Below, piece after piece: positions 1-64,000 of a stretch of DNA of 64,000 nt (position 1 is the stretch's first letter; every line of letters begins with the position of its first letter). The stretch is from Pseudomonadota bacterium (GTDB taxonomy: Bacteria > Pseudomonadota > Gammaproteobacteria > Acidiferrobacterales > Acidiferrobacteraceae). The notes below the pieces were generated by a model. It had not been told where the DNA came from and did not search any database. It saw only the letters and a program-made list of their open reading frames with translations. The position numbers and the translations under genes were made by a program. The stretch spans positions 1 through 64,000 of the forward strand of contig JAKARI010000014.1 of assembly GCA_021819245.1 (NCBI GenBank), in the 5' to 3' direction.

Positions 1-299
1 GGGCCCCCTCAAAGATCGGGGCATCGTGGCCGCCGCGTCCATCGCATCGGTCCGCCCACCCGCTGGTGCGCCCCGACCAGGCCGATCGACGACCCGGTCG
101 TCCCTATCCCTCGCTTTTGCGCCCGGGTTCTTAAACCTATGGTATGGCGCTCGCCCGGGGCTTTGTGATCGAGGGCTGTCGTCGTCGCGAGGCCCGTGGC
201 CGCGTATCACGGGCATGAGCGCCTCGTGGCCGCGGCGCGGGGGTTCCGGCTGCGTTGCCTCTTCTCCGGCGATGGGCCGGTCCGTTCGCGCAGGAGACG
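1..299. other. Left-edge stretch, no gene supported
   Basis: GC-rich sequence downstream of the stop codon of the GGDEF protein that reads in from the right. Short open frames exist in several phases, but none has a convincing ribosome binding site, recognisable protein motif or plausible composition. The adjoining gene may lie beyond the window edge. I see no repeat or terminator with a clear T-run. Confidence 0.5.
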
Positions 300-3200
300 C
301 TAGCGATCACCGAATTGCTGGGTCTTGAGGTGGGCCTCGATCTCCCGGAACAGACCCACGATCGCGGGCTGCGCCTCGTGATGCCAGAAGGCGCGTGCGC
401 CTTCTGTGGTGTGGTCCCCGCTCCGGCCCAGGACCGCAGCCAAGGCTGCCCACTGGGAGAGGCCCTGATAGCGGGCACCGCGCTCGCGCATCCAGATCTC
501 AAGCCGCGCATAGCCGGTCCGCATGGCCTCGTCCGGGTACCCGTCTGGTTCGAGAAAGGCGTAGGCCGCCAGAACCAGGTCGCGTGATGGGAAGGCCGGG
601 ACCGCTGTTACCGGCGAGGGCGACGCCTGGGCGAGCCACGCCGGCAGATCGGACTCGCCCACCGGATCGGCAAGCAGGCGGCCCTGGTAGTGTTCGCCCC
701 CCATATATCGCCAGAGCTGGAGGTCAACTGCCGTCTCGATGCCGGTGGCGATCAGCGGCCGCCCCGAGAGTTTCGCGAGCAGCAAGGCGCTGCCCACGAC
801 CGGAAACACATCGGGGTCGCGTCGCAGCTGCCCGATAAGCCGCCGGTCCAGCTTGATGTCGTCTGCCGGGAGTCGTGCGGCCTCGGTCAAGGGCGAATAG
901 CCGGCCCCGAAGGCCTCGAGCGTAATCGCAAAACCGAGGGCCTTGAGCGCGTTCATGGTCTCGGTTGCCAGGGCCACGTTGGTCAGGGCCATGCCGATGG
1001 GCAATGCGATGCAAAGCCCCGCGGCGCCGCGCCCGCCAAGGGTGTCCGTGACCTCGTCGAGAAAGGCCGGATGAAAGAAATGATGAGCGCCGATGCTCAA
1101 GATCACACGCAGATCGTGACCACTCGCGCGCAGCCGCTCGCGCAGCGCCACGGCCTCATTCAAGGTCCGCCGGCCCAGAGCGCGGATAAGACGCGGATCT
1201 TTCTCGACATCGGGCATAAAGTCTTGTGCCGTGAGTGTTTCGTCGTCGTCGCGCCAGCGGGCCACGAGCTCGACGCCCTCGATGCGGCCCGTTGCGCACT
1301 GCGCCTGCGGCGCAAGGGCAAACAGGATCCGACCCTCTGCCAGCGCCGCCGGGAACCGCTTATGGATGGCGAGCCTTCGCGCGAAACGCCGCGCGATATC
1401 GCCCTCGAAGATGCGGTAGGTGTTGCGCCCCGCGTCCTTGGCCGCATAGAGCGCCTCGTCGGCCTGTGTCAGCAGCGTCCCGTAGCTCGTCGTCCCCGGC
1501 TTGTGAATGGCCCAGCCAATGCTTGCGGTGACCCGCGCCTGCGGGTCGGCCAGGGCGATGGCCGCGAGCAGCCGCGCCGACAGGGCCGCTAGGGCGTCAA
1601 CCGAGTCGAGGCCTGCGGTGAGCGCGAACTCGTCGCCGCCGAGGCGCGCCACGCCCTCATCCTCGCGCACGACCTCCCGCAACTTTTGTGCTACGGCCTT
1701 GAGCAGGCCATCGCCAGCGGTATGCCCCTGAAGGTCATTCCATTCCTTGAACCCGTCAAGATCCATGACCCCGAGCGCCATGAACTGCCCGGATCGCTGC
1801 GCCCGCGCCATGGCTGATATTGTCGACCGTTCGAAATACGCGCGGTTGGGCAGCGCTGTCAGCGCGTCGTAGAGCGACAGCTTCATGAGGCCTTCCCGGC
1901 GCTCGTAGTTGTCGACGGCATAACCGATATCGTTACCGAGGGCCTCCAGGACCCGTCTCATGTCCTCATCAAAGAAGGTGCGGTCGCGGGCGACGATTCC
2001 AAGAATGCCCGCCACATGACTGTCGCGAATCCATGGCACGGCAAATGCCGTGACGAGGCCCAGTGTCGCGGCCTTGTCGCGCAGGGCCTCGTCTTCCAGC
2101 CATTGGTCTGCGCTTTCAAAGAGCCATGATGTGCCGGCCCGTCTGGCGCGCTCATGCAGGGTTGCCAGCGGGTGATTCCAGGCATTTCCTCCTTGTGAGA
2201 CATCTGGCAGAAAAGAACGCCCGGAGCCCGCGGCTGCGGCGATCTCCGTCCCCTCGGGGCCCAGCAGCGAAATGAATGCCAGGGGAACATCGGTGCACTC
2301 GGCAAGGAGTTGGCAAATGTTACGAAACATCGGCCGGGCCTCGGTGGCGCGCGCGATCGCCTGGCTTGCGCGCGCCAGGGCCTCGTAGAGGGCATGGTAG
2401 CGGTCGGTCTGGCGCCGGGTACGCCAGGCGCTCAATGCCAGCCGCACACTCGCCACGAGATCCTCGAGAAGGGCGCGCAAGTCGGGGGTGAAATAGCCGG
2501 GATCGGCGCTCATGACAGCGAGGGCTGCCACCGGTTGTTTTTCACCCTCTTCGATGATCGGGTAGGCAAGAACGGCGCGCACGGGTTGCAGCGCCTCGTC
2601 GGCCATCACCGCGCGCAGTGCCGGATTGTCATGCGGGTCGATCGGTCCGTGTGCCGTGCCGCTGCGAAATGCCCGGCCGGCCAGCATCTGGCCGAATGGG
2701 GTGTCAGAGATGTCCCGGGATGGTGTCAGGCGCAGCAGGGCATCGCGTATCTCGGGATGCGCCGCCGCCGCGGCCCGAATGCTGAGCCTCGGGCCGGTCG
2801 CCTCCGGTACCGCGATGAAGGCCCCCATGATGTCCGTCTGCTCGATGAGGATTCGCACCAGCAGCGATTGCGCCTCATCCGGCGTGGGTTGGCGGAGCAA
2901 TTCAAGCTGCATGAGGCGCACTGCCGCCTGATAATGCTGCAGCCGTTCGATTTCTTGCCGCTGGCGTACTCGGTCAATGGTGGCGGTCAGATGGCCGGCA
3001 AGCTCACGGGCCATTCCATACCAGATGACTGTCTGCGCCCGGCGCGAAGGGCATGCGACGATGACCGCGCCGGTCGTGCCGAGGGCGAGCGCCATGCATG
3101 TCGGAAAGGCCTCCTGGGCCACGCGCCGCCAGTCGCTGTCGACGGCCTGATCGAAGGCCGCCTCCAGCAGACCGGATGGCGCCGTGGTTTGAGTGGGACT

Positions 3201-4280
3201 GGCCACGGCGCAGCGGTCGCGCCAGCCCACGAACACGAAGGAGGCGTCGAGATTGTCCTGAATGATGTGCGCCGCATCGCGAAAAAGGTCCTCCGGCGGC
3301 GATCCCTTCGCGCTCTCCTGATTCAGATGAGAGAGTCCCTCATGCCACAGGCGCAGCTGCATCTCCTGCGATAGGAGGTTGGCGAGCAAAAGCCCCGTAT
3401 ACTGGCTCCCCCACAGGATCAGGAGGAACAGCGGCAGCCAGTGTGTCGTGTGGTGCCACCAGAGTGCCCATAAATGCTTTCCGGACCAGAACGCCTCGAC
3501 CTTCCAGGGGTAACTCGGGACATCGGCGCGCATGACATGGTCGGTCAGAGGCAAAGGGGCGGGCAGGGCGCGCCAGAGGCCATCCCTCGCCGCTGCGAAG
3601 GGTTGTCCGCCGCGCGTTGCCAGACGGATGGCCAGGTGCGAGCGCGCGGCAAATAGCGGCACTCGGCCCAGGTTCGCGGGGTCGCCGATGAGAAACCTCG
3701 TGGCGCCGCCGCGACCGGTGATGCGGTATCGCAGCGGCACGACGGTCGCTCGAAACCGCCGCGCGTACACGGGTTTCCCGATCTCGAAGCGGGGGTCGTC
3801 GCGAATCGTCTGAAACTGCTCGGCCGAGATCAGGGGGCGTGACGTCGGCTGCGGTAGCGCCGACCACAGGATGCGTGAGCCGCGCGCGTTTAAGATGTTG
3901 ATGTCGCGAAGCATCGCATGGGTGGCGAGGAAGGCGCGCAGGGTGTTTTTGGTAGGCGCGTCAAGCCCGGACCCGGCGGGTTGAGAACCGATCAGCGATT
4001 GTCCGAGAAAGCGGAGATCGGCGAACCGCTCGCTTAAAATCAGGCTCAGACGGTTGGCGACCTGCAAGGCTGCGGCATGGGCCCGCAGGCGTTCCTCCTT
4101 CTTAATGGTGTAGTACGTATTTACGGCGCGCCACAGGCCGACGGTCGCCAAAATGAGCCCGAAGCATGCAAACGCAATCGTCACAAGGCGCGTACGGGCC
4201 CAAATGGCGCGCAGCCCGGTCCCCGCCTTCCCCCATTGCTTAGGGGGAAGCGTGGCCAGAAAGGAAAGCCAACGTGACAT
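300..4280 (-). CDS. Membrane GAF-GGDEF-degenerate EAL signalling protein
   Basis: A 1326-residue c-di-GMP signalling protein. I start it at the ATG at 4280 (MSRWLSFLATL), which has a GAGGA ribosome site about 8 nt upstream; an upstream ATG at 4310 is less likely. A hydrophobic segment near residues 31-50 and a second near 275-295 bracket an extracytoplasmic sensor region. Several GAF-like segments follow. The GGDEF domain has an intact GGDEF at residues 881-885, so diguanylate cyclase activity is plausible. The inhibitory RxxD site is altered to REDE. The EAL-like domain reads VEL at 1003-1005 and has EAFGAGYS where active enzymes have DDFGTGYS, so it is probably not a working phosphodiesterase. 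About 90 further residues at the C-terminus belong to no family I recognise. The gene stands alone. Confidence 0.85.
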   Translation of the reverse strand: MSRWLSFLATLPPKQWGKAGTGLRAIWARTRLVTIAFACFGLILATVGLWRAVNTYYTIKKEERLRAHAAALQVANRLSLILSERFADLRFLGQSLIGSQPAGSGLDAPTKNTLRAFLATHAMLRDINILNARGSRILWSALPQPTSRPLISAEQFQTIRDDPRFEIGKPVYARRFRATVVPLRYRITGRGGATRFLIGDPANLGRVPLFAARSHLAIRLATRGGQPFAAARDGLWRALPAPLPLTDHVMRADVPSYPWKVEAFWSGKHLWALWWHHTTHWLPLFLLILWGSQYTGLLLANLLSQEMQLRLWHEGLSHLNQESAKGSPPEDLFRDAAHIIQDNLDASFVFVGWRDRCAVASPTQTTAPSGLLEAAFDQAVDSDWRRVAQEAFPTCMALALGTTGAVIVACPSRRAQTVIWYGMARELAGHLTATIDRVRQRQEIERLQHYQAAVRLMQLELLRQPTPDEAQSLLVRILIEQTDIMGAFIAVPEATGPRLSIRAAAAAHPEIRDALLRLTPSRDISDTPFGQMLAGRAFRSGTAHGPIDPHDNPALRAVMADEALQPVRAVLAYPIIEEGEKQPVAALAVMSADPGYFTPDLRALLEDLVASVRLALSAWRTRRQTDRYHALYEALARASQAIARATEARPMFRNICQLLAECTDVPLAFISLLGPEGTEIAAAAGSGRSFLPDVSQGGNAWNHPLATLHERARRAGTSWLFESADQWLEDEALRDKAATLGLVTAFAVPWIRDSHVAGILGIVARDRTFFDEDMRRVLEALGNDIGYAVDNYERREGLMKLSLYDALTALPNRAYFERSTISAMARAQRSGQFMALGVMDLDGFKEWNDLQGHTAGDGLLKAVAQKLREVVREDEGVARLGGDEFALTAGLDSVDALAALSARLLAAIALADPQARVTASIGWAIHKPGTTSYGTLLTQADEALYAAKDAGRNTYRIFEGDIARRFARRLAIHKRFPAALAEGRILFALAPQAQCATGRIEGVELVARWRDDDETLTAQDFMPDVEKDPRLIRALGRRTLNEAVALRERLRASGHDLRVILSIGAHHFFHPAFLDEVTDTLGGRGAAGLCIALPIGMALTNVALATETMNALKALGFAITLEAFGAGYSPLTEAARLPADDIKLDRRLIGQLRRDPDVFPVVGSALLLAKLSGRPLIATGIETAVDLQLWRYMGGEHYQGRLLADPVGESDLPAWLAQASPSPVTAVPAFPSRDLVLAAYAFLEPDGYPDEAMRTGYARLEIWMRERGARYQGLSQWAALAAVLGRSGDHTTEGARAFWHHEAQPAIVGLFREIEAHLKTQQFGDR

Positions 4281-4958
4281 GCAGTATCCTCGTATGGTCG
4301 CGGGAGGCACGTGTGCTGGCCCTTCCCGCGGCGCCCCCCGGTGCCGGCTCCCGTGTGATGGGCCTCAAACGGCCTCATCATCGCAAATGCCACGAGACCT
4401 GATGCAACGACCATACCAGCGCAGGAAATGGCCGCAATGGGCCGATCGCAGCGGCGTCCGTGCGCGGTCCGAGATCTTGTAGACGGCGCGCGCCGTCCAT
4501 TGACCGGCCCCTGACGGCAGGTGAGGGGTGCCGGGGGGCAGGTTGTGTGCCGCGATGTCGAGGCCGCGGTCGGATGGGGCGGCGGGCGGCCGAGTCTGGC
4601 CGGGTGGGCGCAGTCGCCCCGGCGCGCGCGAGCCTTGCGTCGCACGAAAGGATCAGGGATATTCCTGCGAAGGGCGCCACTGCGCGCGCTCCCTATGGCG
4701 GGTCGCCGTAGGGGGCTTTTCGGCGGCAAGCCGTGCGGGCCACCTGCCGTCAAGCCCTGGCGGCCGCCGCCAAGGGCGCGGCGCCGTCTGCCGGTTCGGC
4801 CCGCGCGTATTTCACGGGGGCGTGCTGTCATTGCCGGTGCGTGGACATTATGGGGGTTGGCGCCTTGGCCGCCGGTTGCGTGCCTTGCGTCATGGAGGGT
4901 CGACCGCAACGTCTTTTGCGGCCGGCCTCTCAGGTCCCAGGACGAGGATTTTTGCCTT
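4281..4958. other. 678-nt intergenic region between divergent genes
   Basis: This region separates the GGDEF gene (leftward) from tal (rightward) and should hold both promoters, but I cannot name a strong sigma70 site. It contains a perfect 16-bp GC palindrome at 4482-4497 (GACGGCGCGCGCCGTC). A GAGGAT ribosome site for tal lies at 4944-4949. Open frames here are long only because the sequence is GC-rich; their translations are low in complexity and match nothing I know. Confidence 0.5.
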
Positions 4959-6059
4959 ATGAAAGGTATCGAAAGGATAATGGCCCTCGGGCAGCGCATA
5001 TGGTATGACAACATCAGCCGCGACCTGATGGCAGATGGCGGGTTGCGCGCGCTCGTCGCTCAGGGCGTGCGCGGTGTCACGACCAACCCGACGATTTTTG
5101 AGAAGGCGATCGGCGAAGGGACGCACTATGATGGCGATATCAGGGCGCTCAAGGCGCAGGGTATGGCGCCTGAGGCCATGGTGCGCGAGCTCATGATGGG
5201 CGACGTGCGCCGCGCGGCGGACATTTTGCGTCCGGTATTCGATGCAAGCCTCGGGGTCGATGGCTATGTGAGCATCGAGGTGGCGCCCAGCGAGGCGCAG
5301 GACGTGCAGGCGACCGTGGCCGAGGCCCAGGCCTTGTGGACCGCCCTTGCGAGGCCCAATATTATGGTCAAGATCCCGGCGACCGAGGCCGGTTACCAAG
5401 CCATGCGCGAGGTCTTGGCGCGAGGGATCAACGTCAATGCCACCCTGATCTTCTCCCTGCAGTCATATGAACGCGTCGCTGCGGCTTATAGCGCCGCGCT
5501 CGAGGAGAGGTTGGCGCGGGGCCTATCCATAGATCGCATGGCATCAGTGGCGAGTGTATTCATAAGCCGCGTGGATACAGTCGTCGATGCGCTGCTGCAA
5601 GAGAGGCTTAACACCGCCCCGGCGGCCGAGGCCAAGCGCCTGCGAGGGCTGCTTGGGCGCGCCGGCATCGCCAATGCGCAGCGTATCTATCAACGGTACA
5701 AGGATCTGTTCCGTGGTAAGGATTTCGCCCGCCTGAGGGCCCGTGGGGCACGCCCTCAGTGGCCGTTGTGGGCGAGCACGAGCAGCAAGAATCCCGCCTA
5801 CCCGGCGACCTGGTATATCGATCGCCTGATCGCGCCCGATACCATTAATACCGTTCCGCCGCAGACGTTTCAGGCGATCCTGACCCACAGGCCCAAGGCG
5901 CTGCTGGAGGCCGAGATCGCGCAGGCCCCGGCCGTGCTCGACGGATTGCGTCGCGAGGGCATAGATCTGCCGCAGATCCTCGATACCCTGCTGGAGGAGG
6001 GTATCGCCTCATTTCAGAAATCCTATCAGGCCTTGGCGGCGCGCCTTGCCCAAAAATAA
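4959..6059 (+). CDS. tal: Transaldolase
   Basis: A 366-residue transaldolase of the longer type common in cyanobacteria and actinobacteria. It moves a dihydroxyacetone unit between sedoheptulose 7-phosphate and glyceraldehyde 3-phosphate in the cytoplasmic pentose phosphate pathway. Family motifs include GVTTNPTIFEKAI near residue 39 and the Schiff-base lysine K138 in NIMVKIPATEAG. TSSKNPAYPATWY and NTVPPQTFQA lie in the second half. I choose the ATG at 4959 because of the GAGGAT site before it. A second ATG at 4980 (MALGQRIWYD) is possible, and the open frame also continues upstream without a better start. It is monocistronic, with rnpB about 55 nt after the stop. Confidence 0.93.
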   Translation: MKGIERIMALGQRIWYDNISRDLMADGGLRALVAQGVRGVTTNPTIFEKAIGEGTHYDGDIRALKAQGMAPEAMVRELMMGDVRRAADILRPVFDASLGVDGYVSIEVAPSEAQDVQATVAEAQALWTALARPNIMVKIPATEAGYQAMREVLARGINVNATLIFSLQSYERVAAAYSAALEERLARGLSIDRMASVASVFISRVDTVVDALLQERLNTAPAAEAKRLRGLLGRAGIANAQRIYQRYKDLFRGKDFARLRARGARPQWPLWASTSSKNPAYPATWYIDRLIAPDTINTVPPQTFQAILTHRPKALLEAEIAQAPAVLDGLRREGIDLPQILDTLLEEGIASFQKSYQALAARLAQK

Positions 6060-6101
6060 AGAGACGCGCGCGTCATGAGCCCAGTGCGCCCCGGAAGCGC
6101 G

Positions 6102-6107
6102 TATACT
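6102..6107 (+). promoter_or_regulatory. -10 element of the rnpB promoter
   Basis: TATACT lies seven bases before the predicted first base of RNase P RNA, the spacing expected for a sigma70 start. No clear -35 hexamer is visible upstream. Confidence 0.65.
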
Positions 6108-6114
6108 AAGCGGC

Positions 6115-6454
6115 GGGAGTCGGCCAGACAGTCGCTGCCTCACGGCAGAGGAAAGTCCGGGCTCCACAGGGCAAGGTGCCAGGTAACGCCTGGGAGGCGC
6201 GAGCCTACGGAAAGTGCCACAGAAAATATACCGCCCGTCTGACGGGTAAGGGTGAAATGGTGCGGTAAGAGCGCACCGCGCCGGTGGCAACATCGGTGGC
6301 AGGGCAAACCCCACCTGGAGCAAGACCGAATAGGGGGACCATGGCGCGGCCCGCGTCGTCCCCGGGTAGGTTGCTAGAGGCGCCTGGCGACGGGCGTCCC
6401 AGAGGAATGACTGTCCACGACAGAACCCGGCTTACCGGCCGACTCCCACTGCCC
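6115..6454 (+). ncRNA. rnpB: RNase P RNA, class A
   Basis: The catalytic RNA of ribonuclease P, which removes tRNA 5' leaders. The bacterial class A core is clear: GGCCAGACAGTCGC at the 5' end and GAGGAAAGTCCGGGCTCC near 6149. GGTGCCAGGTAACGCCTGGG, GGGTGAAATGGTGCGGTAAG, GAATGACTGTCCACGACAGA and ACCCGGCTTA follow in order. GGGAGTCGGCC at 6115-6125 is the exact reverse complement of GGCCGACTCCC at 6437-6447, forming helix P1. The 3' end is set by analogy with E. coli and may be off by a few bases. Confidence 0.97.
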
Positions 6455-6574
6455 CTTCGCGACACCTCCATATAAGGAAAGGCTTAAGTTCTGGTGTGCG
6501 CTGTCGAGATCACCGGCCGTACAGGGGCCGATGGCGCCTATGGTCCCCCCTTGGCCGCTTTTCATCGTTCGCGC

Positions 6575-6604
6575 TTGACTTCGCTTTTCCTGCGTCTCTA
6601 TAGT
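6575..6604 (+). promoter_or_regulatory. Promoter of the dcw cluster
   Basis: TTGACT (6575-6580), an 18-nt spacer and TATAGT (6599-6604) form a good sigma70 promoter. Transcription would start near 6611, just ahead of the MraZ operator, and reads into mraZ. Confidence 0.75.
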
Positions 6605-6612
6605 GTCATTAA

Positions 6613-6637
6613 GTGGGCTAAAGTGGATATTTGTGGG
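6613..6637 (+). promoter_or_regulatory. MraZ operator, three direct repeats
   Basis: GTGGG (6613-6617), GTGGA (6623-6627) and GTGGG (6633-6637) repeat with a period of exactly 10 bp. This matches the TGGGN repeats with 5-nt spacers bound by MraZ in other bacteria. Its place at and just after the predicted start site fits autorepression of the cluster. Confidence 0.85.
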
Positions 6638-6656
6638 ATAGAGGCGCAAAAGGACC

Positions 6657-7106
6657 ATGTTCCGTGGCGTAAACAGCGTGAGTCTCGACAGCAAGGGGCG
6701 AGTCGCCATTCCGACCCGCTATCGGGAGGACCTGCGTAGCCGCTGCGGGGGTCGGCTCGTCATGACCGTCGATCGCGACCACTGCCTGTTGCTGTACCCG
6801 CTTCCGGAATGGGAGGTCATAGAGGCCAAGCTGGTCGGCCTGTCGAGCTTCAATCCCCATACGCGGCGCCTGCAGCGTCTCTTGATCGGGCATGCGACGG
6901 AGTGCGATATGGACGGGGCCGGACGCATCTTGTTGCCCGCGCCGCTGCGCGCCTTCGCGGCGCTGGATAAAGACATTACGTTGATCGGACAGGGCAACAA
7001 GTTTGAATTGTGGGATGCCGCGACCTGGGATGCGCGCCGCGCGGAATGGCTCGCACAGGCTGATGGCGACGAGCTACCCGCCGAGCTGCAGTCCCTGTCG
7101 CTGTGA
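6657..7106 (+). CDS. mraZ: Transcriptional regulator MraZ
   Basis: A 149-residue DNA-binding protein that heads the division and cell-wall cluster and represses it in known cases. It has two tandem AbrB-like MraZ repeats: [22 protein letters not shown] at the N-terminus and [20 protein letters not shown] in the second half. The ATG at 6657 follows an AAAAGGA ribosome site. Its stop codon overlaps the GTG start of rsmH. The 10-bp-spaced repeats immediately upstream are its likely target. Confidence 0.96.
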
Positions 7107-8041
7107 CCGGGGGTCACGAGCCCGTTCTCCTGGCCGAGACCCTGGAGGCGCTCGCGGTGCGGCCGCAGGGGCGCTATCTCGATGCCACCTTCGGGCGCGG
7201 CGGGCATAGCACGGAGATATTGGCGCGGCTCGCGCCAGACGGCGCGCTGGTCGCCATGGATTGCGATGATCAGGCGATCGAGGTGGCCACGCGGCGTTTC
7301 GGGGAGGACCCGCGTATGACGATAGTGAAGGGGCGTTTCTCCATGATCGGCCCGTATCGGGAACGCCCGCCATGGCAGGGAGGTTTCGATGGCATCCTGT
7401 TCGACCTAGGGGTTTCATCGCCTCAGCTGGATGATGCGGCCCGTGGTTTTAGCTTTCGGCGCGAAGGTCCGCTCGACATGCGCATGGACCGGCAGGCGCA
7501 CCCAACGGCCGCCGAGTGGCTCAATAGCGCCCCAGAGGCCGAGATTGCCCAGGTCCTGCGGGAATTCGGCGAGGAGCGCTACGCGCGGCGCATCGCGCGC
7601 GCGGTGGTCGCATCGCGCGCCGATACGCCCTTTGTGACCACGGCGCAGTTCGCGTCGCTCGTTGCCCGCGAGATCCCGCGGCGGGAGCCCGGGCAAGACC
7701 CTGCGACGCGCGCCTTTCAGGCCGTGCGTATCCGCGTCAATGACGAGATAGGCGAATTGACCCGCGCCCTGCCGGCAGCGCTCGAGATCTTGCGGCCGGG
7801 CGGCCGTCTCGTGGTGATCAGCTTTCATTCGCTCGAGGACCGTGTGGTCAAACAATTCTTTGCGCGCGAGTCGCGTGGGGATGATTACCCGGTGCGCCTG
7901 CCGGTCCCGCAGGCATGGCTTGCGCCCCGTCTGCGGGTGATTGGCAAGGCATTGCGGCCCGGTGCTGCGGAACGTGCCGCAAATCCCCGGTCCCGCAGCG
8001 CGGTGTTGCGTGTCGCGCAGCGCCTGGAGGTGGCGTCATGA
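7103..8041 (+). CDS. rsmH: 16S rRNA m4C1402 methyltransferase
   Basis: RsmH (MraW), 312 residues. It uses S-adenosylmethionine to methylate N4 of C1402 in 16S rRNA at the ribosomal P site. The N-terminal [13 protein letters not shown] and [16 protein letters not shown] form the SAM-binding loop, [17 protein letters not shown] follows, and [16 protein letters not shown] lies near the C-terminus. The start is a GTG whose last bases form the stop of mraZ (GTGA overlap), so translation is probably coupled. Confidence 0.96.
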
Positions 8042-8319
8042 CGGGTCGTGCCACCATTTTCTGGGTCGTGGCCCTCGCCCTTTCGGCGTTGGCGCTCGTT
8101 GATGTCCGCAATCGGTATCTCTTGCTTTTTGGCCGCGAAGAGCACTTGATCGGCCAAAGGGATGCCTTGCGCGTCGAGTGGGGGCGGCTCTTGCTGGAGC
8201 AGGGGACGCTCGCCGCCCATCGGCGAATCGATCGCATCGCGCGGCATCGTTTCGGCATGAAAATGCCCGATCCGCGGCGTATCGTGCTCATCTATACCCA
8301 GCCGTCGAAAATTCCATGA
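8038..8319 (+). CDS. ftsL: Cell division protein FtsL
   Basis: A 93-residue bitopic inner-membrane protein with one N-terminal transmembrane helix (about residues 6-22) and a short periplasmic coiled coil (RDALRVEWGRLLLEQGTLAAHRR). It ends with the typical HRFGMKMPDP segment. FtsL forms a complex with FtsQ and FtsB and activates FtsWI. Sequence identity in the family is low, so position between rsmH and ftsI is the main support. It starts at an ATGA overlap with rsmH; the upstream extension of the frame lies inside rsmH and is not used. Confidence 0.92.
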   Translation: MTGRATIFWVVALALSALALVDVRNRYLLLFGREEHLIGQRDALRVEWGRLLLEQGTLAAHRRIDRIARHRFGMKMPDPRRIVLIYTQPSKIP

Positions 8320-10040
8320 CCGGCCCGCGTCCTCATATCGCCGTCAGGGGCCAGGCAGGGTTCGGGCGCTCGGCGTTCGTGATGACGCTCATGCTCGCAG
8401 CGCTCGCCCTGCTGGCCGTGCGGGCCTTCTATCTGCAGGTCCTGGATGCGCCCTTTCTGCGCCGCGAGGCCCGGCGCCAGACCATTGAAACCGTGCAACA
8501 AGAGGGTCATCGCGGTATGATCGTCGACCGTCACGGCCAGCCGCTTGCGATCAGCACTCCCGTCGATTCCCTCTGGGCCAACCCCCAGATCCTTTTGAAG
8601 GAGCCCGCGGTGTGGCCGCGCCTCGCGCACGCGATCGGATGGCGCATGGCGACATTCGAGGATGCGCTCCATGCGCAAAGGCACGAGCAATTCATGTACT
8701 TGCGCCGCGAGGTGGATCCACGGTATGCGCAAGGCGTGCTCGCCTTGCGCATACCCGGGGTCGCCTCGCAACGCGAATATCGCCGCTACTACCCGGCAGG
8801 GCCGGTGGCCGCGACCTTGATCGGCTTTACCAACATCAACGACCAGGGTCAGGACGGGGTGGAGCTCGCCTACAATTCCGTGCTGAGCCCACGTCGCGGG
8901 CGGGCGATTGTGGTTCGCGACGGCCTGGGCGAGCCGATCGCCGTGCGGCGCGGGCGAAGGCCGCCCCGTCCGGGCCATACCCTCGTGCTGAGCATCGATG
9001 AGCGCATCCAGTATCTGGCCTATCGCGAACTCCTTAAGGCGGTACGCTATCATGACGCGCGCAGCGGCTCGGTGATCGTGCTGGATGCGCGCAACGGGCA
9101 GGTGCTGGCCCTGGCCAATGTCCCGAGCTTCAATCCCAACACCCGCAGCGACCTAGACAGCAGCTACTACCGCGACCGCGCGGTGACCGATGTCATCGAG
9201 CCTGGGTCTTCTCTCAAACCGTTTACGATTGCGCTGGCGCTGCAATCCGGGCGCATTACCCCCCATACCCTGGTCAGCACCTCCCCTGGCAGCTACTGGG
9301 TGGGGCCCGATCGGATCAGCGATGTCGGGGACTTCGGGCTCATCGATGTCTCCCATGTCATCGCCGAGTCCAGCAATGTCGGGGCCTCCAAGATCGCCTT
9401 GACGACACTCACGCGCCGCGCCATGTACCGCAACTTTTTGCGTCTGGGGTTCGCGCAGTCGACGCATAGCGGCCTGCCCGGTGAGTCGAGCGGCTTTTTG
9501 AGCCCGCCGGATACCTGGGAGCCGATTCAAAAGGCGACCTTGTCCTTTGGTTATGGCATATCCGTGACACCCATGCAGATGGCGCGCGCCTATACCGTGT
9601 TCGCCGATGGCGGGGTGTTGAGGCCCATCAGCATTCTGAAGGCCGCGATGCAGTCGCCCGGACGGCGGGTGTTTTCCCGAACCGTAGTCAGTGAGATGCG
9701 CCATATGCTGGAGCTCGCGGCGAGCCCCGTCGGCACGGGCGCCAACGCCGATGTGGTGAATTATCGCGTGGCCGGCAAGACCGGGACTGCGCATATCGCT
9801 GACGCTACGGGGTATCATAAGCACCGCTACGTGGCCTCTTTTGGGGGGTTTGCGCCAGCCTCCGATCCGCGGCTCGTGATCTTCGTTGACGTCCGGGATC
9901 CCCGTAAGCACGGATATTATGGGGCGCAGTGCGCAGCCCCGGTGTTTCGCAAGGTCATGACCGGTGCCCTGCGGATTCTGAATATACCGCCCGACAATCC
10001 GGTCACCATCATGGCGCGTGCGCGCACGAGGTGGTCATGA
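8316..10040 (+). CDS. ftsI: Septal transpeptidase FtsI (PBP3)
   Basis: A 574-residue class B penicillin-binding protein that cross-links septal peptidoglycan. One N-terminal membrane helix (near 25-45) is followed by the pedestal domain (GMIVDRHGQPLAIS). The transpeptidase domain has SSLK at 298-301 with catalytic Ser298, SSN at 352-354 and KTG at 488-490. The start at 8316 overlaps the ftsL stop (ATGA). It works with FtsW, encoded further down the same operon. Confidence 0.97.
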   Translation: MTGPRPHIAVRGQAGFGRSAFVMTLMLAALALLAVRAFYLQVLDAPFLRREARRQTIETVQQEGHRGMIVDRHGQPLAISTPVDSLWANPQILLKEPAVWPRLAHAIGWRMATFEDALHAQRHEQFMYLRREVDPRYAQGVLALRIPGVASQREYRRYYPAGPVAATLIGFTNINDQGQDGVELAYNSVLSPRRGRAIVVRDGLGEPIAVRRGRRPPRPGHTLVLSIDERIQYLAYRELLKAVRYHDARSGSVIVLDARNGQVLALANVPSFNPNTRSDLDSSYYRDRAVTDVIEPGSSLKPFTIALALQSGRITPHTLVSTSPGSYWVGPDRISDVGDFGLIDVSHVIAESSNVGASKIALTTLTRRAMYRNFLRLGFAQSTHSGLPGESSGFLSPPDTWEPIQKATLSFGYGISVTPMQMARAYTVFADGGVLRPISILKAAMQSPGRRVFSRTVVSEMRHMLELAASPVGTGANADVVNYRVAGKTGTAHIADATGYHKHRYVASFGGFAPASDPRLVIFVDVRDPRKHGYYGAQCAAPVFRKVMTGALRILNIPPDNPVTIMARARTRWS

Positions 10041-11494
10041 CGGCAATGCTGGCCGCGCTTCTGGCGGGCATCCGCGAGATCGGACCGGGTGCCGATCGGC
10101 CGATCTCGGCGCTCAGTCTCGACAGCCGGACGGTGGTACCGGGCGCGCTCTTCATGGCCTTGGCCGGTACCAGTCAGGATGGCCGCCGTTTCATCAGCGA
10201 TGCGGTCGCGCGCGGCGCGGCCGCGGTCGTGTGCGAGAACGGGGCCGATGCCTGGCTGGGGGCGGTTCCGGTCATGGCCTGTGCGGGCCTGCGCCGCCAG
10301 GTCGGGGTCATGGCCGACCGTTTCTACGGGCACCCATCGCAGGCCTTGTCGGTCATCGGGGTGACCGGGACCAATGGCAAGACCACGACCAGCCATCTCA
10401 TCGCCCATGCCCTGAATACCCGCAGCCCCTGCGCGCTGATCGGGACACTGGGCAACGGCTTCCCGGGCGCCCTGGTGCCGGCCGACCGCACGACGCCGGA
10501 TGCGATATCCGTGCATCGCTGGCTCGATCGCTTTCGGCGCGAGGGGGCGAGTGCGGCCTCCCTGGAGGTGTCCTCGCATGCCCTCGACCAAGGCCGGGTC
10601 GTAGGGGTGCGTTTTGCGGGCGCGGTCTTTACGAATCTCACGCGCGATCACCTGGATTATCACGGAGATATGGCACGCTACGGCGAGGCCAAGGCCCTGC
10701 TCTTTGCCGTGCCGGATATCGCGTTCGCGGTCCTAAACAGTGACGATCCCTTTAGTGAGGTCTTGGCGGGCCGATTGTCCCCGGGGGTTCGGGTATGGCG
10801 TTATGGGGGCACGGGCGATGTCCGCATCGAGGACGCACGCGCGACCCCTCGGGGTCTCGAGATCGCATTGGCGGTCCCCGAGGGTCCCGTGACCTTAAAG
10901 AGCCCCTTGTTTGGGTCCTTCAATGTCTACAATCTGGCGGCGGCGCTCACCACGCTGCTTGCCCTGGGCTGGCAGGCGCGTGATGCCGCCAGCGCCCTGG
11001 CCACCGTCACCCCCATTCCGGGACGCATGGAGCCGGTGCCGGGGCGGGCCGATCAGCCGTTCGTGGTGGTGGATTACGCCCATACCCCGGATGCCCTGGA
11101 AAAGGCCCTGGCGGGCGCGCGCGTGCATGCCGCAAAACGGGTCATTTGCGTCTTCGGATGCGGCGGCGACCGTGACCGAGGCAAGCGCTCACTCATGGGG
11201 GCCTGCGCGAGCCGCTATGCCGATCTCGCGATCGTGACCCATGACAATCCGCGCCATGAAGACCCCGATCGCATCATCGCCGATATCCTGAGCGGGGTTC
11301 CGGATGAGGCCCGGGCGCGGTTCGTCGTGATGGGCGACCGCCAGGCCGCGATCGCCCATGCCTTGCGCGAGGGGTCCGCGGGGGACGTCGTGGTCATTGC
11401 CGGCAAGGGGCACGAGGAGTATCAGCAGTTCGGTGACCGCCGGGTCCCGTACAGCGATCGCCTCACCGCCCGCCAGCTCCTGGGGGCGCCATGA
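10037..11494 (+). CDS. murE: UDP-MurNAc-tripeptide synthetase
   Basis: A 485-residue cytoplasmic Mur ligase that adds the third amino acid to UDP-MurNAc-L-Ala-D-Glu. The ATP loop is GVTGTNGKTTTSHLIAH. DNPR at 403-406 (THDNPRHEDP) is the signature for meso-diaminopimelate rather than lysine, as expected in a Gram-negative cell. PFVVVDYAHTPDALEKAL lies in the C-terminal domain. The ATG at 10037 overlaps the ftsI stop and its own stop overlaps murF. Confidence 0.97.
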   Translation: MTAMLAALLAGIREIGPGADRPISALSLDSRTVVPGALFMALAGTSQDGRRFISDAVARGAAAVVCENGADAWLGAVPVMACAGLRRQVGVMADRFYGHPSQALSVIGVTGTNGKTTTSHLIAHALNTRSPCALIGTLGNGFPGALVPADRTTPDAISVHRWLDRFRREGASAASLEVSSHALDQGRVVGVRFAGAVFTNLTRDHLDYHGDMARYGEAKALLFAVPDIAFAVLNSDDPFSEVLAGRLSPGVRVWRYGGTGDVRIEDARATPRGLEIALAVPEGPVTLKSPLFGSFNVYNLAAALTTLLALGWQARDAASALATVTPIPGRMEPVPGRADQPFVVVDYAHTPDALEKALAGARVHAAKRVICVFGCGGDRDRGKRSLMGACASRYADLAIVTHDNPRHEDPDRIIADILSGVPDEARARFVVMGDRQAAIAHALREGSAGDVVVIAGKGHEEYQQFGDRRVPYSDRLTARQLLGAP

Positions 11495-12828
11495 TGACGA
11501 TCGATGAGGCCGCGCAGGCGATCGGGGCGGGGCCCGCGGCCTCGGGATGGATCGAGAGTGTGGCGACCGACACCCGGACCATGACGCCTGGCTGCCTCTT
11601 CTTCGCCTTGCGGGGCGCGCGCTTTGATGGCCATGCCTTCTTGCGTGATGCCGCCGCCCAGGGGGCGGTTGCGGCCGTGACCGACCGCCCCTGCGAGCCC
11701 GGCTGGCCCCCTTGTCTCGTGGTCCCGGATACCCGCCTGGCCTTGGGGCGTCTGGCCGCCTACTGGCGGCGCAAGATGGGCGCGCGGGTGCTCGCGGTGA
11801 CCGGCAGCAATGGCAAGACCAGCGTCAAGGAGATGACCGCCCGGATACTGGCGGTCGAGCAATCGGGCATCGCGACCCGCGGCAACCTCAATAACGACAT
11901 CGGGGTGCCGCTCACCCTCCTGCGCCTGCGGCCCAGCCATCGCTATGCGGTGATCGAGATGGGCATGAACCGGCACGGCGAGATCGCCGCCCTGGCGGCG
12001 CTGGCCGCCCCGGATGTGGCGGTGGTGACCAACGCCGGGCACGCGCATCTCGCAGGCCTTGGCACGGTCGAGGCCGTGGCCCGCGAGAAGGGGTCCCTGT
12101 ATCCGGCCCTCGGCCCGGGCGGTATCGCCATCATCAATGCCGACGATCCGTATGCCGCCTATTGGCGGGGGCTCGCCCGCGGGCCGGTGTGGACCTATGG
12201 CTTGAGCGCGTCGGCGGATGTGTCGGCCCGGTTTACTTTAGGCGGCCAGGGCACGGAGCTTGCCATCGAGGCCCGCGGGTGGACTGCCGCCCTGCCCGTG
12301 CGGCTTGCGGTACTGGGGCGGCACAACGTGGCCAATGCCCTGGCCGCCACGGCCCTGTCCCTGGCCGTCGGCGCCTCGCGCGACGCCATCGCCGTGGGGC
12401 TTGCCCGGACGGTGCCCGTTGCCGGGCGCCTGGAGGGTGTCGCGGGGCGCGCCGGCTCGCGTGTGATCGATGATAGCTACAACGCCAATCCGGATTCGGC
12501 GCGGGCCGCGCTCGCGGTGCTCGCCGATCTGCCGGGCGAGCGGTGGTTCGTGTTGGGCGACATGGCGGAATTGGGCGAGGGGGGCGCTGCGCTGCATCGG
12601 TCGTTTGGCGAGGCGGCATCGGCCGCCGGCATCGAGCACCTGTGGACGCTGGGCACGCTATCGGCCGAGGCCAGCCGCGCGTTTGGCGGTGGCGCCCGGC
12701 ATTACGAGGACCAGGAGACGCTCTTGCGGGATCTGCAGGCGGCACTCCATAAGGATGCCGTGGTATTGATCAAGGGATCGCGGAGCATGCGCATGGAGCG
12801 CCTAGTATCCGCCTTGCGTGCGAGTTGA
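11491..12828 (+). CDS. murF: UDP-MurNAc-pentapeptide synthetase
   Basis: A 445-residue Mur ligase that attaches D-Ala-D-Ala to the UDP-MurNAc tripeptide, the last cytoplasmic peptide-adding step. Visible motifs are [15 protein letters not shown] (ATP loop), [28 protein letters not shown] and [17 protein letters not shown]. It starts with ATGATG overlapping the murE stop. The 7-nt gap to mraY is one of the few real gaps in the first half of the cluster. Confidence 0.97.
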
Positions 12829-12835
12829 GGGTCGA

Positions 12836-13912
12836 ATGTTTCTGCTCATCATGAAGGTATTTGCCGCCTCATCCGCCACGGGCCTCCTCGTGTGGCGCGC
12901 CCTATTCGCGTTCCTGACGGCGTTTGCCCTGGGGGTTGCCATGGGCCCTGCCATGATCCGCAGGCTTGCCGCGCGCCAGATCGGCCAGACGGTCCGCAAG
13001 GATGGCCCGCAAAGCCATTATCACAAGGCCGGCACGCCGACTATGGGCGGGCTGCTCATCGTGTTCGCGATCACGGCCTCGACCATCCTGTGGATGCGTC
13101 CCGCGAGCGGCGCGACATGGGTCGCGCTCGCCACCCTCATCGCGTTTAGCGTCATCGGCTGGGCCGACGATTACGTGAAGCTTCTTCATAAAAACCCGCG
13201 CGGGATAGGTGCGCGCGCGAAGTTCACCTCGCAGACCGTGGCCTCGCTCGCGGCCGCGGCCGCGATCTACATCCTGGCGCACAAGGGGCCCGATACCGGA
13301 TTCTACATACCCTGTGTGGCCCGTCCGCTCGCGGAGCTCGGCGCATTTTCCTTTGTCGCGCTGGGGTTCCTGGTGATCACGGGTTCCAGCAACGCCGTCA
13401 ATCTGACCGATGGCCTAGACGGGCTTGCCGCCTTCCCCACGGCGCTTGTCGCGCTTGCGCTCGGCGTGCTCGCCTACATTGCGGGTTCCGCGCATCTGGC
13501 CGCGCAGGTCAGTCATCCTTTCGTGCCCGGCGCGCGCGAGCTCGCCGTGTTTTGCTGTGCGATCGTAGGTGCTGCGCTTGCCTTCCTCTGGTTTAACGCC
13601 TATCCCGCGCAGGTGTTTATGGGTGATGTCGGGGCCCTGGCCTTAGGCGCCGCCCTGGGTGTGGTGGCGGTGGTGATTCGCCAGGAGATCCTGCTTTTCA
13701 TCATGGGCGGCGTGTTCGTGGCTGAGACCTTCTCGGTCATGCTCCAGGTCGGGTCATTCAAGCTGACTGGGCGGCGCCTGTTCAGAATGGCCCCACTGCA
13801 CCATCATTTCGAGCTCAAGGGATGGCCCGAATCACGCGTGATCGTGCGTTTCTGGATCATTACCATCGTCCTCGTGCTGGTGGGGTTATCGACCCTCGGG
13901 GGGCGGGCATGA
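12836..13912 (+). CDS. mraY: Phospho-MurNAc-pentapeptide transferase MraY
   Basis: A 358-residue polytopic membrane enzyme (about ten helices) that transfers phospho-MurNAc-pentapeptide to undecaprenyl phosphate to make lipid I. Diagnostic segments are [39 protein letters not shown] and [17 protein letters not shown] near the C-terminus. I choose the ATG at 12836 (MFLLIMKV) with a GAGGG site 6 nt before it. A GTG at 12818 would add six residues and overlap murF. Its stop overlaps murD. Confidence 0.97.
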
Positions 13913-15258
13913 CGGAGCGGGCGGTCGTGCTGGGGCTGGGCGAGACCGGCTTGTCGTGCGTAAGTTATCTACGCGCTCAGGGCTATGAGGTCACGGTGTG
14001 CGACACGCGCGCCGCCCCGCCGCTCCTTGGGTCACTGCGCACCCGCCACCCGCAGGTGCCGGTGCTCCTGGGTGATTTTCGCAAAGAGGTCCTGACCACG
14101 GCCGATCTGCTGGTGGTAAGCCCGGGGCTCTCGCTCAAGGAGCCGGCCATCGCCGCGGCACGGGATCAGGGCGTGCCGACGGTCGGCGATATCGAATTGT
14201 TCGCGCGCGCCTGTCTTGCACCCGTTATTGCCATAACCGGATCCAACGGCAAGAGCACCGTCACCACGCTGGTCGGCGACATGCTCGCGCGCGCCGGGCT
14301 CGACGTCGCAGTCGGCGGCAATATCGGCATCCCCGCGCTGACCTTGCTCGATCGGCCGGCACCCGACATCTATGTGCTCGAACTTTCGAGCTTCCAGCTC
14401 GAGACCACCGCGAGCCTGAATGCCCAGGCGGCCACGGTCCTGAACATAAGCCCCGATCACATGGACCGCTACGAAGATCTCTCGGACTACGCGCATGCCA
14501 AGGTGCGCATCTTCAGCGGGGTGGGGCGGATGGTCATCAATCGCGACGATCCTTGGGTCGTGGCCATGGGCCATGAAGACCGGGAGGTCGTGACATTCGG
14601 GCTCGGGCGGCCGACAGGACATGATTTCGGGCTTATAGACCATGCCGGGGCGCCATGGCTCGCGCGCGGGCGCGAGCCCGTGCTGGCGGAGGCCGCGGTG
14701 CCCGTTCCGGGGCGCCACAATGTCGCCAATGTCCTGGCCGCGTTTGCGCTCGCCACCGCCGCGAGCCGTGACTTCGAGGCCATGGCCCAGGCGGTGCGGG
14801 AGTTTCGCGGTCTGGCCCACAGGACGCAGATCGTCGCTAAGCGCGACGGCATCGATTGGATAGATGATTCCAAGGGCACCAATGTCGGTGCAACCGCCGC
14901 GGCCATGGCCGGCCTCGCTGGTCCGGTGGTGCTGATTGCAGGCGGCGACGGCAAGGGCGCGGATTTCACGCCTCTTGCCGCAAGCGTGCGTGGAAAGGCG
15001 CGCGCGGTGGTATTGATCGGGCGCGACGCCGCGCGTATCGAAGAGGCCTTGCGCGGCTGTTGTCCGATCGTCCATGCCCGCGATATGGACGAGGCGGTAC
15101 TCTTGGCGCGCGAGCAGGCGCATTCCGGAGATCAGGTGCTGTTGTCCCCGGCCTGCGCGAGTTTCGATATGTTCCGGAATTACGCCCATCGTGGCGAGGT
15201 ATTCGCCGATGCGGTCCGGCGGCATGTGGCAGGCAGCGCGGAGGATACCCATGGCTGA
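13909..15258 (+). CDS. murD: UDP-MurNAc-L-Ala:D-Glu ligase
   Basis: A 449-residue Mur ligase that adds D-glutamate to UDP-MurNAc-L-Ala. The N-terminal Rossmann-like [13 protein letters not shown] binds the UDP substrate. [17 protein letters not shown] is the ATP loop, and [20 protein letters not shown] and [13 protein letters not shown] are family-typical. It starts at 13909 with an ATGA overlap with mraY and runs 8 nt into ftsW. Confidence 0.97.
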
Positions 15259-16399
15259 CGCACAACACGCCGCCGTCGTGCGCCGCCCGCCGCCGCTAGA
15301 CAGCGTCCTTTTATATACCGTGCTGGCATTGCTCGGGCTCGGGCTCGTCATGGTGTACTCGGCATCGGCATTCGTTGCGGTTCACGAGGTCGACTACAGC
15401 ACCTATTACCTGTGGCACGACATCGTCAATACCGCGCTCAGCGTCATTACGCTGGCGGTGGTGGTGCGCATCCCGGTCGCGGTGTGGCGCCAGGTCTCGC
15501 CCTATCTCCTGATGGCGGGGCTCGCAGCCCTGATCATGGTCCTGATCCCGCACATTGGGGTGCGCGTCAATGGTTCGGCGCGCTGGTTGTCTTTGGGTGT
15601 CATCAATATCCAGCCCTCCGAGTTCCTGAAATTGTTCCTGGTCCTTTATCTCGCCGGCTATCTGGTGCGGCGCAAGGACCGTCTGAGCGAGTTTACCCAT
15701 GGCATCCTGACGGTCGCGACGTTGCTCATGGTGACCGGGGTGCTGCTGTTGCTCGAGCCGGATATGGGCAGCGAGGTGATCTTGTGGGCGGTCGCCTTCG
15801 GCATGCTGTTTGTAGGCGGTGTGCGTCTCAGCCACTTCGTCGCGGTGGTGGTCTCGGGGGTGGGGGCCGGCGTGCTGCTGATTCTGGCATCGCGCTACCG
15901 GGAGGATCGGGTCATAGGCTTTTTGCACCCGTTCGCGCGCGCGCGCGGCGACGGCTACCAGTTGGTCCAATCCCTCATGGCCTTCGGGCGCGGCGGGTGG
16001 CTGGGGCGTGGGCTCGGCTTGAGCATTCAGAAGCTCTACTATCTGCCGGCCGCGCATACCGATTTTCTGTTCGCCATCATCGCCGAGGAGCTCGGCCTGG
16101 TCGGCGTGCTGGTGGTCATCGGACTCTTTGCCGTCCTCGTGACCCGTGCCTTTCAGATTGCCGAGGCGGCGCGGCGCGACGGCGATCTCTACGCCTGTTA
16201 TGTCGCCGAGGGGGTCGCCATCCTCATCGGTCTGGAGGCCATCATCAATATGGGGGTCGACATGGGGGTTTTGCCGACCAAGGGGCTCGCCCTGCCATTG
16301 TTGAGCTATGGTGGCTCGAGTACGTTGATGAGCTGCACGGCGCTCGGGCTCTTGTTGCGCATCGATCGCGAGCGCAAGGCCCAGGGGGCATCGCGATGA
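15251..16399 (+). CDS. ftsW: Septal peptidoglycan glycosyltransferase FtsW
   Basis: A 382-residue SEDS-family integral membrane protein that polymerises lipid II at the septum with FtsI. Typical segments are VMVYSASAF, GSARWLSLGVINIQPSEFLKL, LEPDMGSEVI, HTDFLFAIIAEELGLVG and the C-terminal LPLLSYGGSSTLMSC. The ATG at 15251 lies 8 nt inside murD, and no better start is seen in the upstream frame, which is murD in another phase. Confidence 0.97.
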   Translation: MADAQHAAVVRRPPPLDSVLLYTVLALLGLGLVMVYSASAFVAVHEVDYSTYYLWHDIVNTALSVITLAVVVRIPVAVWRQVSPYLLMAGLAALIMVLIPHIGVRVNGSARWLSLGVINIQPSEFLKLFLVLYLAGYLVRRKDRLSEFTHGILTVATLLMVTGVLLLLEPDMGSEVILWAVAFGMLFVGGVRLSHFVAVVVSGVGAGVLLILASRYREDRVIGFLHPFARARGDGYQLVQSLMAFGRGGWLGRGLGLSIQKLYYLPAAHTDFLFAIIAEELGLVGVLVVIGLFAVLVTRAFQIAEAARRDGDLYACYVAEGVAILIGLEAIINMGVDMGVLPTKGLALPLLSYGGSSTLMSCTALGLLLRIDRERKAQGASR

Positions 16400-17472
16400 C
16401 GACCGTTCTGATCGCCGCCGGCGGCACGGGGGGCCATGTGTTTCCGGCCCTTGCCGTGGCGCGGGCATTGCGTGCCGAGGGTGTGGAGGTCGCATGGATC
16501 GGGACAGAGCGCGGGCTTGAGGCGCGCGTCGTGCCGGCGGCCGGATTCTCCGTGGACTGGATTGCGATCCAGGGTTTGCGGCGCGGATCCGCGCGCGATC
16601 TCATAGGGTTGCCGGCACGCCTCCTGGCCGCGCTCTGGCAGACCTACCGGATCTTCCGGCGGCGGCGGCCGGACGTGGTGCTTGCGCTCGGGGGATTTGT
16701 CGCAGGGCCTGGCGGGATCGCGGCCTGGCTTACGCGCACCCCGCTTGTCGTGCATGAGCAAAATGCCCTGGCCGGCCTTACCAATCGCTACCTTGCGCTC
16801 GTTGCCGACCGCGTACTCTGTGGTTTCCCGGATGCGTTTCGCTCCTTGCCCGGGGCGGTGCATACCGGCAATCCGGTGCGCGCCGAGATTCAAAACGTTG
16901 CGCATCCCGAGATCAGGCTCAAAGGTCGCGCACCCCCGTTGCGCGTCCTGGTCGTGGGCGGCAGCCAAGGGGCCTCGATATTGAACACCGTCTTGCCCCA
17001 GGCCGTGGCGCTGATCGATCCGGCGTACCGCCCCGTCGTTCACCATCAAACCGGGGATCGAGGGCTTTCCGCAACCGGCGAGGCCTATGCCGCGCGCGGC
17101 ATAGACGCGCGCGTGACCGCGTTTGTGGAGGACATGGCCGCCGAATACGCATGGGCGGACGTCGTTGTGTGCCGGGCGGGCGCCATGACGATTGCCGAGT
17201 TGTGCGCGGTCGGGATTGCCGCCGTGCTGGTCCCGTTCCCGCACGCCACCGACGATCACCAGACCGCCAACGCCCGCTTTCTCGTGGATCGCGAGGCTGC
17301 GTTGTGCGTCCCGCAGGCGGAGTTCTCCCCGTCCCATGTCGCGGAACTTCTCGAGGGGTTCGCGCGCTCGCCCGAGGTCGGCGTGCGCATGGCTGAGCGC
17401 AGCCGCGCATTCGCGATGCCCGACGCCACGGAGCGCATCGTGGCGGCGTGTCTGGAGGCAGCCCATGCATAA
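16396..17472 (+). CDS. murG: MurG, lipid II synthase
   Basis: A 358-residue peripheral membrane GT-B glycosyltransferase. It adds GlcNAc to lipid I on the cytoplasmic face of the inner membrane. It has the N-terminal [16 protein letters not shown] loop, [36 protein letters not shown] and [15 protein letters not shown] in the donor-binding half. It starts at an ATGA overlap with ftsW; the long open frame upstream is ftsW read in another phase. Confidence 0.97.
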
Positions 17473-18856
17473 CGTTCATCGCATTCATTTCGTGGGCATA
17501 GGCGGGGCCGGCATGTGCGGAATCGCCGAGGTCCTGCATAATCTCAAATTCGAGGTCTCGGGCTCGGATGCCGCCGAGAGCGCAACGACCCGGCGGCTTG
17601 CGAGCTTGGGGATCAAGGTCCACATCGGGCATGACCAAAGCCTCGTATGCGCCCAGGACGTGGTCGTGGTGTCGTCTGCAATCATGCCCGACAATCCCGA
17701 GGTTGTGGCGGCGCACGCGGCCAAGATCCCGGTGATTCCGCGTGCCGAGATGCTAGGCGAGCTCATGCGCTTGCAGCAGGGCGTGGCGGTTGCCGGTACG
17801 CACGGCAAGACCACGACCACGAGCCTCGTCGCCAGCGTTCTTGGGCAGGCCGGGCTCGATCCCACGTTCGTGATAGGGGGCCGCCTCAACAGCATAGGCA
17901 GCCATGCGCGACTCGGGCGCGGGCGCTATCTCGTAGCCGAGGCCGACGAGAGCGACGCCTCGTTCCTGCACCTTCAGCCCCTGATTGCGATCGTCACGAA
18001 CATCGATTCCGATCATATGGGCACGTACGGCGGGGACTTTCAGCGATTAAAGCAGGCGTTTCTGGCGTTCCTGCACAACCTGCCGTTCTATGGGCTTGCC
18101 ATCGTCTGCATCGACGATCCCGTGATACGCGAATTGCTGCCCGCCATCCATAAGCCGGTGCTGACTTACGGCGTGAGCGAAGATGCCGGGATGCGCGCCC
18201 ATGCCATCGTTCAGGAAGGGCAGAACATGCATTTTACGGTGGCCTATCAAGGTGAAGAGGCGTGGCTTACGGCGTCCCTGCGCCATCCCGGCCGCCACAA
18301 TGTCCTAAACGCGCTTGCCGCCATAGCCGCGGGCCACGAGCTCGGCGCCAAGCGCGAAGACATAGCCCGCGGGCTGAGGATCTTCTCGGGTATCGGGCGC
18401 CGTTTCCAGATCAACGCCCTCTCCGAATTTCCGGGGGGCGATGTGCTTTTCGTGGACGACTATGCGCACCATCCTCGCGAGATCCAGGCGACGCTGGCGG
18501 CGGCGCGCGGGGGATGGCCGGATCGGCGCCTCGTGGTGATTTTTCAACCGCACCGCTATACACGCACGCACGACCTGCTCGAGGATTTCGCAGCGGCGTT
18601 GGCCGACGTCGACAATCTGTTCGTCACCGAGGTCTACGGCGCGGGCGAGGCCCCCATAAGCGGGGCCGACGGCCGCGCCCTGTGCCGCTCGCTGCGCGCA
18701 CGCGGGCGCCATCCGGTGTTTGTTGAAAGCCTGGCCGATTTGCCGCGGGTCCTGTCTCCGGTCGTGGCCGCGAACGATCTTGTGCTGACGCTTGGTGCCG
18801 GCAACATCGGCCAGGCCGCCCTGACCCTGCCCGATGCCCTGAGGGCGGCGCCATGA
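17465..18856 (+). CDS. murC: UDP-MurNAc:L-Ala ligase
   Basis: A 463-residue enzyme that adds L-alanine to UDP-MurNAc and starts the stem peptide. [17 protein letters not shown] is the N-terminal nucleotide loop, [14 protein letters not shown] the ATP loop, and [12 protein letters not shown] and [14 protein letters not shown] are family-typical. The ATG at 17465 overlaps murG by 8 nt and the stop overlaps murB by 4 nt. Confidence 0.97.
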
Positions 18857-19740
18857 GCGTCCCGACCCCTATGAAAGACAGCGTCGTGCGCCATAACGAA
18901 CCGCTGTCCGGCCACACGACCTGGCGCGTCGGCGGGCCGGCTGATCTCTTTTATGTGCCTCCCACGGTCGCGGCGCTCGCGGCGTTTCTTGCGGCGCATC
19001 GTGACCTTCCCTTGCTGTGGCTTGGGCTTGGCAGCAACACCCTGGCGCGGGATGGCGGATTTAGGGGGGTCGTCATAGCCACCGCCGGCGGGCTTTCCAC
19101 CATCGGCCTGTCCGACAAAAGGGTGCGCGCCGAGGCCGGGGTGCCGCTCGCCAAGCTTGCGCGCTTTAGCGCGCAATCCGGGTTTATGGGCCTTGAGTTT
19201 CTCGCGGGCATACCAGGCACGGTGGGCGGGGCGCTGGCGATGAATGCGGGGGCCGGCGGACACGAGATCTGGGAGTACGTCGTCGCGGTCGAGACTATCG
19301 ACAGGCAGGGCCGGATCACGAGACGCACGCGCGAGGACTTCGAGGTCGGCTACCGCCATGCCACATCATCCCGCGAGGAATGGTTCGTGGGCGCCTTCTT
19401 CAACTTGGCGCCCGGTGATACCGAGGCTGGCATGGCCCGTATTCGCGAGCAGCTGGCGTTGCGCAATCGCACCCAGCCGCTGCATACCGCCAATGCCGGA
19501 TCGGTATTCCGCAACCCACCGGGCGATTATGCCGGGCGCCTGATCGAGGCGGCCGGCCTCAAAGGGCTGCGTGAAGGGGGCGCAATGGTCTCGCCGCGGC
19601 ACGCCAATTTCATCGTCAACGATGGCACGGCGAGCGCGGCTGATATAGAGCGCCTGATCGACCGGGTCCGCTCACGGGTTCGGGAACAGACCGGCATAGT
19701 GCTAGGCCTTGAGGTCAAGATCGTGGGAGACGCGCCATGA
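18853..19740 (+). CDS. murB: UDP-N-acetylenolpyruvoylglucosamine reductase
   Basis: A 295-residue FAD enzyme of the short MurB type that reduces the enolpyruvyl group to give UDP-MurNAc using [19 protein letters not shown] and [19 protein letters not shown] bind [12 protein letters not shown] carries the conserved catalytic serine, and LIEAAGLKG and [10 protein letters not shown] follow. It lies between murC and ddl with 4-nt overlaps on both sides. Confidence 0.97.
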
Positions 19741-20642
19741 GTCGTTATGGAAAGGTCGCCGTGCTTTATGGGGGCCAGTCCTCGGAGCGCGCCGTGTCTC
19801 TGAAAAGCGGGGAGGCGGTGCTCGCCGCCCTGCGCGCGCGCGGCATCGACGCCCACGGGATCGACGCCGGGCGCGACCTCGCGGCGCGCCTTGCCGAAGG
19901 TTACGACCGCGCCTTTATCGCGCTTCACGGGCGCTTGGGCGAGGATGGCTCGGTGCAGGGGCTGCTCGAGGTCATGGGCATGCCTTATACCGGCAGCGGG
20001 GTCGCGGCCTCGGCGGTCGCCATGGACAAGATGTTGACAAAAGCGGTATTGCGCGCGGCATCGCTGCCGACCCCTGATTTCCGCCTGCTGCGCCGCGAGG
20101 AGGACCTGGCATCGGTCACCGCGCTTGGCCTGCCGCTCATCCTGAAACCGGTATCCGAGGGCTCGAGCATCGGGGTGAGCAAGGTCGTATCCCCGGCGGA
20201 TCTGGAAACGGCGTTTCGCAAGGCGCATGCCTATGGGCCGGTGCTCGCCGAGACCTGCATCACCGGCCCGGAATATACCTGCGCCATTCTCGGCGACCGG
20301 GCCTTGCCGGTGATAAGGCTCGAGACCGCGCGGGATTTTTATGATTACGACGCCAAGTATGTGCTGGATACGACACGCTACCACTGCCCATGCGGCTTGC
20401 CGGCGGCAGAGGAGCGCGCCATGCAGGCGCTTGCGCTCGCGACCTTCGAGGCGCTTGGCGCGCGTGGCTGGGGGCGTGTCGACATCATGGCCGGCGCCGG
20501 CGGCGCGCCTTATGTGCTCGAACTCAACACCGTACCGGGAATGACGGACCACAGTCTCGTGCCGATGGCGGCCCGCCATGCCGGCCTGGGATTCGAGGAT
20601 CTGGTGCTGGCCATCCTGTCTGAAACCCTGGAGGCGCCATGA
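19737..20642 (+). CDS. ddl: D-alanine--D-alanine ligase
   Basis: A 301-residue ATP-grasp ligase that supplies the D-Ala-D-Ala used by MurF and is the target of cycloserine in this family. VLYGGQSSERAVSLKSG, ALHGRLGEDGSVQGLLE, KPVSEGSSIGVSKV and LELNTVPGMTDHSLVPMAA are characteristic. It resembles the DdlB form found in dcw clusters. ATGA overlaps join it to murB and ftsQ. Confidence 0.96.
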   Translation: MSRYGKVAVLYGGQSSERAVSLKSGEAVLAALRARGIDAHGIDAGRDLAARLAEGYDRAFIALHGRLGEDGSVQGLLEVMGMPYTGSGVAASAVAMDKMLTKAVLRAASLPTPDFRLLRREEDLASVTALGLPLILKPVSEGSSIGVSKVVSPADLETAFRKAHAYGPVLAETCITGPEYTCAILGDRALPVIRLETARDFYDYDAKYVLDTTRYHCPCGLPAAEERAMQALALATFEALGARGWGRVDIMAGAGGAPYVLELNTVPGMTDHSLVPMAARHAGLGFEDLVLAILSETLEAP

Positions 20643-21415
20643 GAATGGGCGCAGACGTCAGGGCCCGCGCCGCGCCCGACCACCGTAGCTCGTGGTGGTC
20701 GGGGCGTACGCGCCGCATCAACCGGCGGTATGCGCGCACCGCGGCGCTGATCGTAGCCGGTCTGGCCCTGGCCCTGGGCGGGCATGCGCTGCTCGCCCCC
20801 AACCGCTTCCCGGTGCGGTCAGTCCATGTGATTGGCCGTTTCCAGCGGATTCCGCAACCGCTGCTGATCGCCGCGGTCCGGCCATTTCTGTACCAAAACT
20901 TCTATAGCCTGCGGCTTGCCGCCGTTCGCGCCGCGGTGTCGCAGGTGCCATGGGTGGGTTCGGTGCGCGTCGAGCGGCGCTTCCCGCGGGCCCTCGTGAT
21001 CACCATCGGGCGGCTCCATCTTGCGGCGCGCTGGGCGCACGGCGGATGGGTCGATACCCATGGCGAGCATGTGCATCTGCAGGGCTACGGGCCACCCGCG
21101 GGGTTGCCGGTGTTCCAGGGGCCGGCCGCCAGCGAACAGGAGATGTGGACCCATTACGAGCGCCTGCAGGCGCTCTTGCAGCCTGCGGGGCTTGCCATAG
21201 CGGCGTTGGACCTCACCCGCCGCGGCACCTGGCGGGTGATGCTTAAGGGCGGACCGCTCCTCGTCCTGGGTCGTAAGGCCTGTGCGCCACTTCAGCGTTT
21301 CCTGACAGTGTTTCCACAGCTCGCCGCCCGGCGCAGCGCGATGCGGCAGGTCGACTTGCGGTACACGAACGGCTTTGCCATCGGCTGGAAGACCGGCCCG
21401 GGGGGACAGAAATGA
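20639..21415 (+). CDS. ftsQ: Cell division protein FtsQ
   Basis: A 258-residue bitopic membrane protein. It has a basic cytoplasmic N-terminus of about 32 residues and one membrane helix (about 33-52). A POTRA domain begins near FPVRSVHVIGRFQRIP, and the FtsQ/DivIB beta domain contains RRFPRALVITIGRLHLAARW. It is a scaffold of the divisome that recruits FtsL and FtsB. Its start at 20639 overlaps the ddl stop and its stop overlaps ftsA. Confidence 0.94.
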   Translation: MRMGADVRARAAPDHRSSWWSGRTRRINRRYARTAALIVAGLALALGGHALLAPNRFPVRSVHVIGRFQRIPQPLLIAAVRPFLYQNFYSLRLAAVRAAVSQVPWVGSVRVERRFPRALVITIGRLHLAARWAHGGWVDTHGEHVHLQGYGPPAGLPVFQGPAASEQEMWTHYERLQALLQPAGLAIAALDLTRRGTWRVMLKGGPLLVLGRKACAPLQRFLTVFPQLAARRSAMRQVDLRYTNGFAIGWKTGPGGQK

Positions 21416-22653
21416 CGAAAAAGAATGACGCCCGGCTCGTCGTGGGCCTGGACATCGGGACATCCAAGGTCCTGGCGATCGTAGGCGAGGTCGGGCGCGA
21501 CGGCACGATCGAGATCATAGGGGTGGGTCATCAGCCCTCGCGGGGCCTCAAAAAGGGAGTGGTGGTCAACATCGAGTCGACCGTCCAATCGATTCAGCGC
21601 GCGGTCGAGGAGGCGGAACTCATGGCCGGCTGCCAGATCCATTCGGTCTATGCCGGGATCGCCGGTAGCCACATCAATTCCGTCAATTCCCATGGGATCG
21701 TGGCCATCAAGACCAAGGAGGTCGGGCAGGGGGACGTCGACCGCGTGCTCGAGGCGGCGCGCGCGCTGCCGATACCGGCTGACCAGAAGATCCTCCATAT
21801 CCTGCCGCAGGAATACATCATCGATCGCCAGGATGGCGTGCGCGAGCCTATTGGCATGTCCGGTGTGCGGCTCGAGGCCAAGGTCCATATCGTGACCGGC
21901 GCGGTGAGCGCCGCCCAGAACATCGTCAAGTGCGTGCGGCGCTGCGGGCTTGAAGTCGACGACATCATTCTCGAGCAACTTGCCTCGAGCCTGTCGGTCC
22001 TGACCGAAGACGAAAAGGAGCTCGGCGTCTGCCTGGTGGATATAGGCGGCGGCACGACGGATATATCGGTCTTTACCCAGGGCGCGATCCGCCATACGTC
22101 CGTGATTCCGATCGCCGGCGATCAGGTGACAAACGATATCGCAGTCGCCTTGCGCACGCCGACGCAATACGCAGAAGACATCAAGAAGCGATGGGCCTGC
22201 GCCTTAGGCCAGGGCGTGGAGGATGGGGTGGTCGAGGTCCCCGGTGTCGGCGACCGGCCGCCGCGCAAGTTGTCGCGGCAGACGCTGGCGGAGGTCGTGG
22301 AGCCGCGCATAACGGAGCTCTATGAATTGGTTGCAGACGACTTGCGCAAGAGCGGATTCATGGACGTTTTGGGGTCGGGCATCGTGCTGACCGGAGGGAG
22401 CGCAAAGATGGAAGGCATGGTGGAGCTTGCCGAGGAGGTATTCCACATGCCGGTGCGCCTTGGGGTCCCGCAGTATGTCGGGGGCTTGAGCGGGGTTGTC
22501 CACAACCCGATTTTTGCGACCGGTGTGGGCCTTGTCCTGTATGGACAGAAACATGCCGCAGGCCCGGGCATCGAACCGGCCGGCCGCCAGACCGCGGGGC
22601 GGTTCTCGGAGATATTGAGTCGCATGAAAAGCTGGTTTCAAGGGAATTTTTAG
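21412..22653 (+). CDS. ftsA: Cell division protein FtsA
   Basis: A 413-residue actin-like ATPase that tethers FtsZ to the membrane. VGLDIGTSKVLAIVGE is the phosphate-1 loop, and CLVDIGGGTTDISVF and GIVLTGGSAKMEGM are later nucleotide-binding segments. The C-terminus SRMKSWFQGNF is an amphipathic membrane-targeting helix. The start overlaps ftsQ; a 47-nt gap with an AGGACAGGAG ribosome site separates it from ftsZ. Confidence 0.97.
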   Translation: MTKKNDARLVVGLDIGTSKVLAIVGEVGRDGTIEIIGVGHQPSRGLKKGVVVNIESTVQSIQRAVEEAELMAGCQIHSVYAGIAGSHINSVNSHGIVAIKTKEVGQGDVDRVLEAARALPIPADQKILHILPQEYIIDRQDGVREPIGMSGVRLEAKVHIVTGAVSAAQNIVKCVRRCGLEVDDIILEQLASSLSVLTEDEKELGVCLVDIGGGTTDISVFTQGAIRHTSVIPIAGDQVTNDIAVALRTPTQYAEDIKKRWACALGQGVEDGVVEVPGVGDRPPRKLSRQTLAEVVEPRITELYELVADDLRKSGFMDVLGSGIVLTGGSAKMEGMVELAEEVFHMPVRLGVPQYVGGLSGVVHNPIFATGVGLVLYGQKHAAGPGIEPAGRQTAGRFSEILSRMKSWFQGNF

Positions 22654-22700
22654 GGGGGGAACGCCGGTGCGGACATCACGACAGGACAGGAGAATGGACC

Positions 22701-23849
22701 ATGTTTGAAATCTTAGAGGCAGGCGGCCAGCAGGCCGTGATCAAGGTCATCGGGGTCGGCGGCGGCGGCGGTAACGCCATCGAATATATGATGAGTTCTC
22801 AGGTCGACGGCGTGGAGTTCATCGTCGCCAATACCGACGCTCAGGCCATCAAGAAGTCGTCCGCCAATGTCATCTTGCAGCTCGGCTCCAATTTGACCAA
22901 AGGGCTGGGGGCGGGCGCGGACCCGAATGTCGGCCGGCAGGCCGCGATGGAGGATCGGGAGCGTATCGCCGAGGCCCTGGCGGGCTCGGACATGGTGTTC
23001 ATTACCGCCGGAATGGGGGGCGGTACCGGCACCGGGGCGGCACCGATCGTGGCGCAGATTGCCAAGGACCAGGGGATTCTGACCGTCGCGGTGGTTACCA
23101 AGCCGTTTCCGTTCGAGGGCAAAAAGCGCATGACCATCGCCGAGCAGGGGATACGGGATCTCGGCGAATACGTGGACTCCATCATTACCATCCCGAACGA
23201 AAAGCTTTTGGCGGTGGTTGGCCGGGACATGACGCTGCTCGATGCCTTTGGCAAGGCCAATCAGGTCTTGCAGGGGGCCGTGCAGGGCATCGCCGAGCTC
23301 ATAACGCGCCCCGGCCACATCAACGTTGATTTCGCGGATGTGCGCACGGTCATGTCCGAGATGGGTATGGCCATGATGGGGTCCGCGGTCGCGCGCGGAT
23401 CGGACCGGGCACGAGAGGCCTCGCGCGGGGCGATCTCGAGCCCCCTTTTGGAGGATGTGGATATTGCCGGCGCCCGCGGGATGCTGGTTAATATAACCGC
23501 CGGGGCCGACATGTCCTTGGGCGAGTTCGCCGAGGTCGGCGACACCATAAAGGAGTTCGCCTCGGACGACGCGACCGTGGTCATAGGAACGGCCATCGAT
23601 CCCAGCATGGAAGACGAGATGCGGGTCACGGTCGTGGCCACGGGCCTGGGCAACGGCCACAAGCGCGCGGGGGCACCGCTCAAGGTCGCCAAGGGCGGCA
23701 ACCCGGTGCCTGGCGCCTCGGCCCCGCTCAATTATGACGAACTCGATACGCCGACTGTCATCCGGAACCGGCGGGTCGGCGAGAAGCCCGATGCGGGGGC
23801 CCCTGACTACCTGGACATCCCGGCGTTCCTGCGGCGTCAGGCCGATTAG
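22701..23849 (+). CDS. ftsZ: Cell division GTPase FtsZ
   Basis: The 382-residue tubulin homologue that forms the Z ring. IKVIGVGGGGGNAIEYM binds guanine nucleotide, GMGGGTGTGAAPIVA is the tubulin signature, and NVDFADVRTVM contributes to the interface. After a linker it ends in DYLDIPAFLRRQAD, the conserved tail that binds FtsA and ZipA. It has its own strong ribosome site in the gap after ftsA, which fits higher expression than its neighbours. Confidence 0.98.
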   Translation: MFEILEAGGQQAVIKVIGVGGGGGNAIEYMMSSQVDGVEFIVANTDAQAIKKSSANVILQLGSNLTKGLGAGADPNVGRQAAMEDRERIAEALAGSDMVFITAGMGGGTGTGAAPIVAQIAKDQGILTVAVVTKPFPFEGKKRMTIAEQGIRDLGEYVDSIITIPNEKLLAVVGRDMTLLDAFGKANQVLQGAVQGIAELITRPGHINVDFADVRTVMSEMGMAMMGSAVARGSDRAREASRGAISSPLLEDVDIAGARGMLVNITAGADMSLGEFAEVGDTIKEFASDDATVVIGTAIDPSMEDEMRVTVVATGLGNGHKRAGAPLKVAKGGNPVPGASAPLNYDELDTPTVIRNRRVGEKPDAGAPDYLDIPAFLRRQAD

Positions 23850-24022
23850 GTCCGTTTGTCGGGCTAGGGGGGCCGGATACCGCGGCCGGGCCGCTGCTGG
23901 CCTGGACAGGATGGCATTTTGTCATTATTGTTAAGGACGATGCCGCATTTTGGCCCGGTGGCCGTACAGGGAGGTTCGGCGTGGTCGGCAGGCAGCTTTG
24001 TGCTTCATAGCGCGGAAGTCTC

Positions 24023-24934
24023 ATGATAAAGCAACGTACGTTAAAGAACGTGATTCGCGCCACTGGCGTTGGACTGCACACCGGAGAGAAGGTGTACCTG
24101 ACCCTTCGTCCGGCCCCGGTTGATACCGGCATCATATTCCGCCGAGTGGATATGCCGCAGCTCGTGGAAATACGAGCCTGTCCCGAGAATGTGAGCGATA
24201 CGCGGTTGTCGACGACGCTTGAGCATAATGGCGCGCGCGTCTCGACAGTCGAGCACCTGATGTCGGCATTCGCGGGCCTTGGAATCGACAACGCCTACGT
24301 CGATCTGACAGCGCCCGAAGTCCCGATCATGGACGGCAGCGCCGGTCCGTTCGTGTTCCTGATCCAGTCGGCGGGCATCGAGGAGCAGTCGGCCCACAAG
24401 CGCTTCATTCGCCTTCGTAAGACCATCGAGATTCAAGATGGCGACAAATGGGTCCGGTTCGAGCCCTGGGAGGGCTTCAAGGTATCATTCACGATAGATT
24501 TCGATCACCCGATTTTCCGCAACTCGACTCAGGTCGCCTGCATAGATTTCTCTACGACCTCGTTTGTCAAGGAGATCAGCCGCGCCCGCACGTTTGGCTT
24601 CATGCGCCAACTCGAGGCCCTGCGCCAGAATGGGCTCGCTCGGGGCGGCGGTCTCGACAATGCCGTCGTGATGGACGATTTTCGCATTCTGAACGAGGAC
24701 GGGCTGCGCTATGAGGACGAGTTCGTCAAGCACAAGATTCTCGACGCCATAGGCGACCTCTATCTTCTGGGTCATCCGCTGATAGGGGCCTTTAGTGCGT
24801 GCAAATCCGGTCATGCCCTGAATAACCGCTTGTTGCGTGTGCTGGTGGCGGATGCCGATGCCTGGGAGATCGTCTCATTCGAGGAGGGCGACCGGCCGGC
24901 CATCTCCTTTGCAAGGACGGTCCCCGCGATGTAA
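24023..24934 (+). CDS. lpxC: UDP-3-O-acyl-GlcNAc deacetylase LpxC
   Basis: A 303-residue zinc deacetylase that performs the committed step of lipid A synthesis. It shows the N-terminal [19 protein letters not shown], zinc-site region [33 protein letters not shown], and [17 protein letters not shown] in the second half. It lies 173 nt after ftsZ, the common place in gammaproteobacteria. The gap has a small GC dyad (GCGGCCGGGCCGC) without a T-run, so read-through from ftsZ is possible. Confidence 0.97.
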
Positions 24935-24981
24935 GCGGGTCCCGCACGGAGCCTGACAACCCAGACTTCAAGGATATCGAT

Positions 24982-25479
24982 GTGAAAGAACGCAAGCCAG
25001 CCGTGATCACGCTGCGGGTCGTGGCCCATAGGAGCGGCCTCAATCGCCACTACCGGTTGAACCCGCGCCAGTGGCGCACCGCCATCGTTTTGGGCGCAGG
25101 GCTCGTTCCGCTGGTGCTCGCATGGGGCGTCTTTGGCATCTTGCGGGATCTCGCCCCGGCCTCGTTTGGCGCCCAAGCGGGCGCGCGTCCAGCGGCCGTG
25201 GTGCGCGCCGAGGTGGCGTCACTCGCGCGTGATACGAGCGCGGGCCTGAGCGTCATGGCCGTTGAACTGGGCGCACTCAACGCCAACGCCGTGCGCCTGG
25301 CGCGCCTGGAGCGGCAACTGGTCCGCACGGCCGGGATCTCGCTTGCGCGCGCGCACCCGGGGGGCGTGCGGTTGCATACCCTGCCGGTGGCCTCGCGCGG
25401 CCGTTCGCGCCTGATCACGGAGCTCCGCTTGCTGGCGCAACGCCTGGCCCCGGCGGCGCATAAACCGCGAGTATTATGA
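24982..25479 (+). CDS. Membrane-anchored protein resembling an M23 peptidase N-terminus
   Basis: A 165-residue protein of unknown function. It starts at GTG 24982 after an AAGGA site; the ATG two bases earlier is out of frame. It has a basic N-terminus, one membrane helix (about 33-52) and a periplasmic helical region with heptad-like spacing (VELGALNANAVRLARLERQLVRTAG). That layout matches the N-terminal half of the M23 endopeptidase encoded next, with which it overlaps by 4 nt, but there is no LytM domain. It may be a duplicated, catalytically empty anchor that partners the peptidase. SecM, found at this position in E. coli, is excluded by the lack of a signal peptide and arrest motif. Confidence 0.7.
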   Translation: MKERKPAVITLRVVAHRSGLNRHYRLNPRQWRTAIVLGAGLVPLVLAWGVFGILRDLAPASFGAQAGARPAAVVRAEVASLARDTSAGLSVMAVELGALNANAVRLARLERQLVRTAGISLARAHPGGVRLHTLPVASRGRSRLITELRLLAQRLAPAAHKPRVL

Positions 25480-26390
25480 ATCTCATCATTCTGCGCGAAG
25501 GCGATACGCGCGCCCGCCCCATGAGCGTAAGCCTGCGCACGCTGGTCATTGGCGGCCTGACATTGTTTGGTGTCGTGCCGCTCATTCTCGGGTCGCTCGC
25601 CTTCTGGCTCGTGACGGCCTATGCCCCTGGCACCCTGGCCGGCCACGGTCGCCAGGCGGCCGCGCTCAGGCAGGCGCATGCGCTTGCGCAGATGAGCGAC
25701 GCCGATCTCACGCGGCTTGCGGCGACGGTCGGGCGCCTGCGCGCCCGCGCAAGCCAGCTCGACGCCCTGTCGGCGCGCCTCGGGGCGCTCGCGCACCTGC
25801 CGGGAGAGCCGCACGCGACAAGCGCCTCGTTTACGTGGGCCCCGGCCGTGCCCGCCGACGGTGCCGACTGGACCGTGGCCGGTCTCACGTCCGTGGCGCA
25901 TCAACTCAAGGCGAATTTCATGCGTCGCTCGGCCGAGCTTGCGGTGCTGGCGTCGGCATTGGCCGCGCGTCAGGTCATGGCGCTCACGACCCCCGGGGGC
26001 TGGCCGGTGCGCGGTGGCTGGATCTCGTCGCCCTTCGGTCCCCGGCCCAACCCCTTCACCGGGCGGCCCGGTTTCCACCCCGGCGTCGATATCGCGGCCC
26101 CCATTGGAACGCCCGTACGTGCCATGGCCGCCGGGATCGTGATATTCGCAGGGGCCGATGGCGGTTTCGGCCGGCTCGTCAAGATCGAGGATGGCCATGG
26201 CGAGATCACCATGTATGCGCATTTGAGCGCACGCTATGTGCATGTCGGCGAGGTGGTTCATAAGCATGAGCTTTTGGGGCGGGTCGGCGATACCGGGTAT
26301 TCCACGGGCCCGCACCTCCATTTCGAGGTCATGCTCCACGGGGTCCCCATCAATCCCATCGGCTTCCTGGACCTTGCAGACCGGCACTGA
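25476..26390 (+). CDS. M23 family peptidoglycan endopeptidase
   Basis: A 304-residue membrane-anchored LytM-type metallopeptidase expected to cut peptidoglycan cross-links in the periplasm. A membrane helix (about 21-48) and a coiled-coil stretch (about 56-110) precede the catalytic domain. FHPGVDIAAP gives zinc ligands H201 and D205, MYAHLS gives H249 and GPHLHFEV gives H280 and H282, so the active site looks complete. A peptidase of this kind between lpxC and secA is common in gammaproteobacteria. It is translationally coupled to the anchor protein before it. Confidence 0.92.
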   Translation: MNLIILREGDTRARPMSVSLRTLVIGGLTLFGVVPLILGSLAFWLVTAYAPGTLAGHGRQAAALRQAHALAQMSDADLTRLAATVGRLRARASQLDALSARLGALAHLPGEPHATSASFTWAPAVPADGADWTVAGLTSVAHQLKANFMRRSAELAVLASALAARQVMALTTPGGWPVRGGWISSPFGPRPNPFTGRPGFHPGVDIAAPIGTPVRAMAAGIVIFAGADGGFGRLVKIEDGHGEITMYAHLSARYVHVGEVVHKHELLGRVGDTGYSTGPHLHFEVMLHGVPINPIGFLDLADRH

Positions 26391-26402
26391 CCGCAAAAAG
26401 AG

Positions 26403-26431
26403 TTCAAGTAAGCCCCCTTTTCGGCCATAAT
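26403..26431 (+). promoter_or_regulatory. Probable secA promoter
   Basis: TTCAAG (26403-26408), a 17-nt spacer and CATAAT (26426-26431) lie in the 70-nt gap before secA. The -10 is good and the -35 moderate. Confidence 0.5.
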
Positions 26432-26460
26432 GCGACTTTTTCCGATCGGTCCCGAGGGCT

Positions 26461-29145
26461 ATGGCCGCCAACGTACTCAGTAGATTTTTCGGTAGCCGCA
26501 ACGACCGTGTCGTGCGGCGCATGCGCCAGAAGGTGGCGGCGATCAACACCCTCGAGGCCCGCTATGCGGCGTTGTCGGATGACGAGCTGCGTGGCCAGAC
26601 GGCGGTGTTCCGCGAGCGGCTTGCCAACGGCGAGGCCCTCAACGCCCTGCTCCCGGAGGCCTTCGCGGTCGTGCGCGAGGGTTCGCGCCGGGTGCTTGGC
26701 ATGCGCCACTTCGATGTCCAGCTGATAGGCGGCATGGTTCTGCACGAGGGCAAGATCGCCGAGATGCGCACCGGCGAGGGCAAGACCCTGGTGGCGACGC
26801 TCGCGGCCTATCTAAACGCCCTGCCAGGGTCCGGCGTGCATGTGGTCACGGTCAATGATTACCTGGCATCGCGCGATGCCGAGTGGATGGGGCGCCTCTA
26901 CCGCTTCCTCGGCCTGTCCGTCGGGACCATCGTATCGACGCTCGATGGGCCTGCCCGGCGCGAGGCCTACAACGCCGATATCACCTATGGCACCAACAAC
27001 GAGTTCGGCTTCGACTATCTGCGCGACAACATGGCCTTCAGCGCCGATGAGCGCGTTCAGCGTGTTCTCCACTACGCGATCGTCGATGAGGTCGACTCCA
27101 TTCTCATAGACGAGGCGCGCACGCCGCTTATCATATCCGGCCCTACCGAGGAGAACACCGATCTTTATATGAAGATCGACGCCATCGTTCCGCACCTCCA
27201 AAGGCAGGAGGGCGAGGACGCGCCTGGCGATTACACGGTCGATGAAAAGGCCAAGCAGGTCTACCTCACCGAGGAGGGCCATGAGACCGCCGAGCGCCTG
27301 CTTGCCAAGGCCGGCCTGCTCGCCTCGGGGGAAAGTCTCTACGACCTCGGCAGCATGGGCCTTCTGCACCATCTGAATGCCGCCCTGCGCGCACACGCGA
27401 TCTACCACCGCGAGGTCGATTACATCGTCAAAGACGGCCAGATCGTCATAGTCGATGAGTTTACCGGGCGCATGATGCCGGGGCGGCGCTGGTCCGACGG
27501 CCTCCATCAGGCCGTCGAGGCCAAGGAGCGCGTCGAGATTCAAAACGAGAATCAGACGCTCGCCTCCATCACGTTTCAGAACTATTTCCGCCTGTACCAC
27601 AAGCTGGCGGGCATGACCGGCACCGCGGATACCGAGGCATTCGAGTTTCAGGAGATCTATAATCTCGAGGTCACGGTGATACCGACCCATCGGCCGGCGA
27701 TACGAAAGGACCATGGCGATCAGGTGTACCGCACCGGTGCGGAAAAGCAGGCAGCGATCGTCGCCGACGTCGCGCAGGCCCACAAAAAGGGCCAGCCGGT
27801 GCTCGTCGGCACGGCGTCCATAGAGAGCTCGGAGAGCCTCTCGGCGCTCCTTAAGAAGGCCAATATCCCGCATGAGGTGCTCAATGCCAAGCACCATGAG
27901 CGCGAGGCGCATATCATCGCCCAGGCGGGTCGCGAAGGCGCCGTGACCATCGCAACGAATATGGCCGGCCGCGGCACGGATATCGTCCTGGGAGGCAACC
28001 CCGACGCGGCGCTGCCGGCCGATGCCGACGAGGTGACGCGCGAGCGCGCGCGCTATGAGTGGCAGGCGCGGCATGATCATGTGATCGAGGCGGGCGGCCT
28101 CAAGGTGATCGGTACCGAACGGCATGAGTCCCGCCGCATAGACAACCAGCTGCGCGGGCGGTCCGGCCGCCAGGGCGACCCCGGCGAGACGCGATTTTAT
28201 CTCTCGCTCGAGGATAACCTGATGCGCATCTTCGGGTCGGACCGTGTCTCCGGGCTTATGGAAAAGCTTGGCATGGAGCCGGGCGATGCCATCGAGCATC
28301 CGTGGGTGACGAAGGCCATAGAGAATGCGCAGCGCAAGGTAGAGGCGCACAACTTCGACATCCGCAAGCAGCTTCTCGAGTACGACGATGTTGCCAATGA
28401 TCAGAGAAAAGTCATATACGAGCAACGCAACAAGCTGCTCGTGGCAGAGGATGTGAGTGCAAGCGTCGCGGCCATTCACCGCGACGTCGTCGACGCCCTG
28501 ATAAGCGAGCACGTGCCGCCGGGCAGTTTCGAGGAGCAATGGGATGTCAGCGGGCTCATGGCGACGCTCGAGCGCGAGCTGCGCTTAAACGTGCCCGCCG
28601 GCCAGTGGCTCAAGGAGGACGCGAGCCTCGACGAGGATGGGCTGCGCGCGCGCATTCAGGAGGCGGCTGAGAAGCGCTACCGCGAGAAGGCCGCGGAGAT
28701 CGGTGACGACACCATGCGCCATCTGGAAAAGGCCATCATGCTGCAGGTCCTCGATCTCCAGTGGAAGGACCACTTGGCGGCCATGGACCATCTGCGCCAG
28801 GGTATACAGCTGCGTGGCTACGCGCAAAAGAGCCCACAACAGGAGTACAAGCGCGAGGCCTTCGAGCTATTCTCTGAGATGCTGGATCGCATCAAGCGCG
28901 AGGTCATCACCACGATCGCCCAGGTCGATATTCAAGACGAGAGCGACATCGATTTGATAGACGAACAGCGGCGCCAGCAGGGCATGACGTTCTACGACCA
29001 CCCAACCCTCGGTGCGGGGGAGGCGGACGCCGATGTCGTTGTGCAGCAAACCATCGTGCGCGGCGGGCCCAAGGTGGGCCGCAACGACCCCTGCCCTTGC
29101 GGTTCGGGGAAGAAGTACAAACAGTGCCACGGGCGTCTCGCATAA
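26461..29145 (+). CDS. secA: Protein translocase ATPase SecA
   Basis: The 894-residue motor of the Sec pathway, which pushes unfolded proteins through Sec[23 protein letters not shown] is Walker A and [20 protein letters not shown] is Walker [18 protein letters not shown], the [16 protein letters not shown] motif VI and the helical scaffold follow. The C-terminal zinc site [14 protein letters not shown], which binds SecB and phospholipid, is intact. The start is ATG 26461 after a GAGGG site. Confidence 0.98.
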
Positions 29146-29165
29146 GGGGCGATCAAGGAGCGATT

Positions 29166-30383
29166 ATGGTTGTGGGAGTCAAGGCCATGCCGATGCTCGG
29201 GGCCATTGCCGGCGTGCGGGTCGGCACTGTCGCCGCCGGGATTCGCAAGGTGGATCGCCGCGATCTGGTCGTTATTCAGTGTGATCCCGGTACCAGCGCC
29301 GCTGTCGTGTTGACCCAGAGCCATTTCGCGGCCGCACCGGTGATCGTGGCCAAGGCCCATTGGCGGCAGGCCGAACCGCGCGCGCTCATTATCAACACCG
29401 GTTACGCGAATGCCGCCACCGGCGAACCGGGGCTTGCTGACGCCCGTATCTGCTGTCAGGCGCTCGCCAAGGCCCTTGGATGCCGCGAAGACGAGGTCTT
29501 GCCGTTTTCGACCGGGGTCATAGGCGAGCGGTTGCCGGTGGCGGCTATTCTGAGCGGGATTCCGGCGGCGGTCAGCGCGGCCCGTGCAGACGGCTGGACG
29601 GATGCCGCGCAGGGCATCATGACGACCGACACCGTACCCAAGGGGGCGGTGCGCGAGATCTCCATAGGCGGCAGGCCGGTACGGATCATCGGTATCGCCA
29701 AGGGGTCGGGCATGATTCATCCCAATATGGCGACCATGCTGTCGTTTGTGGCGACCGACATCGGCGCGCCGCGCCCGATCCTGCAGGCGGCGCTCGCGCA
29801 GGCCGTCAAGACCACCTTCAATGCCATCTCCGTCGACGGGGATACCTCGACGAACGATGCGCTCGTGGTGCTCGCCACGGGCCGATCGGGCGTGCGGCTT
29901 GACGATGCGGAGGGTCCCGCATTTGCCACGTTTTGCACGGCCCTGGAGCAGGTCTGCGCAGAGCTTGCGCAGGCCATCGTGCGCGACGGCGAGGGTGCGA
30001 CCAAGTTCGTGCGCGTGGAGATCTCCGGGGGCCGGTCCGATGAGGAGGCGCGCATTGTGGCCGATACCATTGCGACCTCTCCGCTCGTCAAGACCGCCCT
30101 GTTTGCAGCCGACCCCAACTGGGGGCGCATTCTCGCGGCTGTCGGACGCGCCCCTATCGCGCTCGAGGACCCCTACCGCGTGACCGTGACCTTAAACGGC
30201 GTGCGCGTGTTCCGCCAAGGGATGGTCGATCCGGAGTACCGGGAGGAGATGGGTCAGAAGGCCCTGGCGGCAACGGATATCACAGTCGGTGTCGACCTGG
30301 GCCAGGGTGGGGGGCGGGCGATCGTGCACACCTGTGACCTGTCCTACGACTATGTGCGCATCAACGGGTCTTACCGGACCTAA
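29166..30383 (+). CDS. argJ: Glutamate N-acetyltransferase ArgJ
   Basis: A 405-residue ornithine acetyltransferase that recycles the acetyl group from N-acetylornithine to glutamate in arginine synthesis; many members also use acetyl-CoA. KGSGMIHPNMATML contains Thr190, where the precursor cleaves itself into alpha and beta chains and which becomes the nucleophile. DGDTSTNDALVVLATG and FAADPNWGRILAAVGRA are family marks. The ATG at 29166 follows AAGGAG; the frame upstream runs into the end of secA and is not used. Together with argF and argD near 62 kb it supports a cyclic acetyl pathway. Confidence 0.96.
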   Translation: MVVGVKAMPMLGAIAGVRVGTVAAGIRKVDRRDLVVIQCDPGTSAAVVLTQSHFAAAPVIVAKAHWRQAEPRALIINTGYANAATGEPGLADARICCQALAKALGCREDEVLPFSTGVIGERLPVAAILSGIPAAVSAARADGWTDAAQGIMTTDTVPKGAVREISIGGRPVRIIGIAKGSGMIHPNMATMLSFVATDIGAPRPILQAALAQAVKTTFNAISVDGDTSTNDALVVLATGRSGVRLDDAEGPAFATFCTALEQVCAELAQAIVRDGEGATKFVRVEISGGRSDEEARIVADTIATSPLVKTALFAADPNWGRILAAVGRAPIALEDPYRVTVTLNGVRVFRQGMVDPEYREEMGQKALAATDITVGVDLGQGGGRAIVHTCDLSYDYVRINGSYRT

Positions 30384-31320
30384 ACCCGTCGTTGCGGCTA
30401 TTATCCGGGATCAGGCCGGGCGTGTGCTCGTGGCCCGCAGACCCGAAGGCAAGGCCGGCGCGGGGCTCTGGGAGTTTCCGGGGGGGAAGGTCGGCCCGGG
30501 GGAGTCGCAGGGCGAGGCGCTCGCGCGCGAGATGCGCGAGGAGCTCGGCATCACGGTCGGGGCCTCTACGATTCTGCCGCATTATCGGGCGGCCGCGGCC
30601 CCTGGAATCGATCTGGCATTCTGGCGGGTCGATGCCTATGACGGCGTGCCGCGCGGCTGCGAGGGCCAGGAGATCCAGTGGTGCCTGCCCGAGAGGCTGC
30701 CGGCGTTGCCGTTTCTGCCAGCCGATCGCCCGATCCTCGCGCGCCTGCGCCTGCCCTCTTTATATCTTATAAGCGACGTCGACACCCTCGGCGAGGCGCT
30801 GTTCGAGGAGCGGCTCGCGCGTATCGCGGCGCGTGATCCTATCCTACTGCAGCTGCGCGAACCCTGGCCTCTCTCGCGCCTGCGACCCTACGCCGAACAT
30901 CTGCGCGCGCTCCTGGCCCCGCATGGGGGCCGTTGCGTCGTCAATGGCGACCCGGAGGCCTTGGCGGGGTGCGCCGATGGCATCCATCTGCCGGGGGCAT
31001 GGCTGGCACGCCTGCCGGCGCGCCCGGCGGGACCGCTCGTCGGGGCCTCCTGCCACAATGCCGAGGAGCTCGGGCGGGCGGCCGCCATCGGCTGCGACTT
31101 TGCGGTGCTCTCGCCCGTCAAGCGGACGACAAGCCACCCCGACGCCCTACCGCTTGGCTGGGCCCGCTTTCAGGAGCTGGCAGCCGGGGTCCTGATGCCG
31201 GTCTACGCCCTGGGGGGCATGACCTTGGCGGACCGCGCCTGCGCCGAGACCCATCTCGCTCAGGGTGTGGCGCTGCGCAGCGGGGTCTTTGGCAAAGACC
31301 TCGAACCTCGGTCGTCTTGA
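30352..31320 (+). CDS. Nudix hydrolase (MutT) fused to ThiE-like domain
   Basis: A 322-residue two-domain protein. The N-terminal domain is MutT-like, with a complete Nudix box at residues 45-67 (GKVGPGE, then REMREELGI), expected to hydrolyse 8-oxo-dGTP. The C-terminal domain from about residue 130 is a thiamine-phosphate-synthase/TenI-like barrel (LYLISDVDTLGE, LLQLREPWPLSRLRPYAE, GASCHNAEELGRAAAIGCDFAVLSPV). The fusion is a known gammaproteobacterial type; whether the second half makes thiamine phosphate is unclear. I start at ATG 30352, 32 nt inside argJ, as the closest in-frame ATG; the ribosome site is weak, so the exact start is uncertain. Confidence 0.88.
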   Translation: MCASTGLTGPKPVVAAIIRDQAGRVLVARRPEGKAGAGLWEFPGGKVGPGESQGEALAREMREELGITVGASTILPHYRAAAAPGIDLAFWRVDAYDGVPRGCEGQEIQWCLPERLPALPFLPADRPILARLRLPSLYLISDVDTLGEALFEERLARIAARDPILLQLREPWPLSRLRPYAEHLRALLAPHGGRCVVNGDPEALAGCADGIHLPGAWLARLPARPAGPLVGASCHNAEELGRAAAIGCDFAVLSPVKRTTSHPDALPLGWARFQELAAGVLMPVYALGGMTLADRACAETHLAQGVALRSGVFGKDLEPRSS

Positions 31321-31444
31321 GGCGGACTGTCGCCAAAGGCCTGCGAGTCGCGGCCGGGTCATCCGATTGCCGTAGTCCGGTCTGTTGGCATCAGGGGCCG
31401 TCGCCATTCTTGAAGGGATAGAAGGTCTTGCGTATGGTGGCGGC

Positions 31445-31867
31445 ATGATCGCCGTGACCCCCCATCTGTCGCTTCCCGAGGATGCCATAGAAGAGCGCTT
31501 CGTCCGTTCTCCGGGACCCGGTGGCCAGAACGTCAACAAGGTGGCGACCGCCGTGCAGCTGCGTTTTGATGTCGCAGGCTGCGCGGCCCTGCCGCCCGAT
31601 GTCCGGGTGCGCCTCGCGCGCCTGGCGGCCGGGCGCATCACGCACGAGGGGTATCTCGTGATTCGTGCCCACAGCTTTCGGACCCGCGAACGCAATCGCC
31701 ACGAGGCGCGCGAGCGGCTCGTTCACTGGATACGCCGCGCCCTGGAGACCCCTAAGCGGCGGATCGCCACCCGCCCGAGCCTCGCGTCGCGCCGGCGCCG
31801 TGTCGACGATAAGCGCGCCCGCGGGGCCGTGAAGGTCAGGCGCCGGCCGGTCGGTGGCGCCGACTAG
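31445..31867 (+). CDS. arfB: Ribosome rescue peptidyl-tRNA hydrolase ArfB
   Basis: A 140-residue class I release-factor-like protein (YaeJ). It frees ribosomes stalled on truncated mRNA by hydrolysing peptidyl-tRNA. PGPGGQNVNKVATAVQLRFDV holds the catalytic GGQ at 26-28. The basic tail (RRRRVDDKRARGAVKVRRRP) is the mRNA-channel anchor found in ArfB and absent from the codon-reading release factors. I choose the ATG at 31445, since the upstream part of the frame has no family similarity. Confidence 0.93.
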   Translation: MIAVTPHLSLPEDAIEERFVRSPGPGGQNVNKVATAVQLRFDVAGCAALPPDVRVRLARLAAGRITHEGYLVIRAHSFRTRERNRHEARERLVHWIRRALETPKRRIATRPSLASRRRRVDDKRARGAVKVRRRPVGGAD

Positions 31868-32000
31868 GCGCGGATGATGGCCCCCGGTCGCATACAGATC
31901 GCGCCCGCGGGGTTTGCCATCGCGTGATGTGAGTCTTTTGACCCCTCACCGTGGCACGGCTCCAGGCAGGGCCCGCGCAGGCCGGTGTGGGGGTGGCGTG

Positions 32001-32600
32001 TCAGCGGGTCGTGGCGAGCGTTGTATAGCGCATGTGGAGGCGGGAAACGGCCTGCGCCAACAGGTCCCGTGATCCGTCGTTTACGAGGAGATCGTCGGCC
32101 ATGGCGCGCCGAGCGGCGGGGGATACCTGAATGGCGAGCAGGCGGTCTATGGCGATCTCGTCGAGCCCCCGATCCCGCAGTCTTTGCCGCTGGATCTTCG
32201 GATCGGACTCGATGACCAGCACACGGTCGATATGGGCCGGGCGGCCGGTCTCGGCGAGCAGTGGGATGACGAGCATGGCGTAGGGCCGGGCGCCCTCGGA
32301 CCTTTGCGTCATGAGGTCGCGGATCGGCGGGTGCAGGATCGCCTCGAGCGCCGCGCGTGCACGGGCGTCGGCGAACACGCGCTCGCGCAGCCGCGCGCGC
32401 ACGATACGCCCTTCATCATCGGCGATGTCGTCGCCGAAGGCCGCGCGAATGGCCGCGTTCGCGGCGTGTCCGGGCTCCATCAGTTCGTGGGCGACCTGAT
32501 CGGCGTCGATGACCTGCGCGCCGCACTCGGCAAAGATCTGGGCTGCCGCGGACTTGCCCGACCCGGCCCCGCCGGTCAGGGCGACGCGATAGCTAGCCAT
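32001..32600 (-). CDS. coaE: Dephospho-CoA kinase
   Basis: A 199-residue P-loop kinase for the last step of coenzyme A synthesis. YRVALTGGAGSGKSAAAQIFAECGAQVIDADQV holds Walker A near residues 8-17 and the conserved DAD. VIPLLAETGR lies in the middle, and RQRLRDRGLDEIAIDRLLAIQ is the lid region. Its ATG at 32600 overlaps the end of pilD by 8 nt, the usual pilD-coaE order of gammaproteobacteria. The 133-nt gap to convergent arfB shows no clear terminator. Confidence 0.95.
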   Translation of the reverse strand: MASYRVALTGGAGSGKSAAAQIFAECGAQVIDADQVAHELMEPGHAANAAIRAAFGDDIADDEGRIVRARLRERVFADARARAALEAILHPPIRDLMTQRSEGARPYAMLVIPLLAETGRPAHIDRVLVIESDPKIQRQRLRDRGLDEIAIDRLLAIQVSPAARRAMADDLLVNDGSRDLLAQAVSRLHMRYTTLATTR

Positions 32601-33459
32601 GGCCTGCGCGCAGATAGAAGGTCATGAGCGGCCACCCATAGAAGAGCGCACACCAGGTTGCCGCACACAAAAACGGGCCGAACGGTATGGGGGCCGTACG
32701 CGCCTGGCGCTTGGCAAGGATCAGGGCACCGCCATACAGGGCGCCCGTCAGGGATGCGAACAGCAGGACGAGCGGCAGCAACTGCCATCCCAGCCACGCG
32801 CCGGCGAGCGCAAAGAGCTTGAAATCGCCGTGCCCCATGCCCTCTTTGCCCGTTGCCAGGCGGAAGACCTGAAATACGACCCACAAGAAGAGATAGGCCG
32901 CCGCGGCCCCGAGCACGGCGGAGTCCAGGGACGCATAAAGCCCGGCGCGGTTCGCCAAAAGCCCCAGCCAGAGAAACGGCAGCGTGATCACGTCGGGCAG
33001 GATCTGCTCACGTATGTCGATAAAGCTCAAGGCGATCAGCGCGGCGGTGAGCAGGAAGGCAAGCCCACCGCGGGGCGTGAATCCGAAATGGGCCATCGAT
33101 ACGATCGCGCCCGCGGTCGTCAAGGCCTCGATCAGAAAATATCGCCGCGGGATCGATGCCGCGCAATGCCGACAGCGGCCGCGCAGCAGCCAATATCCGA
33201 CGAGCGGGATGTTGTCGCGAATCGTGAGCGGCGTATGGCATTGCGGGCAGTGGGATGCCGGCCATGCGATAGTGAAGGTCTCGGCCTTCTGCCCCTCCGG
33301 CAGGGAGAGGGCCTCGCGGCAATCCCGCTCCCACTGGCGCTTCAGAATGATCGGCAGCCGGTAGACGAGCATGCCGAGAAAGCTTCCGATGGCCGCGCCC
33401 ACGAGGGCCACGACGACATAACCGACGATAGGGTCGGACGCAAAGGAGTTCGGATTCAT
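32593..33459 (-). CDS. pilD: Prepilin peptidase/methyltransferase PilD
   Basis: A 288-residue polytopic membrane protease that cleaves type IV prepilin leaders and N-methylates the new N-terminus. The N-terminal methylase domain has the zinc-binding cysteines C71, C74, C96 and C99 (CPQC, CRHC). Aspartyl protease residues are D148 in LSFIDIREQILPD and D212 in GMGHGDFKL. The start ATG at 33459 follows AAGAGAG; a longer frame begins at 33507 without support. pilB lies upstream with no pilC between them. Confidence 0.95.
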   Translation of the reverse strand: MNPNSFASDPIVGYVVVALVGAAIGSFLGMLVYRLPIILKRQWERDCREALSLPEGQKAETFTIAWPASHCPQCHTPLTIRDNIPLVGYWLLRGRCRHCAASIPRRYFLIEALTTAGAIVSMAHFGFTPRGGLAFLLTAALIALSFIDIREQILPDVITLPFLWLGLLANRAGLYASLDSAVLGAAAAYLFLWVVFQVFRLATGKEGMGHGDFKLFALAGAWLGWQLLPLVLLFASLTGALYGGALILAKRQARTAPIPFGPFLCAATWCALFYGWPLMTFYLRAGHG

Positions 33460-33545
33460 GGCGCTCTCTTGTGTGGGGTCTCGGTCATTCGGGCACTCAG
33501 GGCCCACGTGCCCGGTCTACCGCGCGTGCGGCACCTGCCGCGCGG

Positions 33546-35279
33546 TTACTCGTTGGTCACGCGCTCCACTTCCTCGAGGCTCGTGATGCCTTCGCGGACC
33601 TTTCTCAGGCCCGATTGGCGCAGGTCGGAAACCCCGTCCTTGAGCGCCTGTGCGGTGATGTCATTGGCATTGCCGCCATTCATGATGATCTGGCCGATCA
33701 TAGGGCTCACCGGCATGACCTGATAGATGCCGACGCGCCCCTTATAGCCCCCATTGCATTGATCGCAGCCCCCGGGGCCGTAGATCTTGAGGTTCGGGAT
33801 ATCCTTGGCCTGGAAGCCCGCCCGCCGCAGGGCCGCCTCCGGGAGCGTCAAGGGTTTTCGGCAGTGTGGGCAAAGCCGCCGCGCCAGACGCTGGGCGATG
33901 ATGAGGTTGACCGCCGAGGCGATATTGAAAGGCGGCACCCCCATGTTGACGAGTCGCGCCAGGGTCTGGGGCGCATCATTCGTATGCAGGGTCGAGATCA
34001 CCATGTGTCCGGTCTGCGCGGCCTTGATCGCGATCTCCGCGGTTTCAAGGTCGCGAATCTCGCCGACCATGATGATGTCCGGGTCCTGGCGCAGAAAGGC
34101 GCGCAGCGCGGTCGCGAAGGTGAGCTTGGCGCGCTCGTTGATGTTGACCTGATTGATGCCGGCGAGGTTGATTTCCACAGGGTCTTCCGCAGTCGAGATG
34201 TTGCGATCTGCGGTATTGAGGATATTGAGCGCGGTATACAGGGTTACGGTCTTGCCGCTTCCCGTCGGCCCTGTTACGAGCACCATGCCGTAGGGTCGCT
34301 CGATCGCCTCGAGGTAAATCGCCTTCTGCTCGGGCTCGAACCCGAGCTTGTCGACGCCAAGCTGCGCGGATGCCGGGTCGAGGAGGCGCAGTACGACCTT
34401 TTCCCCAAAGAGCGTAGGCAGGGTGCTGACCCGGAAATCGATCGCGCGCGTCTTCGACACGCGGATCTTCATGCGTCCGTCTTGGGGGATGCGGCGCTCG
34501 GAGATGTCGAGTCGTGCCAGGATCTTGACGCGCGCCGCGATGCGCGCGGCCAGCGTGATCGGCGGGGCGGCGACCTCCTGCAACACCCCATCCGTCCGGA
34601 ATCGGACCCGGTAGGTCCGCTCATAGGGTTCGATATGGATATCCGAGGCCCCGCGGTTGATGGCATCGAGCAGGATCTTATTGACGAAGCGAATGATGGG
34701 CTTGTCGTTGGCGTCGCCGCCCTCGTCGGTTTCGTCTGCGGGTCCGTCGCTGGCGCTCGTGGTCTGAAGATTTTCCAGGGACTCGCTGGCCGCCATATCG
34801 GCCAGGGAGTCCCCGCCGCCAATGCCGAGGCTGCGCTCTATGAGTTGACCGAGCTTGCCGTCTTCCACCAGCAGGGGTTCCGGGAGCAGCCCGGTGTTGA
34901 ACTTGATCTCGTCGAGCGCCGTCAGGTTCGTGGGGTCGGCGACCGCCACGAACAGGCGGTTGCCGCGCTTGAAGATCGGCAGCGCGCGATGACGCCGGAT
35001 GAGCTTGGCATCCACGAGCTTGATCGGGAACATCTCACTGTCGAAGGCGTTGATATCGAGCAGCGGGATTCCAAATTCCTCGGAGGCCGCCCTGGCGATG
35101 GTCAGGGCATCGAGCTTCTTGCTTTCCACGAGCCGCGTTACGAACGAGACCTTGTTGGTCAGCGACTCGGTGTTCAGGCGATCGGCCTCAGCCGGCGTCA
35201 GCAGGTGGTCACGTACCAGGCGGGCCGCGAGCCCTGTCAGTAACACGCCGTCATTTACCATCGGATTGACTGTCGCCAT
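33546..35279 (-). CDS. pilB: Type IV pilus assembly ATPase PilB
   Basis: A 577-residue hexameric motor ATPase that extends type IV pili. It has an N-terminal MshE-like region and Walker A GPTGSGKT at 337-344. Asp-box/Walker B (RQDPDIIMVGEIRDLETAEIA), the His box (GHMVISTLHTNDAPQTLARL) and a four-cysteine zinc site (CPHC, CDQC) follow. The ATG at 35279 opens the frame. The stop is 86 nt before pilD, too short a gap for the usual pilC. Confidence 0.96.
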   Translation of the reverse strand: MATVNPMVNDGVLLTGLAARLVRDHLLTPAEADRLNTESLTNKVSFVTRLVESKKLDALTIARAASEEFGIPLLDINAFDSEMFPIKLVDAKLIRRHRALPIFKRGNRLFVAVADPTNLTALDEIKFNTGLLPEPLLVEDGKLGQLIERSLGIGGGDSLADMAASESLENLQTTSASDGPADETDEGGDANDKPIIRFVNKILLDAINRGASDIHIEPYERTYRVRFRTDGVLQEVAAPPITLAARIAARVKILARLDISERRIPQDGRMKIRVSKTRAIDFRVSTLPTLFGEKVVLRLLDPASAQLGVDKLGFEPEQKAIYLEAIERPYGMVLVTGPTGSGKTVTLYTALNILNTADRNISTAEDPVEINLAGINQVNINERAKLTFATALRAFLRQDPDIIMVGEIRDLETAEIAIKAAQTGHMVISTLHTNDAPQTLARLVNMGVPPFNIASAVNLIIAQRLARRLCPHCRKPLTLPEAALRRAGFQAKDIPNLKIYGPGGCDQCNGGYKGRVGIYQVMPVSPMIGQIIMNGGNANDITAQALKDGVSDLRQSGLRKVREGITSLEEVERVTNE

Positions 35280-35377
35280 AAACCCAAACTCGACCTTGCC
35301 CGATATCGTCTCGAGATGGTTATCATAGTAGTAGACTTAGCGCACTTAGCCAGTCCTGTCCATCGGATGGCCGGTGC

Positions 35378-35406
35378 TTGACGGGATGTCTGGCACTGTT
35401 TAGAAT
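35378..35406 (+). promoter_or_regulatory. Rubrerythrin operon promoter
   Basis: TTGACG (35378-35383), a 17-nt spacer and TAGAAT (35401-35406) make a strong sigma70 promoter. Transcription should start near 35413, giving a leader of about 25 nt. Confidence 0.75.
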
Positions 35407-35415
35407 AAGTCTAAA
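35399..35415 (+). promoter_or_regulatory. Fur-family-like (PerR/Irr type) operator
   Basis: TTTAGA-ATAAG-TCTAAA is a perfect 6-bp inverted repeat in a 17-bp site. It differs by one base from the Irr-type consensus TTTAGAAnnnTTCTAAA used by Fur-superfamily regulators. It covers the -10 box of the rubrerythrin promoter, so bound protein would block RNA polymerase. The regulator itself is not in the window. Confidence 0.65.
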
Positions 35416-35437
35416 TTCATCCACACGGAGCATCACC

Positions 35438-35857
35438 ATGAACCTGAAAGGTACCAAAACGCACGACAATCTCAAGGCCGCGTTCGCCGGCGAGTCCCAG
35501 GCCAATCGGCGCTACCTGTATTTCGCGGCCAAGGCCGATGTCGAGGGTTACAATGACGTATCCGCGGTGTTTCGCTCCACCGCCGAAGGCGAGACCGGGC
35601 ATGCCCACGGCCATCTCGAGTATATGGAGGCCGTCGGGGACCCGGCCACGGGCCTTCCGATCGGCAGCACCGCAGATAACCTGAAGGCGGCCATCGCCGG
35701 CGAGACCCACGAGTATACCGACATGTACCCGGGGATGGCCAAGACGGCGCGCACTGAGGGGTTTACCGAGATCGCCGATTGGTTTGAGACGCTCGCCAAG
35801 GCCGAACGGTCGCACGCCAACCGGTTTCAGAAGGCGCTCGATGGCCTGGGTAAGTAA
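35438..35857 (+). CDS. rbr: Rubrerythrin, short form without rubredoxin domain
   Basis: A 139-residue four-helix ferritin-like protein expected to reduce hydrogen peroxide at a di-iron centre. The metal ligands form two E...ExxH sets: E19 with E52-x-x-H55, and E89 with E123-x-x-H126. The C-terminal rubredoxin domain of classic rubrerythrin is missing, so electrons must come from another protein, perhaps the Fe-S protein encoded next. The ATG at 35438 has a CGGAG site. It is the first gene of an operon with Fe-S protein, EncFtn and DUF3501. Confidence 0.93.
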   Translation: MNLKGTKTHDNLKAAFAGESQANRRYLYFAAKADVEGYNDVSAVFRSTAEGETGHAHGHLEYMEAVGDPATGLPIGSTADNLKAAIAGETHEYTDMYPGMAKTARTEGFTEIADWFETLAKAERSHANRFQKALDGLGK

Positions 35858-35883
35858 GTCCTGAAGGGCTAATAAGAGGGGGG

Positions 35884-35904
35884 CGGGCCGGCATTGTCGG
35901 CCCG
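35884..35904 (+). terminator. Hairpin after rubrerythrin, possible attenuator
   Basis: CGGGCCG and CGGCCCG form a 7-bp GC stem with a 7-nt loop, followed by TCGTCTTT. The T-run is poor, so it may act as a partial terminator or mRNA-stabilising hairpin that makes rubrerythrin more abundant than the genes after it. Confidence 0.4.
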
Positions 35905-35927
35905 TCGTCTTTCCAGGGGGAGGAGAT

Positions 35928-37277
35928 ATGGAAAAAGAAACGGGAAACACCACGGGTCACCGTGAGGGCAATCTCGAGGCGCCCACCCGCCATCCGATCG
36001 CTTGGCGTGATCCGCTCTTTACGGATCCGGCGGCCCTCGACGCCGAATTGACCCGGGTCTTCGAGATCTGCCACGGATGCCGCCGGTGCTTTAACCTGTG
36101 CCAGGCGTTTCCGACACTCTTCGACCTCATAGACAACTCCCCGGACATGGAGCTCGCGGGCGTCGATCATGCGGATTACGCGCGGGTTGTCGACCAGTGC
36201 TACCTGTGCGATATGTGTTACATGACGAAGTGCCCTTATGTGCCGCCGCATGCCTGGAATGTGGATTTTCCGCACCTTATGCTGCGCGCCAAGGCCGCAA
36301 AATTCCGCGCCGGCACTACGCGCCTGCGCGACCGCGTCTTGACCAGCACCGACGCGGTCGGGCGGCTCGCCGGGATTCCGGTGGTCACCCAGGTGGTCAA
36401 TGCCGCCAACCGCAACCGCGCATCGCGCGCGGTCTTGCAGTCCGTGTTGGGCGTGGATGCCCGCGCGCGGCTGCCCGCTTACCATAGCCGCACCTTCCGC
36501 AAGGGGTGGCAATCCGCGCCCCGCGCCCCCGAGCCGACCCCAGAGACCACGGGGCAGGTCATTTTGTTCGCCACGTGTTATGGCAATTACAACGAGCCGG
36601 AACTGGCCGCCGATCTCGCGCGCGTGCTCGAGCACAATGGCATCGGCGTGCGCCTCTATGACTCCGAGCGCTGTTGCGGCATGCCCAAGCTCGAGGTCGG
36701 TGACCTCGACTCCGTCGCCGCCCTGAAGGATGCGAACATCCCGGGGCTCGCGGCGCTCGTAGACGAAGGCTACGATATCGTAGCCCCCGTTCCCTCCTGC
36801 GTTCTCATGTTCAAACAGGAGCTCCCGCTCCTTTTCCCGGGAGACGAGGCGGTGGCCAAGGTACGGAAGGCCATGTTCGACCCCTTTGAATACCTGCTTT
36901 TGCGCCACAAGGCCGGGCGCATGAAGACGGATTTCGTCCATCCCCTGGGCAAGATCGCTTATCATGTCCCCTGCCATCAGCGCGTGCAGAACATCGGCCT
37001 AAAGACCCGCGACCTCTTGATGATGGTGCCGGGTACCACGGTTGAGGTGATAGAGCGCTGCTCGGGGCACGACGGAACCTACGGCGTGAAGAGGGAATTT
37101 TACGAGGATGCGGTCAAGATCGGGGCGCCGGTCGTGACGCGCATTCGAGACAGCGATGCCGATCACGTCATGAGCGACTGTCCGATAGCCGGTTATCATC
37201 TGGCCCAGGGCCTGGGTCCGTCTGTTGCACCGATATCACGCTATGCGCTCTTGCGCCGCGCCTATGGCATAGAATGA
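35928..37277 (+). CDS. GlpC/HdrD-like 4Fe-4S oxidoreductase subunit
   Basis: A 449-residue iron-sulfur protein. Two N-terminal 4Fe-4S motifs are seen, C48/C51/C54/C58 and C91/C94/C97/C102. Two CCG-type domains follow: FATCYGN...ERCCGMPK and YHVPCHQ...ERCSGHDG, where the second deviates from CCG. Such proteins carry electrons in GlpC, heterodisulfide reductase and related complexes. Its place directly after a rubrerythrin without a rubredoxin domain, and before DUF3501, is a recurring association in proteobacteria and suggests it supplies electrons for peroxide reduction. That role is inference. It has a GGAGGAG ribosome site. Confidence 0.9.
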   Translation: MEKETGNTTGHREGNLEAPTRHPIAWRDPLFTDPAALDAELTRVFEICHGCRRCFNLCQAFPTLFDLIDNSPDMELAGVDHADYARVVDQCYLCDMCYMTKCPYVPPHAWNVDFPHLMLRAKAAKFRAGTTRLRDRVLTSTDAVGRLAGIPVVTQVVNAANRNRASRAVLQSVLGVDARARLPAYHSRTFRKGWQSAPRAPEPTPETTGQVILFATCYGNYNEPELAADLARVLEHNGIGVRLYDSERCCGMPKLEVGDLDSVAALKDANIPGLAALVDEGYDIVAPVPSCVLMFKQELPLLFPGDEAVAKVRKAMFDPFEYLLLRHKAGRMKTDFVHPLGKIAYHVPCHQRVQNIGLKTRDLLMMVPGTTVEVIERCSGHDGTYGVKREFYEDAVKIGAPVVTRIRDSDADHVMSDCPIAGYHLAQGLGPSVAPISRYALLRRAYGIE

Positions 37278-37310
37278 CCCCTATCGATCCCATCCAAGGA
37301 GGGTAAGACC

Positions 37311-37616
37311 ATGGCACACGAAGGTATGCACGAAGCGGCATCAGAGCTGACCGAGGCGACCCGCGAGATGCACCGCGCCATCATTTCGCTCATGGAGGAG
37401 CTGGAGGCGGTCGACTGGTATCAGCAGCGGGTTGATGCCTGCCGGGACCCCGAGTTGCGCGCGATTCTCGCCCACAACCGCGACGAGGAAAAGGAGCATG
37501 GGGCCATGCTGCTGGAATGGATCCGGCGCCATGACCCGGCATTCGATCGCGAGTTGCGCGAGTACCTTTTCAAGGATGGCAGCATCGTCGCCAAGGAGCA
37601 TGGGAAAACCGGCTGA
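37311..37616 (+). CDS. Encapsulated-ferritin (EncFtn) family protein lacking cargo tag
   Basis: A 101-residue ferritin-like half-bundle. SLMEELEAVDWYQQRVDA and LAHNRDEEKEHGAMLLEWI match the EncFtn family closely. E30, E60 and H63 correspond to the ferroxidase ligands E32, E62 and H65 of Rhodospirillum rubrum EncFtn, with W36 and Y37 at the entry site. Known EncFtn proteins dimerise to make the site, form a decamer and sit inside an encapsulin shell through a C-terminal targeting peptide. Here the protein ends at VAKEHGKTG with no such peptide, and no encapsulin gene is nearby. It has a very strong ribosome site (AAGGAGGG). Ferroxidase activity is likely by family; its location and partner are unknown. 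Confidence 0.88.
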   Translation: MAHEGMHEAASELTEATREMHRAIISLMEELEAVDWYQQRVDACRDPELRAILAHNRDEEKEHGAMLLEWIRRHDPAFDRELREYLFKDGSIVAKEHGKTG

Positions 37617-37628
37617 ACCGAGGGCTTT

Positions 37629-40101
<2,473 letters not shown>

Positions 40102-40102
<1 letters not shown>

Positions 40103-42309
40103 TGGAACAGACCGAGCTTTTGAGCGAGTTCATGCCGGTCGTGGCGTTCACCGAGAAGGCCTACCTCGATTACTCGATGTACGTGATCTTGGACCGGGCC
40201 CTGCCCCATATCGGCGATGGCCTAAAGCCGGTGCAGCGGCGCATCGTCTATGCGATGTCGGAGCTCGCGCTCGCAGCCGGCGCCAAGTTCAAGAAATCTG
40301 CGCGCACGGTCGGCGACTGCCTGGGCAAATTCCATCCGCACGGCGATACCGCCTGCTATGAGGCCATGGTCCTCATGGCCCAGCCCTTCAGTTACCGCTA
40401 TCCGCTCGTGGATGGCCAGGGCAACTGGGGGTCGCCGGATGACCCGAAGTCGTTTGCGGCGATGCGCTATACGGAGGCGCGCCTGTCGCGGTTTGCCGAT
40501 GTGCTGCTCTCCGAGCTCGGCCAGGGCACCGTCGACTGGGTGCCGAACTTCGACGGTACGCTCGAGGAGCCGCGCCTCCTGCCCGCGCGCCTGCCCCATG
40601 TCCTGCTCAATGGCGCGACCGGCATCGCAGTCGGCATGGCCACCGATATCCCCCCGCACAATGCCCGCGAGGTGGCGTCGGCGTGCGTGCATCTTCTGGA
40701 AGACCCCAAGGCAACGGTCGAGGCCCTCTGCGAGCATGTCCTGGGGCCCGACTATCCGACGGGTGCCGAGATCATCACGCCGCGCGCAGACATCATTGCC
40801 TGTTACCGTACCGGTACGGGTTCGGTGCGCGCCCGCGCCACCTGGGAGCAGGAGGATGGCGCGATCGTCGTGACCGCCTTGCCCTATCAGGCATCAGGGT
40901 CGCGGATCCTTGAGCAGATCGCCGAGCAGATGCGCAACAAAAAGCTGCCCATGGTGGACGATCTGCGCGATGAATCGGATCACGAGAACCCCACGCGGCT
41001 CGTCATCGTGCCGCGCTCAAGCCGCGTGGACGCCGAGGCGCTCATGGGGCATTTGTTCGCCACCACCGATCTCGAGAAGAGCTATCGCGTCAATCTCAAT
41101 CTCATAGGGTCGGACGGACGGCCGCGCGTGTATGGCTTGCGCGATCTGCTTTCGGAATGGCTCGCGTTCCGGGTGGAGACGGTGCGCAAGAGGCTTGCCT
41201 TTCGCCTCGACAAGATCAACGAGCGCCTGCATATCCTAGACGGGCTGCTGACGATCTTTGCCCACATCGACGAGGTCATACGCATCATTCGCACCGCGGA
41301 TGAACCGCGCACGGCGCTCATGGAGCGGTTTTCCTTGAGCGAGCGCCAGGCTGACGCGGTCCTCGAGATGCGATTACGCCAGCTGGCGAGGCTCGAGGAG
41401 ATCAAGTTGAAGGAGGAGCATGACCGGCTGTCGCGCGAGCGCGCCGGCCTCGAGCGCCTTCTTGGGTCTCAGGCGCGATTGCGCCGCTTCGTGAAAGACG
41501 AGATCGAGCGCGACGCCAAGGATTATGGGGATGAACGCCGTTCGCCGTTGCGCGCGCGGGCCGTTGCGCGCGCCATCGCCCCCGGAGATCTGGCTGCGGA
41601 ACCGGTGACTGTGGTGCTCTCCGCCAACGGCTGGGTGCGCCAGGCGCGCGGCCATGAGGCAGACGGCGCGGCCTTGTCATATCGCACGGGCGACCATTTC
41701 CGGCAGGCCGCGCGCGGCCGCAGCACGCAGTCTGCGATCTTTCTCGACAGCGCCGGGCGCAGCTATGCGGTGCCGGCGCACAAACTGCCATCGGCGCGCG
41801 GTTTCGGCGAGCCTTTGTCGAAGACCCTGGAGCCCGGGGCCGGGGTCACGTTTCAGGGTGTCTTGATGGGCGAGGACACGGACGAGGCCTTGCTGGTGGC
41901 CGATAGCGGCCAGGGCTTCAAGGTCTTGCTCGCCGACCTGCAGACGCGCGCCAAGGCCGGCAAGGCGGTCGTCCGGCTTAACGAGGGGGCATCGCTCTTA
42001 AGGCCCGTGCTGGTGGCCAGGGGCGGGTGGGTGGCGTGCGCCACCGCAAGCCGTCTTTTGGTGCTCTCCGAGTCCGACCTGCCGGTGATGCCCAAGGGGC
42101 GCGGCGTAAAGCTCATAGAGACGCAGGGCGAAAAATTGGTCGCCGTGGCCGCCGGGGCCCCTGAGCAGCCGCTGGTTCTGGTCGGCGCACGCCGCTCCGT
42201 TGTACTCACGCCCGCCGACCGGCGCCGCTACCAGGGGTCGCGCGCCGCGCGCGGCAAGGCCCTGCCGGAGGCCGTGCACGGTCTTGCCGATCTTCTTGCC
42301 GGGCCGTGA
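40102..42309 (+). CDS. parC: DNA topoisomerase IV subunit A
   Basis: The 735-residue DNA-cleaving subunit. The active tyrosine lies in [11 protein letters not shown]. The quinolone-contact stretch reads GDTACYEAM, so the position of E. coli ParC Ser80 is Thr83 here while the Glu84 equivalent (E87) is kept. A coiled-coil gate and a C-terminal beta-pinwheel follow. The ATG at 40102 overlaps the parE stop by one base; a GTG at 40099 would add one residue. The end overlaps truA. Confidence 0.96.
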
Positions 42310-43103
42310 CGCGCTGGGCGCTCGGCATCGAATACGACGGCGCCCGGTTTTGCGGCTGGCAGAGCCAGGCCGGGGTGCCGACCGTGCAGGACACCCTGGA
42401 GCAGGCGCTCGCACGCGTGGCCTGCGAGCCGATACGGGTCGTGGCCGCCGGGAGGACCGACACCGGGGTGCATGCGCTAGGCCAAGTGGTGCATTTCGAT
42501 AGCCGCGCGGTGCGTCGCCCCGAGGCCTTCGTGCGCGGCACCAATGCCCACCTAAGCAGCGATGTCGCGGTGCTGTGGGCGCGCGTGGTGCCGGAGGATT
42601 TTCATGCCCGGTTCTCGGCGCGCGCGCGCCGCTACCGCTATATCTGGCTGAACCGGCGCGCGCGTGCGGCCCTGTATCGTGATCATGTGAGCTTCGAGTA
42701 TCGGCCGCTCGATGCCTCGCGTATGGCGGATGCCGCGGCCGTATTGATCGGCCGTCACGACTTCAGCGCATTTAGGGCCGCGCAGTGCCAGGCGAAGACC
42801 CCGGTGCGCACGATTCATTGTCTGACCGTTGAGCGTGAGGGCCCGCTCGTGGTCATGACCATTGGCGCCGATGCCTTCCTTCATCACATGGTGCGCAACA
42901 TCGCCGGCGTGCTGGCCGCGATCGGCGCGGGCGAGCGCCCGGCGGCGTGGGCCCGCGAGGTGCTCGATGCCCGCGAGCGCGCCGCAGGCGGCATTACCGC
43001 ACCGCCCTACGGCCTCTATCTCGAGGCAGTCGAGTACCCCGGGCACTACGGCATCCCTGCGTCGGAAGGCGTATCCGGCGCGGGCTTGCCGTCGTACCGC
43101 TGA
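42306..43103 (+). CDS. truA: tRNA pseudouridine(38-40) synthase
   Basis: A 265-residue enzyme that makes pseudouridine at positions 38-40 of the tRNA anticodon arm. The catalytic aspartate D52 lies in [35 protein letters not shown] is the N-terminal mark, and [13 protein letters not shown] lies near the C-terminus. It begins with a GTG that overlaps the parC stop (GTGA). Confidence 0.95.
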
Positions 43104-43160
43104 CAGCAGGTTTTGCGTAAGTCCGGGCGGCGGATGGGATGGGCATCGTAACACATATGC

Positions 43161-43191
43161 TTGACGGTATATATGGTAGACCGAATATACT
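43161..43191 (+). promoter_or_regulatory. ars promoter with ArsR operator dyad
   Basis: TTGACG (43161-43166) and TATACT (43186-43191) flank an imperfect 24-bp dyad at 43167-43190. Outer arms GTATAT/ATATAC and inner arms GGT/ACC share one centre, and 9 of 12 pairs match. The -35/-10 spacing is 19 nt. Transcription would begin close to the arsR ATG at 43198. The layout fits autorepression by ArsR, relieved by arsenite. Confidence 0.65.
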
Positions 43192-43197
43192 GCGCGG

Positions 43198-43599
43198 ATG
43201 GTGACCGAGGACGCGCTTTTTCCGGTACTGAGCCATGAGATCAGGCGGCGCCTGCTTGGACTCCTCGGGGCCTTCGGGGAGCTTTGCGTGTGCGACCTGA
43301 CCGCGGCCCTGGACCTGCCGCAGGCGGTCGTGTCGCGCCATCTCGCGGTGATGCGGGAGGCCGGCCTTGTGGTGGCGCGCCGGCGCGGGACCTGGGTGTA
43401 TTACCGGCGGCATCCCCATCTGGCGCCGTGGGCGGTGGCCGTCATCATGGCCTTGCGCAAGGGCCCGGGCGGTTCGATCTCCGCCCTCGATGCGCGCCGC
43501 CTCAAGGTCATGCGAAAAGACGGCACGGCCCCGTGCGAGGCCGACCATGGGTCTTGCGGCCGCCAAGCAAGGCGCCCCTCTCTGTCGCGACGGTTATAA
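43198..43599 (+). CDS. arsR: ArsR-family metalloregulator
   Basis: A 133-residue winged-helix repressor of the ArsR/SmtB family. GELCVCDLTAALDLPQAVVSRHL carries the Cys30-x-Cys32 pair of the As(III) site at the start of the DNA-binding helix, as in E. coli ArsR. It also has two C-terminal cysteines (APCEADHGSC) that could take part in binding. No ribosome site lies ahead of the ATG at 43198, which is only 6 nt past the -10 box, so the message is probably leaderless. arsB follows after 125 nt. Confidence 0.9.
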   Translation: MVTEDALFPVLSHEIRRRLLGLLGAFGELCVCDLTAALDLPQAVVSRHLAVMREAGLVVARRRGTWVYYRRHPHLAPWAVAVIMALRKGPGGSISALDARRLKVMRKDGTAPCEADHGSCGRQARRPSLSRRL

Positions 43600-43724
43600 G
43601 GGAGCGCATCATGGCCCAGTTCGATCGCTCATGAGTCTTTCGGAGGCCGTGGGGCGCCTCGTGGGGCATTGCCCAGGGGGTTTATAAAGCCATAGGCGGG
43701 TACGCGCAGCCCGCGCGGGGGGCA

Positions 43725-45041
43725 ATGAGAATGGTATTGGCGTTGGCGGTCTTTGCATTCACGCTTTTTTTGGTGATCGTGCAGCCCAAGGGGCTTGGCA
43801 TCGGGTGGGGCGCGGCCCTCGGCGCCATCGTGGCCCTGGCGCTCGGAGTCGTGCGCGTCGCCAATATCCCGACGGTCTGGGGTATCGTCTGGAACGCGAC
43901 GCTTACCTTTGTGGGACTTATCATCATCTCCCTGGTGCTCGATGAGGCCGGATTCTTCCATTGGGCGGCGCTGCACATGGCGCGCTCCGGCGGCGGGCGC
44001 GGGCGGCGGCTCTTTCCCCTCATCATCCTCCTCGGGGCATTGGTGGCGGCGCTCTTTGCCAACGATGGGGCGGCGCTCATTCTGACCCCCATCGTCCTTG
44101 CCATGCTCGTGGCGCTCGGATTTTCACCGGAGGTGGCTCTCGCCTTCGTCATGGGCACGGGATTCATTGCCGACACGACCTCGTTGCCGTTTGTGATCTC
44201 CAATCTCGTCAACATCGTGTCGGCGGATTTTTTCGGCATCCCGTTTCGCGCGTATGCGATCGTCATGATCCCCGTGGACGTAGTGGCCGGCCTCGTGACG
44301 TTTGCCATGCTGTGGATCTATTACCGGCGCGATATCCCCGAGCATTACGATCTGCATAGGCTCGAGAGCCCGCGGGCGGCGATCAAAGATCCTTTACTCT
44401 TTCGCTTGTCGTGGCCGGTACTTGGGCTCTTGCTTGCGAGCTACTTTTTGGCCGGGCGCCTGCATGTCCCGGTGTCCCTGCTGACCGGGCTTGCCGCGGT
44501 GACCCTTTTGCTGGTCGCGGCGCGTATCTGGCGGGCCGGGGAGGGGGCCGTGATCCCCATAAGGCGCGTGCTGCGCGAGGCCCCGTGGCAGATCGTGCTG
44601 TTTAGCCTGGGTATGTATCTCGTAGTGTATGGCCTGCGCGATGCCGGTCTTACCGCGTGGCTTGCGCGGCTGCTCTCGGGCCTCGCCGCCCATGGGTTCA
44701 TGGCGGCGACCATAGGGACCGGCGTTCTCACGGCGCTCCTGTCTGCGGTCATGAATAATATGCCGACGGTACTCGTGGGTTCGCTTGCGATTCACCACTT
44801 GGGCAATGTCCCCGCGCCCACGCGCGAGGCGATGATCTATGCCAATATCATAGGGTGCGATATCGGGCCGAAGTTCACGCCTCTGGGGAGCCTTGCCACG
44901 CTGCTCTGGCTGCATGTGCTCGCGCGCAAGGGAGAGACCATCTCCTGGAGGACCTATATGCGCGCCGGTCTTGTCATGACCCCGGTGGTGCTGGTGGCGA
45001 CGCTTGCCGCGCTCGGATTGTGGCTCCAGGTTCTGCGGTGA
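43725..45041 (+). CDS. arsB: Arsenite efflux pump ArsB
   Basis: A 438-residue membrane transporter of the ArsB type with about 12 helices, expected to expel As(III) and Sb(III) using the proton gradient. [40 protein letters not shown] and [13 protein letters not shown] are typical. It is paired with arsR; no arsC, arsA or arsH is nearby, so arsenate reduction, if present, is encoded elsewhere. The start ATG at 43725 follows a G-rich stretch that can serve as ribosome site. Confidence 0.95.
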
Positions 45042-45062
45042 GGGCGCGGGGCGTGCCGGGAT

Positions 45063-46451
45063 CTAGAGGGTGGCCGTGGCGTGATCGGCCAGACGCGAGC
45101 GTTCGCCCCGTTCCAGCGTGACATGCCCGCCGTGCGCCCAGCCCTTGAAACGATCCACGACATAGGTAAGGCCCGATGTGGTCTCGGTCAGATAGGGGCT
45201 GTCGATCTGCGCAATATTCCCAAGGCACACGACCTTGCTGCCGGGCCCCGCGCGGGTGATGAGCGTCTTCATTTGGCGGGCACTGAGATTCTGGGCCTCG
45301 TCGATGATGATGAACTTGCGCAGGAACGTGCGGCCGCGCATGAAGTTTAAGCTCTTGACGCGGATGCGCGCGCGCATGAGGTCGCCCGCGGCCGCGCGTG
45401 CCCATTGCGAGTGGCCGCGGCCATGGGCCTCGCCTTGATTGAGGATGTCGAGGTTATCTTCCAGGGCCCCCATCCACGGGGTCATCTTCTCCTCTTCGGT
45501 GCCGGGCAAAAAGCCGATATCCTCGCCGACCGGGATGGTGACGCGGGTCATGATGATCTCGGTGTAGCGCTTTTGCTCTATCGTTTGCTCAAGCCCGGCG
45601 GCTAATGTGAGCAGGGTCTTGCCGGTCCCGGCGTGGCCGAGCAGCGTGACGAAGTCGATATCGGGGTCCATCAATAGGTTCAGCGCGAAATTCTGCTCGC
45701 GGTTGCGTGCCCGCACCCCCCACACCGATTGCCCCTCTTTCCTATAGTCGAGCACGGCCTCCAGGCGCGCGCGCCCCGGGCCGATCTCGCGCACGATGGT
45801 ATCGGGCAGCGAGGCCTCATCGCCGAGCAGGAACTGGCCTAGGCACCAGGCATGGGTGGCGTCCCCGTGAACGGCAAACACCGGGCGTCCCGAGGGCCCG
45901 GGTGCGAGCGGTTCGATGACATCGGCCGGCGTCAGACACAAAGTCCCGATCCCGCGGTATAAGAGGTCGGCATCTTCGAGCACCTGCTCGCTTGTGTAGT
46001 CCTCGGCCCTGAGATCGAGGGCGCGCGCCTTGATGCGCAGGTTGATGTCCTTGGTGACGAGCACCACTTCACGATCCGAGTGGGTGCGCGCGAGCGCGTG
46101 CGTGATGGCCAGCAATGGCCCGCCCACGCCGGGTAAGACCGCCGCCTGGGCGTGGTCGTAGGGCGGCGGTGCAAGCGGGATGAACAGCCGGCCGCCGCCC
46201 GTTTGTCCGGCATGCGGCAGGCGCGCGCCCGCGCCCAGCCCCTCGCGTGATGCCGCCAGGATTTCATCGAGCAGTCGGCTTGCCTGGCGTGCATTGCGCG
46301 CGATCTCCGAGCTGCCTTCCTTGTGGGCATCGAGCTCCTCGAGTACCGCGATCGGGACATAGACGTCGTGCTCCTCGAACCGGTACAGGGCCGCCGGGTC
46401 GTGCAAGAGCACGCTCGCGTCGAGGATGAAGAGCTTGCGCGGGTCTGTCAT
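45063..46451 (-). CDS. PhoH-family protein with PIN domain
   Basis: A 462-residue protein with an N-terminal PIN-like nuclease domain (KLFILDASVLLHDPAAL, with acidic residues from D11 on) and a C-terminal PhoH P-loop ATPase (LLGHAGTGKTLLTLAAGLEQ, FIIDEAQNLSARQMKTLITR). Related PIN-PhoH proteins act as RNA helicase-ribonucleases. It shares one base with the end of bcp upstream. It faces arsB with a 21-nt gap. Confidence 0.92.
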   Translation of the reverse strand: MTDPRKLFILDASVLLHDPAALYRFEEHDVYVPIAVLEELDAHKEGSSEIARNARQASRLLDEILAASREGLGAGARLPHAGQTGGGRLFIPLAPPPYDHAQAAVLPGVGGPLLAITHALARTHSDREVVLVTKDINLRIKARALDLRAEDYTSEQVLEDADLLYRGIGTLCLTPADVIEPLAPGPSGRPVFAVHGDATHAWCLGQFLLGDEASLPDTIVREIGPGRARLEAVLDYRKEGQSVWGVRARNREQNFALNLLMDPDIDFVTLLGHAGTGKTLLTLAAGLEQTIEQKRYTEIIMTRVTIPVGEDIGFLPGTEEEKMTPWMGALEDNLDILNQGEAHGRGHSQWARAAAGDLMRARIRVKSLNFMRGRTFLRKFIIIDEAQNLSARQMKTLITRAGPGSKVVCLGNIAQIDSPYLTETTSGLTYVVDRFKGWAHGGHVTLERGERSRLADHATATL

Positions 46452-46927
46452 TACCGCGCAATGATCTCGCGCAGGTCACGCAATACCGCAAGCACATGGC
46501 CGTCGACCTTGACCTTGCGGTATTCCCGGCGCACGGTCCCCTGTTCGTCTATGAGGAAGGTGCTGCGCTCGATCCCCAGGGATTTTTTGCCGTAGAGGTT
46601 CTTTTCCTTGATCACATCGAATGCCTGGCACAACTCCCCGTCGCAGTCGGCGACGAGCTCGAACGGAAAGCAATGCTTGCCCTTGAAGGACTCATGGGAC
46701 GCGATATCGTCACGAGATACGCCAATGACGATGGTGTTCAGTTTTTCGAATTCCTCGTAGTGGTCGCGGAAGTCCTGTCCCTCGGTCGTGCAGCCCGGGG
46801 TGTTGTCTTTTGGGTAGAAATACAAGACCACATTACGACCGCGCAGCTCCGACAGCGAGAAGCTCTGGTCATCCGTCGCTTGCACCAGGAGATCAGGGAT
46901 ACGCTCGCCGACTTCGATTTTGCTCAT
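46451..46927 (-). CDS. bcp: Thioredoxin-dependent peroxiredoxin (BCP/PrxQ)
   Basis: A 158-residue peroxiredoxin that reduces hydrogen peroxide and organic hydroperoxides. The peroxidatic Cys46 lies in YPKDNTPGCTTEGQDFRDHY. Further cysteines occur at KGKHCFPFE, VADCDGE and GELCQAF, so the resolving residue cannot be named. The ATG at 46927 (MSKIEVGERIPD) fits family length; the longer frame upstream is not supported. It is transcribed with the PhoH gene. Confidence 0.93.
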   Translation of the reverse strand: MSKIEVGERIPDLLVQATDDQSFSLSELRGRNVVLYFYPKDNTPGCTTEGQDFRDHYEEFEKLNTIVIGVSRDDIASHESFKGKHCFPFELVADCDGELCQAFDVIKEKNLYGKKSLGIERSTFLIDEQGTVRREYRKVKVDGHVLAVLRDLREIIAR

Positions 46928-47231
46928 GTTGCGTCCACTCTCTGATGGTTGCCCTGAAGACAACCGGACGGGGTCCGGCACCGCAGCAAGGCCTGCGCCG
47001 ACAGTCCGGTTAGTGGTGGCGCCGTCCGGATGCACCCGGTGATCGAGGGCAGGCCCACGGCGGGGCGGCCCGTACCCCGCGGCTCGCAGAGGGCGCCGCC
47101 CATAGTATTCAGGATCTTGGTAGCGCCCACAAGACGAAAGGCCGCCGCCGTGTGCCCTGCGGTCCGCCTGTCATCGCAGGACCTTGAGGCCTCAGGTGCA
47201 GCATGGGGGCGCGTGAGGCCCGCGCCTTCCC
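46928..47231. other. Intergenic region between divergent bcp and dapA
   Basis: About 300 nt with no gene I can support. Its right end leads into the dapA promoter. Near the bcp start there is a small inverted repeat (GGTTG...CAACC, 46948-46966), and TGAGGCCTCA is a short palindrome near 47184-47193. No tRNA, riboswitch fold or terminator with a T-run was recognised. Confidence 0.45.
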
Positions 47232-47260
47232 TTGCTTGCCGGCAAGAGGGCAAGTAGTAT
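47232..47260 (+). promoter_or_regulatory. Probable dapA promoter
   Basis: TTGCTT (47232-47237), a 17-nt spacer and TAGTAT (47255-47260) precede dapA, with a predicted start near 47267 and a leader of about 20 nt. Confidence 0.5.
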
Positions 47261-47285
47261 CGCGCTTTTAATGCGGGTCGGGTTT

Positions 47286-48164
47286 ATGTTGCGCGGGAGT
47301 CTTGTCGCCCTTGTCACGCCCATGCGCGATGACGGCGCGGTCGATTTTGCGGCCCTTGACCGGCTCATCGATTTTCATCTCGAGGCCGGCACGCACGGTA
47401 TCGTGGCAGTCGGCACCACCGGCGAGGCCTCGACCCTGGATGTCGACGAGCATGTGGCGGTCATTGCCCACGTGGTGCGGGCGGTGTCCGGGCGCATCCC
47501 GGTCATTGCCGGGACCGGCGCCAACGCCACCTCCGAGGCCATTGCGTTAAGCCGCGCCGCCGCCGAGGCCGGGGCTACGGCGTGCCTGGTCGTGACCCCC
47601 TACTACAACAAACCGACCCAGGAGGGGCTGTTTCGGCATTTCGGCGCGATCGCGGGGGCCATCGATCGGCCCGTGATCCTTTATAACGTGCCGAGCCGGA
47701 CGGCCTGCGATCTGCTGCCCGAGACCGTCGCGAGGCTTGCCCTGGTACCCGGCATCGTCGGCATCAAGGAGGCCACCGGCAATCTCGATCGCGCGCGCGC
47801 CATTGCCGCGGCCTGCCCCCCGGACTTCGCCCTCTATGGGGGTGATGACGCCACCGGCGTGGCCCTTGGGGGCCTGGGGGCCCGTGGGGTGATCTCGGTG
47901 ACCGCAAACGTCGCGCCACGCGCCATGAGCGCGATCTGGGAGGCGATTCTTGCAGGCGACCATGAGGCGGCACGGCAAAAGGACCGGGCCCTTGCGGGCC
48001 TCCATCAGGCCTTGTTCGTGGAATCGAACCCGATTCCCGTGAAGTGGGCGCTGCATGCCATGGGGCTCATCGGTCCCCATCTGCGGCTCCCATTGACGCC
48101 GTTGTCCGAGAATCGGCAGCCGGCAGTTCGAGACGCTTTACAGCAGGCGGGGATCACGTTATGA
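47286..48164 (+). CDS. dapA: 4-hydroxy-tetrahydrodipicolinate synthase
   Basis: A 292-residue class I aldolase-type barrel enzyme that condenses pyruvate with aspartate semialdehyde, feeding lysine and the meso-diaminopimelate used by MurE. The Schiff-base lysine is K161 (GIVGIKEATGN), with Y133 and R138 in LYNVPSRTA and the VGTTGEASTL loop near residue 42. I choose ATG 47286 (MLRGSLVALVTPM) by family length; an in-frame ATG at 47271 is possible. Its stop overlaps the next gene. Confidence 0.96.
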   Translation: MLRGSLVALVTPMRDDGAVDFAALDRLIDFHLEAGTHGIVAVGTTGEASTLDVDEHVAVIAHVVRAVSGRIPVIAGTGANATSEAIALSRAAAEAGATACLVVTPYYNKPTQEGLFRHFGAIAGAIDRPVILYNVPSRTACDLLPETVARLALVPGIVGIKEATGNLDRARAIAAACPPDFALYGGDDATGVALGGLGARGVISVTANVAPRAMSAIWEAILAGDHEAARQKDRALAGLHQALFVESNPIPVKWALHAMGLIGPHLRLPLTPLSENRQPAVRDALQQAGITL

Positions 48165-48448
48165 GGTATGCATGGTTGGGGCTCATCATGTTGGCGGGCG
48201 CGGGCCTTTCCGGGTGCGCGTCGGCGGGGGGCGGGTGCCATGTGCCCGCATATGTGGTGCCGCCGCCGCTGCCGCCCCTGTCAATCCCCTCTGGGCTGTC
48301 TGCGCCGCCCAATCAGAGCCGCTATGCGATCCATAGCAGCGCGCTTGCGACGAGCGCCACCCGGCGGGCGCCGGGCAGCGGCCACGAGGCGCACCCCCCG
48401 GGCGGCATGCTTGCGCCGGCGCCGGCGCAGCTGCCCCCCGCCAACTGA
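48161..48448 (+). CDS. Small lipoprotein resembling the BamC N-terminus
   Basis: A 95-residue lipoprotein. LIMLAGAGLSGCASAGGG is a type II signal with lipid-bearing Cys19. The mature part is short, proline-rich and probably unfolded. PPLPPLSIPSGLSAPPNQSRYAIHS resembles the N-terminal segment of BamC (NlpB), the lipoprotein encoded right after dapA in many gammaproteobacteria. The two folded BamC domains are missing. It may be a minimal BamC that only contacts BamD, or a decayed copy. It is translationally coupled to dapA by an ATGA overlap. Confidence 0.75.
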   Translation: MRYAWLGLIMLAGAGLSGCASAGGGCHVPAYVVPPPLPPLSIPSGLSAPPNQSRYAIHSSALATSATRRAPGSGHEAHPPGGMLAPAPAQLPPAN

Positions 48449-48527
48449 TCCCGATGGCGCAGGCCGGGCCGGACACCGACCCACGGGCGGGGGTCCGGGA
48501 TAACGCAATGGCGCACGATGAGCGGCC

Positions 48528-51500
48528 ATGGCAGATCTCACGATAAGACTGGACGGTCCCGGGGCGCTGGCGGCCTTTCGCGCCGAGCGGCTGTTGCGAC
48601 GCTTGCACCAGGTCGCGCCGGTGACCGCCGTGGCCGCGCGCTATCGCCATTTCGCGTGTCTTGGCCGGGCGTTGTCGGCCGGTGAGCAAACCGCCCTCGA
48701 GGCGCTCCTCGATTACGGCGCGCTGCCGCCGCCGATCATCCCGGGTGCGCGCCTCCTTCTGGTGGTTCCGCGGCTTGGCACGATCTCGGAGTGGTCGAGC
48801 AAGGCGACTGATATCGCGCGCCGCTGCGGGCTCGAGGTGGTGACGCGGCTCGAGCGCGGGGTCGTCTGGCAAATCGCGTGCGAGCGGCCGTTGACGGATG
48901 ATGAGTACCGCGAGGTCGTGGCGCGGATTCACGACCGCATGACCGAAACGGTGCTGGCCGACCCCGACGACGGCACGCCCTTGTGGCTCGGAAGCGAGCC
49001 TGCGCGCGGATCCGTGATCGATGTCGTAAGCGAGGGGATCAAGGCCCTCGAGCGTGCGGATCAGGCCCTGGGCCTTGCGTTGTCCGAGGAGGAGCGGGGC
49101 TATCTCGTGGAGGCCTTTACGAGGCTTGGCCGCAATCCGACCGACGCCGAGCTCATGATGTTCGCCCAGGCGAATTCCGAGCACTGCCGGCACAAGATCT
49201 TCAACGCCGATTTTACGATTGACGGTACGGCCTGCAGCCACACCCTGTTTGAAATGATTCGCGAGACCGCCAAGGCGAGCCCTGAGGGGCTCATCTCTGC
49301 GTATGCCGATAATGCCGCCATCATCGAGGGCGCGGGCGCGGGCTCGCGGCTCTTCATCGATGGACGGACGCGGCGCTATACCGTCATGCAGGAGCCGGTG
49401 CCGATCCTCATAAAGGTCGAGACCCATAACCACCCGACCGCGATCTCGCCCCATCCGGGCGCGGCGACCGGGGCCGGCGGCGAGATTCGCGACGAGGCGG
49501 CGACCGGCTTGGGCGGCCACCCGAAGGCCGGCCTCGTCGGGTATTCGGTGTCCGACCTGCGCCTGCCGGATGCGCTGCGGCCCTGGGAGACGGATCGCGG
49601 CGCGCCGGAGCATCTCGCGAGCGCCCTCGATATCATGCTCGAGGCCCCGGTGGGCGCAGCGGCCTTCAATAACGAATTCGGCCGCCCGGCCATCCTCGGA
49701 TATTTCCGGTCCTTCGAAACCGATGCGCAAGGGGCGATCTACGGCTACCGCAAGCCCATCATGCTGGCCGGTGGTACAGGGTCGGTGCGCCCGGTCCATG
49801 TCACGAAACGCGATCTGCCCCCAGGGACCGCACTGCTCGTCTTGGGCGGGCCGGCGCTTTTGATCGGCCTAGGCGGTGGCGCGGCCTCGAGCGCGGCCTC
49901 CGGCGGCAATCAGCAGGAGCGCGACTTCGGGTCCGTGCAGCGCGCCAATGCCGAGATGGAGCGCCGCGCCCAGGAGGTCATAGAGGCGTGTATCGCCATG
50001 GGTGCGGATACGCCCATCCTGTCGATTCACGATGTCGGGGCCGGCGGGCTGTCGAACGCCCTGCCGGAACTCGTCCACGGCGCCGGCCGCGGCGCGGATA
50101 TCGATCTGCGCGCGATTCCCAACGGTCAGCCGCAGATGTCGCCCATGCAGATCTGGTGCAACGAGGCCCAGGAGCGCTATGTGCTCGCGGTGCGCGAGGA
50201 GGCGCTGACGGCCTTCATGGCGCTGTGCGAGCGCGAGCGCTGCCCGGCGGCGGTCGTCGGGCGTGTGACCGAGGAGCCGCGCCTCAGGGTGCATGATCGC
50301 CATTTCGCCGATCAAGGCGCCCCCTATCCTGTCGATGTGCCGCTTGCGCTCATACTGCGGGATCCGCCGCGCATGCGCCGGCAGGCGCGTACCGTAAGCC
50401 GCGCGGGGCGAGCACTTGCCACGCGCTCCCTGGATATCCATGAGGCCATCGCGCGCGTTCTGACCCTGCCCGGGGTGGCGAGCAAGGAATTCCTGGTGAC
50501 GATCGGGGATCGCAGTATCTCGGGCCTCGTGTGCCGTGACCAGACGGTCGGCCCCTGGCAGGTCCCGGTGGCCGATGTCGGCGTCACCGCGACCGGCTAC
50601 GGCGATATCACAGGCGAGGCCTTGGCGCTGGGCGAGCGCGCGCCGATCGCGGTCATCGATGCCGCGGCCTCGGCGCGCATGGCGATCGGCGAGGCCCTCA
50701 CCAATCTCGCCGCCGCCCGGATCCGCCGCCTGCCGGACGTCAAGCTGTCCGCCAACTGGATGGCCGCGGCCGGCAGCGAGGGCGAGGATGCCGCGCTCTA
50801 TCGCGCCGTCGAGGCGGTGGGCATGCAGCTGTGTCCGGCGCTCGGTATCGCGATACCGGTCGGCAAGGACTCGCTTTCGATGCGTGCGCAGTGGACGGTG
50901 GCGGGCAGGCCGCGCGAGGTCAAGGCCCCGGTATCGCTGGTGGTGACGGCGCTCGCCCCGGTCCTGGACGTGCGCAAGACCCTGACCCCGATGTGCGTAA
51001 GCCATACCGACACCGACCTTTTGCTGGTGGACTTTGGTCGCGGCAAGGACCGTCTCGGCGGCTCGTCTTTGGCGCAGGTCTACGGGTGCGAGGGGGGGCG
51101 CGCGCCGGATGTCGATGACCCGCGGCTCCTCAAGCTGTTTTTCGGGGTCGTGCAGGTCCTCAATGAGCTTGGTCTTTTGCTGTCCTATCACGACCGCTCC
51201 GATGGCGGCCTGTTCGTCACCTTGTGCGAGATGGCGTTTGCCGGAAAGTGCGGACTGGATATCGATCTGACCGCCCTGGGCTTAGATCCCATCGCCGCTC
51301 TCTTCAATGAGGAGCTGGGCGCGGTCCTGCAGGTGCCGAGTGCGGCGCGTGACGGAATCCTCGGCGCCCTGAAAAAGAAGGGCCTGCTGCGCTACACCAA
51401 GCGCATAGGCACGGTGCGTCCGGGGCGCGATATCATCATGCGCTACTGCGGGCGGGTGCTGCTCGAGGGCGACCGCATGGCCTACGAGCGGCTGTGGGCG

Positions 51501-52421
51501 GAGACATCGTTTCGCATGCAGGCCTTGCGCGACGAGCCGCAGAGCGCCGCCGAGTCCTATGCCCTGCTCGCCGATCCCGCCGATCCCGGGCTTCACGCGC
51601 GCGTGCCCTTCGATGTCGCGGCCCCGCTTGCGCCGCACCTTGCGCTCACCAAGCCCCGTGTCGCCATCCTGCGCGAGCAGGGCGTCAACGGCCAGCGCGA
51701 GATGGCGGCAGGCTTCATGGCGGCCGGTTTCGAGGCCGTGGATGTGACCATGAGCGACCTTCTGGCCGGGCGCGAGGGGCTGGCGGGCTTTGCGGGCCTC
51801 GCGGCGTGCGGGGGCTTTTCGTTTGGCGATGTCCTCGGGGCCGGCGGCGGCTGGGCCAAATCGATCCTGTTTCATGACGAACTGCGCGCGCAGTTTGCGG
51901 CGTTTTTCGCACGCCCCGAGACGTTCGCGCTGGGGGTCTGCAACGGCTGCCAGATGATGGCCCACCTGCGGTCCTTGATCCCGGGGGCGCAGGCCTGGCC
52001 GCTTTTCGAGCGTAACCGCTCGGAGCAGTTCGAGGCGCGTACCGTATTGGTGGAGATCCCGGACAATCCCTCGGTGCTCTTGGCCGGCATGGCCGGCGCG
52101 CGCCTGCCGGTGCCGGTCGCTCACGGCGAGGGGCGGGTGATCGTGACGCCCGATGCGCGCGCGCAGCTGGAGCATGGCCGGCTCGTGGCGGCGCGCTATG
52201 TCGATCACTACGGGCGCGCAACCGAGGTCTATCCGCGCAATCCCAATGGCTCGGTCGGCGGCATCACGGGGCTTACCACGCCCGATGGCCGCGTAACCGC
52301 GCTCATGCCGCATCCAGAGCGTGTCGTGCGCACGGCCGCCAATTCCTGGCACCCGCCGGACTGGGGCGAGTACGGCCCGTGGTTTGAGATATTCCGCAAT
52401 GCCCGGCGGTTCGTGGGCTAA
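48528..52421 (+). CDS. purL: Phosphoribosylformylglycinamidine synthase
   Basis: The 1297-residue large form of FGAM synthase, the ATP- and glutamine-dependent fourth step of purine synthesis. An N-terminal PurS-like domain and linker are followed by two AIR-synthase-like halves ([43 protein letters not shown], and [11 protein letters not shown] in the second half). A class I glutaminase domain has nucleophile Cys1138 in [10 protein letters not shown] and a C-terminal MPHPERV. The start ATG at 48528 lies 79 nt after the lipoprotein gene. The stop overlaps the convergent lplA by 4 nt. Confidence 0.97.
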
Positions 52422-53440
52422 AGATTGGGCGCCAGCAGCGCCGCGATGAAGTCTTCGCGGGCGATGCCGAGCACGCCGGTATCGGGCAGGCCTCGTGAGA
52501 GCCCCTCGCGGTCGAAGCGCTGCCCGATGAGTGTCGAGACATCGGGGTCTAGGTGCCGGCCCCAGGGCGCGTGCACGCGGGCGGCCGCGATACGTAAGTC
52601 GCGGACGGCAAGCGATACCATGACGCGCCCCATGGGCGCACTCATCGCGCGCTGACAGAGATAAAGCCCCTCATGCACCTTAAAGAGCGCCCGCGGGCGC
52701 GTCTCGTCGCTCTGCACGATGTCGGCACGGCAGAGTTCATGGGCCACCTCGCGGGCCGCGGCCATGAGGCAGGAGGGCACCGGATGGGGGCTCAGGCCGC
52801 CTATAAGCGGCGCGAAGGCCGCGGCGAGTGCCGCCTTGACGGCCGCTGCCGGCGGCCGGGACTTGGTCTCGGCATGAATCCCCGTAAGCCCCTCTTCGAG
52901 GGCGGCCTTGAGTTCCGGGCGCAGGCCCTCGTCCGGGAGGCGCACGATGCGATGCATAAGATCCGTGTCGAAATCGATGAGGATGCTGCCCACGAAACAG
53001 AAATGGCCGTTGATGTCCCCCGCCCCCTGGCCCGCGATCTTGCGCCCGTCTGTGGTGACGATGTCGTTCAGGGGACCGCGGCGCGTCTCCACCCCAAACT
53101 TGCGGTAGACCGCGATGGGGGCCTCCGAGAGGTGGCGATAGGCATCATCGACCCGGCTTGGCACGATGGGGTGAGGCCGTTTCACGACCAGGGTATAGAA
53201 GATCTGGCCGGGCCCGAGAAGGACCATGCCCCCGCCGGTCTCGCGGCGCATGACCGCAAGCGCGTGATCCCGGCAATAGTCCAGATCAACGGTGGTGGCG
53301 GCATCGTCGAATGCCCCGAGGCTCACAAACGGCCGCGCGGGCTCGATGACCACCAGCCCTTCCACCCCGAGACGCGCCAGGGCGTGGAAGTAGGCGATGG
53401 GCAATATGCCGCTGTTATCGGCGGGTTCAAAGAGATGCAC
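52418..53440 (-). CDS. lplA: Lipoate-protein ligase A-like protein
   Basis: A 340-residue LplA-type ligase that would activate lipoate with ATP and attach it to a carrier lysine. RRETGGGMV (65-73) corresponds to the lipoyl-AMP binding motif RRxSGGG, and K134 in [11 protein letters not shown] to the conserved lysine of GxKI(A/S)G. The rest of the motif region diverges from housekeeping LplA. I begin at GTG 53440 because no ATG lies between it and the divergent regulator gene; the ribosome site is weak. A GcvH-like protein with a candidate lipoyl lysine is encoded 0.8 kb away and is the likely substrate. Confidence 0.85.
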
Positions 53441-53494
53441 GGGATTTCCCGGGGCGCATGGTGCAAAATGCCATTCTAACAGCAGGGGGCGGGT

Positions 53495-54190
53495 ATGGAT
53501 CAGGATCTTGATAGGGTTCGCAAGGCGCCGCTTTTTTCCGGGCTGTTCCCGGAGGAGCTTGAACGCCTGCTCGCCCATGCCAGGCGGCGGTCGCTCAAGG
53601 CCTACGAGACGCTCTTTTCCGAGGGCGACAAGGCCGCGGCCTTTTATTTCATCGTGGAAGGCTCGGTGCGGCTCTACCGACTGTCGCCGCAGGGTGACGA
53701 GAAAGTCATCGAGATCCTCATGGCGGGCCAGACCTTTGGCGAGGCCGTGGTGTTCCTCGGTGGCCATTATCCGGTGTACGCGGCCGCGCTTGCCGACACG
53801 GTGCTCATCGAGATACCGACCAACGACTTCGTGCGCGTCCTCAAGGAAAACTCCGGGATGGCGCTGCGCATGCTGGCGGCCCTCAGCATGCGCCTGCATC
53901 AGCTCATAAACGATGTCCAGGCCCTGACGCTCGAGACGGCCGGTCAGCGCGTGGCGGGCTACCTGCTCGCGCAATGCCCGGAGGGGGCTGCGGCCGCCGA
54001 CATTCATATCCAGGTTCACAAGAACATCGTGGCCTCGCGCCTTGGGGTCAAGCCCGAGACCTTTTCGCGCGTACTCGCGACCTTGCGTGAACAGGGTCTC
54101 ATCACGGTCGCGGGCAACGACATTCACATTGCCGATCGGGCACGGCTTGCGCGCTGGCGCGACGAGGCCTACGCTGGTGGCCGGTCTTGA
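53495..54190 (+). CDS. CRP/FNR-family regulator, Dnr-like
   Basis: A 231-residue transcription factor with an N-terminal cyclic-nucleotide-type beta barrel, a long dimer helix (about 112-140) and a C-terminal winged helix. The recognition helix PETFSRVLATLREQG has Glu188, Ser191 and Arg192 in the FNR pattern E-x-x-S-R that reads TTGAT half-sites. The N-terminal cysteines that hold the Fe-S cluster of FNR are absent and only Cys161 is present. This and overall similarity place it near Dnr, the nitric-oxide-responsive type. It lies divergent from lplA with a 54-nt gap. Two TTGATnnnnGTCAA sites lie downstream. Confidence 0.9.
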   Translation: MDQDLDRVRKAPLFSGLFPEELERLLAHARRRSLKAYETLFSEGDKAAAFYFIVEGSVRLYRLSPQGDEKVIEILMAGQTFGEAVVFLGGHYPVYAAALADTVLIEIPTNDFVRVLKENSGMALRMLAALSMRLHQLINDVQALTLETAGQRVAGYLLAQCPEGAAAADIHIQVHKNIVASRLGVKPETFSRVLATLREQGLITVAGNDIHIADRARLARWRDEAYAGGRS

Positions 54191-54229
54191 TTGCTGTCAA
54201 GGCCGCGGCCGCCGCCGGATCCTTACACT
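54187..54229 (+). promoter_or_regulatory. FNR/Dnr-type activated promoter before the lipoyl-carrier gene
   Basis: TTGAT-TGCT-GTCAA (54187-54200) overlaps the regulator stop codon. Exactly 23 nt later lies TACACT (54224-54229), preceded by GATCCT. A start near 54235 puts the box centre at about -41.5, the class II activator position. Promoter 55777-55819 has the same design. Confidence 0.75.
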
Positions 54230-54250
54230 TGAGCCGAGGGGTCGGGGATT

Positions 54251-54700
54251 ATGACGGAATACCGCGGGTGTGAGCTGCCAGATGATCTGTTCTATGACCT
54301 CGACTACGTCTGGGCGCGTCCGGATGGCGACGGGCTCGTCGTTCTGGGCATAACCGACGCGGCGCAGACCATGGCCGGGCGCGTTCAGAAGATCCGCATC
54401 AAGAAGGTCGGCACGCATCTCAACAAGGGGCGCCATGTCGCGACCCTGGAGAGCGGCAAATGGGCGGGCGGCGTGCCCTGTCCGTTCGAGGGGGTCGTCG
54501 AGGCCGTCAATACCGCGGTCATCGACACCCCGCACCTTGTGAATATCGCGCCTTATACCGATGCCTGGCTTGCCAAGGTGCGACCGGTGACGCCTGCCGA
54601 TGCCTTCGCGGATCTCGTGACCGGGCCTCAGGCGATGACGGCCCTGCGCGCGTGGCTGGATCGCTACGACGTCCAGTGCATGCGCTGCGCCGAGCCCTGA
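54251..54700 (+). CDS. GcvH-like lipoyl-carrier protein
   Basis: A 149-residue protein of the glycine cleavage H-protein superfamily. ATLESGKWAGGVPCPFEGVVEAVN holds the lipoyl attachment site at Lys70, and VLGITDAAQTMAGRVQKIRI is the first half of the barrel. It is about 20 residues longer than GcvH and ends in CMRC. No gcvT or gcvP is nearby. In sulfur-oxidising bacteria such H-like proteins (LbpA) serve the heterodisulfide-reductase-like sulfur pathway and have dedicated lipoate ligases. The nearby lplA supports a dedicated carrier, but LbpA identity is inference. It is preceded by a predicted FNR/Dnr-type promoter and followed 61 nt later by a hemerythrin-like gene. Confidence 0.82.
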   Translation: MTEYRGCELPDDLFYDLDYVWARPDGDGLVVLGITDAAQTMAGRVQKIRIKKVGTHLNKGRHVATLESGKWAGGVPCPFEGVVEAVNTAVIDTPHLVNIAPYTDAWLAKVRPVTPADAFADLVTGPQAMTALRAWLDRYDVQCMRCAEP

Positions 54701-54761
54701 GGGCAGGTCCCGGCCCACGCCGGGAGGTGTCGCCCTGCGGCAAGGCCAGACGGAGAGGATC

Positions 54762-55289
54762 GTGCAGATAGGCGAGAAGGGTACACAAGTCGCCCCGGGC
54801 TTCGATGACCCCCTGGGGCTTTTGGCGGCCTGCCATGAGCGTATCGCGGGCCATTGCGCCGCGCTGACGCGTCTGGCCGCCCATGTGCGTGCGCATGGCG
54901 GGGATCGCGAGGCCAGGGAGGCGGCATCGCGCATATACCACTACTTCGCGCAGGCCGGGCGCCTCCATCACCAGGATGAGGAACAGGATCTGGTGCCGCT
55001 TGTCGCGCGGCATGACGATACGGTCTTGTCGGCAAACGCCGCGCGCCTCATGGCCGAACACCGCGTTCTGGAACGGGCCTATGCGCCGCTCGAGGCGTTG
55101 TTGGGGGCGTTGCCCGCGGGCCCGTGCGAGCTGCCGATCGAGCCCTATGTCGGGCTTATGCGTGCGCACATGGCCATCGAGAATGCGTGGCTTTTCCCGC
55201 GCGCCCGCGAGCTGCTTAAGCCGCAGGAGATCGCGGCCCTGGGGCGCGCCATGGCCGCGCGCCGGGGCGTCAAGGTTCCAGGGCTTTGA
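54762..55289 (+). CDS. Hemerythrin-like (HHE) domain protein 1
   Basis: A 175-residue helical protein with the ligand pattern of hemerythrin HHE domains. It has His25, His70 with Glu73/Glu74, His100 with Glu104, and His136 with Glu140. Such proteins bind a di-iron centre and sense or scavenge oxygen, nitric oxide or iron. It starts at GTG 54762 after GGAGAGG and is probably cotranscribed with the lipoyl-carrier gene from the FNR/Dnr-type promoter. Its 3' end overlaps the second hemerythrin-like gene, on the other strand, by 20 bp. Confidence 0.85.
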   Translation: MQIGEKGTQVAPGFDDPLGLLAACHERIAGHCAALTRLAAHVRAHGGDREAREAASRIYHYFAQAGRLHHQDEEQDLVPLVARHDDTVLSANAARLMAEHRVLERAYAPLEALLGALPAGPCELPIEPYVGLMRAHMAIENAWLFPRARELLKPQEIAALGRAMAARRGVKVPGL

Positions 55290-55701
55290 GCGCCGCGCGC
55301 GCATCCGGAAGGAGCACGGCCACCGCCGGATAGAACTCCTGCTCTTCCTTGTCATCGTGATGGTGGAGGATCTGGCCTACGGTGCCGATCAGGGCCGTGC
55401 CCTCGTCGCCATCGCCCTCACTCAAGGCCTCGGCGATCTCATCGAAGAAACCGCGCAGGTCGCGATGCCCCTTGCGCAGGATGGATGTGAGCGGGTTATC
55501 CTGTCCATGTTGGGCCTCATAGGCCGGGAATAGCCAGGTCTCCTCGGCCCTCATATGGCGTTCTATGGCGTCGCGAAAGCCCTGGAAGTCCGCGCGCGCC
55601 TGCGCAAAGTCGCCGTTGTCGACCGCGCATCGCGTGCCCTCGAAGGCCCGATCGAGCGCGCGGTGGTGGCGGGTAAAGCCCTCGATGAGTGAGGTGTCCA
55701 T
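55270..55701 (-). CDS. Hemerythrin-like (HHE) domain protein 2
   Basis: A 143-residue four-helix HHE protein. Candidate iron ligands are His12 or His13, His49 and Glu53 in IERHMRAEETWLFP, His79, and the cluster HHHDDKEEQEFYP at 113-125. It differs clearly from protein 1, so the pair is not a recent duplication. The ATG at 55701 follows GGAGG. It points toward protein 1 and shares the upstream region containing the TTGAT-GGCC-GTCAA box with the thioredoxin-fold gene. Confidence 0.87.
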   Translation of the reverse strand: MDTSLIEGFTRHHRALDRAFEGTRCAVDNGDFAQARADFQGFRDAIERHMRAEETWLFPAYEAQHGQDNPLTSILRKGHRDLRGFFDEIAEALSEGDGDEGTALIGTVGQILHHHDDKEEQEFYPAVAVLLPDARAALKALEP

Positions 55702-55776
55702 GCCAAACCTCCCGGGCGGTGCCCGCTATCCAGGGGATCATAGTCCCTATTACCTTATGGTCGCATCCCCTGATCA

Positions 55777-55819
55777 TTGATGGCCGTCAAGGAGCCGCGG
55801 GGGGCGCGATCCCTACAGT
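55777..55819 (+). promoter_or_regulatory. FNR/Dnr-type activated promoter before the thioredoxin-fold gene
   Basis: TTGAT-GGCC-GTCAA (55777-55790), 23 nt, then TACAGT (55814-55819), again preceded by GATCC. The start near 55825 puts the box at about -41.5. On the other strand a TATGAT (55742-55737) could let the same box act on hemerythrin gene 2, but at about -52 that geometry is poor. Confidence 0.75.
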
Positions 55820-55849
55820 CGTTCAGCGAGATCGTGAAGGAGGTGGGTC

Positions 55850-56098
55850 ATGGAGGTCCGGCTGCTGGTATCCAAGTGGTGTTCGGTGTGTCCTCAGGCC
55901 GAACGGGTGTGGGAGGAGGTCGCGCGCGGACAGCCGATCGACTATAAGGCGCTCGACATCGCCGAGCCCGCGGGCCGTGCGCTGGTCGCGGCGCTGCGGG
56001 TGCGCACCGTGCCGGCCGTGGTCATCGACGGCAAGCTCGTGGCGGTGGGTGTCGTGTCCATGGGCGACGCCCTAAAGCTCGTCTCGCAGGCGGCGTGA
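55850..56098 (+). CDS. Small thioredoxin/glutaredoxin-fold protein
   Basis: An 82-residue redox protein with the N-terminal active site C11-S-V-C14 after the first strand (VRLLVSKWCSVCPQAERVW). A VRTVPAVVIDGK segment has the cis-proline of the fold. It may reduce a disulfide or take up a metal; the partner is unknown. A strong AAGGAGGTG ribosome site precedes the ATG. It is first of three overlapping genes with DUF488 and a CopD-like protein under the predicted FNR/Dnr-type promoter. Confidence 0.85.
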   Translation: MEVRLLVSKWCSVCPQAERVWEEVARGQPIDYKALDIAEPAGRALVAALRVRTVPAVVIDGKLVAVGVVSMGDALKLVSQAA

Positions 56099-56469
56099 GC
56101 GCCACGCGGGCCCCGGTCATCGCGGTGCGGCGCGCCTATGAGGCCCGAAGGCCCGGCGAGGGGCCGCGCTATCTCGTCGACGCCCTCTGGCCGCGGGGGC
56201 TTACCAAGGCCGCCTTGGGCCTTGCGGGATGGGCGCGCGATGCCGCCCCAAGCAAGGCGCTGCGGCAATGGTTCGGGCACGACCCGGCGCGATTTGCGCC
56301 ATTCCGCCGCCGTTATCTCGCCGAACTGCGCGGCCACCCCGAGGCCACCGAGGCCCTGGTGGCGGCGTTGCGCCAAGGTCCCATCACGCTTGTGTACGGC
56401 GCGCGCGACGAGACCCACAACAACGCGGTGGTCCTGCGCGAGTACCTGAGGGAGCGCATGCATGCATGA
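56095..56469 (+). CDS. DUF488 family protein
   Basis: A 124-residue protein matching DUF488 (AYEARRPGEGPRYLVDALWPRGLTKAAL, WARDAAPSKALRQWFGHDPARFAPFRRRYLAEL, ITLVYGARDETHNNAVVLREYL). Members are small soluble proteins of unknown function, often near redox or heavy-metal genes. It starts at a GTG overlapping the stop of the thioredoxin-fold gene (GTGA) and overlaps the next gene by 8 nt. Confidence 0.85.
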   Translation: MSATRAPVIAVRRAYEARRPGEGPRYLVDALWPRGLTKAALGLAGWARDAAPSKALRQWFGHDPARFAPFRRRYLAELRGHPEATEALVAALRQGPITLVYGARDETHNNAVVLREYLRERMHA

Positions 56470-56923
56470 GGCCGTTTTCCTGGTGCTGATCGCGCTCCAT
56501 CTGCTCGCGGCCACCACCTGGGTGGGCGGGGTGTTGTTCTTCATGTTCGCGGTCGTGCCGGCTGCGCGTGCGAGGCCGGCCTCCGGCATCCCCGAGGTCT
56601 TGGGGCGGGCGTTTCGGCCGGTGGCCTATGGGGCGCTCGGCACGCTGATCATAACCGGCCCCTTATTGCTCTTCTGGGCGGGTATCGGCCCGCACATGCT
56701 GGTGCGCCCGCGCTTCTGGACGAGCGCCTTCGGGGCGACCCTGGCCCTCAAGGCGGCGTGCGTGCTGCTGGTGCTGATCCTGACGGTCTGGCATGACGCG
56801 GTGCTCGGGCCCCGCGCCGCGCGCGGCGGGCCGGTGCGCGCGGCACGCTTGGCCGCGCGCGCCATAGGGCTCCTGTCCATCGCGATCCTGCTCGCCGGAC
56901 TCTTGTTAGCCCAGGGCCTCTAG
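56462..56923 (+). CDS. CopD-like four-helix membrane protein
   Basis: A 153-residue integral membrane protein with about four helices (near 5-30, 55-78, 84-108 and 130-150). The first contains LHLLAATTWVGGVLFF, the L-H-x-L-A-x-x-x-W-x-G-G pattern of CopD-superfamily proteins, some of which bind heme or copper. Function is unknown. Its end overlaps the convergent ABC exporter gene by 18 bp. Confidence 0.78.
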   Translation: MHEAVFLVLIALHLLAATTWVGGVLFFMFAVVPAARARPASGIPEVLGRAFRPVAYGALGTLIITGPLLLFWAGIGPHMLVRPRFWTSAFGATLALKAACVLLVLILTVWHDAVLGPRAARGGPVRAARLAARAIGLLSIAILLAGLLLAQGL

Positions 56924-58789
56924 CAGCCCGTCGTCTGCGCCCGCGGCGCCGGATGGCACCGGCGCGGCAGGGCCCGCCGGGGCATGGTCGCCCTCCTGCT
57001 GCAGCGCCCACAGTTGCGCATACAGGCCGCCTTGGGCGATGAGCTCGCGGTGACGGCCGCGCTCGACGATCCGCCCGGCGCGCATCACCAGGATCTGGTC
57101 TGCGTGTTGAATGGTAGCGAGCCGGTGGGCGACCACGATCGTGGTCCGATGCCCCGCAAGCAGGGTCAGGCCCTCCTGCACCGCGCGCTCGGAGGCCGCG
57201 TCGAGGGCCGATGTCGCCTCGTCGAAGAGCAGGATCTGCGGCTCTTTTAACAGCGCCCGGGCAATCGCCACGCGTTGTTTCTCCCCGCCCGAGAGTTTCA
57301 GGCCGCGTTCGCCTACGCGCGTCTCGTACCCCTGCGGCAGGCCGGTGATGAAGCCGTCGAGATGGGCAAGGGAGGCCGCCGCCCGTACCTCTTCAAGGGG
57401 GGCCCCCGGGCGCCCGTAGGCGATGTTGGTATAAAGGCTGTCATTGAACAGGACCGGGTCTTGCGGGACCACGCCGAGGCTCCTGCGCAGGCTGTGTTGT
57501 GTCACGGCGCGGATGTCGTGTCCGTCTATGCGGATGGAGCCGCTGTCCGGATCATAGAAGCGCACCAAAAGCCGCATGATCGTGGACTTGCCGGAGCCGC
57601 TTGGGCCGACGATTGCAGTCGTCGACCGCGGCGCCACGGTGAAGTCGACATCGTCTAGGAGCGGCTGGCCGCCGTAGGAAAAGTCGACATGCTCAAAACG
57701 CACGAGGCCCTCGGACACCACAAGGTCGCCGGCCCCGGGCGCGTCGGCTATGGTGCAGGGCACGTCGATCAGGGCGAACATCTTTTCCATATCGGTAAGC
57801 GAGTGCTTGATCTCCCGGTAGACGGCCCCCAGGAAATGCAAGGGCATGAAAAGCTGTATGAGAAAGGCATTGACCAGCACCAGGTCGCCGATGTTCATCC
57901 GGTGGTCGGCAACGCCCTGTGCGGCGAGCAGCATGAGGGCGCCGACGCCGAACGCCACGATCGCCGACTGGCCGGTGTTGAGCACGGCAAGCGACGACTG
58001 GTTGCGCACCGCGGCATCCTCCCATTGCGCGAGATGGGAGTCGTAGCGCCCCCATTCGTAGTCCTCGTTGGCGAAGAATTTCACGGTCTCGTAGTTCAAT
58101 AGGCTCTCGACCGCGTGGCTGTTGGCGCGCGAATCCATATCGTTCATCGACCGCCTGAAGACGGTCCGCCATTCGGTCACAATGAGCGTAAAGAGGGCAT
58201 AGACCGCAAGCGTCATGAACGTGATGAGGGCGAACTCCAGGCGAAATTTGGCGATCAGGATGCCGGCTACGAGTGCGATCTCGACTACGGTCGGGATGAT
58301 ATGAAACAGCAGGATGTTCAAAAGGAGTGCAATCCCGCGGCTGCCGCGCTCTATGTCGCGCGCCACCGCCCCGGTCTGGCGGTCCAGATGGAAGGCAAGC
58401 GGCAGGGCGTGGAGGTGGCGGAACACGTCGGTCGCCGCGCGCCGCACCGCGCGCTGCTTGACGCGCGCGAATACGAGATCGCGCAGTTCCCCAAAGAGGG
58501 CGTTGGCAAACCGCAGGGCGCCATAGGCGGCGATGAGCGCCACCGGCACGATCAGCAGGGGTTTGCGGCTATCGAGCTGATTGATGATGTCTTTGAGGAC
58601 CCACGGGACCGCGACGCCTGCGGCCTTGGCGGCGGTGAGCGAAACCAGCGCCACCGCCACGCGCAGTCGGTATTCCCAGAGGTAGGGGGCGAGCCTTTTT
58701 ACGATCGACCAGAGCCGGCCGCGGGACGCGGTGGTGTCGCGCGCCGATTCGGCAGGGGGGTCTGCAGTACGTCTTTCCAGGCCGCGCAC
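56906..58789 (-). CDS. Atm1/HMT1-type ABC exporter
   Basis: A 627-residue half-transporter with a six-helix membrane domain and an ATPase domain: VGPSGSGKSTIMRLLV, LSGGEKQRVAIARALLKEPQILLFDEATSALD, and an H-loop in VAHRLATIQ. The membrane domain (FHLDRQTGAVARDIERG, NYETVKFFANEDYEWGRYD) matches the Atm1 group, which exports glutathione-linked sulfur or metal compounds. I begin at GTG 58789, 5 nt after ettA, because the longer frame lies inside ettA; the exact start is uncertain. It is probably cotranscribed with ettA. Confidence 0.92.
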   Translation of the reverse strand: MRGLERRTADPPAESARDTTASRGRLWSIVKRLAPYLWEYRLRVAVALVSLTAAKAAGVAVPWVLKDIINQLDSRKPLLIVPVALIAAYGALRFANALFGELRDLVFARVKQRAVRRAATDVFRHLHALPLAFHLDRQTGAVARDIERGSRGIALLLNILLFHIIPTVVEIALVAGILIAKFRLEFALITFMTLAVYALFTLIVTEWRTVFRRSMNDMDSRANSHAVESLLNYETVKFFANEDYEWGRYDSHLAQWEDAAVRNQSSLAVLNTGQSAIVAFGVGALMLLAAQGVADHRMNIGDLVLVNAFLIQLFMPLHFLGAVYREIKHSLTDMEKMFALIDVPCTIADAPGAGDLVVSEGLVRFEHVDFSYGGQPLLDDVDFTVAPRSTTAIVGPSGSGKSTIMRLLVRFYDPDSGSIRIDGHDIRAVTQHSLRRSLGVVPQDPVLFNDSLYTNIAYGRPGAPLEEVRAAASLAHLDGFITGLPQGYETRVGERGLKLSGGEKQRVAIARALLKEPQILLFDEATSALDAASERAVQEGLTLLAGHRTTIVVAHRLATIQHADQILVMRAGRIVERGRHRELIAQGGLYAQLWALQQEGDHAPAGPAAPVPSGAAGADDGLLEALG

Positions 58790-58794
58790 GGCCT

Positions 58795-60468
58795 TCAGCT
58801 GAGCCGCTTGTACTTGATACGCGTCGGCCGGTCGGCCTCCACCCCGAGGCGGCGCTTGCGGTCGGCCTCGTAGTCCGCGTAATTGCCCTCGAACCACACG
58901 ACGCGGCTGTCGCCCTCGAATGCCAGGATATGCGTCGCGACCCGGTCGAGGAACCAGCGATCATGAGAGATGACGATGGCGCAGCCGCCAAACTCGAGCA
59001 GGGCCTCCTCGAGCGCGCGCAGGGTATCGACATCGAGGTCGTTGGTCGGTTCATCGAGCAGCAGCAGATTGCCGCCGCTTCTCAGAAGCTTCGCCAGGTG
59101 TACGCGGTTGCGCTCGCCGCCCGAGAGGTCCTTCACGAGCTTTTGCTGGTCGGCGCCGCGAAAATTGAAGCGCCCGGCATAGGCGCGTGACGAGACCTCG
59201 CGGCGGCCGAGCAGGATCATGTCGGACCCGCCCGAGATCTCGGCCCACACGGTCTTTTGGCCGTCGAGGGTGTCGCGGCTTTGGCTCACATAGGCCGGAA
59301 CCACGGTGGGCCCCACGCGCAGCGAGCCGCCGTCCGGGCGCTCCTCACCCACGATCATGCGAAACAAGGTGGTCTTGCCGGCCCCATTGGGCCCAATGAC
59401 CCCGACGATCCCCCCGGGCGGCAGCGCGAAGTTCACATGTTCCATCAGGAGGCGGTCGCCAAAGCTCTTGGTGAGGTCCGCCGCCTCCACCACCAGGTCC
59501 CCGAGCCGCGGTCCGGGCGGTATGAAGAGGTCCTGCGTCTCGTTGCGCTGTTCGACATCCTGGGCCACCAGCGCCTCATAGGCGGCAAGACGCGCGCGGC
59601 TCTTGGCATGCCGGCCCTTGGGCGCGGTCCGCACCCATTCGAGCTCGCGCTTTATGGTGCGTTGGCGCGCGGATTCCTGCTTCTCCTCGACGGCAAGCCG
59701 CTTGTCTTTTTGTTCAAGCCACGAGGAGTAATTGCCTTCCCAGGGGATGCCTTGGCCGCGGTCGAGCTCCAGGATCCAGCCCGCCACGTTGTCGAGAAAG
59801 TAGCGGTCATGGGTCACGGCCACCACCGTCCCCTTGTAGTCCTTCAGGAAGCGCTCGAGCCACGCCACCGATTCCGCGTCCAGATGGTTGGTGGGCTCGT
59901 CTAGCAAGAGCATGTCCGGTTCCGACAAAAGCAGCCGGCAGAGCGCGACCCGGCGGCGCTCGCCTCCGGACAGCACCGAGACGTCGGCATCGAACGGGGG
60001 CAGGCGCAAGGCCTCGGCGGCGATCTCGAGCTTGCGGTCGAGGTCCCAGGCCCCTGCGGCGTCGATCTCGCTTTGCACCTGCGCCTGCTCCTCGATCAGG
60101 GCATTCATCTGATCGTCCGACAAGGGCTCGCCGAATCGCAGGCTGATGGCGTTGAAGCGCTCGAGCAGGGCCTTGGTGGCCGCCACCCCTTCCTCGACGT
60201 TGCCGCGCACGTCCTTGGCCGGATCCAGCACCGGCTCCTGCGGGAGATAGCCGATCCGGATGCGCGGCGCGGGTTGTGCCTCGCCGTCGAAATCGCGGTC
60301 TACGCCCGCCATGATCCGCAACAGGGTCGATTTGCCGGCGCCGTTTAATCCGAGCACGCCGATCTTGGCGCCCGGAAAGAATGACAGGGAGATGTTTTTC
60401 AGAATCTCGCGCGAGGGTGGGACGACCTTGGTCACCCGCTGCATGGTAAATATGTAGGGAATCGGCAT
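58795..60468 (-). CDS. ettA: Energy-dependent translational throttle protein EttA
   Basis: A 557-residue ABC-F protein that binds the ribosomal E site and gates the first elongation step according to ATP level. Two ATPase domains ([59 protein letters not shown]) are joined by the charged linker, with the arm insert in the first. [33 protein letters not shown] matches the EttA N-terminus, fixing the start at 60468. Confidence 0.96.
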
Positions 60469-60474
60469 GGCGCG

Positions 60475-60480
60475 AGTATA
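60475..60480 (-). promoter_or_regulatory. -10 element before ettA
   Basis: TATACT on the minus strand, 6 nt before the ettA ATG. The start site would fall at or next to the ATG, implying a leaderless or nearly leaderless message. No good -35 is visible. Confidence 0.45.
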
Positions 60481-60608
60481 CACTGCGCCAGACGAAGTTT
60501 CCCGCGCCGGGCCGTCGTCGCGATGGGCCCCGGCGCCGCCCCGTTCATCGTGTGGACCTCCCATCAGACCGGGCGGATCGGATACGCTCCGTGTGCGCCG
60601 CACCTGGC

Positions 60609-60637
60609 TTGAGGTCGGGTGGCGAAGCCATCATAAT
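60609..60637 (+). promoter_or_regulatory. Probable promoter of the secreted hydrolase-like gene
   Basis: TTGAGG (60609-60614), 17 nt, CATAAT (60632-60637). Predicted start near 60644, about 40 nt before the coding region. Confidence 0.5.
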
Positions 60638-60686
60638 CCCCCGCGGCATGGCCCATGGCGGGGCCTGGCGTAGACGAGGTATGAGC

Positions 60687-61445
60687 ATGTGGCGTGGAAT
60701 AGCGGCGGGCCTGGTGCTGGTCATGGTCACGGCCGTGGGCTGGGCCCATAAGCCCCCGGATGCGTCGTGCCAGGCATTTTCCGGGACATTCGTGCGGCTG
60801 ACGACCAAGGGGGGTCATCACTTCGACGTCTACCGCGCGGGCCCGCCGTCGGCGCGCATCGGCCTGCTGCTGCTGCCGGGTAAGGCCCGTCTGGGCGAAC
60901 GGGCGCTTGCCTGGGCCGACCGTGTCGGGGCGCAGGGCTATCGGGTATTGGCCCTGGGGCTACGACGGACCGGCGGCCGCGGGCGCCGCATGGCCATGGA
61001 GCGGACCGCCTTGCAATACTTAAGTTCTCCGGGGCGCCGGCTCGTCACCTTTGGCTGGGGGCGCTCCGGCGCCTACGAGTCGATCGAGGCGAGCGCCGCC
61101 GATCCCCATGATGTCTCGGGGACGGTGCTGTGCAACGGGGGCATATCGGCCAAGGCCGCGCTCATGCGGCGGATCGAGTCGCGGGTGCTCGTGCTCGCGT
61201 TCCGGCAGACGACCCCCTTACCTAAGCTTCAGGCCTTCGAGGCGCGCATGCGGCTTTATGGCAAGCCGCTCGCCGTCCACTACTACAGCATGGACCCCAC
61301 GGCCGCCGATCCGATGGGCGCCCAGTTCGCGAGCGCCACGGCCCAGGAGGTGTGGGCGCAGGCGCGCGCGTTCTTCCGGCAGGCCCGCTTCCTCTGCCGG
61401 CGTTGCGCCCCCTATCCCGCCTTGTTGTTCGGCTACCGTGACTAG
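60687..61445 (+). CDS. Exported dienelactone-hydrolase-like protein, nucleophile missing
   Basis: A 252-residue protein with an N-terminal signal or anchor (WRGIAAGLVLVMVTAVGWA). The body resembles the alpha/beta hydrolase fold of dienelactone hydrolases: IGLLLLPGKARLGERALAWADRVGAQGYRVLALGL, then an elbow-like VTFGWGRSGAYESIEASAADP, then GTVLCNGG. At the nucleophile elbow (123-128) the usual Cys/Ser is Gly125, so it may be inactive or use other residues. I choose ATG 60687 for its spacing from the GAGG site; ATG 60681 is also possible. Family assignment is moderate. Confidence 0.6.
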   Translation: MWRGIAAGLVLVMVTAVGWAHKPPDASCQAFSGTFVRLTTKGGHHFDVYRAGPPSARIGLLLLPGKARLGERALAWADRVGAQGYRVLALGLRRTGGRGRRMAMERTALQYLSSPGRRLVTFGWGRSGAYESIEASAADPHDVSGTVLCNGGISAKAALMRRIESRVLVLAFRQTTPLPKLQAFEARMRLYGKPLAVHYYSMDPTAADPMGAQFASATAQEVWAQARAFFRQARFLCRRCAPYPALLFGYRD

Positions 61446-61460
61446 GTGTGCCGCGTCTTT

Positions 61461-62356
61461 CTAGGCGAGCAGGAACTCAAGGAGCGCCTTTTGGGCGTGG
61501 AGGCGGTTTTCGGCCTCGTCCCAGACCACGCTGCGCGGCCCGTCTATGACCTCGCCTGTGACCTCCACGCCACGATAGGCGGGCAGGCAATGCATGAACA
61601 GCGCATCCGGGCCGGCCATGTCCATGAGACGGTCGGTCACGCAATAGCCCTGGAAGGCGCGCATGCGCACCTCCTTTTCGGACTCCTGCCCCATGCTCGC
61701 CCAGGTATCGGTCACCACCAGATCGGCGCCGCGCGCGGCCTCTTCCGGGGTCGCCACGAGATGGGCGGATCCGGTGGCGGCCTCCAGGATCTGCGCATCC
61801 GGCCCATATCCGGCGGGGGTGGCGATACGCAAGGTAAAGCTGAACTGGCGCGCGGCATTGATCCACGACTGACAGACATTGTTGCCATCGCCTATCCAGG
61901 CTACCGTGCGTCCGGCGATGTCGCCGCGATGCTCGAAGTAGGTCTGAATATCGGCCAAAAGCTGGCAGGGGTGGAACCGGTCGGTCAGGGCATTGATCAC
62001 CGGGACCTGCGAGTGGGCCGCGAAGGCCGCGAGCTTGGCGTGCTCATGGGTGCGAATGACGATCGCATCGACCATGCGCGAAACCACGCGTGCCGTGTCC
62101 TCGAGCGGCTCGCCGCGCCCAAGCTGCAGCTCCGCGGGCGCGAGAAACATGCTGTTGCCGCCGAGCTGGGTGATGCCGGCCTCGAACGACACGCGCGTGC
62201 GTGTCGAGGATTTCTCGAAGATGAGCGCAAGGCTCGTCCCGCGCAAGTACTCATGGGGCTCGCGCCGGCGCAGGATGGCCTTGAGTGTCACCGCGCGCTC
62301 GATGAGTATGCGCAGCTCCCGGGGGGTACAGTCCATGAGGCTTAAGAAATGACGGA

Positions 62357-62360
<4 letters not shown>
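61461..62360 (-). CDS. argF: Ornithine carbamoyltransferase
   Basis: A 299-residue enzyme that makes citrulline from ornithine and carbamoyl phosphate. FEKSSTRTRVSFEAG (STRTR at 52-56) binds carbamoyl phosphate, DRFHPCQLLAD is the HPCQ motif and FMHCLPAYRG binds ornithine. It overlaps argD by 4 nt (ATGA), forming an argDF operon. It converges on the secreted hydrolase-like gene with 15 nt between stops. Confidence 0.96.
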
Positions 62361-63538
<1,178 letters not shown>

Positions 63539-63555
63539 CGCGCCCCCAAAATATA

Positions 63556-63579
63556 AAGCGCCCCAAAGATGGGGCGCTT
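63556..63579 (-). terminator. Hairpin with T-rich tail just before argD
   Basis: On the minus strand AAGCGCCCC and GGGGCGCTT form a perfect 9-bp stem with a 6-nt loop, followed by TATATTTT. This looks like an intrinsic terminator for the aminopeptidase gene upstream. It ends about 17 nt from the argD ATG, so it could also attenuate argD. Confidence 0.65.
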
Positions 63580-63682
63580 AACGATTTAAGGATCGCGGCC
63601 GCCTGCGGCGTCAGGCAGTCCGATCAAGGGGCGCATATTACCGCCCTCATCCCTTAAAATCCAGTGCGCGGGCGTCGCGCCG

Positions 63683-64000
63683 CTACCAGGTGAACGCCGG
63701 ATCGGCCAGCAGGGCGAGGGTAAAATCGATACCAAAGCCTATGGTATCGGTGGGGATGGCACCGAGCCCCCCCTTGTGCCGCCCGGCCGAGAGATCCAGA
63801 TGGACCCAGGTCGGATCGCGGGCGATGAACCGTTTGAGGAAGAGCGCCGCCAGGATATGGTCGGCCTCGGCCTCGAGGGTACACTGCTTGATATCGGCGA
63901 TATCGCTTTTTAGGTCCGCGTTGTAGTCATCGGGCAGAGGGAAGGGCCAGACCCGCTCGCCGCTTGCAAGGCCGGCGTCGATCAGGCGCTGATACAGCCC
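63683..64000 (-). CDS. M17 leucyl aminopeptidase family protein, C-terminal part
   Basis: The last 105 residues of a protein that begins beyond the window. WPFPLPDDYNADLKSDIADIKQC, EAEADHILAALFLKRFI, DPTWVHLDLSAGRHKGGLGAIPTDTIGFGIDF match the C-terminal catalytic domain of M17 aminopeptidases of the PepB-like branch. The frame is open to the window edge and ends at TAG (63685-63683). The metal-binding part of the domain is outside the window. Confidence 0.8.
   Translation of the reverse strand, partial: GLYQRLIDAGLASGERVWPFPLPDDYNADLKSDIADIKQCTLEAEADHILAALFLKRFIARDPTWVHLDLSAGRHKGGLGAIPTDTIGFGIDFTLALLADPAFTW

Follow-up and report, generated by a model that had tools for sequence, protein, structure and literature searches.

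Conserved boxes probably place a lipoyl-carrier operon and a thioredoxin operon under an adjacent Dnr-type regulator in an acidophilic sulfur oxidiser

DNR regulons comprise a cysteine-free CRP/FNR regulator close to its targets and an operator with the published motif CTTGATnnnnATCAAG; the targets are NO reductase and Hcp and, in A. ferrooxidans, also a globin–reductase operon (PMC1274295, PMC12403760). For this globin (cgb) operon, DNR control was predicted as NO defence, and a COG4309-type gene of unassigned function was linked to the nor genes (PMC1274295). Activation of P. aeruginosa Dnr proceeds via NO bound to heme (PMC12403760). The sites recognized by DNR, FNR and FixK are near-identical (PMC2908626), and hemerythrins occur in oxygen regulons too, as with the Anr-controlled mhr (PMC12403760).

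Two kinds of dedicated lipoyl carrier are the closest described counterparts of the carrier reported here. LbpA of the sHdr system is a GcvH-like protein with a lipoyl lysine (PMC6067878, PMC10332631), marked by one cysteine toward the N-terminus and one toward the C-terminus (PMC6067878). In Staphylococcus and Streptococcus, the GcvH-L/LplA2/SirTM/macrodomain operon provides an extra GcvH-like carrier with its own lipoate ligase and an association with stress (PMC4518038).

The window analysed here, a stretch of 64,000 nucleotides, lies on contig C33 of a 2.25-Mb, 54-contig Acidiferrobacteraceae genome, and its features are given in Table 1. It resembles the DNR regulons in having a cysteine-free CRP/FNR regulator and a DNR-like operator close to the putative targets. 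The window-type operator, however, accepts TTGAC half-sites, the place of denitrification enzymes as best-conserved targets is taken by a lipoyl carrier and a thioredoxin operon, and qNOR, missing from the window's genome by protein search, was rejected as a target there. With LbpA the window carrier shares its GcvH-like character, the lipoyl lysine, a cysteine toward each end, a lipoate ligase gene close by and sHdr organisms as hosts, but it lies outside the sHdr cluster, has an added C-terminal cysteine that creates a CxxC motif, and stands under a DNR-type operator together with hemerythrins and a thioredoxin. The extra carrier, its own ligase and the presumed stress association recall the GcvH-L operon, whereas the window block is without a sirtuin or macrodomain gene and its regulator and organisms differ.

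Table 1 Features of the regulator locus, in window coordinates
Feature	Position	Strand	Remarks
Lipoate-protein ligase-like (LplA-B catalytic domain)	52418..53401	-	PF21948, E 4.6e-30; divergent from regulator; start codon uncertain
Dnr-type CRP/FNR regulator, 231 aa	53495..54190	+	PF00027 and PF13545; E188-x-x-S191-R192
Box 1, TTGATTGCTGTCAA	54187..54200	+	CTTGAT-N4-GTCAAG with flanks; putative class-II position; exact TTGATnnnnGTCAA match
-10-like hexamer TACACT	54224..54229	+	23 nt past box 1; mostly TAGACT in relatives
GcvH/LbpA-like lipoyl carrier, 149 aa	54251..54700	+	PF01597, E 3.1e-31; 16-sequence alignment
Hemerythrin-domain protein 1 (GTG start)	54762..55289	+	PF01814
Hemerythrin-domain protein 2	55270..55701	-	PF01814; convergent with hemerythrin 1, divergent from thioredoxin operon
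Box 2, TTGATGGCCGTCAA	55777..55790	+	exact TTGATnnnnGTCAA match
-10-like hexamer TACAGT	55814..55819	+	23 nt past box 2; mostly TAGAGT in relatives
Thioredoxin-like protein, 82 aa, CSVC active-site motif	55850..56098	+	PF13192, E 9.7e-11
DUF488 protein (DUF488-N3i, 'inactive' subclade)	56095..56469	+	PF22752, E 5.2e-36
CopD-like membrane protein	56462..56923	+	PF05425, E 2.1e-5, under curated cut-off

The genes named as targets in the preliminary description of this DNA, a GcvH-like carrier with hemerythrin and a thioredoxin/DUF488/CopD-like operon, have the Pfam matches of Table 1, that of the CopD-like protein being below its cut-off. Sixteen relatives in the family keep the gene order ligase, regulator, GcvH-like carrier, hemerythrin, hemerythrin, thioredoxin-like protein, DUF488, CopD-like protein; the second genus has this order too, except that its three genomes gave no match to DUF488. 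Of 17 family genomes, 16 have the ligase-like gene next to that of the regulator. On the minus strand, the ligase frame runs on into the antisense of the regulator gene as one open frame of 569 aa (window positions 52418–54127); its stretch opposite the regulator is probably spurious, which leaves the start of the ligase uncertain.

Both boxes lie precisely where they had been reported and are the window's sole exact matches to TTGATnnnnGTCAA. The gap of 23 nt to the hexamers TACACT and TACAGT is likewise exact, and the implied starts (~54235/54236 and ~55825/55826) would centre the box on -41.5 or -42.5, in agreement with the proposed class II placement. The GATCC ahead of both hexamers, described earlier as a further shared feature, is a coincidence, since it is absent from the conserved positions of the relatives. 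A gap of 22–23 nt also occurs near the genome's own FNR and is thus general class-II geometry with no bearing on the identity of the regulator; as a signature of a Dnr-type regulator the spacing was dropped.

We take both boxes to be real and beyond chance. That they are chance matches, or are kept for coding or RNA reasons, is a reading that conservation already contradicts and to which we give almost no credence. It could draw on the mild enrichment of one-mismatch TTGATnnnnGTCAA matches in the window (4 observed, 1.15 expected), a count weak by itself, so the case rests on conservation, and on the TGA stop of the regulator (54188–54190), which falls within box 1. Yet relatives whose regulator gene stops ahead of box 1 keep it too, and across the genome seven exact matches to TTGATnnnnGTCAA were obtained as against zero for the reversed control. 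Among the family genomes having the gene block, window included, box 1 is kept in 17 of 17 and box 2 in 16 of 17 (its left half has decayed in G011), orthologous sites being non-independent observations. A -10-like hexamer follows at 23 nt in most genomes (box 1, 13/17; box 2, 14/16) and at 22 nt in another three. When the box-1 regions are aligned, no variation is seen in CTTGA, GTCAA, the G that follows it and three -10 positions, nor in seven further columns that belong to the upstream gene's end; between the genes, the invariant columns are essentially the box and the -10. Boxes also recur ahead of the carrier in other families, as described below. The preliminary description had proposed that its reading would fail if close relatives kept the genes but not the boxes; this was not seen: boxes, regulator and targets are conserved together. 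A third genus (G017) has the carrier but no adjacent regulator orthologue, and the 9 kb examined contains no box.

The regulator is, as had been noted, a CRP/FNR protein with the E-x-x-S-R helix and without the FNR cysteines; all of 17 orthologues keep E188, S191 and R192, and none of the 17 has the FNR cysteine motif. Matches to it were found in all 17 other family genomes; 16 of these are orthologues (59–88% identity), and in 16/16 relatives having the block the regulator adjoins it. Among solved structures it comes closest to P. aeruginosa DNR (3dkw, E 2.6e-40, 141.6 bits), with scores of ~61 bits against solved CRP and ~53 bits against solved FNR, and from these scores against solved structures we class it as of the DNR kind and not FNR. 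H14, H15 and H187 of 3dkw (DNR alignment ends) are not conserved in the window regulator, so that residue identity lends no support to heme binding.

Only one other regulator in the genome exceeds the HTH cut-off. Encoded on contig C37 (C37:21346–22125), this second CRP/FNR protein has a C-x2-C-x5-C motif and scores 183.6 bits against solved FNR; judged by its sequence it is a true FNR, with boxes separable from those of the block. Immediately upstream of its gene (C37:1–37000; L008, L089) is a self-complementary box, TTGATACTAATCAA. The neighbourhood is conserved and anaerobic in character, with boxes of its own, and includes a U32-peptidase-like gene; FNR-region boxes adjoin fnr and hemN-like, ubiD/ubiT-like, nrdD-like and nnrS-like genes, named by sequence recognition and not by profile scans.

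This FNR could itself read the block boxes, in which case the operons would be a response to oxygen limitation and the adjacent regulator incidental or secondary. The two sets of sites share core half-sites and promoter geometry, including an equal gap from box to -10, and given the near-identity of DNR, FNR and FixK sites FNR could act at the block boxes too; in Thioalkalivibrio, moreover, the boxes have no C..G flanks and no adjacent Dnr. Against this, C..G flanks are present in 29/33 Dnr-block boxes and 0/23 boxes near FNR (nine regions, seven genomes), and the central four positions are richer in G and C (3.4 versus 2.0), so that the block boxes do not qualify as FNR-type operators; because orthologous sites share descent, the P value of the flank comparison exaggerates the difference. 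The block operator, CTTGAYnnnnRTCAAG, fits the published DNR motif, it drifts to TTGAC-GTCAA in the second genus, the regulator is adjacent wherever relatives have the block, and block-type boxes precede qNOR and Hcp genes. We regard control by FNR as unlikely.

Beyond the window, a scan for CTTGAYnnnnRTCAAG gave 1–7 sites per genome (reversed control, 0–1), with gene calls outside the window made by a simple codon-usage caller. In relatives the extended box precedes qNOR, DUF2249 and DsrC-like genes and, in the second genus, Hcp; the DUF2249 gene is taken here to be of the COG4309 type. A protein search that made no use of the motif gave eight complete qNOR genes; each is preceded at a short distance by TTGACnnnnGTCAA, in six cases with C..G flanks. 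Additional sites in the window's genome lie at C43:121331 (DUF2249) and C43:148965 (DsrC-like). The seven exact sites were rejected as a single regulon: three belong to the FNR neighbourhood of C37, and for C19:6627 no target is evident.

Several side features accompany these sites. The DUF2249 gene is divergent from an acetolactate-synthase-like gene (L162:3376–5028 on C43; relatives L141, L148 and L149), with an extended box between them. In G009, a second qNOR-type box (C47:15545; L158) stands ahead of broken qNOR pieces, while an intact qNOR lies elsewhere in that genome. Near the exact box C19:6627 are two ORFs with the same first 45 residues, ~7 kb apart (L009:194–520 and L009:7358–7684), which are probably a repeated element.

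The earlier suggestion of a small redox or NO regulon beside its regulator is thus, at the level of sequence, well supported by the conserved boxes, the DNR-type regulator and the NO-related co-targets. Operator type and target set together favour NO over oxygen. Alternatively, the regulator may sense a sulfur or thiol signal, the regulon serving sulfur transfer through the lipoyl carrier, the DsrC-like protein and the thioredoxin. Consistent with this are the unconserved heme-region histidines, the boxes ahead of DsrC-like genes, and the presence of sHdr in 17/18 carrier genomes against 22/369 overall. Nevertheless, qNOR, Hcp, DUF2249, globin–reductase and NsrR neighbours all indicate NO, as does the predicted DNR control of cgb in A. 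ferrooxidans as NO defence (PMC1274295), and we consider a sulfur signal improbable.

The adjacent Dnr-type regulator probably uses both boxes as its operators, each in a class-II (-41.5) promoter, and the genes under its control would give this acidophilic sulfur oxidiser a module for NO defence. We infer that the regulator would sense NO, presumably via heme as P. aeruginosa DNR does, bind CTTGAYnnnnRTCAAG and activate transcription of two operons, one encoding the lipoyl carrier and hemerythrin and the other the thioredoxin, DUF488 and CopD-like proteins. Hemerythrin 2, divergent from the second operon, would probably be activated with it and may share box 2; in genus g2, the distance from box 2 to a TACACT/TAGACT in its direction is 23 nt. 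In relatives the regulator would reach the quinol NO reductase, DUF2249, DsrC-like and Hcp genes as well. Speculatively, the likeliest role of the carrier and the CxxC thioredoxin would be as a thiol relay, one stripping nitrosyl groups or one shielding or backing up the lipoate-dependent sHdr system.

Four GcvH-type genes are present in the genome: GcvH on C6, LbpA1 and LbpA2 in the sHdr cluster of C28, and the window gene. The latter has both LbpA marks, with K70 as lipoyl lysine and C7 and C143 as terminal cysteines; across the 16 aligned carriers Lys70, Cys7, Cys77 and Cys143-x-x-Cys146 are invariant. It was rejected as GcvH, having ESGKWAG against ESVKAAS and scoring below the NCBIfam GcvH cut-offs, with the C6 GcvH forming its own clade, and as an LbpA of the sHdr cluster, being neither in nor next to an hdr-like cluster while the C28 cluster has its own LbpA1 and LbpA2. 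In the tree the window type is set apart from GcvH and LbpA2, and LbpA1 is a long branch within the wider group. On these sequence grounds the GcvH-like target probably represents a separate LbpA-like lineage of lipoyl carriers.

Outside the family, Acidithiobacillus, Thioalkalivibrio, Burkholderiales and other bacteria encode relatives of the carrier, mostly at 54–66% identity. A thioredoxin-like gene stands beside 53 of 55 such carriers; the 55 also have as neighbours a small COX1-like membrane protein (38), Dnr (13), globin (11) with a reductase, and an NsrR-like protein (2), together with hemerythrins and DUF2249. In Acidithiobacillus, a block-type operator precedes a globin and a reductase. 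Related carrier loci totalling 576 kb contain 46 boxes, against 1 in the control. In a sample of 369 genomes drawn evenly from the class, 16 of the 18 carriers are outside the family, and a box directly precedes the carrier operon in 12 of the 16 (once ahead of a leading globin), with control matches at 0/16.

The carrier lineage is almost wholly confined to sHdr sulfur oxidisers, as far as these genomes indicate. Within the class sample 18 genomes have the carrier lineage, 22 have sHdrB and 17 have both (Fisher P = 6e-24, a value that ignores shared ancestry), the sole carrier genome without sHdrB being 75% complete. A strong sHdrB match was also found in 29 of the 34 genomes reached via related loci. 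Possible reasons for this tie are a dependence on sHdr-type lipoylation, a protective or backup role under NO, or a lipoyl–thioredoxin nitrosothiol relay; dihydrolipoyl groups are able to denitrosylate thiols. We tentatively propose, as a possibility short of even likelihood, that a third LbpA-type lineage with a CxxC thioredoxin couples NO defence to sHdr oxidation: induced by NO through DNR-type (elsewhere perhaps NsrR-type) control, it would sustain sulfur oxidation or clear NO or nitrosothiols by lipoyl thiols or persulfides.

Known targets of NO regulons are reductases, globins and di-iron proteins; the open-licence papers searched described no lipoyl carrier as an NO-regulon target, and no dedicated one as the top-conserved target in sulfur oxidisers. 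If true, lipoate would gain a role in nitrosative stress, and nitrogen and sulfur metabolism would be joined at one promoter. The proposal is directly testable, because culturable Acidithiobacillus species, among them A. ferrivorans and A. ferriphilus, retain the genes and a box.

Some of the outside loci have membrane components of their own. The small membrane protein, of 131–132 aa and in many genomes directly ahead of the carrier (L214:4594–4992; homologues near 38/55), has a weak similarity to COX1 (E 4e-6, below cut-off), and the Thioalkalivibrio thioredoxin is fused to an additional membrane part.
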